From: a virus
Reading direction: 5' to 3' (one strand)
DNA length: 36,145 bases
Virus record (IMG/VR): IMGVR_UViG_3300032080_000015
Span: 1-36,145 of that record
Both the position numbers and the translations under genes were made by a program. Below the pieces are notes generated by a model that did no database searches, was not told where the DNA came from, and saw only the letters and a program-made list of their open reading frames with translations. Shown one piece after another: positions 1 through 36,145 of the stretch (the first letter of the stretch is position 1; each line of letters starts with the position of its first letter).

Positions 1-264
1 CTGTTCCTTCGTCAGCGAAAGGCTGCTGCCGCCCAGCATGATGAAACCCGGCGCCCCCTCACCCCGGCAGATGCCGGGGAAGTTTCGCCAGCCCATGATG
101 GTGCCGGCGATCATGTGGCGATAGTCGTCCTTGTGCAGCCGGTAGCCGTGCCACGGAATCTGCGCGGCCAAATCTCCGCAAACGGCGTTTAGCATTTTCC
201 GTTGCTTCGTCGTCATCGGACCATCGCCGCCGCGATCCCAATCGGTTCTGGCTACGTCGCTCAC
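1..264 (-). CDS. ninB: NinB-like phage recombination protein (partial, C-terminus cut by window edge)
   Basis: The 88 codons seen run off the left edge. The pattern KxLxAVCGDLAAQIPWHG, then a basic HKDDYRHMIAGTIMGW segment, then GFIMLGGSS matches the core of the NinB/Orf family of lambda-type phages, which bind single-stranded DNA and help RecA- or Red-type recombination. The GTG at 264-262 overlaps the upstream stop as GTGA, so translation is probably coupled. An ATG 16 codons further in (216-214) could be the true start, because the first 16 residues are not family-like. It is last in the leftward early operon, and the family role agrees with the ERF and exonuclease genes at 5578-6833. The assignment is by recognised motif order and is fairly secure despite the truncation. 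Confidence 0.8.
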   Translation of the reverse strand, partial: MSDVARTDWDRGGDGPMTTKQRKMLNAVCGDLAAQIPWHGYRLHKDDYRHMIAGTIMGWRNFPGICRGEGAPGFIMLGGSSLSLTKEQ

Positions 265-608
265 TTCCGCAGCTCCGCCGCATCCAGCACGCGGGCGCAC
301 AGTTCGAACCCGTGCCCGGTGACGCGCATCACTTCGGCCACGCTGCGGCGCTTATTCGTCTGTTCGTTCCACGCCTTGCGGATCAGTTCGTCGCGCTCGT
401 CGCAGCACCAGGCGCGCAGCGTCGATGCCATGCCGTCGTCGTATTCCTTCGGGTCCGCGTTCGTCGGAATCATCGCCGGGTTGTGGATCAGGTACAGCAA
501 AGCCGGGATGTCGCCGCCTGTCACTTCAAGCGCACGCTTCGCACTGCCGAAGGTCTTGGTCACTTCCTCGCGCGTAGGCACGCGCAGGCCATAGTTCATT
601 GCGTTCAT
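261..608 (-). CDS. hypothetical early protein, 115 aa
   Basis: I do not recognise the family. The start at 608 was chosen because a strong Shine-Dalgarno box, CGGAGAACC, lies two bases before this ATG. The frame is open to 710 and an ATG also exists at 632, but neither has such a box, and the longer form would overlap dnaB. The protein reads as a soluble, mostly helical polypeptide (REEVTKTFGSAKRALEV, then DERDELIRKAWNEQ, then SVAEVMRVTGHGFEL) with two cysteines at WCCDE. It sits between dnaB and ninB in the leftward early operon and its stop overlaps the NinB start. A role in replication or recombination is only inferred from position. Confidence 0.7.
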   Translation of the reverse strand: MNAMNYGLRVPTREEVTKTFGSAKRALEVTGGDIPALLYLIHNPAMIPTNADPKEYDDGMASTLRAWCCDERDELIRKAWNEQTNKRRSVAEVMRVTGHGFELCARVLDAAELRK

Positions 609-675
609 TCGGTTCTCCGTCGAATTGCTCATCGGTGCATCGCCACGCTCACGCCCACATAGCGCAGAACGTCCA

Positions 676-1953
676 TTACCTGCCTCCCGCGGCGCGCGAG
701 CGCCCGTCATAGCCTGATTGCCGCTGCGGCGCCTGATGCACCGGCTCGATTTCCACGAACGTCTGGCGTGCGCCGTCGAAGTCCAACCACTGCGATCCCG
801 TCTCGCCGTTGCGTTGCTTGGCGATGATTAGTTCGCGCTCCGAACGCTGGTCGTCGGGTCGGTACAGCAGCACAATCAAGTCTGCGTCTTGTTCGATGTC
901 GCCGGACTGGCGCAGCGTGTCCATTGTCGGCCGCTTGTTCGCCCCGTCGCGGCTCAATTGAGACAGCACCAGTACCGGCACGTCGAGTTGCTTCGCCATC
1001 GCCTTGATGGCGTGCGAAGCGGCCCCCACGGCCAGGTCGTGCCGATCCGCCTTCGGGAGTTTCAGAAGTTGCAGGTAGTCAATGGCTACAAGGGCAAGGC
1101 CATGCTGTTCTTTCACCTGCCGTGCGCGCGCGTGCATGACTTCGACCGTCATGCCGTTGGAGTCGTCGATGAAAAGATGGCTCGCCTTGATGCGCGGCAC
1201 CGCGGCGCTGATGCTCGTCCAGCCTTCCGCCTCGATCAGCGACGGCGAACGAATTGCCTTCATGCTGACGCGCGACTTCGAAGCCATGAGCCTGTTCACC
1301 AGCGCCTTGTCGGACATTTCCGCCGAAAACACCAGCACGGGCTTCGTCTCGGCGGCCACGTCGCAGACCTGTAGCATGAGCGCCGTCTTGCCAGCGGAGG
1401 GGCGCGCGCCAATCACCACCACGTCGCCGCCTTGCAGGCCGCCCGTTACGTCGTCAAGCCACGGGAAGCCAGTCGCCAGTCCCGTAATCTCGGCGCCGCG
1501 CTCGTAGCGCGCCTGAAGGTCGGCCCACGCCTCACGAAGCACCGCCGAGACATGCCGCACGCCCGTCAGTGCGCGCGGGGCGCACTCGGCGAGGATTCGC
1601 TGCGCCTCGGGCAGTACGTCGTCTCCGCGCAGCGCAGCGATGCGCTGGCCAGCCTGGATGACCCGGCGCTCCATGGCTCGGCGGGCCACATGCTCGCCGT
1701 AGGCCCGCGCGCTCTTCCACGACGGGGTTTCGGCGGGAAGGTCCATCGCCAGACGTTCAAGCGAGGGTTCGCGCTGGCCGATGGTGATGAAGTCGATGGA
1801 ACCCCCCTCCGTCGCAAGTTCTGCGATCAGGTTCCACAGGCGCCGATGCTCGCCCTTGGCGAAGTCGTCGGCCACCAGCAAGTCGGCCACCAGCCAGTAG
1901 CCTTGCTCGTTCACAAGGCAGGCGCCTAGCACTGCGCGTTCGGCGTCGATCAT
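676..1953 (-). CDS. dnaB: replicative DNA helicase, DnaB family
   Basis: This is a 425-residue DnaB-type helicase, the hexameric motor that unwinds DNA at the phage fork. The N-terminal domain (about 1-130) opens with the family signature MIDAERAVLGACL. A linker leads to the RecA-like domain, with Walker A GARPSAGKT at 182-190, a SAEMS motif, the Walker B stretch ending AIDYLQLL, then QLSR and DADLIVLLYRPDD near the C-terminus. Cellular DnaB is about 470 residues, so this is slightly short but complete. The start ATG overlaps the stop of the replication initiator as ATGA (1950-1953), so the two are probably coupled. Carrying its own DnaB means the phage needs an initiator that loads it, and the upstream gene is the obvious candidate. 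Confidence 0.95.
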   Translation of the reverse strand: MIDAERAVLGACLVNEQGYWLVADLLVADDFAKGEHRRLWNLIAELATEGGSIDFITIGQREPSLERLAMDLPAETPSWKSARAYGEHVARRAMERRVIQAGQRIAALRGDDVLPEAQRILAECAPRALTGVRHVSAVLREAWADLQARYERGAEITGLATGFPWLDDVTGGLQGGDVVVIGARPSAGKTALMLQVCDVAAETKPVLVFSAEMSDKALVNRLMASKSRVSMKAIRSPSLIEAEGWTSISAAVPRIKASHLFIDDSNGMTVEVMHARARQVKEQHGLALVAIDYLQLLKLPKADRHDLAVGAASHAIKAMAKQLDVPVLVLSQLSRDGANKRPTMDTLRQSGDIEQDADLIVLLYRPDDQRSERELIIAKQRNGETGSQWLDFDGARQTFVEIEPVHQAPQRQSGYDGRSRAAGGR

Positions 1954-2666
1954 TGGTCGTATTTCCCCTCAAGCACTTTCACGAAATTGGTGGGTCGCAC
2001 CAGCCATTCCAGATCGCAGTCGAACGGCCGTCCGTTGCCGCCAGGGCGGCGCCCCATGAGCCAGTCGGAACCGCCGACGTGTTCGAAGTAACCCTGCCAC
2101 CAGTCGAGGTTCTGGCGATCAGGCGACTCCCGCCAGCGGGCGCGCAGGTAGCCTTGCCGTTCTTCGCTCCAATCCTTGACGCGCCTCAAGGTCGGAAGGG
2201 TGGCGTGGTATAGGTCAACGATGGCCTGCTGGGGGCAAGGTGGCGGAGCCACCCCGCCCTCGCCTTCGTCTACGCCTCCGCCTCCGCCTAAAGCGGTTTT
2301 TCCCGGTGACTCACCGTTTTCCACGGTGGATTTCGGTAGTCCTTGATTTGGTTCTGGAAACTTTGATTTGCTCTGAACCCGCTGTCCGAAGCCGTCCATT
2401 TGTAAAAAAGGTTTACCGGACACTTCGTAGACCAGCACCAAGCCCACCGCCTGACACTCGGCCAGCGATTTCTTGATGGCGTCCTCTTTCATCGCGTCGA
2501 GCTTCAGGGGGTAGCAGGCCGCGCGCAGCAGCGCCAGGTTTGCCGAGAACCGGCCATGGTCGTCCACCACGGACATGAGCCGGCGGTAGAACAGTTCGGC
2601 CCGCTCGCTCAGCGCGTTAACGCGCTCGCTGGATAGGATGCCGTCGCGAATCATTCGGGTGGGCAT
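1950..2666 (-). CDS. phage replication initiator / helicase-loading protein (lambda O-like organisation)
   Basis: This is a 238-residue replication protein. The N-terminal domain (about 1-90: MPTRMIRDGIL, then ALSERAELFYRRLMSVVDDHGRF) is the winged-helix type found in many phage initiators. A low-complexity linker follows (about 95-145, with a run of five glycines and VDEGEGG). The C-terminal part (about 145-238) ends PFDCDLEWLVRPTNFVKVLEGKYDQ, a tail common in phage replication proteins that sit next to DnaB. Known pattern: the N-terminus binds origin repeats and the C-terminus recruits helicase. Its position directly before dnaB, with an ATGA overlap, agrees. The linker DNA (about 2291-2420) is unusually AT-rich and may hold the origin. 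A slippery heptamer, U UUU UUA in the correct phase, lies at 2409-2403. Confidence 0.85.
   Translation of the reverse strand: MPTRMIRDGILSSERVNALSERAELFYRRLMSVVDDHGRFSANLALLRAACYPLKLDAMKEDAIKKSLAECQAVGLVLVYEVSGKPFLQMDGFGQRVQSKSKFPEPNQGLPKSTVENGESPGKTALGGGGGVDEGEGGVAPPPCPQQAIVDLYHATLPTLRRVKDWSEERQGYLRARWRESPDRQNLDWWQGYFEHVGGSDWLMGRRPGGNGRPFDCDLEWLVRPTNFVKVLEGKYDQ
2291..2420. other. AT-rich segment with imperfect iterons inside the initiator gene; candidate replication origin
   Basis: By hand count about half of these 130 bases are A or T, clearly more than the GC-rich surroundings. TTGATTTG occurs at 2343-2350 and again at 2363-2370, 20 bases apart and each followed by a TCTG, with a related GGATTTCGG starting at 2328. 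A short dyad, CGGTG-act-CACCG, lies next to them. In lambda the origin repeats lie inside gene O, in the part coding for the linker, and the placement here is the same. This is inference from layout; the repeats are few and imperfect. Confidence 0.3.
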
Positions 2667-2806
2667 CGTTCCCCCAGCGGCAAGGCCGCTTGCCGTGCCT
2701 GCCGGTCGGCCAAGAGCGCGGCCTGCGCCTCAGCCCGTTCTTGCTCGGTGAAGGGCTCCGGGTCGTCCAGGCGCTTCGCGAAGGCTTCACGCTCGGCCCG
2801 GTTCAC
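2651..2806 (-). CDS. hypothetical small protein, 51 aa
   Basis: A short, charged, probably helical protein (VNRAEREAFAKRLDDPEPF, then QERAEAQAALLADRQARQ) with no recognised domain. The frame is open further upstream, but the GTG at 2806-2804 overlaps the stop of the HTH gene as GTGA, and a longer form would run over that gene in another frame, so the short form is preferred. Its last codons overlap the start of the replication initiator by 16 bases, so it is probably co-translated with it. Function unknown. Confidence 0.6.
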   Translation of the reverse strand: MNRAEREAFAKRLDDPEPFTEQERAEAQAALLADRQARQAALPLGERCPPE

Positions 2807-2979
2807 GGCTTCACCTTGCGCGCCAGTTCCACCAACCGCGCGCCCAAGTCGTAGCGCGGGTGGCGGTTGCCGTTTCCGAGGCGCCAAACGGTGACGCGCG
2901 AAACACCGAGCTTGTCGGCAATCCACTGGTCTTTGCGACCGGCGGCCCTGAGTCGTGCTACTGCGGTTTGTGGGTCCAT
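2803..2979 (-). CDS. small helix-turn-helix DNA-binding protein, 58 aa
   Basis: A 58-residue protein made of little more than one HTH (about residues 16-36: KDQWIADKLGVSRVTVWRLG), the pattern of Cro-like or resolvase-type DNA binders. The ATG at 2979 is chosen over an in-frame TTG at 2985 because AAGG lies seven bases before the ATG. It is the first gene of the leftward replication operon and abuts a dyad (TTGCCAA 2979-2985 / TTGGCAA 3008-3014), so it probably controls its own promoter and perhaps the divergent rightward one. No larger CI-type repressor is seen in the window. The DNA-binding call is fairly sure; the regulatory role is inferred from position. Confidence 0.8.
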   Translation of the reverse strand: MDPQTAVARLRAAGRKDQWIADKLGVSRVTVWRLGNGNRHPRYDLGARLVELARKVKP

Positions 2980-3014
2980 TGCCAAACCTTACAGCAGGCG
3001 CGACCGGTTGGCAA
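2979..3014. promoter_or_regulatory. operator-like dyad and weak leftward promoter
   Basis: TTGCCAA (2979-2985) and TTGGCAA (3008-3014) form a perfect 7-base inverted repeat whose centres lie 29 bases apart, which would put both on nearly the same face of the helix. A leftward promoter-like pair, TTGCCA (3014-3009) and TAAGGT (2991-2986) with a 17-base spacer, overlaps it. That pair would start transcription almost at the ATG of the HTH gene. The -10 box is poor, so the promoter is weakly supported; the dyad is directly visible. Confidence 0.4.
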
Positions 3015-3037
3015 CACCTACAATGCCACGAACCTTT

Positions 3038-3067
3038 TTCACTCCGTCAGTGACGCTCTTTTACAAT
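3038..3067 (+). promoter_or_regulatory. candidate rightward promoter for the small early genes
   Basis: TTCACT (3038-3043) and TACAAT (3062-3067) with an 18-base spacer resemble a sigma70 promoter; the -10 differs from consensus at one base. A perfect -35 box, TTGACA, also occurs at 3084-3089 but has no convincing -10 at normal spacing. A 10-base direct repeat, CATTGACGCA, appears at 3094-3103 and 3126-3135, 32 bases apart, in the leader. It could be a second regulator site. Confidence 0.4.
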
Positions 3068-3148
3068 CGGCAGCGCAAAGGTGTTGACAAAGGCATTGAC
3101 GCATGCGAGCCTATCCCTGCGCCGACATTGACGCAACGGAGAACCACC

Positions 3149-3247
3149 ATGAGCAAATCGAACATCCGGGAAAACTTCGTGATCGCCTGCGGCCTCGCGC
3201 TGGTGGCTGCGGTCGTGGTCGCTGAATACCTGCGTGGCGCGCTGTGA
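3149..3247 (+). CDS. small membrane protein, 32 aa
   Basis: The ATG at 3149 follows a strong Shine-Dalgarno box, CGGAGAACC (3137-3145). The product is 32 residues: a short polar head (MSKSNIREN), one hydrophobic helix (FVIACGLALVAAVVVAEYL) and a five-residue tail. It is the first gene of the rightward operon and its stop overlaps the next start as GTGA (3244-3247). No family is recognised. Small early membrane proteins of phages often act on host membranes or exclusion, but nothing here shows which. Confidence 0.65.
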   Translation: MSKSNIRENFVIACGLALVAAVVVAEYLRGAL

Positions 3248-3588
3248 GCCTCTACCAGATTTCCGACCGCGCCCGCGAGAACGCGCAGATCGCGCACGAA
3301 GAATCGAAGGCCGAAGCCAAGCATGCGAAGGAACGAATCATCGCCAAGCGCACGCAGGAACTTAGCGAATCCGTGAAGTTCGCCAGCGACGCGATTGCCG
3401 ACTCGATCAGCGACGCCACCAGCGGCATGTACCCGCGCCGTGCTGCGAAGGCGCAGGAAATGGTCGCGCTCATCATGGCCGGCGGATCGGGCGAGGAAGT
3501 CTGCGACTGGCTGCGCTCGCACGTCGAGCAGAAGGCCGCCGAGAAGGCGCTGGACGAGTACGAAGAAACCTATGGGGTGGACGATTGA
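3244..3588 (+). CDS. hypothetical helical early protein, 114 aa
   Basis: GTG start overlapping the previous stop (GTGA). The first two thirds are a long charged helix likely to form a coiled coil (ARENAQIAHEESKAEAKHAK and onward), and the C-terminus is acidic (EEYE-like, ending GVDD). No signal peptide, membrane segment or catalytic motif is seen. The gene overlaps its downstream neighbour as TTGA. I do not recognise the family. Confidence 0.7.
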   Translation: MSLYQISDRARENAQIAHEESKAEAKHAKERIIAKRTQELSESVKFASDAIADSISDATSGMYPRRAAKAQEMVALIMAGGSGEEVCDWLRSHVEQKAAEKALDEYEETYGVDD

Positions 3589-3722
3589 ACGTCACCAGCG
3601 TTGTCCTCCACCCCGTCGAGCTTGGCCTCATCTGCGTGGGGTGCTTCGCGGCCGGCATGGTCGTGTGCGCCATCATTTCGGAACTGATCGACTGGCGGTT
3701 CCGGGAGGGCGACGATGACTAG
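3585..3722 (+). CDS. small membrane protein, 45 aa
   Basis: TTG start at 3585 overlapping the previous stop (TTGA), 45 codons, TAG at 3720-3722. The translation is hydrophobic in the middle (LGLICVGCFAAGMVVCAII) with an acidic tail ending EGDDD, so a single membrane helix is likely. The next gene begins inside its last codons (overlap 3715-3722), a tight coupling that supports it being real despite the rare start codon. Function unknown. Confidence 0.55.
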   Translation: MNVTSVVLHPVELGLICVGCFAAGMVVCAIISELIDWRFREGDDD

Positions 3723-3915
3723 CGACATGAACCCGCTGGCCGCCGCCAAGCACGAAGCCTCGATCCTGCGCACGCAGCGCAACATGGCGCTCGGGCTGGC
3801 GATAGCGGCCACCATTACGCTGATCGTCGTCTGTGCGCTGTTCGCGCCAGCGGCGTACCAGCAAGAGCAGCAGGGTCGCGCCGAGTCGGTGCGGCTCACC
3901 ATTCCAAGCAAGTAA
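3715..3915 (+). CDS. small membrane protein, 66 aa
   Basis: ATG at 3715 preceded by GGGAGGG. The protein has a polar N-terminus (about 1-24), one clear membrane helix (about 25-47: ALGLAIAATITLIVVCALFA) and a polar C-terminus. It is the third small membrane protein among the first four genes of this operon. No family recognised; a role at the host envelope is inference only. Confidence 0.65.
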   Translation: MTSDMNPLAAAKHEASILRTQRNMALGLAIAATITLIVVCALFAPAAYQQEQQGRAESVRLTIPSK

Positions 3916-3927
3916 CGGAGAAGCGAC

Positions 3928-4347
3928 GTGGGTTACTCGACAGACTACAAGGGCGAATTGCGGTTCACCCGTGAACTCAAGGCCAGCGAACTCGCTGCGG
4001 TGCGCGCCGTGCTCGGAGAGGACATCCGCGACCACAAGGACTGGCCGACCAATCAACCGTATCTGACGTACATGGACCTGGAACTGACGGACGACTTCGG
4101 CGGACTCAAGTGGAACGGCGCCGAGAAAAGTTCGCCCATGGACGGGCTGGTGAACACGCTTATCAACGTCGTGCGCCGCACGGTGCCGGACTTCGGTTTG
4201 GCCGGCGAACTGCACGCGCAGGGCGAGGAAGCCGATGACCGCTGGACGTGCGTTATCGGTGACGACGGTTTCGCCACGCGCAAGACCGTCGTTCTCACCG
4301 GAACGAAAGTGCAGTGCCCGAACTGCGACCACCAATTCCGCATCTAA
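3928..4347 (+). CDS. hypothetical phage protein with C-terminal CxxC knuckle, 139 aa
   Basis: GTG start at 3928 with CGGAG twelve bases upstream. The N-terminus (MGYSTDYKGELRFTRELK) is of a type I associate with conserved phage proteins of unknown function, followed by an acidic, aromatic region (YLTYMDLELTDDFGGLKW). The last residues contain C130-P-N-C133 before DHQFRI, half of a zinc knuckle, so metal binding as a dimer is possible. It lies in the rightward early operon with a 12-base gap to the gene before. Function unknown. Confidence 0.7.
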   Translation: MGYSTDYKGELRFTRELKASELAAVRAVLGEDIRDHKDWPTNQPYLTYMDLELTDDFGGLKWNGAEKSSPMDGLVNTLINVVRRTVPDFGLAGELHAQGEEADDRWTCVIGDDGFATRKTVVLTGTKVQCPNCDHQFRI

Positions 4348-4368
4348 CCAACCACCCGGAGAACCGCA

Positions 4369-4635
4369 ATGCCCATCACCAACAAACCCGCCCTCAAGTC
4401 CGCTATGGGGAAGGCCAAGGCGAAGATCGCCGATACCATGCTGTTCAAGGGAAAGGCGCTGACCTTCACCAATCGCCTTTACGCCATCGTGGACAAGCGC
4501 GGCCGGCTTTCCGTGGACGACACCGGCACGCGGCTCCAAGCCGCCATCTACACGACGCGCAAGGATGCCCGCGACATGCTGGAACACGGCGAGCGCGTCG
4601 TCCGCCTCAACGACATCACCGGCCTGGTGCAGTAA
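4369..4635 (+). CDS. hypothetical early protein, 88 aa
   Basis: ATG at 4369 preceded by the box CGGAGAACC (4357-4365), the same nine bases seen before the genes at 3149 and 608. The protein is small, basic at the N-terminus (KSAMGKAKAKIADT) and then looks like a compact alpha/beta domain (FTNRLYAIVDKRGRL, then LNDITGLVQ). No catalytic motif or membrane segment is seen. It is followed after three bases by the HTH protein at 4639, so the two are probably co-expressed. Function unknown. Confidence 0.65.
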   Translation: MPITNKPALKSAMGKAKAKIADTMLFKGKALTFTNRLYAIVDKRGRLSVDDTGTRLQAAIYTTRKDARDMLEHGERVVRLNDITGLVQ

Positions 4636-4638
4636 GCC

Positions 4639-4986
4639 ATGCTCTCCCCCAGCGCCAGGGCGGCCCGTGACGCCAAGATTCGCGGGATGGTCAAGGATGG
4701 CTGCACGCAAAGCGACGTGGCGCGGTCCTTGGGCCTAAGCCACCAGACGGTCGGACGTGCGATCCACGGGCGCCCATCGCGCGGCAAGGGCGTCGGCCGG
4801 GGCGCGAAGCCCAACATGCTGCGGCGCGCAATCGTCGTCAGCATGCGGGAAGCTGGCGCGTCGTTCACCGACATCGGCAAGGCACTGGACCCGCCCGTGT
4901 CAAAAACCGGCGCGTACTACATTTACCGCGCCGCCATGCGCTCAGGCTCTTGCGGGGACGAAAGCAAAGGCGTATCTTCCAAATGA
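4639..4986 (+). CDS. putative DNA-binding protein with two HTH-like regions, 115 aa
   Basis: Residues about 20-44 (DGCTQSDVARSLGLSHQTVG) form a classic resolvase/sigma-like HTH, followed by a basic GRPSRGKGVGRGAK stretch that would track the minor groove. A second, weaker HTH-like unit spans about 64-98 (VVSMREAGASFTDIGKAL). The layout resembles the C-terminal DNA-binding part of recombinases without any catalytic domain, so a regulator or DNA-bending protein is more likely than an enzyme. It is the last gene before the hairpin at 4988-5018, so it ends the first rightward operon. Confidence 0.7.
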   Translation: MLSPSARAARDAKIRGMVKDGCTQSDVARSLGLSHQTVGRAIHGRPSRGKGVGRGAKPNMLRRAIVVSMREAGASFTDIGKALDPPVSKTGAYYIYRAAMRSGSCGDESKGVSSK

Positions 4987-4987
4987 A

Positions 4988-5018
4988 GAAGGCCCGGCTT
5001 GTTGAGAACCGGGCCTTC
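4988..5018 (+). terminator. hairpin terminator-like element
   Basis: A perfect 10-base stem, GAAGGCCCGG (4988-4997) with CCGGGCCTTC (5009-5018), encloses an 11-base loop directly after the stop of the HTH gene. There is no clear T-run after the stem on either strand, so it may be a weak terminator, an RNA 3'-end stabiliser or a pause site. Position and stem strength argue for ending the first rightward operon. Confidence 0.6.
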
Positions 5019-5021
5019 GGA

Positions 5022-5071
5022 TTCGCTGCGGCAACAGCGAAGCTAGCGGTCAAATCGTACCGTTCTGGTAC
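5022..5071. repeat. two further perfect hairpins in a non-coding stretch
   Basis: TTCGCTG (5022-5028) pairs with CAGCGAA (5035-5041) around a six-base loop, and GTACC (5057-5061) pairs with GGTAC (5067-5071) around a five-base loop. With the terminator-like hairpin just before, this makes three perfect stems in 84 bases. From here to 5166 I see no supported gene. A small structured RNA or protein-binding sites are both possible. Confidence 0.45.
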
Positions 5072-5166
5072 TGAATCCGCAACCTTCCCCGCCAACGCTC
5101 CGAATCCCGCCCGACGCGCGCAGTCAGTGGGGTCTCAGTGTGCCCGCCCGTCAGAGAAGCACGAAC

Positions 5167-5358
5167 ATGCTGCGGCCCTTGGAGCGGGGCCAAAATCAGG
5201 CGAAAGGCCAAACACGTCAATCAGCGGACACCAGGGCGATGAGCCGCCATCCCACGGACGGGGAAGCGGAGACGGCAGTAGCAGCATGTGGGCGAGCATC
5301 GGTTTACCCCATGGGTGTCCCAACGCTCTATGACCTCGCTTTGACCAAAGGAAACTGA
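5167..5358 (+). CDS. possible small protein, 63 aa
   Basis: An open frame with ATG at 5167 preceded by AGAGAAG. A GTG at 5140 would add nine residues. The product is polar and arginine/glutamine-rich in its first half (RPLERGQNQAKGQTRQSADT) and ends YDLALTKGN. No family, membrane segment or motif is recognised, and coding evidence is weak. It fills the gap between the hairpins and the mini-HTH gene, ending three bases before the latter. It may not be real. Confidence 0.3.
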   Translation: MLRPLERGQNQAKGQTRQSADTRAMSRHPTDGEAETAVAACGRASVYPMGVPTLYDLALTKGN

Positions 5359-5361
5359 AAG

Positions 5362-5517
5362 ATGGGACTTCGTGGCTTCAAGGTCGATGCCAAGCGCGTC
5401 GCAAAAATCAAAGCCCTCCGCAAGTCTGGATGGTCCTTCGCCGAGATTGGCGAGAAGTTCGGCGTTTCCCGCCAGGCCGTGCAGCAAATGTTGGTCCGAG
5501 GGTCGAAAAGGCGTTGA
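5362..5517 (+). CDS. mini helix-turn-helix protein, 51 aa
   Basis: The ATG at 5362 follows AAGGAAACTGAAAG. The 51 residues are mostly one HTH (about 24-44: WSFAEIGEKFGVSRQAVQQM) with a basic N-terminus (RVAKIKALRK) and a basic end (RGSKRR), typical of the sigma70 region 4/resolvase type fold. It lies directly before the recombination operon, and its stop codon overlaps the -35 box of that operon's promoter (5514-5519). It is therefore a good candidate for the regulator of that promoter. The DNA-binding call is solid; the target is inference. Confidence 0.7.
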   Translation: MGLRGFKVDAKRVAKIKALRKSGWSFAEIGEKFGVSRQAVQQMLVRGSKRR

Positions 5518-5542
5518 CACTTAGGCGTTGACGGCGTATCGT
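5514..5542 (+). promoter_or_regulatory. sigma70-type promoter of the recombination operon
   Basis: A perfect -35 TTGACA (5514-5519), a 17-base spacer, and -10 TATCGT (5537-5542, four of six consensus bases). The GGCGTTGAC motif is repeated 13 bases on (starting 5511 and 5524), which could be a paired regulator site. The predicted start lies about 30 bases before the ERF gene at 5578. This is the best-looking promoter in the window. Confidence 0.65.
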
Positions 5543-5577
5543 TGTAACTGCACCACCAACCACCGGGGAAGAATGAA

Positions 5578-6198
5578 ATGACCGAGGCACCAAAAATTCA
5601 CAAGGCCATGCTGGCAATCCAGCGCGGCATTCACGCGGTAGGCATCGGCAAGTTCCGCAAGAACGCCGAGCAGAAGTTCAATTTCCGCGGCATCGACGAC
5701 GCACTGGCAGCCTTCGCGCCGCTGTTGACTGAGCATGGGGTCTACGTCGCTCCAAGCTACCGCGACCACACCGTTACCGCCAGGGCGACGAAATCGGGCG
5801 GGACCATGTTCAATGTCACCTTGGCCGGCACCTTCACATTCACGGCTGATGACGGCTCAGAGCGCGTCGTCGGCCCGTTCTACGGCGAGGCCAGCGATTC
5901 CGGCGACAAGGCGACCAGCAAGGCCACGTCCGTCGCCTACCGTAACGCCCTGTTTGTCGCGTTCTGCGTCCCGCATGAGCCGGCCATCGGCGGCGACCCG
6001 GACGGCCAGGGCGGCGAAGTGTTCGACGAGGCTGCGGCTTCGTGGCTGGACGCGATCAACGACGCCACCACCATCGAGGAAATGGAAACCATCGGCGCGC
6101 AGTTGAAGGAACAGGCGCCGACGATTGCAGCCGATTCCATGAAGGTCATTCGCCGCGAGTGGGCCGCCAAGGCCAAGACCGTGAAGGCCGCGCAATGA
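5578..6198 (+). CDS. erf: ERF family single-strand annealing recombinase
   Basis: A 206-residue single-strand annealing protein of the ERF superfamily (P22 Erf type). The signature elements are clear: FNFRGIDDALAAFAPLLTEHGV (about 35-55), a central beta region (MFNVTLAGTFTF), then GEASDSGDKATSKATSV at 103-119 and AYRNALFVAFCVPH at 120-133, the most conserved part of the family. The C-terminal tail (about 140-206) is variable, as expected. These proteins form rings that anneal complementary strands, working with a 5'-3' exonuclease, which is encoded directly downstream with an ATGA overlap. GGGGAA precedes the start. Expression is probably from the promoter at 5514-5542. Confidence 0.9.
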   Translation: MTEAPKIHKAMLAIQRGIHAVGIGKFRKNAEQKFNFRGIDDALAAFAPLLTEHGVYVAPSYRDHTVTARATKSGGTMFNVTLAGTFTFTADDGSERVVGPFYGEASDSGDKATSKATSVAYRNALFVAFCVPHEPAIGGDPDGQGGEVFDEAAASWLDAINDATTIEEMETIGAQLKEQAPTIAADSMKVIRREWAAKAKTVKAAQ

Positions 6199-6833
6199 AG
6201 GCCAACGAAGCTCAGAACGACGCTGGATGGATGCAGGAGCGCGCCGGCAAGTTCACGGCCTCGCGCTCGTCGGACCTGATGGCCAAGACCAAGAGCGGCC
6301 CCAGTGCGAGTCGGTCGAATCTCTTGGTTCTGCTGGCGGTCGAACGCCTGAACGGCCAGTGCGTCGAGACGTACCGCAACGCCGCCATGGACCGCGGCAT
6401 CGAGCTTGAGGCCGAAGCCCGCGACGCCTACTCGTTCGACCGCGGCGTGGCCGTGGACGAATGCGGCTTCATCCCGCACCCGACCCTGCCGAACTGCGGC
6501 GCGTCCCCGGACGGGCTGGTGGGCGACGACGGCCTGCTGGAAGTGAAGTGTCCCGCCAGCATGCAGAAGCACGCAGACGCGCTCAGGACGGGCGCCCACG
6601 CGCAGGAATACAAGTGGCAGCTACAGCACCAACTTATGACCACGGGGCGCGCCTGGGTCGATGCGGTGTCATTTGACCCACGGTTCCCCGAGGGCTTGCA
6701 GTTGGCCGTGAAGCGCGTCATGCGCGACGAGAAGGCCATCATCGAACTGGCACAGGAAATCATCATGGCCGAGGCGGAAGTTCTCGCCATCGTCGCCGAA
6801 CTGGAATCTCTGAAGGAGAGCAATCGTGGGTAG
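6195..6833 (+). CDS. YqaJ-type viral recombinase / lambda exonuclease family
   Basis: A 212-residue member of the lambda-exonuclease/YqaJ nuclease superfamily, which degrades 5' strands at double-strand ends to give 3' tails for the annealing protein. Catalytic elements in order: an acidic helix MDRGIELEAEARDAY (about 65-79), GASPDGLV with D106, and LLEVKCP with E116 and K118, then a glutamine-rich helix YKWQLQHQLMTTG. The frame is open further upstream, but the ATG at 6195 overlaps the ERF stop as ATGA and gives the normal family N-terminus (WMQERAGKFTASRSSDLM). A complete exonuclease-annealase pair is therefore present. All expected active-site residues are seen. Confidence 0.92.
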   Translation: MKANEAQNDAGWMQERAGKFTASRSSDLMAKTKSGPSASRSNLLVLLAVERLNGQCVETYRNAAMDRGIELEAEARDAYSFDRGVAVDECGFIPHPTLPNCGASPDGLVGDDGLLEVKCPASMQKHADALRTGAHAQEYKWQLQHQLMTTGRAWVDAVSFDPRFPEGLQLAVKRVMRDEKAIIELAQEIIMAEAEVLAIVAELESLKESNRG

Positions 6834-7128
6834 TGTCGTCAAGCGTTACGACGTGGTGGCTGGTCGCAAGTATTCGACCCGCAACGGTGAAGAAAAAACC
6901 CACTGGATCAACGTCGGCGAAGGCACCGAATGGGACGATGGCGGGATCAGCTTGCGCATGCACGCCATCCCGGTCGGCGACTGGTTCACGGGCGACCTCA
7001 AGCTGTTCGAACGAAAGCCGAAGGAAGAACAGCAAGCGCCGCAGCGCAGCGCGCGCTCCAATGCGCCGCGCCAGGCCGCGCCGGCGAGGCAAAACGACGG
7101 CTTCGAAGATGACGACATTCCGTTCTGA
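6826..7128 (+). CDS. SSB-like single-stranded-DNA-binding protein with DDDIPF tail, 100 aa
   Basis: GTG start at 6826, overlapping the exonuclease by eight bases. The first 65 residues look like a short beta-barrel (VKRYDVVAGRKYSTRNGEEK, then THWINVGEGTEW). A disordered Q/A/R-rich linker follows, and the last six residues, DDDIPF (95-100), match the acidic tip of bacterial SSB that docks RecO, exonucleases and other partners. A real SSB is about 170 residues, so this is a minimal version. Sitting in an ERF-exonuclease operon, it probably coats single strands and recruits host repair proteins through the tail. The OB fold itself is inferred; the tail is directly visible. Confidence 0.7.
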   Translation: MGSVVKRYDVVAGRKYSTRNGEEKTHWINVGEGTEWDDGGISLRMHAIPVGDWFTGDLKLFERKPKEEQQAPQRSARSNAPRQAAPARQNDGFEDDDIPF

Positions 7129-7130
7129 CC

Positions 7131-8729
7131 ATGACCATCACCCCCGACCGTCTCGACCAAATCGCCAGCGCCACCCATGCGCTCGGGATGACGGTCGCGG
7201 AACAGCACGAACTGGTGCGCGGCTACCGCTACTACGCCGCCGCCCAATCCATCCTCACCGGCACGCTTTCCGAGCGCGCCGACATCATCCAGCGCATTGC
7301 CGACGCATGCGCCAACGACAAGGCCAGGACCATGACAACGACAGACGATGATGTGCGTTACTTCAAGCCCGGCGACAAGGTGTGTCTTGTTGATTTGCGC
7401 TGCCTTCACGACTCGCTGGAAATTGGAGACGTTGGAGAGGTTCTGACCAGCGAGGAAAACTTCATTGGGTTGGGTCCGCACCATGAAGTCCGATTCGACC
7501 GGCTTGGCAAGGATTGGCCGCAATCGGTCGGAATCAAGCAAATGCGACTCGTCGAATCTAGAGCGACCCCGACCCCCAGCGCCGCAATGGAAACGAAGGG
7601 TGCGGGGGTGGATGGCTTCGCCGAGTTGACCGGGTTTACTCCGGGGCCGTGGCGCGTCGAAACCACCGGGCTACGTAAGAACGAAATCTGGATCAGGTCG
7701 TCGGCAATAGACCCTGCCACCGGCTCTGACATCCCTGTTGCTGACCTGTATCACGAAGCCGCAGGCTTGGCAGCGGGGCAGGAGGCGGTGGCGTGGCAGG
7801 TTCAATTTTCCGGTAGCCCAGCTTGGTGCGCGTGCAGCGAAAACCTCGTCAAGCACTATGCTTCGCTTGGACTCGCAACCCGCGCCCTCTACACCACACC
7901 GCAGCCGTCGCATGAAACGGAACTACTGGCCGGCGCGATTCGTAACGCCGCCGTGAAGGCTGGCATCTGCCGCGAGGATGCAGCGTTGACCGGGCCGCAC
8001 CTGTTGATGCTGTGCGATGACCTTGCAGCCGCAGCGTCCCCGCAGCCGTCGCCCGCACCTTCGGGGGATTGGGTGATGGTGCCGCGTGAGTTGCTGGCCG
8101 ACGCGCTCGACAAGGTGCAGCGGTACGCGGAAACCGTCGTCCAGTGTGTGAAGGCCGACGACCTGGAGTTCCCACACTACGTTCCCTGCATCGAAGAAAC
8201 TGCCGACGATCTGCGCGAAGTGCTCGCAGCCGCCCCGCCATCGCCGCCATCAGCCGCACCGGGTGCGCAGGAGGGATACAAGTTGCGCGACTACGGTTTC
8301 AACGAAGGCCCGTGGACCTATCAGCGCCAGCCGGGGAACGTCGGCGCGTGGGCAATCGGCACCGCTTGCCGCAAGGCGATGGAGCCGAGCGCGGGTGATC
8401 CGATAGATCGCGGCCTAATCCTGCTACGCGAATTGCAGGCCGAAGGTTTCGGCGTCTACGCAATCGGCGTCAAGGAGCCCGCAGCCGCACCACCGGAGGC
8501 GAGCGCATCGAAGGGCGGGGATGTTGAGCTTCGGCTCTTGGGCTACCTGCGGCCGGCCGACATCGCTAGATGCGTGGATGATCCTGACGACTGCCCGACC
8601 GTCAACATTGGCCCCGAGAACCACCTGTATTCCGTCCCCGTGTTCTTCCCGAACGTGATTGCCACCCCGCCCGCCAGCGAACCGGCCACGGGTGGCGCCC
8701 TGTCTGGCGCGGAGGGTGGAAAGCCATGA
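7131..8729 (+). CDS. mosaic multi-module accessory protein, 532 aa
   Basis: A string of short modules of the kind shuffled between phage early proteins (Ea22-like style), joined by alanine/proline linkers. Visible units are: a helical N-terminus (1-66); a PGDKVCLVDL...GDVGEVL beta unit like a KOW or mind-the-gap domain (about 76-142); FTPGPWRVE (169-177); QEAVAWQVQF to ALYTTPQPS (217-260); DWVMVPRELLADAL with a helical follow-on (313-368); and LLGYLRPADI to SVPVFFP near the C-terminus. None has a known catalytic role. An ATG at codon 68 (7332) suggests that two former genes were fused. It is downstream of the recombination genes and overlaps the next gene as ATGA. Function unknown. Confidence 0.75.
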   Translation: MTITPDRLDQIASATHALGMTVAEQHELVRGYRYYAAAQSILTGTLSERADIIQRIADACANDKARTMTTTDDDVRYFKPGDKVCLVDLRCLHDSLEIGDVGEVLTSEENFIGLGPHHEVRFDRLGKDWPQSVGIKQMRLVESRATPTPSAAMETKGAGVDGFAELTGFTPGPWRVETTGLRKNEIWIRSSAIDPATGSDIPVADLYHEAAGLAAGQEAVAWQVQFSGSPAWCACSENLVKHYASLGLATRALYTTPQPSHETELLAGAIRNAAVKAGICREDAALTGPHLLMLCDDLAAAASPQPSPAPSGDWVMVPRELLADALDKVQRYAETVVQCVKADDLEFPHYVPCIEETADDLREVLAAAPPSPPSAAPGAQEGYKLRDYGFNEGPWTYQRQPGNVGAWAIGTACRKAMEPSAGDPIDRGLILLRELQAEGFGVYAIGVKEPAAAPPEASASKGGDVELRLLGYLRPADIARCVDDPDDCPTVNIGPENHLYSVPVFFPNVIATPPASEPATGGALSGAEGGKP

Positions 8730-8992
8730 AAGATACGAATTACAGCGTGGTGATCCCGTCGATCAAGGCGATGCCGCGCGTTCGCATTGGGTTCTACCGC
8801 GATCCTCACCACGGCGACAACCTTTACGCGGCGCTGCTATTCCGTGACGGCTGGTGCGGTATCGGTCTGCGGTGGCAGTGGCACTTCTACAGCGTCATGT
8901 GGCCGTGTTCGCCCGGCAAGCGGCGCTGGTATTTCGGCCCATTCGAGTTCGATTGGTACAAGCTACCTGCGCGCGATGGATGGATGTCGTGA
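8726..8992 (+). CDS. hypothetical protein, 88 aa, tryptophan-rich
   Basis: The ATG overlaps the previous stop (ATGA). The protein is rich in aromatic residues (WCGIGLRWQWHFYSVMW, then RRWYFGPFEFDWYKL) and looks like a compact beta domain. It has no signal peptide or obvious membrane helix. I do not recognise a family. It belongs to a run of small accessory genes that close the rightward operon. Confidence 0.65.
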   Translation: MKDTNYSVVIPSIKAMPRVRIGFYRDPHHGDNLYAALLFRDGWCGIGLRWQWHFYSVMWPCSPGKRRWYFGPFEFDWYKLPARDGWMS

Positions 8993-9189
8993 TCCGATTC
9001 ATCGTAGAGAAGAAGTTCCGGGACCGCGCAAGCGGCGCCGAGTGGGTTTCACACGTCACCGTGGACGCAAACGTGCCGGCGCTGCAAGCCACACTTGGCG
9101 GCGGCATGGGCTGCGACTGCTATGAAATCAGCACACTGATCGGCGCCGAAGTCCACAACGATTCCCCGAAGGAGCCACCCCATGACTGA
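8989..9189 (+). CDS. hypothetical protein, 66 aa
   Basis: The GTG at 8989 overlaps the previous stop as GTGA and gives the N-terminus IRFIVEKKFRDR. An in-frame ATG at 8980 would add three residues, but it has no better ribosome site. The protein looks like a small alpha/beta fold (EWVSHVTVDANVPAL) with a CDC motif (GCDCYEI). It overlaps the next gene by eight bases. Function unknown. Confidence 0.55.
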   Translation: MIRFIVEKKFRDRASGAEWVSHVTVDANVPALQATLGGGMGCDCYEISTLIGAEVHNDSPKEPPHD

Positions 9190-9490
9190 GCCACGCGATG
9201 CGCAACGCTTGCTAGGGGAGGCTTACTCCAAGCTAGTCAAGGAGCGCGATGGGCTGGTCGAACAGCTTGCGGGGGTGCGGGCGGAGAGGGATGCGTTGAA
9301 GGCGGATGCGATGCGGCTAGACTTCCTCGACGCGATGAATGCGCGGAAGAACGCGCAAAACGGCACGCGCTACGGATGGCGGCTTTCGGAGAACCACAAC
9401 CGCATCGCGTTGGAGGATCACAACTTCCCGCCGAAAACCGTCCGCGAAGCAATCGACGCCGCCCTCGCCTCCACCGGCAAGGAGGGCTAG
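9182..9490 (+). CDS. coiled-coil accessory protein, 102 aa
   Basis: The N-terminal half is a coiled coil (AYSKLVKERDGLVEQLAGV, then RAERDALKADAMRLDFLD). The C-terminal half (GTRYGWRLSENHNRIALE, then FPPKTVREAIDAAL) matches a small unit often seen at the ends of phage early accessory proteins, in which a coil is followed by a short beta part and IDAAL. No catalytic residues are seen. It is the last rightward gene and converges with the leftward late genes; the two stop codons share the bases CTAG (9487-9490). Confidence 0.65.
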   Translation: MTEPRDAQRLLGEAYSKLVKERDGLVEQLAGVRAERDALKADAMRLDFLDAMNARKNAQNGTRYGWRLSENHNRIALEDHNFPPKTVREAIDAALASTGKEG

Positions 9491-9496
9491 TCCTCC
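9481..9496. terminator. short hairpin at the convergent gene junction
   Basis: GGAGG (9481-9485) pairs with CCTCC (9492-9496) around a six-base loop that contains both stop codons (CTAG, 9487-9490). It lies where the rightward early and leftward late operons meet. The stem is only five bases and there is no T-run, so a terminator role is tentative. Confidence 0.3.
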
Positions 9497-9759
9497 AATC
9501 GCCGCCCGTTGCGAAGGACCGCTCGGGCGAGCGATTGGATGGCCTTGTCAAGCTGCGCGCCTGAGAGTTTCGGACCAGCGGCCAGGGTCGTCAGTTCGGA
9601 CTTGAGCGCCGCCCATTCCGCCTTGTCTGCCGCTTCAGCTTGCGCCGCAAGCGCATCCTTCGCCGCCTGCGCGCTCGCCGTGACGACGCCCGGCATTTCC
9701 ACCGTTCGCGTGCCTGATTCGCCACTTCTGGCGTCGTAAAAAACCTCGTTTACTTTCAT
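9487..9759 (-). CDS. hypothetical protein following the tail fibre gene, 90 aa
   Basis: The start ATG overlaps the tail fibre stop (ATGA). The N-terminus is beta-like (VNEVFYDARSGESGTRTVEM) and the rest is an alanine-rich helix (TASAQAAKDALAAQAEAADK and onward). Small genes in this position often encode fibre assembly or attachment factors, but nothing in the sequence proves that. It is the last gene of the late operon inside the window. Confidence 0.6.
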   Translation of the reverse strand: MKVNEVFYDARSGESGTRTVEMPGVVTASAQAAKDALAAQAEAADKAEWAALKSELTTLAAGPKLSGAQLDKAIQSLARAVLRNGRRLED

Positions 9760-12164
9760 TTCTTCACCCGATAGACGCGAATGCTTGAGCCGATGGCGAG
9801 CGAGTTGGCCACGCTACTGCTGATCGTGATGCCAGTTACGTTCGTCCCCGCGGTAGCCCACTGGTGTTGCGACATGCCCATTACGATAGTCGTGGTGTTG
9901 CCGCGCTCGTAATTCAGCCTCGCGCGCGGGCGCGCGTCGAAATCCTTGAAGATGAAGCCGGCGATGGTGGATTGCGTGCTGGCATCCATGGTGCCCACAA
10001 AGGCGTTGTTGGCACGCGCGCCTGCAATCGTCGTGTTTGAAACCGACATTGCGCAGCGGTGGTAATTCGAATCCGTCGTGTCTGCGTTGTAGTAAAGGCT
10101 GATGCTCGCACCGGATGCCGTGGCGTTCTTCAGCTTCACTTCCACGTAATAGGTTTCATCGGTGTCCAGGTCCAAGCCGCTGATGGCGAGATTCGTTGCA
10201 GCAGCACCAGCGACCAACGCCTCACCGATGTACTCCATCGTCCCGAGGTTGCGGTTGATGCCGTTCTGGCGGAAGCGGAAGCGGTCGGTCGTGTCGTTGA
10301 CCCATACATCGCCATCCGCAGGGCTCGACTTGTCGCCGGCCGCAGGGATGATGTTCAGGCCACGATCCACGACCTTTGCCTGGAACACACTACCGCGCAT
10401 GAGCCCGTAGTCGTGCGCGCTCGTCGTTCCAGAATAGCCAATGCCGTCGCCGTCGCTGGCGAAGAATCGACAACTGATGCCGCCCGCACTCGTCGCCGTG
10501 AAAATTTGCATCGTGGCGCTGGTGCCGACGATGGCCGCGAAGGTCTGCGTTGCGCTCCACGTATTCGCACCGTTGAGCAGCGGGACGTTTCCGCCGCTGG
10601 TGCCAGTGTTCTGCGTCGCGGCGGTGCCGAGCGCCAACGTCGCACGCTGCGCTGCTGCGTCCGCGTCGTCGAGCAGCGCCTTGCCGGCCGCAGTGATGTC
10701 GCCGCCAAGCTCCGTAGTCGTCACCACGCCCGCGTCGATTTCCCACACCGACCCGCTGGACGACACCGTAATGTCGCCCTTGTCGCCGTCGCTGATGCCG
10801 GCGCCAGCCGCAAGGTCGAAACTGACTGCGCAAAGCTGGCCAGCCGTGAACGTGCCGAAAACACCGCCCCGAAGCGACAGGGTGAACCCGTAGGCGTCAG
10901 CCACCGACCCAAGCACTGTCGTTATTTCGTAGATCGCCTCTCCCGTCTCCGAAGCAATGCGAAGGTGCGCGCCGGTCGTTACGTCAACGTCCAGCCATGC
11001 GTCGTAATCGGCGCCGTTGAACGAATTGATGTTGATGTACAAGTCGGTGACGGCGACAGGGTCGGAATCGTTTATCCCGATTTCGCCATCCGGCGGCGCG
11101 GTTTCCGGGATGGCAGAAAGCACCCATTCGCCCATGATCCCACCGAGCGGACGGGGCGCAATTTCGCGCGTCACGAATTCGTAGGTCACGCGCACCGCGT
11201 CGGTCGCGGAGAACGTGCCATTGGTGGATATGGCCGACCCGAGCGTGAACGTCATGTCCGAAACGTCGGGCGCGTAGGTATCCACGAACGCCACCAGCCG
11301 CGCGCTCTCGTCGGCGTTTACCACCGTGATGATGAACTGGTTGAGCGTTTCCAGGCCGGAGAGCGAGAACGCCAGCGCCAGCCAGTCGGCCCCGGCCGAA
11401 TCCGTCGTACTGACGCGAACCGTCGTGGCGGCGCTCGGGTCGCCGTCGTCAAGCGTAACCTCGCCCACGGCAGGCGCAGACCCATCGAGCGCGGCGATGA
11501 CATACGGGCCGCCCAAGTCCACGGCGCCACCGCCGCCCGCGCCGCCAGGGATGTCCACCGTCAGAACGCCAGCCGCTTCCGTCGTCGTAACGCCAGAGCC
11601 GGTGAAGTCCACCGTGTCGATGATCGCAGCGACCGGCACGCCTTCGTCTTGGAAGTCGATTCCGGGCTGCACACCGAATGCCACGAAGTCGGATAGGTCA
11701 GGGTCGGACGTTCCGGTGATTCGCCCCTTGCCGTCGCGCACGATGCGCTTGAGCGCGCCGCCGCCTGCGTCAGCCACGTTCGACAGGCCCAGCGCGGTGT
11801 TTCCAGCCTCGCCAGCAGGATTCGTCGAGTCGATTTCGCCCGCCGTCCCAGTGATGCTGCGCGGCACGATGTCGCCGTCCGTTTTCAGGACGAGATACCC
11901 GCCAGGGACCGCGTTCGCAAGCTGCTGGACGTTGGACGGAATGCTCTGCACCAGCGGCCAGGCCGTCACCGTCACTTCCCGGATGACGCCACCAGGCGCA
12001 GGAGGGGGCGCAGGAGCCGCGGTCACTTCGCCATCGAACAGCGTTCCATCGGCATTGAACACGTTGACCCCGATGGTGGCGCCATACGTCGCGCCTTCCT
12101 CCACCTTCGTCGTCTTGCCGCCGCCGTTGTGGATGGGGACGGTCTTGATGGGGCGCTTGGCCAT
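9756..12164 (-). CDS. tail fibre / receptor-binding protein, 802 aa
   Basis: A long, Gly/Ser/Thr/Asp-rich, low-lysine protein with many short beta repeats, typical of trimeric fibres. About 455-550 contains recurring fibre phrases (GDKGDITVSSSGSVWEIDAG, ALGTAATQNTGTSGGN, LNGANTWSATQTF) that correspond to the shaft. A proline-rich linker (PAPPPAPGG) lies at about 50-58. The C-terminal region (about 675-802) reads as a jelly-roll-like head (VEVKLKNATASGASISLYY, ending GSSIRVYRVKK). No enzymatic depolymerase motif is recognised. It shares a TAATG junction with the giant virion gene, so it is expressed with the late genes. No T7 gp17-like N-terminal anchor is recognised, so attachment may use another adaptor. 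Confidence 0.8.
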   Translation of the reverse strand: MAKRPIKTVPIHNGGGKTTKVEEGATYGATIGVNVFNADGTLFDGEVTAAPAPPPAPGGVIREVTVTAWPLVQSIPSNVQQLANAVPGGYLVLKTDGDIVPRSITGTAGEIDSTNPAGEAGNTALGLSNVADAGGGALKRIVRDGKGRITGTSDPDLSDFVAFGVQPGIDFQDEGVPVAAIIDTVDFTGSGVTTTEAAGVLTVDIPGGAGGGGAVDLGGPYVIAALDGSAPAVGEVTLDDGDPSAATTVRVSTTDSAGADWLALAFSLSGLETLNQFIITVVNADESARLVAFVDTYAPDVSDMTFTLGSAISTNGTFSATDAVRVTYEFVTREIAPRPLGGIMGEWVLSAIPETAPPDGEIGINDSDPVAVTDLYININSFNGADYDAWLDVDVTTGAHLRIASETGEAIYEITTVLGSVADAYGFTLSLRGGVFGTFTAGQLCAVSFDLAAGAGISDGDKGDITVSSSGSVWEIDAGVVTTTELGGDITAAGKALLDDADAAAQRATLALGTAATQNTGTSGGNVPLLNGANTWSATQTFAAIVGTSATMQIFTATSAGGISCRFFASDGDGIGYSGTTSAHDYGLMRGSVFQAKVVDRGLNIIPAAGDKSSPADGDVWVNDTTDRFRFRQNGINRNLGTMEYIGEALVAGAAATNLAISGLDLDTDETYYVEVKLKNATASGASISLYYNADTTDSNYHRCAMSVSNTTIAGARANNAFVGTMDASTQSTIAGFIFKDFDARPRARLNYERGNTTTIVMGMSQHQWATAGTNVTGITISSSVANSLAIGSSIRVYRVKK

Positions 12165-15100
12165 TACGGTTCCTTGGGTTCTTTCACGAATTGATAGGCG
12201 GATTCCAACAGGTCGAAAACCTGGTCGTCGTCGTAGGCTTTCGGTTCCTCGCCCGTGAGGTCGGCCAGTTCGCGCTTCGTCATCTGCGCCACGCGCGAAA
12301 GCATGCCGCGCAGGTTGTTGCGCGCCGATGGCGGAATCTTCACGCCCCAGCGTTCCTCGATGAGCGCATAGTTTTCCGTGCGGTTCGCAGCTGCCAGTTC
12401 GGACAACGCTTCCTCCGTCGCCTGTAGCTGGTACAGGTCGCCATAGGCTTTCGCCTGCATCGCCTTCGCCAGCGTGTCCACGGTCGGGTTGAGCATCGCG
12501 CGATTCATCACCGCTTCGTACTTGTCGCCGAGCACACCCTGCACGCCGTAGTGACCGGCTATTTCGTGGAACGCGGTGAATTGCTCGTTTGCCGTACTCA
12601 TGTTCTTGGCGATGTAAACCTTGGCTTCCTCCGGGGAGAAAACGCCAAGCGCGCCACCCTTGAACGCTTCGCGCACGCTCGCATTGCCGAGCTTCGGGAA
12701 GTCGCGCGGCATGACTTCCTCCACCGCGGGCGCGTTGCGCAGTTCCTTCACGATTTCCTGCGTCGGCGTGGGAGGCTTGAACATCGGCGCGCCAAGGTCG
12801 TCGCGCTTGATCTTGCCCGCGCGGCCGAGCTTCTTGTTCTCGCCGTTGTCCGCGTACTTGTCGAGTACCAGCCCGTCCGTGACTTCCTTCGGGTACTGGC
12901 CCTTGATGTGGTCCAGTTCGGCCTCCACGCCCGCGTCGTCCTTGATGTCGGCCAAGCGGCCTTTCAACGCGCGCTCGTCGGGCTTGCGGTACTGCGCGCC
13001 GACACCAAGCAGCGACACGGCGAAGATGGCCGCCGACTTCGGCAATCCGTTGTCCGTCATGAGACCGCCAACGTCGTGCAAGGACAGGTCGCCGACTTCG
13101 GTGTAGACGACATCACCCGGCTTCGCCGGCTCGTCCCAGCGCAATGCAAAGCCCGTCTCCTGGAACGAAATCGGCACCACCAGCCCGGCCAGCACGTCTC
13201 CCGGCGTCTGCGGCTGGCCGATGACGTTCTCGCCCGTCGCCAGCGTGGCGATGGCGCCGGGGATCGGAGCCAGCTTGGTGCGGACGAAGTTCGTGATGAC
13301 GTTCCACGTCGTCTGCCCGCCATAGTCGAGTTCGCGCGGCAACGCCTCCCCGAAGAACCCGGAGTCCGACAGGCGGTAGCTGCTGCGAAGCGGCGAGACG
13401 CGGCCCGAGGTCGAAACGGTTTCTCCGGTCAGCGCGCGCGCCAGGAACACCGTGACTTGCGAAAGTCCGGTCATCGGGTCGAGGTACGTGTTGTTGAACT
13501 TGATTTTCAGGAAGTTCGACGAGCGCGGATCGAACGACACCAGCGGTTCGTCGTCCTCGTCGTCGGCCGCCAGTGCCGCCAGCCCGAACACCACTGACAC
13601 GCCCATCATGAAGCGCGCATATTCGGCCGCGATCATGCCGCGCGTGCGCAGCGTGCCGCCGTAGAGCGGTTGCAGCGCCAGCAGGTTCAAGCGGCTGGCC
13701 ACCAGTCGCGGCGCGAAGAAAATGGTATTCAGCCCCGTGGCGCTGGTCGTGTGGTTGTTCAGCCCGATCTTGCCGCGGCCGGTCGCCACGTTGATGAAGT
13801 TCGCAATGGCTTTGCCTTCCGCTTCGGTCGGAACCTTCGACTTCGCCAGCGAGGCCACCATCGCGTCGAAAGAGTCGGCGCGAATCTGATTCAGGACCGT
13901 CGTGTAGGCGCGCTGGGAGCCGCGCACCAGCCCGCCGAGCGCCCACTGCGGCATGCGCTCGATCCAGCGGGATTGGAACGCTTCTTCCACCTTCGCCTGC
14001 GACACGCCCAAGTTGTCGTATTCGGTCAGGTCCAGCTTGAAGCGCGCGTAGAGTTCGGCGTTCGGACGCGCCTTCAACGCCTCCGCGGCCTTGAGCGCGC
14101 CGGCCTCCGACTTGAAGGCGCCCATCATCGACGGCACGGCCTTGGCCGCGCGCACAGGATGGCCCAGCGTGATAAAGCCGCCTTGGCGCAGCAGGCCCGA
14201 GAAATCGAGGCTCGTCAGGTACGAGCGCGCCAAGTTCGTCGCTTCCTTGCCGTAGCCGAACACCTTGCCCAGCGGCGAACGCTGCGCCATTTCTTCTTCG
14301 AACTGACGCTTTGCGAATTCGGCTTTGGCTTGCAACAGTTTCAGCTTGGCTTCGGTGTTCGCGGCGTCCAGCTTCTTCGCTTCCGGGCGCGGACGGCGCG
14401 CGTAGTCGTTCGCGGCAATGCGGGCCTTCACTTCCTCAAGCTGGCGGGCGAGCTGCTTGGCGCGCGTGCGCTGGTAGCGTTCCTCCGGCGTGGCCTTCGG
14501 GTTGTCGATCATCGCGCGCTCTTTCAGCAGTGCGTCACGCTGCGCCACCAACGCTTCGATTTCCGGCGTGATCGGCGGCGGCGCGGCGCGCTTCGGGCGC
14601 TCGCCCGTGGCGATTTGCTTCTCGATGTCGGCGATTTGGTTCGACAGGTTGGTGATGCGCGCTTGCTGGTAGCTCGCCAGCTTTTCCGGGTCGTTCCCAG
14701 CCTGCCGCGAAGCGCGCTTGAGCATGTCGTTCAGCGCGCGGCGCTTCTCGCGCACGGCCTGCGTCGCCTTGTCGCGCTGCGGGCCGGACTTGAGCGCGGC
14801 CAGCCCTTCGCTCATGCGGTCGATGCTCTCCTGCATCTGCACCAGCGAGCGAAGTTCGCGCAGCGCCACCTTGTCCGCTTCCTTGCTCGGGAACAGCACC
14901 TTGCCGTATTCCGAGAACAGGCGGCGCACGTCGCGCTCGGTCATGTCGTCGCGCAGCGCCTTCACGTCAGCATGCACGGCGCGCATGACGGCATCCTCAC
15001 CCTGCACGCCCGCCTGCACATGCTTGCGCGCCAGGTTGTAAATGTCGCGCGTGGTGATGTTCTCCGGGTCGATGGCACGCTCCGTCGCCACGCCGCCGGC

Positions 15101-18100
15101 ACGCAGCTTCGCGGCTTCGAATGCCTGCGGCAACGCTTCGGCGAACTTGTCGAACTGCGCGCCAAGCTGGCCGCGCATCGCTGCGGTGAAATCTTCCAGC
15201 GTCGTGACGCCCTGCACCGCGACGACTTCGGCGCCGATGGTGGAGAGGTTGAAGAATTCGACGGGGGAGACGGCGGGGCGGGAGAACAACAGGTCGCGCT
15301 TCTTGTCGGCGTCGTAGGTGCCACGGTTGAATTGGCCCTTCACTTGGCCTTCGCCGAACGGGATATAGACGCGATGCTTCTCGCCGCCCATCTTTCCGCC
15401 AGTGTCCACGATGCCGTCGTAGCCCAGCGAGCGCAGGACATCCGTCACCTTGTCGGGGATCGTCGTCCATGCGCTATCGCTGATGCCGGCGTCCGTCACG
15501 AAGTCGGCCACCCAATCGCGCAGCGTGCGCGTGTTCTTGTCCCATGCGTCCGAGCCGCCTTGCGCCGCGCGGCTGCGGTCACGCTTCGCAGCCGAGCGCA
15601 ACGCAGGCACAACGTCCGCCGGCAAGTCACTCGTGACGAGCGGGGACTGCATCGCCACATGCACCGGGATGAGCGCCGGATAGGTTGCGGTCGGAGAATC
15701 AAACGTCACCGAATCCATGGGCATCCCGGCCGCTTTCAGCACGTCCATGAAGCGGCCTTCGTCGCCGTAGATGGAACCGCTGGACAGCCACGACTCAACA
15801 AGCGCCTGCAACATATTGCCGCGCGCCTGCTTTACCTCGTAATCGAAGTTGCCGATGCCGGTCGCGTGACCTTCCGGCTCAAGGATGACGTTCTCGCCCG
15901 CGTCGTCCATCGCAACGCGCGGCGCGAGCGCGGTGATGCGCTGGCGCACGTCGGACGGAAGGCTCCACCAAGCGCGGTCAATCGCCATCTGGCTGCGATA
16001 GCCGGGGACGCGCACCTTGAACCAGGAGGCGAAGCCCTGTTCCTCGTAATCGAGGCTGGTGTCTTGCTTGCCGGTCGCGTAGTTGCTGCCGATATTGGCA
16101 TCGCTGGTGAAGAACGCCATGGGGCCGGACGTGGCGCGGCGCGCATCGAAACCCTTGCCGATGCGATCCGGGCGCGCGGTTCCATGCACAGCTTCCACAA
16201 CGACCTTCTGGCCGCTGCGGAAATCGTAGGTGCCAGCATCGGAGCGCGTCACCAACGGTGCGTTGTTGGACCAGCGCCGGAAGTTCTCTTGGCGGGTTTC
16301 CTCCGTCATGCGCTTGCCGCGCGACTGCGCCGGCCCCCGCATCGCGGCATCGCGCACCCCCGCCGAACGCTCCACCGAGCGCGCAGCGTCGGCCAGGATC
16401 GTGCGCAGTTCCGACTCCGAGAACGAGCGCGGGTTGAAGCCCAGCGAGCGCAGGAAGCGGCGCAGGGCCGCCAGCACGCGGTCGATGAGGCCGCCGGTCA
16501 CGCCGCGCTCGGCCATGACGGCGAGGAATTCGCGGGCGAACAGCGTGGGGTCCGCGTCAGGGTAGCGGCGCAGCGTCGATTCCAGCGCGCCGCGCACGTC
16601 CGCCGACAGGCCGGACTTGTCCGCCTTCATCGCGGCAACGTCGGTTAGGACGCGCTGCCAGCCTTGACGGCCCAGCACGCCCTCCACGCCATAGTGGCCA
16701 ACGGCTTCGTGCGCCAGGACTTGCAGCCCGCGCGCGGAGTTCGCCAGGTTCGACGCGACGAGCCACACCTTGCCGGTGCCGTCGTACCAGCCTTCAACGG
16801 TCTGCCAGTCGCGGCCGGTCTTGGCTTCGTCCGGCAGCGCGTCGGCGTCCTGCACCACCTCGACGGCCGGCGCATCGCCGCGCCACTCGCGCACGATGTC
16901 ACGGATGGCGGCGGACAGGTCGGTTTCCGACATGCCGATGTCGAAGGCTTCGAAGCGGCCGGCGCCTTGGGCGGGGCGGGAGAACGGCACGTCATCGCCG
17001 GGGGCGCCGGGGTCGTCCGCAGCCTCGCGGCGCGCGGCTTCTACCATCACGCGCGAGTCGTCGCTGATCGGCCGCACGTCGTCGCCGCGCAGCGCGGCCG
17101 CCAGGATTTGTAGCGCGTCGTCGTCGTAGGAATCCGGCGGCAACAGGTCGGATTGCTCCATCGACTCGCGCAGCCGGTCCAGCGTCATCCCGCCATTGCC
17201 CGCGCGCCACAGACCCGGAATCGAGCCTTTCAGGTCGCGGTCGGACCAACCGAGCAGGCGCTTGAATTCGGTGGCGTTGAGGCCGCCGCCGCGCGCCAGG
17301 CCAGCGAGGTACGCACCAGCCGAGAAGTTGGCGGGGCGCGGCTTCTTGGGCTTGGCGGCGACGGGCGCCGGGGCCAGGCCAAGGGCTTCTCGCGCTCGCG
17401 CGGCGTCGGCCTTGATCTTCGGCAGCGTCGAGCGCGCCGGCCCGGCCTTCGCCATTTCCTGCACCAGCGCGCGGTAAGCGACCATGGCGCCTTCCTGCGC
17501 CTCGTAGTCGTCCTTCGCCTGCTGCGCGGTGCGTAGCTCGGCTTCCAGCGTCTGCACGCGGTCGGCGTACTCCTTGAGCTTGGCCGATTCCTCCGCCGTC
17601 AGCGGGCGCTCCTTGCGCACGCGCTCGCGGCGCTCCAAGGCTTCGAAGGTGAAGTCCTCGCGGATCATGCGCTGGCGGAACTGGCCGAGCCGGCCCCATT
17701 CCCGGCCGCTCGCCGCCGTGGCCTGGTCGATGTCGTTGATGCGCGCTTCCGCGTCGTCCCACTCGCGCTTTGCCACCGCGCGCTGTTCCGGGGACAGCTT
17801 CGGGTCACTGGCGCGCAGCGCGGCGTCGTCGCGGCGCTTGCGCTGGTTCACCTTCTCGACCAGCAGCGCGGCTTCCTCCGTGACCGAAATCGACGCATCG
17901 CCCTGGGTCCGCAGCTTTTCGGCCGCTTCCTGCGCGAAGTTCGGGTTCTCGGTCAGCGCGGCTTGCGCCTTGTCGAGCGTTTCTCGGTTCGACTGCGAAG
18001 CCGCTCGGATGATCGGGTCGGCGCCGCGCTCGGCGCGCTCGCGGTCTACGGTCGCATTCTTCGTGCTGGTTGCCTTCGGATCGGGCGCGCGCGGCGCTGC

Positions 18101-20857
18101 GGCAGGCGCGGACGCGCTCGGCGGGGCGGAATCCCCGGCGCGGCGCTGCGGCGATCCTGCGGGCGCTGGGGCGCTTCCACGGCGCTCGGCCAAGACGCGA
18201 TTGGCCAGCGCGTCGGCCTTTTCGTTGAGTGCGCGGTTTCGCTCGCGCTCGGCTTGCAGCGCCGGGCGCGTGGCCGCTATTTCGTCGGGAGTGCGGACGC
18301 GGGGCAGCCCATCACGCCCAACGTCGGATTCGACGCCCTCAGCTTCCGATGCTCGCGGCGGTGCGGCAGCGCCCGTGCGCTCGGCGAGAGCGTCGGCGAG
18401 TCCAGCGCCAGCAGTTCGACCGGCTTCGGGCGTTCGTTCTTGCGGCAGCGTTTCGCGGGGTAGTCGCGCATTCGTGTCCTCCGTGGGTTCGGTAAGCGCA
18501 GCGAGCAACGCATCATCGTCAGCGAGTTCTTCGGCAATCGACCGCTTCGGCGCGGGTGCCTTGCCAGCGTTCTCCGGGTCATAGGTGGCGGCGTCGATGA
18601 CGTGCATGGGCATCGACTTGGCGCCGCGCGCGAGCGCGTCAGCCGTCCGATGGTTGCCGTCATAGATGCGGAATTCGCCGTCGCGCATGCGGACAGCCAC
18701 CGGCATGTCGCCGTAGCCTTCGATCAGGTCGCCCGGCCCCTTGCGGGCATCGAAGTCATCCCAGCGCATTTCCGTCTGCGGGCTGGCTACGCGGTCGAGC
18801 GGCACTTCCTCCACGCGCGCGGCGCGCTGCATGTCCTCGCGCGTCGGCGCCAACGGCACGGAAAGCGAAGCGGGGCCGGGAAGGCGAGTGCGCTTGGCCT
18901 TCGCCTCACCCTGCAATTCCCGGAACGCCTTGCGGCGCGTCGCCTCGCCAGCCTCGGAGAAGCCGCCGGACGGCGCAAGCGGGTTCTCGCGGATGAATTC
19001 GCGGGCCAGGATGGTCCCGATGCCGCGGCCCTGATAGTCCTCCGCCACCGTGTTGAGGGTTTCGCCGTTCTCGATTTCGATGCTGCCCACGGTCTTGCCG
19101 TCGATCTGCGCGAACAGGCCCGTGGGCGTGCGCAGCAGTTCGACCGGCGCGCCGGCCTTGTCGGCCAGCGTCATCGCGGGCACGGCTTCGGCCGGCGTGT
19201 CCATGTCCTCAGACTTGAGGATTACGCGATCCTCGGGGCTGATGCGCTTACCGCTCGGGTTCACCGCGGCGATGTATTCGTCCTCGGGCATGGCGAGGGC
19301 GTCGGCGAGCGTGGAACGCTTCGGCGATGCTTGCATTGAACCGGCCTGCGAGGCAGGAGCAGCAACGGTTTCGGCCGTCGGCGCCGGGACTGAATCCGAG
19401 CGTGGAACATTCTGGCGGATCGGCGGGAGGTCGGTGGCTTTTCCCACCAACCGCTCCGCAGGCACGTCTATGGGATTTCCCATAGACCCCGGCAGCACGT
19501 CCGCCAGCCCCGGCACAGCCTGGGTCACCTGCGCCACGACTTCGGGCGGGATGCTGGCCAGCACGCTCGCAAGGTCGCCGCCGGCCGCCGGCTGGGCCGC
19601 CTGATCGGACGAGGACGCGGGCGGGACGACCGGCGGCGATTCGATGGCGGCGGCTAGGTCCGGCAGCAGCGGCTCGGGGATGGCGGGCGGCGCCTTCGGC
19701 ACGTTCGGGGATTGCAGCGCGCCAGCAAGGACGCCCATCGGGCCAGCGGCCAGGGCTTCCGTCGCAGCCGCACCACCCACGCCGCGCCACGGGTCGTAAT
19801 CCGCGCCGCCGGCAATGGTGCCGACGTTCTGCGCGAGTTGGTTCGCGCCGCCCTCGATGCCCTCGCCCACGGTTTCCTTGACACCGCCGAGCGCCGCGTT
19901 CGCCGTGCGCGAGCCAGTTTGACCCTTGGAGATTCGGCCGAGCAGGGTGTTCTCTGCCACGTTGAATCCCAGTTTCTGGCTCAAGCCTTGCAGCAGCGCA
20001 GACGTAGCCGTTCCCGTCGTGGTGGAAACCGAGCGCGCGGTATCGGCCAGGATCGCGCGCGCCTGCGCTGGGTCGCCCGTCATTTCAAGCAACCGCTGGT
20101 ACACGGGGTCGTGGAACAGCATGCGCTCGTCGGCCTGCATCACCGATGCGAACGCGCCCTCGCCCGCGCCCGCGCCTTCCACGCCAGCCATGGAGCCGAG
20201 TTGCGCGACCGTGGCCGCGCCTTCCGCAAACCCCAGCCCCTTCGCGCCCAGGCCCACGGCGCCGCCCAGCGACAGCGACGGGATGAGGCTATCGCTCACC
20301 GTGGCTAGTGCGGACGGGTTCGTGAGTATTTCCTTGGCGGCCGGAATTAACCCCGCCTTCGATGCTTCGGCGAGCCGCTTCTGCGTGTCCTTTTCCTTGG
20401 CCGACTGGAACACGCCCGCCGTGTCGGCGTAGTCGCCGAGATAGCGCGCCACGTCCTGCAAGGCGAAGCTGGCCGGCTGGCCGGCGTTCGGATCAGCCGC
20501 GCGCGTCTCGGCCAGGCCCATGCGCGTCGCCGCCACGGGGTCGTTGATGAGGTCGGGCAGGTACTCGGAGAAGGCGCCCATGAGGCCGGAGCCGGCTTCC
20601 AGCGCGTTGAACGCCGTGGCGCCGAGCGGCACGCCATCCCAGGGCGTGCGCTGGTTCGCGGTGTTGACGATGGATTCACCGATGCCCAGCCCGGCCTTGC
20701 CGATGCCCAGCACGCGGTCATAGCCCGCTTCCAGCCAGCCGCGTTCCGGCTCGGCCGCGAACGGGTCGTGGTCTACCGCCCGGAGCTTACCTTTCGGCGC
20801 GGCAACAACCGGCCCCGCTTCGGCAAAGGGATCGTGGTCTACCGGGCTGATGGGCAT
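12164..20857 (-). CDS. giant polyvalent internal virion protein, 2897 aa, multi-domain
   Basis: Visible parts in order: repeated VDHDPFA at the N-terminus; Ala/Gly-rich regions to about 400; GNAT-like QGRGIG (609-614); ParB/Srx-like DGNHR (733-737); charged coil with GREWGRLGQFRQRM (about 1050); PFSRPA linker (F1292); metallopeptidase-like HEAVGH (1383-1388); ADP-ribosyltransferase-like region from VHGTA (H1558) to YDGIV (D1814) and YIPF; second FSRPA (F1858); coiled coils (about 2000-2190); a large domain (about 2215-2570) with a membrane-like helix near 2415; and a second site, HEIAGH (2764-2769). Known: such polyvalent proteins are packaged and ejected with phage DNA to act in the host. 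It occupies the place of T7 gp16 but shows no transglycosylase motif. Domain calls rest on short motifs. Confidence 0.8.
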   Translation of the reverse strand: MPISPVDHDPFAEAGPVVAAPKGKLRAVDHDPFAAEPERGWLEAGYDRVLGIGKAGLGIGESIVNTANQRTPWDGVPLGATAFNALEAGSGLMGAFSEYLPDLINDPVAATRMGLAETRAADPNAGQPASFALQDVARYLGDYADTAGVFQSAKEKDTQKRLAEASKAGLIPAAKEILTNPSALATVSDSLIPSLSLGGAVGLGAKGLGFAEGAATVAQLGSMAGVEGAGAGEGAFASVMQADERMLFHDPVYQRLLEMTGDPAQARAILADTARSVSTTTGTATSALLQGLSQKLGFNVAENTLLGRISKGQTGSRTANAALGGVKETVGEGIEGGANQLAQNVGTIAGGADYDPWRGVGGAAATEALAAGPMGVLAGALQSPNVPKAPPAIPEPLLPDLAAAIESPPVVPPASSSDQAAQPAAGGDLASVLASIPPEVVAQVTQAVPGLADVLPGSMGNPIDVPAERLVGKATDLPPIRQNVPRSDSVPAPTAETVAAPASQAGSMQASPKRSTLADALAMPEDEYIAAVNPSGKRISPEDRVILKSEDMDTPAEAVPAMTLADKAGAPVELLRTPTGLFAQIDGKTVGSIEIENGETLNTVAEDYQGRGIGTILAREFIRENPLAPSGGFSEAGEATRRKAFRELQGEAKAKRTRLPGPASLSVPLAPTREDMQRAARVEEVPLDRVASPQTEMRWDDFDARKGPGDLIEGYGDMPVAVRMRDGEFRIYDGNHRTADALARGAKSMPMHVIDAATYDPENAGKAPAPKRSIAEELADDDALLAALTEPTEDTNARLPRETLPQERTPEAGRTAGAGLADALAERTGAAAPPRASEAEGVESDVGRDGLPRVRTPDEIAATRPALQAERERNRALNEKADALANRVLAERRGSAPAPAGSPQRRAGDSAPPSASAPAAAPRAPDPKATSTKNATVDRERAERGADPIIRAASQSNRETLDKAQAALTENPNFAQEAAEKLRTQGDASISVTEEAALLVEKVNQRKRRDDAALRASDPKLSPEQRAVAKREWDDAEARINDIDQATAASGREWGRLGQFRQRMIREDFTFEALERRERVRKERPLTAEESAKLKEYADRVQTLEAELRTAQQAKDDYEAQEGAMVAYRALVQEMAKAGPARSTLPKIKADAARAREALGLAPAPVAAKPKKPRPANFSAGAYLAGLARGGGLNATEFKRLLGWSDRDLKGSIPGLWRAGNGGMTLDRLRESMEQSDLLPPDSYDDDALQILAAALRGDDVRPISDDSRVMVEAARREAADDPGAPGDDVPFSRPAQGAGRFEAFDIGMSETDLSAAIRDIVREWRGDAPAVEVVQDADALPDEAKTGRDWQTVEGWYDGTGKVWLVASNLANSARGLQVLAHEAVGHYGVEGVLGRQGWQRVLTDVAAMKADKSGLSADVRGALESTLRRYPDADPTLFAREFLAVMAERGVTGGLIDRVLAALRRFLRSLGFNPRSFSESELRTILADAARSVERSAGVRDAAMRGPAQSRGKRMTEETRQENFRRWSNNAPLVTRSDAGTYDFRSGQKVVVEAVHGTARPDRIGKGFDARRATSGPMAFFTSDANIGSNYATGKQDTSLDYEEQGFASWFKVRVPGYRSQMAIDRAWWSLPSDVRQRITALAPRVAMDDAGENVILEPEGHATGIGNFDYEVKQARGNMLQALVESWLSSGSIYGDEGRFMDVLKAAGMPMDSVTFDSPTATYPALIPVHVAMQSPLVTSDLPADVVPALRSAAKRDRSRAAQGGSDAWDKNTRTLRDWVADFVTDAGISDSAWTTIPDKVTDVLRSLGYDGIVDTGGKMGGEKHRVYIPFGEGQVKGQFNRGTYDADKKRDLLFSRPAVSPVEFFNLSTIGAEVVAVQGVTTLEDFTAAMRGQLGAQFDKFAEALPQAFEAAKLRAGGVATERAIDPENITTRDIYNLARKHVQAGVQGEDAVMRAVHADVKALRDDMTERDVRRLFSEYGKVLFPSKEADKVALRELRSLVQMQESIDRMSEGLAALKSGPQRDKATQAVREKRRALNDMLKRASRQAGNDPEKLASYQQARITNLSNQIADIEKQIATGERPKRAAPPPITPEIEALVAQRDALLKERAMIDNPKATPEERYQRTRAKQLARQLEEVKARIAANDYARRPRPEAKKLDAANTEAKLKLLQAKAEFAKRQFEEEMAQRSPLGKVFGYGKEATNLARSYLTSLDFSGLLRQGGFITLGHPVRAAKAVPSMMGAFKSEAGALKAAEALKARPNAELYARFKLDLTEYDNLGVSQAKVEEAFQSRWIERMPQWALGGLVRGSQRAYTTVLNQIRADSFDAMVASLAKSKVPTEAEGKAIANFINVATGRGKIGLNNHTTSATGLNTIFFAPRLVASRLNLLALQPLYGGTLRTRGMIAAEYARFMMGVSVVFGLAALAADDEDDEPLVSFDPRSSNFLKIKFNNTYLDPMTGLSQVTVFLARALTGETVSTSGRVSPLRSSYRLSDSGFFGEALPRELDYGGQTTWNVITNFVRTKLAPIPGAIATLATGENVIGQPQTPGDVLAGLVVPISFQETGFALRWDEPAKPGDVVYTEVGDLSLHDVGGLMTDNGLPKSAAIFAVSLLGVGAQYRKPDERALKGRLADIKDDAGVEAELDHIKGQYPKEVTDGLVLDKYADNGENKKLGRAGKIKRDDLGAPMFKPPTPTQEIVKELRNAPAVEEVMPRDFPKLGNASVREAFKGGALGVFSPEEAKVYIAKNMSTANEQFTAFHEIAGHYGVQGVLGDKYEAVMNRAMLNPTVDTLAKAMQAKAYGDLYQLQATEEALSELAAANRTENYALIEERWGVKIPPSARNNLRGMLSRVAQMTKRELADLTGEEPKAYDDDQVFDLLESAYQFVKEPKEP

Positions 20858-21853
20858 TTACGGGGTCCAGAGAAGCCACTTGCCCGGTCGCGCCGGGTCG
20901 GGGAGGTAGAAGTTTCCATCCTTCGCACGCTTTGCGCCTGCCGGCGGCGCCTCGGGGCCGACGATGCCCGGCAACGGACGCGCCGGGTCAACGAACGTCG
21001 GTTCCAGCGTTTCGCCCAGCGGCGCGGCGTTGATCTGCGGCGCGCTCGCCGCCTCGATGGCCTTTTCCGGCGTCGCTTCGGCCGGCTCGCGCGCACCCGT
21101 GGCCGCCGCGGCTTCCGCCATCGCATCGCCCGCCTTCACGTCGCGGACCAGCCACTTCGCCGCGGCGAAATCACCGTCGCGGTAGTCGGGATCAGCTTCG
21201 GCCTGCTGCAACTGCCATGCGACGAAAGCCGGGTCCGCGGCCAGGAACTTGTCGCGCGGCGGCGAGTACGCCGGCACGCGGCGCGTCGCTGCCTTCGGCG
21301 CCGGCCCGCGCCCCACCTTCTCGGCCCGCGCGCCTTCCGTCGTGATCCGAGCTTCCGTGAGCGCGGTCGGGATGATTTCATCGGCCAGCCCGCCACTCGG
21401 GATGATGTGGCCGTCCTCCAAGCGCACCGGCTCGAAAGCCTTGCCGCTCGCAAGCGCCTGCTGCGCGTTGTAGGCGCCGAAGTCGCCCAGCGCCATCGCT
21501 TCGGCCGCGGCTTGCTTGCCGGGCAGGAAGTTCGGGTCGATTTCCTTGCCCAAGCTGCCGAGATTCGGATTGGCCTGAATCGCAAGCGCGCTTTGCGCCC
21601 ATTCCTCGCGCGGAATCTGCCCGGACGCCAGCCGCGTGCGAAGGTCCATGCCCGCCTGCGCTGCGATGCGCTGCAACCGCTCGTTCGCCGCGCGCTCGCG
21701 GGCGTATTCGACGTTGTACTGGCCGGATTGTGCCTGACTGTTACGAAGCATCTGATCGGCGAAGGCCGTCCCACGCTGCCCGCCGAAGGCTTGCTCGCCA
21801 AGCGCCTGCACGCCGGAGAAGTTGTAGGGCCGATCCTCGCCGAAAAGTGCCAT
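20858..21853 (-). CDS. putative internal virion protein, 331 aa
   Basis: Directly abuts the giant gene. The N-terminal half is helical, alanine/glutamine-rich and polar (AFADQMLRNSQAQSGQYNVE, then RAANERLQRIAAQAGM); the C-terminal half is proline-rich and probably extended (PLPGIVGPEAPPAG, ending PGKWLLWTP). There is no signal peptide or catalytic motif. Its position between the nozzle genes and the giant protein corresponds to the small internal virion genes of T7- and P22-type phages, so an ejected or core protein is likely. This is inference from gene order. Confidence 0.6.
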   Translation of the reverse strand: MALFGEDRPYNFSGVQALGEQAFGGQRGTAFADQMLRNSQAQSGQYNVEYARERAANERLQRIAAQAGMDLRTRLASGQIPREEWAQSALAIQANPNLGSLGKEIDPNFLPGKQAAAEAMALGDFGAYNAQQALASGKAFEPVRLEDGHIIPSGGLADEIIPTALTEARITTEGARAEKVGRGPAPKAATRRVPAYSPPRDKFLAADPAFVAWQLQQAEADPDYRDGDFAAAKWLVRDVKAGDAMAEAAAATGAREPAEATPEKAIEAASAPQINAAPLGETLEPTFVDPARPLPGIVGPEAPPAGAKRAKDGNFYLPDPARPGKWLLWTP

Positions 21854-21854
21854 G

Positions 21855-22532
21855 TCAGTACCAGCCCGGTGAACGCACGTTGTAAGGGGCGTAGCCTGCG
21901 GCCGACGACATGCCGGCGCCTTGCGCGGTCACGCCGCCCGCGGCCTTTCCCGTCGCCCCGCCCATGCCAGCACCCAGCCCGCCGCCGGCATAGCTCATGC
22001 CGATTTGCGCGGCCATGTCGATCCACGGATTGCGGCGAATCTGGCGCAAGCGCATGTCGTCGAGGTAGGCATTGCCGCGGCTCGCGCGTGCTTCCAGGTC
22101 AACGTCGGTTCCCAGCCGGCCGTATCCGAAGGATTCGTTCTGGCGCTGCAACGTCGGCGCTTCGACGCGCGAGAGCAGGCCCGCCGTTTCCAGCGCACGA
22201 CCCTCAACCGCGGCCCCGCGCGCCGTCGCGTCCTGCTTGAACGCCGAGCTACCCACGGCCGGCGCGCCGCCGCTCTGCACCAGCCCGGCGCGGCTCTGTA
22301 ACTGCTTCGAATAGGAGTCGAGCGCGCCCGCCCGCTCGTCGGACGACGTGCTGCCTTCCAGCGACGTGATTTCATCGTTTACGCGCGCGTCGATCTTCTG
22401 CTGTTCCTTCGACCGGTTTCGTATGCTCTGCGCGAGCGCATCATCCTGCTTTCGCTCGGTGCGGCGGGTGTTGTATTGCTGCGCGCCCACCGATGCAACG
22501 GCGAGTGCGATGGGGATGGCGGCGGCGCCCAT
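21855..22532 (-). CDS. putative internal virion protein, 225 aa
   Basis: The start at 22532 is chosen because GAGG lies eight bases upstream and it leaves only four bases to the upstream stop; the frame is open to 22610. A hydrophobic N-terminal helix (GAAAIPIALAVASVGAQQ) is followed by a long polar helix (YNTRRTERKQDDALAQSIRN) and a glycine-rich C-terminus (GGGLGAGMGGATGKAAGG). A membrane-prone helix plus flexible glycine segments suits a protein that helps build an ejection channel. No family is recognised with certainty. Confidence 0.6.
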   Translation of the reverse strand: MGAAAIPIALAVASVGAQQYNTRRTERKQDDALAQSIRNRSKEQQKIDARVNDEITSLEGSTSSDERAGALDSYSKQLQSRAGLVQSGGAPAVGSSAFKQDATARGAAVEGRALETAGLLSRVEAPTLQRQNESFGYGRLGTDVDLEARASRGNAYLDDMRLRQIRRNPWIDMAAQIGMSYAGGGLGAGMGGATGKAAGGVTAQGAGMSSAAGYAPYNVRSPGWY

Positions 22533-22536
22533 GGCG

Positions 22537-23136
22537 TTATCCTCGGGTCGGCTGGGAGTAGTAGCCGAAACCGCTGATGCGGTCGGCGCGGCGGCGTTCG
22601 TTTTCGTCACGCGAACGCTTGAAGAAGTCCGCCAGTTGACCGCTGGCGAGGTTGACGGAGTTGGCCATGCTGCCCGACTTGCCGGCTTCCAGGTTCGTCC
22701 GCATCGCCGCCGCGGCCTGCGCCGCGCCCGTCGTCACGTCCAGTCCTTGCGTGGCCAGCGAAATGAGGTTGCTGCGCGCCTGCTGGTCCGCCGACTCGAT
22801 GCTGGCGCCGACTCCCCGCGCGTTGCGATCCACTTCCAACAGCCCGCGCTTGTACGCTTCGGCCATGTTCGCCTGCTGGTCGTTCTGCGTGGAGCCGAAC
22901 GCCGTACCGTTGCGCGCCAGGGCGAACTTCAATTGAAGCTCGGTTTCCTTGTTCTGGCGGTCGAGGTCTTGCGTGCCCAGCGCGCGCGATGCGCCCACTG
23001 CGTCCTGAATCTCGGCGGCGCGGCCAGGCCCGTCGAAAACCGCGTTGATGCGGCCTTGACTGGCGCGGATGGCGGCCTGCCGTGCGGCTTCGGCGCGCTC
23101 GGCTTCTTTTCCGGCTCGGTTCGAACTGGACCCCAT
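22537..23136 (-). CDS. putative internal virion protein, 199 aa
   Basis: The start at 23136 (MGSSSNRAGKEAERAEA) gives a four-base gap to the upstream stop and has GAGGGTAAGG upstream; the open frame extends to 23211 inside the previous gene. The protein is alanine/glutamine/arginine-rich and almost entirely helical (LDRQNKETELQLKFALARNG), with a short basic tail. It has no membrane helix or catalytic motif. The cluster of three such genes before a giant protein mirrors the gp14-gp15-gp16 group of T7, by order only. Confidence 0.6.
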   Translation of the reverse strand: MGSSSNRAGKEAERAEAARQAAIRASQGRINAVFDGPGRAAEIQDAVGASRALGTQDLDRQNKETELQLKFALARNGTAFGSTQNDQQANMAEAYKRGLLEVDRNARGVGASIESADQQARSNLISLATQGLDVTTGAAQAAAAMRTNLEAGKSGSMANSVNLASGQLADFFKRSRDENERRRADRISGFGYYSQPTRG

Positions 23137-23140
23137 GGCC

Positions 23141-23623
23141 TTACCCTCGCGTTTTCGCGTACATGGCGGCGTCGGCACCATTGCCGCAGTACGCCGTAAG
23201 AATACCCTCAAAGCGCATGCCTAGCGCGCGCTGATACCACTGCTGCGTGCGCGTGCGCGACGCCAGGCAGATGATTTGAACCCGGCGCGCGTCGTCTGCC
23301 AGCTTGCCGTCGATCACCTTGCGCGCAACACGCGAGAACGTGCGCCAATGCGTTGCCCATCCCGCATCGGTCCCGCACATCCAGGCTTCGAAGTTGCCCG
23401 GCCCGACCGGTACGAATCCGCCAAGCAACACCGGGGCGTTGTGCTCGTCCACCAGCAAGAATTTCGGCCCGGCCGCGTTGATGAAGGCGCGCGCGGCAAT
23501 CTCCGGGTCGTAGTTGTCCACGCCCGACATGGCCATGAACTGTTCGATTTCGTCGGCGCGCATCGAGTGCGCCAGCACGGCGAAGTCCACCACGTTCGGG
23601 TCGTAGACGAGGCGCAGGGTCAT
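23141..23623 (-). CDS. T7 gp13-like internal virion / GNAT-fold protein, 160 aa
   Basis: The ATG at 23623 overlaps the nozzle stop (ATGA); the frame remains open to 23914 but that part lies inside the nozzle gene. The layout is that of a GNAT-like fold: N-terminal helices (RADEIEQFMAMSG), a strand pair (FLLVDEHNAPVLLGGFVPVG), and the C-terminal QQWYQRALGMRFEGILT. It resembles T7 gp13-type proteins, which are needed for internal protein assembly. The usual acetyl-CoA loop (R/Q-x-x-G-x-G/A) is not obvious, so it may not be an active acetyltransferase. Confidence 0.65.
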   Translation of the reverse strand: MTLRLVYDPNVVDFAVLAHSMRADEIEQFMAMSGVDNYDPEIAARAFINAAGPKFLLVDEHNAPVLLGGFVPVGPGNFEAWMCGTDAGWATHWRTFSRVARKVIDGKLADDARRVQIICLASRTRTQQWYQRALGMRFEGILTAYCGNGADAAMYAKTRG

Positions 23624-25464
23624 GCGGCGGGCTGCTGGTCGTGTACGTAGAGCAGCAGGCCCGTGAGGGACCAGGGCGCCTCGCCGAAACGCACCTTCAC
23701 GCTGATCGTCGGCGCCGTCAGCGGCATGGGAACGATGGTGCCCGGCACCGTGTCGGCCGCCGTCAGGTTGTAGAGTTCCGTGAAGGCCGACGAGTCCGCG
23801 TTGCCTTGGATGTAGCCGAACGAAATGCTCACGTCCTCGCCGGTCGATGTGATGTCGAAGCCTTCCAGCATCTTGTCCTGCCCCGGCTGCCCGAAGTCGA
23901 GCCACGGCCACCACACGTAGCCGATGATCGGCGCCTCGCCCGCCTCCACCAAGTCCGTCGTCAAGGCTTCATCGACGCGGTAAACCTCGTCGTTGCCACG
24001 GATGTACAGGTCGTTGTCGAGTTGCGCGAAGCCCGTCACCGTGAACGGGAAAATGTAGCGCGACCACGCGCCGCTGCGGCCGTTGCGCGTGTACACGAAC
24101 ACGTCCGAGTCGCCATCACCGCGCGGGAACGCGAGCCAGTATTGCCCGGCGCCAGGGTAGTACGTGGCGAACGGCCGATGGCCGATGCCGAGCGTACTTT
24201 CCAGCGCGGGGATGACGAGCGTATCCACCGGCTCGCCCACGTCGCCGGCCGTCAGGTTCGACGCGCCCACGGCAATCGACACCGAGCGCACGCCCTGCTG
24301 CGACAGGAACAGGAGTTCATCGTCCACCGCCTGCGCGGCGTGCTGGTACACCGAGCCGATGCCTTCCATCTGATCGAGCAGGTTCATCGCCGCCGGGTCG
24401 GGGTCGATCTGCCACATTTGGAAGCTAGACGCATTGAACGCGACGAGATTGGATCGGTAGAGATTCAACACCGTCATGTCGTTGGCGTTCTGCTGCTGGA
24501 TGCCGGTCGGCAGATACCCCGCGTCCTCTTCCGTCGTCCAGTCGAGCGGGTTGTTCACCGCCGAAAAGCGCGTGATGTCCGAGTCCACTGCAAAGATATG
24601 CGACGCGCCGATGGCCACCACCTTCGAATGCGGGCAGTTGTCGTCGAGAATGACGGCGCCGATGGCTTCCCAATTCACAGTGTTGTCCGCGACGAACTGG
24701 CCGGGGCCGGTCGGCCACGTCGGTTCCGTCGCGCCGGTAATCATGAGGGCTTCGGCCTCCCACGTTACGCGGTTCGAATACGTGGCTTCCCACATCACTT
24801 CGTTGTCCACGACTTGCACGCCGTTGACGGTCGGCCACGTCGGCTCGGTCGTGCCGGTGAAGCTGTTGCCCGTGACCGCGACGGCCACGAAGATGAGGCC
24901 CGTGTTCGCAACCTGCGTCACCAGGTTCCAAGAGAAGTCATCGACCCACAGGGCGTTACCACCCTGGTTGCGGAAGCCGCGCGCGCCGATACGGACCTTG
25001 GCCGCACCCGCAGGACAAACCGCCGTCACCGTCGATTGCTTCCAACCACCATCGCTCGACGTAACGCGATTGCCCTCGCTCGTCGAAACCAGCGTGGTGC
25101 CGTCGCTCGCGTACCAGCGCAGCACCACGGAAGCCCCAGCGTCGCCGCTGCTGCTGGCGCCCTGATCCACCATGCAGCGCGCCGTGATCGACTGGCCTGG
25201 ATTCACGTCGGCCGTGTCGGTTTGCTCGATGAAATGCACCGTGTCGCTGAGCGGGTCCGGGTCGTACTTCGCCGAGAACGTGCCGCGGTAGACGTGATTG
25301 CCCGTGCTGCCAATCGTCCAGCCGTATTCCTTGGTCCAGTCCGAATCGCCGTCCTCGAAACCGGGGTTCTCGATGTCGGTGTTCGACACGGCGGCGGCCA
25401 CCGCAGGCTTCACCAGGTCGCCGAGGATTTTGAAGGTGCCGGGGGTCCACGGAACGACGGCCAT
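23620..25464 (-). CDS. tail nozzle protein, C-terminal part, with inserted carbohydrate-binding-like domains, 614 aa
   Basis: Residues about 275-614 look like the beta-propeller of P22 gp10/T7 gp12-type nozzle proteins (HIFAVDSDITRFSAVNNP, then NLVAFNASSFQMWQID, ending GLLLYVHDQQPAA). In front lies a jelly-roll-like domain (about 28-180; NPGFEDGDSDW, then VVLRWYASDG, then ALWVDDFSW) resembling family 4/9 carbohydrate-binding modules. Next come two copies of TGxTEPTWPT, each followed by DNxVxWEA (about 203-226 and 243-266). The start shares TAATG with the upstream gene, which carries the N-terminal nozzle signature. The nozzle is therefore encoded in two pieces. The added domains suggest that the nozzle also touches cell-surface glycans. 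Confidence 0.75.
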   Translation of the reverse strand: MAVVPWTPGTFKILGDLVKPAVAAAVSNTDIENPGFEDGDSDWTKEYGWTIGSTGNHVYRGTFSAKYDPDPLSDTVHFIEQTDTADVNPGQSITARCMVDQGASSSGDAGASVVLRWYASDGTTLVSTSEGNRVTSSDGGWKQSTVTAVCPAGAAKVRIGARGFRNQGGNALWVDDFSWNLVTQVANTGLIFVAVAVTGNSFTGTTEPTWPTVNGVQVVDNEVMWEATYSNRVTWEAEALMITGATEPTWPTGPGQFVADNTVNWEAIGAVILDDNCPHSKVVAIGASHIFAVDSDITRFSAVNNPLDWTTEEDAGYLPTGIQQQNANDMTVLNLYRSNLVAFNASSFQMWQIDPDPAAMNLLDQMEGIGSVYQHAAQAVDDELLFLSQQGVRSVSIAVGASNLTAGDVGEPVDTLVIPALESTLGIGHRPFATYYPGAGQYWLAFPRGDGDSDVFVYTRNGRSGAWSRYIFPFTVTGFAQLDNDLYIRGNDEVYRVDEALTTDLVEAGEAPIIGYVWWPWLDFGQPGQDKMLEGFDITSTGEDVSISFGYIQGNADSSAFTELYNLTAADTVPGTIVPMPLTAPTISVKVRFGEAPWSLTGLLLYVHDQQPAA

Positions 25465-26270
25465 TACTGTTCCGCCTCGCTACCGGGGGAATTGCGGCTG
25501 TTGAAGGAGCCATAGCGGTCCTCGATGGGGCTGGGGACCGTGCCGGGGCCGCCCGGCGTCGTGTCGGTGCCGCCCGTGCCCGGCGTGCCGGCTGGCGCGC
25601 CCTGGTCCACGTCCTCCGTTACCTGCGCCCCATCTTCCTCGGGCCAGTCGGGTTCCTCGCTGCCGCTGCGCGGGTTGTCGCCTTCGACCGCGACCACCGT
25701 GTAGCGGAAGCCGTTGGCTTCGGTCGGCTCCACGATGTCGTTGATGGCGCGCGGCACGTCAGGCGCCCACACCGGAGACGGGTTGCCCTGCCGGCCGGCA
25801 CGGTAATAGAACCCGTTCGGCACGGTCGGCGCCACGATGTCACCCACCGACATTGCCGTGTCCGGCGTCCAGACTTCCGGCGCCACGATCCAGAAATGCC
25901 ACACGCGGCCCGACGAGAATTCGGCCACCACGTAGGGATAGCCCAGGTACGGCGCGGCGAAATGGATGTTGACGAGCGTGGCGCTCGGTTGCTCGGGGTC
26001 GTTGATGCGCAGCACGTCGTATTTCGGGTTGTCGCTGGTGACGCTCGCGTGCGAGAACACCCACAGCTTGTTCGCCCAGGCCATAAGCCCCTTCGTCAGC
26101 CCGGCCGAGAACAGCACTTCCAGCGCCGTGCCAGCGCGTGAGCGCGGCTTGCCCCTGCCATCGACGTAACCGTTCACCAGGTCGTAGAGCACGCTCTGCG
26201 GCGCGCTGATTATTTCCCGGCGGTCGATGCCGCCGGCCGCGGTGTTCAGAACGAAGCGGCGCGCGGTCAT
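25464..26270 (-). CDS. tail nozzle protein, N-terminal part, 268 aa
   Basis: Starts like a P22 gp10-type nozzle: GGIDRREIISAPQ, then LVNGYVDGRGKPRSRAGTAL (about 33-50), then MAWANKLWVFSH. After about residue 130 come two repeats (W134-TPDTAMSVGDIVAPT, then NGFYYR; W168-APDVPRAINDIVEPT, then NGFRYT) that resemble small chitin-binding (CBM5/12-like) units. A Gly/Pro/Thr-rich tail ends the protein. The gene stops in TAATG at the start of the 614-residue part. Either two proteins assemble into one nozzle, or this is a split form of a gene that is single in relatives. Confidence 0.7.
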   Translation of the reverse strand: MTARRFVLNTAAGGIDRREIISAPQSVLYDLVNGYVDGRGKPRSRAGTALEVLFSAGLTKGLMAWANKLWVFSHASVTSDNPKYDVLRINDPEQPSATLVNIHFAAPYLGYPYVVAEFSSGRVWHFWIVAPEVWTPDTAMSVGDIVAPTVPNGFYYRAGRQGNPSPVWAPDVPRAINDIVEPTEANGFRYTVVAVEGDNPRSGSEEPDWPEEDGAQVTEDVDQGAPAGTPGTGGTDTTPGGPGTVPSPIEDRYGSFNSRNSPGSEAEQ

Positions 26271-27649
26271 TCGAACGGCACGTTCGGAATCGGGAATGGA
26301 CTCAGATCGCTATAGCAGCAAGGTCGCAGGCCCGGAACGTAGCGATTCGTCTTGTGCGAGGCCGCCACGCGCTCGCTGATGTAGGCGTCGAGGTCTTGCG
26401 GGAGCGTGCCCACTTCCTGCTTGTAAAGCTGCTTGGCCGCGATGGTCGCGTGCAGGAAGATGGCTTGGTCGTCTACCGCCGGCTCGTCGGCGTCATCGAC
26501 GAACGGGCCAGGCTCCCAGCGCCCGCACAGGACCAGGAATTGCGTGTCCGCGCCCGGCGTCGGCCACACCCGCAGGTTGCCGTCGATCATGTCGTAGCGC
26601 GTCGGCCAGCCCGTTTCCGGTTGCTGCGTGTAGATGCTCGGCTTGAAGCCGGACACCAGCGGATACCACACGTTGTCCCGCAGCACCCCCACCCATTCCA
26701 GCCGGTCGGCGTCGATGGGCCGGTCACTGTTGTCCGGGTCGAGCAGCGGATAGCTCACTTCGCCATCCACCAGCGGAATCGTGATTTCGCGCAGGCTTCG
26801 CAGGCTGGCGTAGCGGCTGAAAAGCGTGCTGTTCGCCTCGCGCACGCAGCGGCGAATGAAGGTTGTGGCGTTCGCCGGCAGGCGGCGCTCCATGTCGGCC
26901 AAGTACTGCTGCCAGTCCTCGCGGTGCAGCTTCCAATCGTCTTGCTTGAACGAGGCTTTGAGCGTGGACAGCGCGAGCAGGTAGACCGCCTGCGGGTCGA
27001 ACGTCGGCGCGTCACCGTCACCCCAGAACGTGAGGATTTCCACCGGGCCGCCCTGCGTCACCTGGTAGCGGCGCGCGAGCGTGCGCTGCGCATCCGACAG
27101 CGCGACGCGAAGCCGCAAGTCCTGGTTCGGCAGGTTGCGTTGCGCGTAGTCGCCAAGCAGGCCCATCGCGCGCTTCTCGTAATCGCCGGCCTCGGGCTTG
27201 TTGTAGTGCTTGGCCGCCATCCACATCGCATATTGCAGAACATGGGTGGGGTCGAGCGTGGTTTCGTCGCCGTCAGCAACCAGCCGCACCGGCTCGCTGC
27301 CTTGCTGCGAAAGCTGCGCAGCGCGGAAAAGCATCTGCTGCGCTTCGTTGATCGTGGTGTTGAGATACGCGGCCATTCCGGGCGGCGGATTCGCTGCCTG
27401 CGCGGAGTAGCCAAGCAACCGCATCATGTCGGCGCGCAGTTCCGACAGCGTGCGCGGCGTCGGGTTGTCCTGTTCGGGGAGCAGCCCCAGCGAAATGCGC
27501 AGGCGCGCCATCATCCCGGACATGATTTCGGACAGGTCGGACGGCTCGCCTTCGCCACCGCCACCCGTCGCCGTGTTCACGACAATCCACGGGATGAAGC
27601 CGCACGCCTCGATTACCGCGTTCGTCAGTTGCAGCAGGGTCCGCGCCAT
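26267..27649 (-). CDS. head-to-tail adaptor protein with three internal repeats, 460 aa
   Basis: The protein lies between head genes and nozzle, the place of the adaptor (T7 gp11/P22 gp4 role). GGGAGG lies six bases before the ATG at 27649; a second ATG at 27652 is too close to it. A repeating unit is visible: INEAQQMLFRAA / SDAQRTLARRY / REANSTLFSRY at about 100, 186 and 270, the first two followed by LDPTHVLQYAMWMAAKHY / FDPQAVYLLALSTLKASF. The third ends with DDQAIFLHATIAAKQLY. The period is about 85 residues. Known adaptors usually have one such unit. The stop overlaps the nozzle start (ATGA). The terminator at 27663-27692 lies just upstream. Confidence 0.75.
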   Translation of the reverse strand: MARTLLQLTNAVIEACGFIPWIVVNTATGGGGEGEPSDLSEIMSGMMARLRISLGLLPEQDNPTPRTLSELRADMMRLLGYSAQAANPPPGMAAYLNTTINEAQQMLFRAAQLSQQGSEPVRLVADGDETTLDPTHVLQYAMWMAAKHYNKPEAGDYEKRAMGLLGDYAQRNLPNQDLRLRVALSDAQRTLARRYQVTQGGPVEILTFWGDGDAPTFDPQAVYLLALSTLKASFKQDDWKLHREDWQQYLADMERRLPANATTFIRRCVREANSTLFSRYASLRSLREITIPLVDGEVSYPLLDPDNSDRPIDADRLEWVGVLRDNVWYPLVSGFKPSIYTQQPETGWPTRYDMIDGNLRVWPTPGADTQFLVLCGRWEPGPFVDDADEPAVDDQAIFLHATIAAKQLYKQEVGTLPQDLDAYISERVAASHKTNRYVPGLRPCCYSDLSPFPIPNVPFE

Positions 27650-27662
27650 CATTCGCCTCCCG

Positions 27663-27692
27663 ATAAAACACGGGCCGGAATTAACCGGCCCG
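27663..27692 (-). terminator. rho-independent terminator after the head genes
   Basis: Read leftward, CGGGCCGG (27692-27685), a six-base loop and CCGGCCCG (27678-27671) form an 8-base GC-only stem, followed at once by TGTTTTAT. This is a textbook intrinsic terminator for the head transcript. Tail genes begin 14 bases further on and have no visible promoter of their own, so readthrough is probably partial. Confidence 0.85.
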
Positions 27693-27717
27693 CGCGTCCT
27701 ACGTTACCGCGAGAGGA

Positions 27718-28428
27718 TCAGCGACGAGCCTTGCTTGCCGGGGTGCGCGCGCGGGCGTTGGCCTGCGTGCGACCCTTGGCGACCGGCTTGTTCGCCTTCA
27801 CCACCGCCTGCACCTGGTCGGCCGGCTTGCGGCCCAGCGACAAGCCCGTGACGTTCGCGAGGATTTGGGCGCTGCCCACAACCTCCGCGACGACATTGGC
27901 GTGGCGATGGCGAGCATGCACGCGGGTCAGGCGGGCAAACTCGATACTGGCGTCGTCCGGGATGTCGAGTTCCGCGAAGTGCTCGTCCTCGATCTTCACG
28001 CCTTCCGGGAACTTGCGTTCCAGGATCGGAATTTCGTGTTCGAACACCTGCATCGGCACTTCATCCAGCCCGGCCTTGCACGTCACCAGCAGCACCGGCA
28101 GCGTGACGAGGTTGCCGTCGTAGCTGGCTTCCTCGCGGATGCTCTCCGCGTGCGGACCTTCCGGCCCGCCTGCGAAGTTGGTGCGGCGCTCGGGACGCGC
28201 GTTGTCGCGCTTGGCGGCTTCGGCCTTGTCGGCGGCAGTCGCGGCGGCGTTGGCCAGGGCTTCGGCCGCCAGGGTCACGCCCACGGGGGTCGTGTCCTTG
28301 GAGTCCGTCGTCTCGGCCGCCTTCGCGGTGCCGGCGCTGTTCGGCGTCAGTTCGCCCACTTCGCGGCCCTGTTGCTCGGCCGCGTTCTTCGGCTCGGTGG
28401 CCGGGTTGTCGTTCGGCTTCGTGGCCAT
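27718..28428 (-). CDS. putative head protein, 236 aa
   Basis: N-terminal and C-terminal thirds are low-complexity (Ala/Thr/Asn-rich, then KPVAKGRTQANARARTPASKARR, strongly basic), around a folded middle (about 100-200: NLVTLPVLLVTCKAGLDEVP, then EIPILERKFPEG). The start shares TAATG with the gene before. It sits between the capsid and decoration-type gene and the terminator, so it is probably a minor head protein; the basic tail could contact packaged DNA. The family is not recognised. Confidence 0.6.
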   Translation of the reverse strand: MATKPNDNPATEPKNAAEQQGREVGELTPNSAGTAKAAETTDSKDTTPVGVTLAAEALANAAATAADKAEAAKRDNARPERRTNFAGGPEGPHAESIREEASYDGNLVTLPVLLVTCKAGLDEVPMQVFEHEIPILERKFPEGVKIEDEHFAELDIPDDASIEFARLTRVHARHRHANVVAEVVGSAQILANVTGLSLGRKPADQVQAVVKANKPVAKGRTQANARARTPASKARR

Positions 28429-28760
28429 TACACGCCCACTCCTTCGGTTAGGTAGCAGTCATACGCGCCCGACGTGAACACCACGCTCGGCTGAGCGCGG
28501 ATGTACTTGTCGAGCGTGATGTCCGCCACGTAGCGACCCTTGGCGATGCCGGCCGTGGTCGTGAGTACGGTCGTCCAGGTCGTGCCGTCCGGCGAGGTCT
28601 GCACCACGATGACGCCGGAGGCACCGACTACCGTGAAGTAGTCGATGTTCACCAGGCAGTTCATGCCCGGCGCGAACGGAGTTTCCAGGGTCGAAACCGT
28701 GGCGCCCACCGTGGTCGCATCGACTGCGCCACCGGTCTTTACTGCGAGCTTCTTTGCCAT
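28428..28760 (-). CDS. putative head decoration-type protein, 110 aa
   Basis: A small, beta-rich protein without charged helices (VNIDYFTVVGASGVIVVQTS, then DGTTWTTVLTTTAGIAKG, then YIRAQPSVVFTSGAY), 13 bases after the capsid gene and preceded by GGGAGAAACC. Small beta-sandwich proteins at this position commonly decorate or stabilise heads. That role is inferred from position and composition, not from a recognised family. Confidence 0.55.
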   Translation of the reverse strand: MAKKLAVKTGGAVDATTVGATVSTLETPFAPGMNCLVNIDYFTVVGASGVIVVQTSPDGTTWTTVLTTTAGIAKGRYVADITLDKYIRAQPSVVFTSGAYDCYLTEGVGV

Positions 28761-28773
28761 GTCGGTTTCTCCC

Positions 28774-29823
28774 TTACGGCGCGGCGATGCTCATAACCGC
28801 ATTGCGGTTACGGGCGTTGATGGTCATGCCGTAGCTCGCCGTCATCGCGCGGTAATGCACGTAGCGGTCGAACGGACGGGGCGGTTTGCGGTCGAGCATC
28901 CAGCGACCGCGGGCCGGGCGGAACTTCACCGAGTTGCTGTTGATGAAGTACGCGCGGCGGGTCCACGGGTAGGTGATCGCGCCCAGTTCGGCGTCGAGCT
29001 TTTCGAAGGTCGGGTCCCACACCAGCGGGATGCCGTGGAAGTTCGCGCCCGTGATCGACGCATCCAGTGCCGTGCCGCCCTTCGACTGCATGGCAATGTG
29101 GCGCTGGATTTTCGTCGCGGCGACGGCTTCGTAGTTGTTGAGGAAGTCCACGCCGACCAGGATGTGCGTCGGCATCTGGCCGCCGTACAGCATCGACGCC
29201 TTCCACATTTCTTCCATTTCTTCGACGACGTTGGCGCGCGTCACGCCCATGTTGGCGTTGTTCTGCCAGTAGGTCGAGGTCGCAGCGTTGATGCCGCCGA
29301 CGATGCCCGTGGTCGGGGTCGTGGAAATCAGGTGATCCAAGCCCTTCACCGATTCGGCGTCCGCGCCGGCCAGATGGATTTCGCGGTCCATGCCTTCCTG
29401 CATCGATGCCTTCTGCGCCCGGTACTTCTGGCCCAGCAGGTTCACGATCTGGATTTTCTCGGCGCCCGACAGCGTGGCTTCCTTGTCGTCGGTGATGATG
29501 ATGCCGTTGCGGAACAGCTCGTCCTCGTCCACGAAGAAACCTTCGTGCGCGTTGGCGTAGGTGAACTTCGCCAAGCGGGTCGGGTTCTTCTCGTTGTACG
29601 TGACCTGCTGCCGGCCGTAGTAGTTCTGGTAGTTCGAATCGTTTGTGACGTACACCGATTCGTCGATGTAGCCATTGCCGAACAGCGAATCGCTGCGCAG
29701 CGCGCCGAGGGCCAGCTTGAGCAGCGGACGTTCGCTGTTCACCTGGTCGATGGGGTCGTTTTTGAGATAGAACTCGATTTGGGTGTTCGCACCCTGGTCG
29801 AGCATTGCCTGGGTCAGTGCCAT
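28774..29823 (-). CDS. major capsid protein, 349 aa
   Basis: The start ATG at 29823 has GAGG nine bases upstream; an upstream TTG-type extension to 29868 lacks support. Features of a major capsid protein: N-arm MALTQAMLDQGANTQIEF, a central ISTTPTTGIVGGINAATSTY, then PTHILVGVDFLNNYEA, and a C-terminal YVHYRAMTASYGMTINARNR. It lies after the scaffold gene and before a small beta protein, the standard order. No protease gene is next to it, so the head is probably built without an extensive cleavage step. The 280-base leader in front contains the RNA structures described separately and may set the high level of synthesis. Confidence 0.85.
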   Translation of the reverse strand: MALTQAMLDQGANTQIEFYLKNDPIDQVNSERPLLKLALGALRSDSLFGNGYIDESVYVTNDSNYQNYYGRQQVTYNEKNPTRLAKFTYANAHEGFFVDEDELFRNGIIITDDKEATLSGAEKIQIVNLLGQKYRAQKASMQEGMDREIHLAGADAESVKGLDHLISTTPTTGIVGGINAATSTYWQNNANMGVTRANVVEEMEEMWKASMLYGGQMPTHILVGVDFLNNYEAVAATKIQRHIAMQSKGGTALDASITGANFHGIPLVWDPTFEKLDAELGAITYPWTRRAYFINSNSVKFRPARGRWMLDRKPPRPFDRYVHYRAMTASYGMTINARNRNAVMSIAAP

Positions 29824-29832
29824 GTTGGCAGT

Positions 29833-29877
29833 CCTCGGGATAGTGAAAGGGGAAATGCACCTTTCCACGATCCGAGG
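29833..29877 (-). promoter_or_regulatory. nested hairpin covering the capsid gene Shine-Dalgarno
   Basis: On the leftward transcript, CCTCGG (29877-29872) pairs with CCGAGG (29838-29833), which contains the GAGG ribosome site of the capsid gene. Inside it, GAAAGG (complement of 29860-29865) pairs with CCTTTC (complement of 29845-29850). The double stem would hide the ribosome site until opened by ribosomes, a protein or the alternative partner CTCGG (complement of 29943-29947) upstream. Confidence 0.5.
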
Positions 29878-29942
29878 ACGCGAAGCCCGGAATAACGCGC
29901 TGCTGGTGGGCGATTCCAGCTTTCCGCCCTGCGTGGGCCGCC

Positions 29943-30036
29943 CCGAGTGAGTGATTCTCGGATGACACTCTGCCCCCTTGCGGTCGTCGCCCCAGCCGGC
30001 GTTTCAGGGGGAAGGACTTACTTCGCCGGCTGGGGC
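29943..30036 (-). ncRNA. structured leader element with long stem and possible pseudoknot
   Basis: On the leftward strand a perfect 13-base stem, GCCCCAGCCGGCG (30036-30024) with its complement (30001-29989), encloses a 22-base loop. The loop carries CCCCCT (30011-30006), which can pair with AGGGGG (29978-29973) just past the stem: an H-type pseudoknot of six pairs. A further hairpin, CCGAG/CTCGG (29961-29957 / 29947-29943), follows. No gene fits between 29824 and 30103. Function is inferred: a regulatory leader for the capsid gene. Confidence 0.5.
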
Positions 30037-30070
30037 TTCGATGCATCACGCGGGGGCGTGCGGCAACGCG

Positions 30071-30099
30071 ATATTGCGCGCGCGCCGCGATGCCGTCAA
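30071..30099 (-). promoter_or_regulatory. candidate leftward promoter before the capsid leader
   Basis: TTGACG (30099-30094), a 17-base spacer, and CAATAT (30076-30071) resemble a sigma70 promoter with a weak -10. It lies directly after the scaffold stop codon and would give a capsid transcript with a leader of about 240 bases that includes the structured element. Confidence 0.3.
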
Positions 30100-30103
30100 C
30101 AGG

Positions 30104-31186
30104 TCAGCCGCGCGCGTGCTCCGCGCCAAACGAAAACGCATCCTCATCGCTGGCAAACGTCGGCTTCACCGCGGCGACTTCCGTTCGCACGGGCGGGCGA
30201 ATCGACGTGACTGGCGGCAGGGCGGCGGCAGCCGGCGCCAAGGTCGCGGACAGCTCCACGAACTTTTCCAGCATCGCCGCCTTCCACTGGCTCGGATGCG
30301 TCGTGGGCGCAATGGCTTTCAGGTGCGCCACGATGGCCGGGCGGATTTCGGCATAACGCGGATGCCGGGCGAAGGTGTTGGCTTCCAGCGCGTTCACGTC
30401 GGCCTTGCCTTGCTCGACGGCCTGCGCCTGCTGTTGCTGGGCCTGCGTCTGCTGCTGGCCCTGCGCCGCGCGGGCTTCGGCGAGCTTCGCCGCGGCGCGC
30501 TGCGCGATGATTTCCTGCGCGCGCGTCGGGGTCAGGTCGCCGGCCTCGATTTCTGCCTTCAGATCGGGATGCTCGTCCAGCGGGTCGTAACCGGCGACCT
30601 TCTCGCCCACCAGCTTCGCCAGCATGGCCCGGCGGTCGTCCAGCACCGCGAGCGCGCGCTTGGCCGCAGCCTTGTCGCCCTGCACGGCCAGGTTGGCGTC
30701 GCGCATCACGCCGAGCGAAAGCTGGAAATCCTCGTAGCTCGCGCCCGTCTCGGTGATCGCGGTCACGAAGGCTTCGGCATCCTTGTGCTTCTGGATGATG
30801 GCCGGGATGGACTCGATGGGGAGCCCCGACTTCGCCAGCTCCGCCCTGATGGGGGCGTATTCCTTGGCCACGCCGGAAAGTTCCCGGAAGCGTTCCTGCG
30901 ACTTGGCGCTGAGTTTCGAGAGGATGGCCGCATCGGGGTCCGCTTCGCCCGTCGCACCGGTCGCGCCCGTGGCGCCCTGCGCCGGCCCGGTGGCTCCGGT
31001 TGCACCTTCGGCACCCGTGGCCCCAGTCGCACCCTCCTGTTGCTCGGCAGGGCCGGTTGCGCCCGTCGCGCCAGCCGGTTCCGGGGTCGATGTATCGGCC
31101 GGCAGGCTTTCGCCCTTCGCGCCAGCTTCGAACGCGGCTTCCGCGCCTGCGTCGAGTTGTTCGGGGGTTTTCGGTTCGTCGCTCAT
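30104..31186 (-). CDS. scaffolding protein with collagen-like repeats, 360 aa
   Basis: A highly charged, helical, alanine/glutamine-rich protein between portal and capsid, the usual place and composition of a scaffold. Residues 39-80 are a collagen-like tract of GAT triplets (GATGATGP, GATGATGATGE), broken at about 46-51 and 68-70. After that come helices (LSKLSAKSQERFRELSGVAK, then QQQTQAQQQQAQAVEQGK) and a tail, HPSQWKAAMLEKFVELS, that may bind capsid. Scaffolds guide head assembly and then leave. A collagen-like stretch is unusual in this class. The start ATG overlaps the portal stop (ATGA). Confidence 0.75.
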   Translation of the reverse strand: MSDEPKTPEQLDAGAEAAFEAGAKGESLPADTSTPEPAGATGATGPAEQQEGATGATGAEGATGATGPAQGATGATGATGEADPDAAILSKLSAKSQERFRELSGVAKEYAPIRAELAKSGLPIESIPAIIQKHKDAEAFVTAITETGASYEDFQLSLGVMRDANLAVQGDKAAAKRALAVLDDRRAMLAKLVGEKVAGYDPLDEHPDLKAEIEAGDLTPTRAQEIIAQRAAAKLAEARAAQGQQQTQAQQQQAQAVEQGKADVNALEANTFARHPRYAEIRPAIVAHLKAIAPTTHPSQWKAAMLEKFVELSATLAPAAAALPPVTSIRPPVRTEVAAVKPTFASDEDAFSFGAEHARG

Positions 31187-33327
31187 GCCACGGGTGCTCC
31201 GTTGGCCGCTGCTGCGGCGGGGTCATTCGGATCGGTAGGCAGGATGGGCGGCTGGCCCACCGTCTGCGGGATCAGCTTGTTGGGGTCGAGTCGGTCGCCA
31301 CTGCGCGCCAGCGTCTCGCGGAATAGCTGTTCCAGGCAGTCCGCGATTTCCGGCGTCGGCGAGTAGCGCAGTTGCCCGATAAGCTGGATGGTTTGCTCGG
31401 CCAGCGGCAGGATTTCAGCCCACGCCTCGCGCTCGGCCTTCTGATTTGGCTTGCCCGACGTGCCGGCGCGAATCTCGATATTGAAGAACAGCGCCAGTTC
31501 GTCCGGGCCGCCGAAATCAGGCCATGCAGCATCCGGCCCCACGATGTGGATAACGTCGTCCAGCGTCATCTTCGCCGCGGCCACTTCGGCCGTGTAGCGC
31601 GCCAGGTCCGAAAGCATGTCCTCCAGAATGTCACGGCGCGACGCCGTGCGCGCCTGGAAGCCGCTCTGCTGGATGTCTGCCTCCGTCGCCGTCTTGGCCA
31701 CACTCACCGAGCCGGACAAGGCTTCTTGGATGCCCCACTTTCGTTCGATTTCGGCCACGATGCGGCTGCGGTCGTACAGCGCAGGGTCCAGTTGCGGGTA
31801 GACCACGGGGTGCAGCAAGTCGCCGATGGGCTGCATGGGGTTGGTCGGGCGAACGCCCACCATTTCGCCCACGGCGCCACCTTCCAGCTTGCTCGCCTCC
31901 TGCGCGCTCATGCCGCCCGCGTTGAACGCCGTTTTCGGCTTGATGCGGCGCCGATGCTCGGCCTCCGCGGAGCCGATGCGGTTGTACTCGTCCACCAGTT
32001 CCGATGAGCCGGTGACAAGGCTCTGAGGGTGGCGCTGGCCGTCGATTGGCGTGATGGGCAGCAGATGGTAGGGATAGAAACGGGTCGTCTTGACCGGCGC
32101 GACCGGCGGCACGGCGTAACGCTGCATGCCCTCGACCAGCTTGCACATGGTCCCGCGCTCGCGGTCCCACACCTCGATGATGCACACGAAGCTGTCGCCG
32201 CCTTCGGTGGCGTCGCCCTTCGTGTAGGCGTTCGCCTCGTCGTGGTTGAAGTCGCACACTTCGGCCGAGTCGTTCAGCCCGATCACGACATCCACGGCGC
32301 GGTATAGCTGCGCGGACCCCATCTGTTCCTTGGTCCAGCCGAATTCCGCCATCGCTGCGTCTTTGCGGACGTAGCAGTATTCGGCGATCCATGGGGATTC
32401 CAGGTAGTCCTCCAATTCCACGCCGACCGCGACCTGTAGCCGCTCGCCGGGGATGAAATCGACCATGAAACCGCGTTGCACGATCTTGGGCGGGGCCGCC
32501 TGCAATCGCGCCAGGGTGGCTTCCAGTTCGGCGATCTTGGCCGCGTGCTCGTCGCCCCCAATCGCTTCCTCGTCGGCAATCTGCTGGCGCAGCCGCTTCA
32601 CGTTGTCGAGTTCCGCCTGCGCGTCGTTGATGGCACCCGACGTTTCCGGGTCCGCAGCGGTGCGCTCGACCCATGAGCCTTTCAGCCAGCCCACGCCAAT
32701 CGTCAGCGCCGAGCGCACGCACTTGCGGGCGCGCTTCTTGAGGCCGGCCAGGCGCCACAGGGCGACGATGACAAGCTCCATCGTCTCGGCTTCGGCGGCG
32801 TTCTGGCGCTGGCGCTTGCGGTACGCGGCCTTCAATTCTTCGAACTGCTGCAACGCCTGCTGTTCGACGGACTGCTGCACCAACTGCTGCGCCATCGCGG
32901 CCGGGTCCATCCCGATGCCCACGGGGGCCATCGGATCGACAGGGATGGGTGGCGCCATGCCGGGCGGCGGCAGACCCAGGGCTTCGGTGGCCTGCTTCAC
33001 CATCATCTGCGCCGTGTCGCGCAGGGCTTCCATGTCGGGCGGCTGCGTCGAGCGCGAGGGCAGCACGTCCACGTCCGGGTCGCGGGCGTACAGGAAGGCT
33101 TCCAGGATTTCGATGTAGGTCGCCACCAGGTTCGCGGATACGAACCCCTCGCCCCGCTTCGTGTCGCCGCGCGCCTGCCGGCGGTTCTTCGCGTACTGCT
33201 TGCGCGCCGGGTCGTCGTGCTTGCGCGCCGCCTCGATCCGCGCGAATAGCGCCTTGACTTCGGCAGCCTCGGAAGGCGGGATGTCGGCGGGTTTCGGGTC
33301 GGTGGCGAGGTTTTCCGTCGTGTTCAT
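31183..33327 (-). CDS. portal protein, 714 aa
   Basis: The portal forms the dodecameric ring through which DNA enters and leaves the head. The length is close to P22 portal (725 residues). Seen are an N-terminal charged helix (EVKALFARIEAARKHDDPAR), YIEILEAFLYARDPDVDVLP, a Q/E-rich segment (LVQQSVEQQALQQFEELKA), the stem-like RSALTIGVGWLKGSWVE, and a region with the typical FYPYHLLPITPI and SSELVDEYNRIGSAEAEHRR. It directly follows the terminase large subunit with ATGA overlap and precedes the scaffold, the standard order. Confidence 0.85.
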   Translation of the reverse strand: MNTTENLATDPKPADIPPSEAAEVKALFARIEAARKHDDPARKQYAKNRRQARGDTKRGEGFVSANLVATYIEILEAFLYARDPDVDVLPSRSTQPPDMEALRDTAQMMVKQATEALGLPPPGMAPPIPVDPMAPVGIGMDPAAMAQQLVQQSVEQQALQQFEELKAAYRKRQRQNAAEAETMELVIVALWRLAGLKKRARKCVRSALTIGVGWLKGSWVERTAADPETSGAINDAQAELDNVKRLRQQIADEEAIGGDEHAAKIAELEATLARLQAAPPKIVQRGFMVDFIPGERLQVAVGVELEDYLESPWIAEYCYVRKDAAMAEFGWTKEQMGSAQLYRAVDVVIGLNDSAEVCDFNHDEANAYTKGDATEGGDSFVCIIEVWDRERGTMCKLVEGMQRYAVPPVAPVKTTRFYPYHLLPITPIDGQRHPQSLVTGSSELVDEYNRIGSAEAEHRRRIKPKTAFNAGGMSAQEASKLEGGAVGEMVGVRPTNPMQPIGDLLHPVVYPQLDPALYDRSRIVAEIERKWGIQEALSGSVSVAKTATEADIQQSGFQARTASRRDILEDMLSDLARYTAEVAAAKMTLDDVIHIVGPDAAWPDFGGPDELALFFNIEIRAGTSGKPNQKAEREAWAEILPLAEQTIQLIGQLRYSPTPEIADCLEQLFRETLARSGDRLDPNKLIPQTVGQPPILPTDPNDPAAAAANGAPVA

Positions 33328-34913
33328 CGGTAATACGCCGCCTTTTGAGTTTCGGTGAACCGGCTGCTTTGGTCGTTGCTCTCAAGCCACTCAATCGAAC
33401 CGAATGCGGGAACCGGCGCCGCATTCGCTGGGGCTGGGTCCGCCTTGGCGATGAAGTCTAGACCGCTTCCCACGTTCGCGCACGCATCCACTGCGTCGTC
33501 GTTCTTGGCCATCGGGAAGGCGCATAGCTGATCCACTGTTCTGACGGCCATCGGATGCCCGACAGGGAAGTGAACCCGGCGCGCGCTGGCGCGACCGCGG
33601 AAGCTGGTCGCTTTGGCGATCTTGTCCTGGGAGTCGGGCAGGTATTCGGTAACCACCCACGTCGATTGCTCCTGCATCATGCGATTCGTCAGCGGTTCCG
33701 TAGCGTTTCGAATACCGCCCGCCCGGTCGAACCACTGGATCACGCCATACATGCGTGTCAGGCGCAGCTTCGCGTCGATTCCCTTGTCCGGCGCCTCTTG
33801 CATGTATTCGCCGTCAAGCCACCACAAATCGCCAGCCGAATCCGACCCCCACACGTGGTGCTCGGTGAAGTCTGGCGTGTTGCTCTCCTGCTTCTTCGTC
33901 ACCGCCCAATCGCTCGACCCATAGACGCGCAGGCGCTTGGGCAATTCGTGCGGCTCGTACCAATCGAACCACTCGCGGGAGAACTGGCCGCCGATGTCAG
34001 GCACCGGGCGCTGCTGGAACAGGCTCGACCAGGTGCGCGGGATGCCTTCGTAGATGGCCCAATGGTCAGGGCCGAACCACTCGGGCCACAGATATTCGCC
34101 AACGGCACGGCCCAGCGGATCATCCGCGCGCTCGGCCTTCGCCGGCAGACACAGGACTTCCCACACCTTGCCGTCGCGGCACAGCACCGGCCCGGACTGG
34201 CCGGCGTAGTCGCTCGGGAGAATGCCACCGGCCAAGTCGTCCTCATGCCAGCGGGTCTGGATCAGGATGACCGACGCTTTTGGCTTGAGTCGCGTCAGGA
34301 AGTCATCGACATAGGCCGCCTTGACCTTCTCGCGGTTGTTCTCGCTGTCCGCTTCCTCGCGGCCGGCCACCGGGTCGTCGATGATGCCCAGGTCCGCGCG
34401 GCTTGACGTGATGCCACCCAGCAGGCCCGCGGCCAGGATGCCCGAGCCGTTCGTCAGTTCCCACTCGTCCGCGGCCTCGCCACCCTTCGGCAAGCTCGGG
34501 CGCTCTGGCCAGATGGATTGGTACTCAGACGACCGTACAATCTGCCGCGCCTTCTTGCTCGCGCGCAGGATCGGCGCCGCGGCGTAGCTCGTCATCACCA
34601 CGCGCAGGCCGGGGAACTTGCCCATGGCCCAAGTCGGGGCGACCACGCTGGCATAGGTGGACTTCGCCGAGCCAGGCGGCAGCATGAGGATCAGCCGCCC
34701 GTAATCCGTCTCGATGCACCGCTGAATCGCCTCCATGATGAGGATGTGGTGCGATGCAACACTCGACTCGATGGGCTTGAATAGCCACTCGTCCGGGTCC
34801 TCCGACACCGGAGCGCCGGGAATCTCGATGGCTTGGGAGTACGCCACCAGCGATGCGCGGGCGCGGCGGCGGCGTAGAAGCTCGCGCGCGGCGTCCTGCT
34901 GGCTAACGGCCAC
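33324..34913 (-). CDS. terL: terminase large subunit, 529 aa
   Basis: The DNA-packaging motor. The ATPase domain has a Walker A variant, PPGSAKST (79-86, with K84), an adenine/arginine region VVMTSYAAAPI, and Walker B LGIIDD (175-180). ILIQTRWHEDDLAGG follows as the coupling segment. The C-terminal nuclease region begins VYGSSDWAVT and continues DLWWLDGEYMQ with the expected acidic residues. The start is GTG (34913-34911), overlapping the small subunit by 11 bases; no strong ribosome site is seen, so coupling to the small subunit is likely. Confidence 0.95.
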   Translation of the reverse strand: MAVSQQDAARELLRRRRARASLVAYSQAIEIPGAPVSEDPDEWLFKPIESSVASHHILIMEAIQRCIETDYGRLILMLPPGSAKSTYASVVAPTWAMGKFPGLRVVMTSYAAAPILRASKKARQIVRSSEYQSIWPERPSLPKGGEAADEWELTNGSGILAAGLLGGITSSRADLGIIDDPVAGREEADSENNREKVKAAYVDDFLTRLKPKASVILIQTRWHEDDLAGGILPSDYAGQSGPVLCRDGKVWEVLCLPAKAERADDPLGRAVGEYLWPEWFGPDHWAIYEGIPRTWSSLFQQRPVPDIGGQFSREWFDWYEPHELPKRLRVYGSSDWAVTKKQESNTPDFTEHHVWGSDSAGDLWWLDGEYMQEAPDKGIDAKLRLTRMYGVIQWFDRAGGIRNATEPLTNRMMQEQSTWVVTEYLPDSQDKIAKATSFRGRASARRVHFPVGHPMAVRTVDQLCAFPMAKNDDAVDACANVGSGLDFIAKADPAPANAAPVPAFGSIEWLESNDQSSRFTETQKAAYYR

Positions 34914-35340
34914 CTTGCGCGCCGTTGGCCAGGGCCAGCAGTTCGGCTTCCGTCAGGTCTTTGGCGGCGGCCACCAGCGGGTTGTCCTTGTCGCCTTTCA
35001 GCGTCATGGCATCGCCGTACTTCTTCGGCGCTTCCTTCGCCAGCACCCACTTGATGTTGTCACTCAGCAGGCGCGCACGCTGGGGGTCGATGTCCTCATC
35101 CAGCGGAATATCGAACAACTGTTCCTTCCGAACCTCGCGCCGGTCCTCGCACGCGCGCGCGTACTGTTCCGCGAAGCCCGGATACTTCCCCAGCCAGACG
35201 AACACGGCCGTTGTCCCCGGCATGTCTGGCATGGCGCATACCTTGCGCAGCGAATTGCCGTCAGCGATGCGGGCACAGATGGCCGCAGCCATTTCCTCGC
35301 TGTAGTCGGTTGGGCGCCCCTTGGTGGCTTCGTCGCTCAT
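34903..35340 (-). CDS. terS: terminase small subunit, 145 aa
   Basis: The DNA-recognition part of the packaging enzyme. The N-terminal half has the pattern of this family: GRPTDYSEEMAAAICARIAD, then GNSLRKVCAMPDMPG, then TTAVFVWLGKYPGFAEQYAR, which forms the HTH. The C-terminal half (VLAKEAPKKYGDAMTLKGDK) is the typical end that meets the large subunit. It overlaps terL by 11 bases. ATG at 35340; the preceding gene stops 10 bases earlier. Confidence 0.9.
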   Translation of the reverse strand: MSDEATKGRPTDYSEEMAAAICARIADGNSLRKVCAMPDMPGTTAVFVWLGKYPGFAEQYARACEDRREVRKEQLFDIPLDEDIDPQRARLLSDNIKWVLAKEAPKKYGDAMTLKGDKDNPLVAAAKDLTEAELLALANGAQGGR

Positions 35341-35349
35341 GGTGGGAGT

Positions 35350-35514
35350 CTACCCGTCCTCACGGATGGCTCGGTCTGCGCCGTTCAGGCCGCGCAGCTT
35401 GCCGAAGCCGCGATGGCCGATGCGCTTCTCCATGCCCTTGCCGAGCTTGTTGGGCTTGCACATGAGGCAGCCAGCCCGGCGACTCTTGGGGCGCCCTCGC
35501 TTGTGGTTCGTCAC
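35350..35514 (-). CDS. small basic protein with CxxC, 54 aa
   Basis: GTG start at 35514 overlapping the previous stop (GTGA); the frame is open to 35622 but that stretch lies in the neighbouring gene. The protein is strongly basic (KRGRPKSRRAG) with C16-L-M-C19 followed by KPNKLGKGMEKR and a C-terminal REDG. A nucleic-acid-binding or half-zinc-ribbon protein is plausible. Its place directly before terS suggests a packaging helper, but that is inference. Confidence 0.6.
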   Translation of the reverse strand: MTNHKRGRPKSRRAGCLMCKPNKLGKGMEKRIGHRGFGKLRGLNGADRAIREDG

Positions 35515-35687
35515 TGAATCGTCCTCACCGGCTCCCCGAACAGTGCATCGAGCCTCGGGTTGTCCAGGCCATCGCGGAATCCCTTCATGGCCTCCTGATC
35601 CTCCAACACACAGGCTTCGCACTGGTCGCCGTAGTGCTTGGCTTCCGCGCCGGTCAGCTTGGCACCGCAGTCGATACAGCGGCTCAT
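35511..35687 (-). CDS. zinc-ribbon-like protein, 58 aa
   Basis: Translation from the ATG at 35687 gives MSRCIDCGAKLTG..., with C4-x-x-C7 and C23-x-x-C26 spaced by 15 residues, a zinc-ribbon arrangement. The C-terminal half is helical (EDQEAMKGFRDGLD). Start and stop both overlap neighbours (ATGA with the HNH gene, GTGA with the CxxC gene), so all three are probably translated as one unit. Function unknown; DNA or protein binding is likely from the ribbon. Confidence 0.65.
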   Translation of the reverse strand: MSRCIDCGAKLTGAEAKHYGDQCEACVLEDQEAMKGFRDGLDNPRLDALFGEPVRTIQ

Positions 35688-36145
35688 GCGGTCACCGGAC
35701 GATAGTTAACCCCGTGAACGATGTTCCAGATGGCTCGCTCGCTTACGCCGAACTCTCGGGATAGCTCCGTCTGCATGGCTCCGCCCGCGTGCTTTTGGCG
35801 AACAATCTGAACCGCCTCATCGGACAGCTTGGCCTGAACCGAACGCCTGCCCTTCCAGTAGTCATTGGAATACCGGCCCGCCGCCAAGGAATGGTGATTG
35901 TTCTCGGCCAACGTACACCACTCCAAGTTCGTGCGGTGGTTGTTCTGGCGGTTGAAGTCGATGTGGTTGACCGACTCTTTGCCTTCCGGGTTCGGGCAAA
36001 AGGCCGCAGCCACCAACCGGTGAACGCGGATTGTTTTTGCCGGGTCAGCCAATCTGAGTGACGGGTATCCTGCCGAACAAACGTACTGCTTCAGCAGTCG
36101 GCCCTTCGCAATGTGGCGAACCTGCCCGTCCTCGGAAACCTCATA
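35684..36145 (-). CDS. HNH homing-type endonuclease with C-terminal HTH (partial, N-terminus outside window)
   Basis: The 153 codons seen run to the window edge with no start inside. The order is that of NUMOD4-HNH_3 homing endonucleases: YEVSEDGQVRHIAKGR-LLKQ, then VHRLVAAAFCPNP, then VNHIDFNRQNNHRTNLEWCT with the HNH-type His and Asn residues. A C-terminal HTH (about 115-145: LSREFGVSERAIWNIVHG) follows for site recognition. These enzymes make a double-strand break and spread themselves or a nearby intron. Here the gene is fused by overlap to the packaging operon, upstream of terS. A role in packaging-site cutting, as shown for some HNH proteins beside terminases, is possible but not shown. 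Confidence 0.85.
   Translation of the reverse strand, partial: YEVSEDGQVRHIAKGRLLKQYVCSAGYPSLRLADPAKTIRVHRLVAAAFCPNPEGKESVNHIDFNRQNNHRTNLEWCTLAENNHHSLAAGRYSNDYWKGRRSVQAKLSDEAVQIVRQKHAGGAMQTELSREFGVSERAIWNIVHGVNYRPVTA

Follow-up and report, generated by a model that had tools for sequence, protein, structure and literature searches.

In the leader of a phage major capsid gene, we find a conserved RNA that, in most related phages, can hide or expose the capsid Shine–Dalgarno (SD) sequence and that looks like an undescribed genetic switch. It lies in a viral sequence of 36,145 nucleotides (IMG/VR record IMGVR_UViG_3300032080_000015, positions 1 to 36,145; hereafter, the window), in which the capsid gene and its leader are both on the minus strand; coordinates of leader features are given from 5′ to 3′ on that strand. 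That a conserved RNA exists before the capsid gene is near certain, and we think it probable that this RNA controls capsid translation by switching. A preliminary description of the window had proposed a regulatory or stabilizing leader with a pseudoknot at this position; its observation is partly confirmed and its interpretation partly supported.

The leader occupies a gap of about 280 bases without a gene (29824-30103), which is real: the stop of the upstream gene lies at 30104 and the capsid ATG at 29823. The downstream gene (28774-29823), earlier taken to encode the capsid, matches the PHROG 9953 major head protein (E=5.8e-31), and alignments with its relatives begin at residue 1. Neither the capsid nor the neighbouring proteins received a name from Pfam, while PHROGs named the capsid and the terminase. 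Elsewhere on the minus strand of the window, an open frame of 2897 aa (12164-20857) spans nearly one quarter of the genome, and a Pfam scan of its C-terminal 278 aa returned no match. Read along the minus strand, the leader consists of a promoter-like site, a 13-bp hairpin (30036-29989), a further hairpin (29961-29943) and a 113-nt stretch to the ATG, and as a whole it folds more stably than its shuffles (z=-3.6). The promoter-like site, TTGACG-17 nt-CAATAT (30099-30071, with a start expected near 30064), is present as described, but its match is 8/12 and a generic scan does not report it.

The 13-bp stem of the preliminary description (30036-30024 with 30001-29989) is exact, is reached by 0/1000 dinucleotide shuffles of the region, and is the only perfect stem of at least 11 bp (loop of at most 40) in the 36-kb window. 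A loop sequence, CCCCCT (30011-30006), is indeed complementary to AGGGGG (29978-29973), as the proposed six-pair pseudoknot requires, but the excess over chance is weak, with 326/5000 shuffles of the loop and flank (6.5%) doing equally well. Stem and possible pseudoknot lie in an insert, specific to the window, between the promoter and the conserved element; no relative with this insert was found when viral contigs were scanned for exact matches, when phage records were searched for distant ones, or in any of the fetched loci.

The conserved element itself lies 3′ of this pseudoknot, at 29936-29824, and comprises a core of about 70 nt followed by a hairpin that hides the SD. In the core (29936-29865), a helix P1, CCACG (29936-29932) with CGTGG (29869-29865), encloses two H-type pseudoknots. 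The first (29929-29902) is made by the pairing of J1 (GGGCG, 29929-29925) with L2 (CGCCC, 29912-29908) around P2 (GCTGG, 29920-29916, with CCAGC, 29906-29902). In the second (29900-29871), P4 (TCCGGG, 29891-29886, with CTCGGA, 29876-29871) forms from the loop of P3 (GCGCG, 29900-29896, with CGCGT, 29882-29878). A partial duplicate of the J1/P2 module (GAGTG, TCAT, CCGAG, AAT, CACTC, A, CTCGG; 29970-29943) sits 41 nt upstream with a spacing, 5-4-5-3-5-1-5, identical to that of 29929-29902, and a descriptor of the module has three perfect instances in the whole 36 kb on both strands. This duplicate explains the second hairpin noted earlier (29961-29943), which is present, but as part of a copy of the conserved pseudoknot module. 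Four relatives (L261, L200, L254 and L202) have a long additional stretch inserted into the core around the P3 loop.

Covariation strongly supports a regulatory leader with a pseudoknot, although the conserved pseudoknots (J1:L2 and P4, within 29936-29865) differ from the one first proposed. A covariance model, R3, locates the element in the window with 41.1 bits (E=1.4e-9), after training on a set that excluded the window and its nearest relative, as well as most marine members and the satellite-like copy described below. When 48 sequences were aligned with MAFFT on sequence alone, the strongest covarying columns are those of P3 and P4, and the top-ranked column pairs fall mostly in P4 (85-99, 86-98, 84-100), P3 (59-94, 60-93, 61-92) and P1 (14-108, 16-106). 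Across 38 sequences, 92.7% of the cells in P1-P4 are paired and 12/18 pairs show two-sided change (0/500 shuffles), and pairing falls to 36-40% when the partner is slid by one column; in the same test, the covariation score was reached by 0/500 shuffles and the number of further pair types by 36/500. When marine phages and the satellite-like copy are added, 93.6% of P2-P4 is paired, with two-sided change in 10/13 pairs (0/500 shuffles). Compensatory changes on both sides occur in 3/5 pairs of P2, 3/4 of P3 and 4/4 of P4. For J1:L2, there are 11 distinct sequence variants of at least 4 bp, and a swap test gives 8.63 for a leader's own partner versus 7.18 for swapped partners (sd 0.26, 0/2000). 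A conserved reading frame through the leader, which the preliminary description had named as grounds for rejecting its proposal, was not seen, and conservation tracks base pairing as far as the start of the capsid gene.

The strand that closes P4 (CUCGGA in the window) is also complementary to the SD segment CCGAGG (29838-29833). In the resulting alternative hairpin (29877-29833), the anti-SD CCTCGG (29877-29872) pairs with this segment and hides the SD, GAGGA (29836-29832). Over 53 distinct leaders, the anti-SD pairs with its own tail with a score of 16.6 versus 13.2 for swapped tails (sd 0.32, 0/500), and examples of the pairing range from CCUCGCG/CGCGAGG to CUCAGAAG/CUUCUGAG. The hairpin folds with z=-3.4 in the window and -2.0 to -5.0 in 12 relatives (13/13 members tested). 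The anti-SD columns of the alignment display little classic two-sided covariation, in part because the tails are misaligned and the SD side is constrained. Because P4 draws on the same bases as the SD hairpin, which also contains the 3′ strand of P1, the two states compete; P4 formation and SD hiding are mutually exclusive, as expected of a switch. Exclusivity of this expression platform with the core was found in the Xanthomonadaceae-type group, which includes the window. In two marine members tested, the core is kept and the SD-hiding hairpin is absent (z about +0.5 to +0.7), so SD switching is not universal; this marine group also lacks a promoter directly in front.

The RNA precedes a homologous capsid gene in both prophages and viral contigs. 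In addition to loci fetched as capsid relatives, we scanned viral contigs with a pattern that is blind to the downstream gene and checked the matches with the covariance model. The next gene is a capsid homologue in 51/51 evaluable loci among the matches listed, the true number being larger; one further locus from the capsid-blind scan ends too soon to be evaluated. A second pattern led to marine phages (GC about 0.44) with the same core, formed by P1 ACAGG/CCUGU, J1:L2 GAUG/CAUC, P2 GCUGG/CCAGU, P3 GCAC/GUGU and P4 UUGGC/GCCAA, and with a capsid about 30% identical to that of the window's group (L182). In bacterial genomes, where it is mainly a prophage feature, the RNA occurs in 11/91 of Stenotrophomonas, 6/395 of the family, 4/398 of the order and 2/398 of the phylum. 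Two circular 42-kb S. maltophilia records annotated as plasmids carry it before a gene labelled 'phage major capsid protein'. These two GYH 'plasmids' (NZ_CP090425.1 and NZ_CP090426.1) have the identical length of 42041 and share their capsid-region proteins; they are probably one phage-like circular replicon deposited twice. Among four cultured phages whose capsid proteins have 22-28% identity, no credible match to the RNA was found, and the record of one (L385) begins too near the capsid gene. A distant capsid gene in Stenotrophomonas phage BUCT555 (L384:740-906) has a near-consensus promoter and a short leader that the RNA model does not match.

At the level of sequence, these comparisons establish the core helices and the anti-SD:SD pairing, show that the two exclude each other, and tie the RNA almost exclusively to one capsid family. 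The best explanation, and in our judgement a fairly likely one, is an undescribed, riboswitch-like cis-regulatory leader RNA that controls capsid translation. Transcription would start at a sigma-70-type promoter just upstream, and the core of about 70 nt would fold with P1 around its two H-type pseudoknots. With the core folded, P4 would take up the CCUCG(A/G) strand, leaving the SD free and the capsid translated (ON); with the core unfolded, the same strand would pair with the SD and block translation (OFF). A trigger, either a small molecule or a protein of phage or host origin, would tip this balance by binding the conserved core. We infer both the existence of the trigger and the assignment of the ON state. 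The purpose may be to silence a capsid gene that has its own promoter until the phage needs particles. A conserved, pseudoknotted, aptamer-like core with covariation, as is expected of a riboswitch, was found, and the predicted arrangement is that of a translational riboswitch; we would class the RNA as riboswitch-like, not as a riboswitch.

An alternative is a protein-binding operator. RNA-phage coat proteins and T4 gp32 regulate the translation of their own messengers, and the core could likewise be an operator at which a phage protein (capsid, scaffold or late regulator) represses or activates capsid translation. The near-exclusive association with a single capsid gene family is what such an operator would predict, as is the repetition of J1/P2 modules in L254, L202 and, partly, the window, which would suit a protein with multiple target sites. 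However, the nucleotides flanking P2 and those of the P2-P3 joint are almost constant among phages whose capsid proteins are only about 30% identical, so a phage-encoded partner would need to have kept its specificity unchanged despite this divergence. The RNA also stands ahead of alpA in an element where no capsid homologue turned up in its vicinity. Taken together, we regard a protein operator as unlikely.

We also considered a passive element, namely a stable leader that shields an abundant messenger at its 5′ end, or a static, triggerless SD hairpin that sets the rate of translation. The very stable folding and, in the window, the 13-bp hairpin near the presumed 5′ end are consistent with this reading, but a covarying double pseudoknot and unpaired nucleotides that hardly vary exceed what stability needs, and the conserved competition between P4 and SD hiding favours the regulatory over the stabilizing half of the preliminary interpretation. 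A static role is improbable and, like the antitermination considered next, ranks below the riboswitch-like leader.

In most of the capsid relatives fetched, a promoter-like site and the conserved RNA precede the capsid ATG; the best upstream promoter scores average 8.37 versus 6.99 for shuffles and reach at least 9 in 32% versus 2.8%, and the sites lie mostly 108-178 nt before the ATG, a place matching that of the site in the window. In the marine members, the RNA begins right where the gene before it stops, and a promoter of its own is missing directly in front. An antiterminator like HK022 put, in which the RNA modifies RNA polymerase for read-through of the long structural operon, would fit the many relatives in which the RNA lies just downstream of a promoter and is among the first sequences transcribed, but it is highly improbable given that the marine members lack this placement, that the conserved anti-SD:SD pairing would be left unexplained and that Rfam reveals no similarity to known families.

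Repeated copies of the RNA also speak for the riboswitch-like reading, since tandem aptamers are a habit of riboswitches. Two capsid leaders (L254:1036-1200 and L202:2243-2407) contain repeated P2-type modules, some with an altered P3 part, and in L254 there are apparently three in a row. The sole exception to the capsid link is a host genome (G193) in which two full tandem copies of the RNA precede alpA (PF05930, E=3.6e-17). This gene belongs to a 5.5-kb element (L195:3452-9053, contig 20) that has an integrase, a tRNA-Arg and att repeats of 16 bp at a distance of 5.5 kb; no structural gene was recognised among the proteins scanned, and the surroundings of the RNA yielded no capsid homologue. 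With a tRNA integration site, an integrase, AlpA and no recognised structural gene, the element is satellite-like by its genes. Relatives of AlpA in viral contigs gave no credible copy of the RNA, and a pattern aimed at a satellite-type RNA gave zero matches, so the association with alpA comes from one genome. In the PICMI-type satellites of Vibrio, which are likewise small and carry an integrase and AlpA, activation requires AlpA expression and needs nothing beyond it, while the way in which the helper induces AlpA is stated to be open (PMC10803314). Unlike those satellites, the putative satellite in G193 has two tandem RNA copies before alpA, which, in this one genome, may report the lytic cycle of a helper. 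More broadly, it is conceivable, if speculative, that the RNA represents a widespread class of sensors in tailed phages that read a cellular or phage signal of assembly time and free capsid translation, and that a satellite captured the same sensor in tandem to express its excision activator, alpA, in its helper's lytic cycle.

The RNA is apparently undescribed. The preliminary description had suggested a covariance-model search against known RNA families; in Rfam 15 at the gathering score, no family matched the RNA in the window or in 18 relatives (the hits being two tRNAs alone), and below threshold or with permissive settings only chance-level matches appeared. Our literature search found no description of it, and the surveys of candidate structured RNAs that we examined do not mention capsid genes; an earlier description as an orphan motif is possible, the 2017 survey of 224 candidates being outside this coverage. 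To our knowledge, no riboswitch-like leader has been described for a capsid gene in tailed DNA phages. Should the switch prove real, the timing of capsid production would be set post-transcriptionally in many uncultured phages and in Stenotrophomonas-type prophages, and it would be explained how a prophage can bear a sigma-70-type promoter before its capsid gene. The alpA copy, in turn, would make helper activation of a satellite activator directly testable with a short RNA.

When compared to known systems, the capsid leader RNA shares with HK022 put that it is a structured phage RNA made soon after the promoter and acting in cis, but put acts on early-gene transcription (Nat Commun 2022, PMC9378689), whereas the capsid leader RNA belongs to a structural gene, pairs with the SD and need not lie beside a promoter. 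With phage autogenous operators, such as the leader of T4 gene 32 and the coat operators of RNA phages, it has in common a structured leader and a highly made protein. The T4 gene 32 leader also uses a pseudoknot. In contrast to these operators, the capsid leader RNA forms a double pseudoknot, has nucleotides conserved across capsids of about 30% identity and occurs, in addition, ahead of alpA in a small element that has no capsid gene close by. The pseudoknotted translational riboswitches (such as SAM-II, preQ1-II, preQ1-III, ZTP and SAH) differ from it in adjoining metabolic genes rather than a phage capsid gene, and no Rfam riboswitch model matches it; like them, however, it places a compact core directly 5′ of the SD, has an anti-SD strand common to the core and the SD, and occurs in tandem copies.
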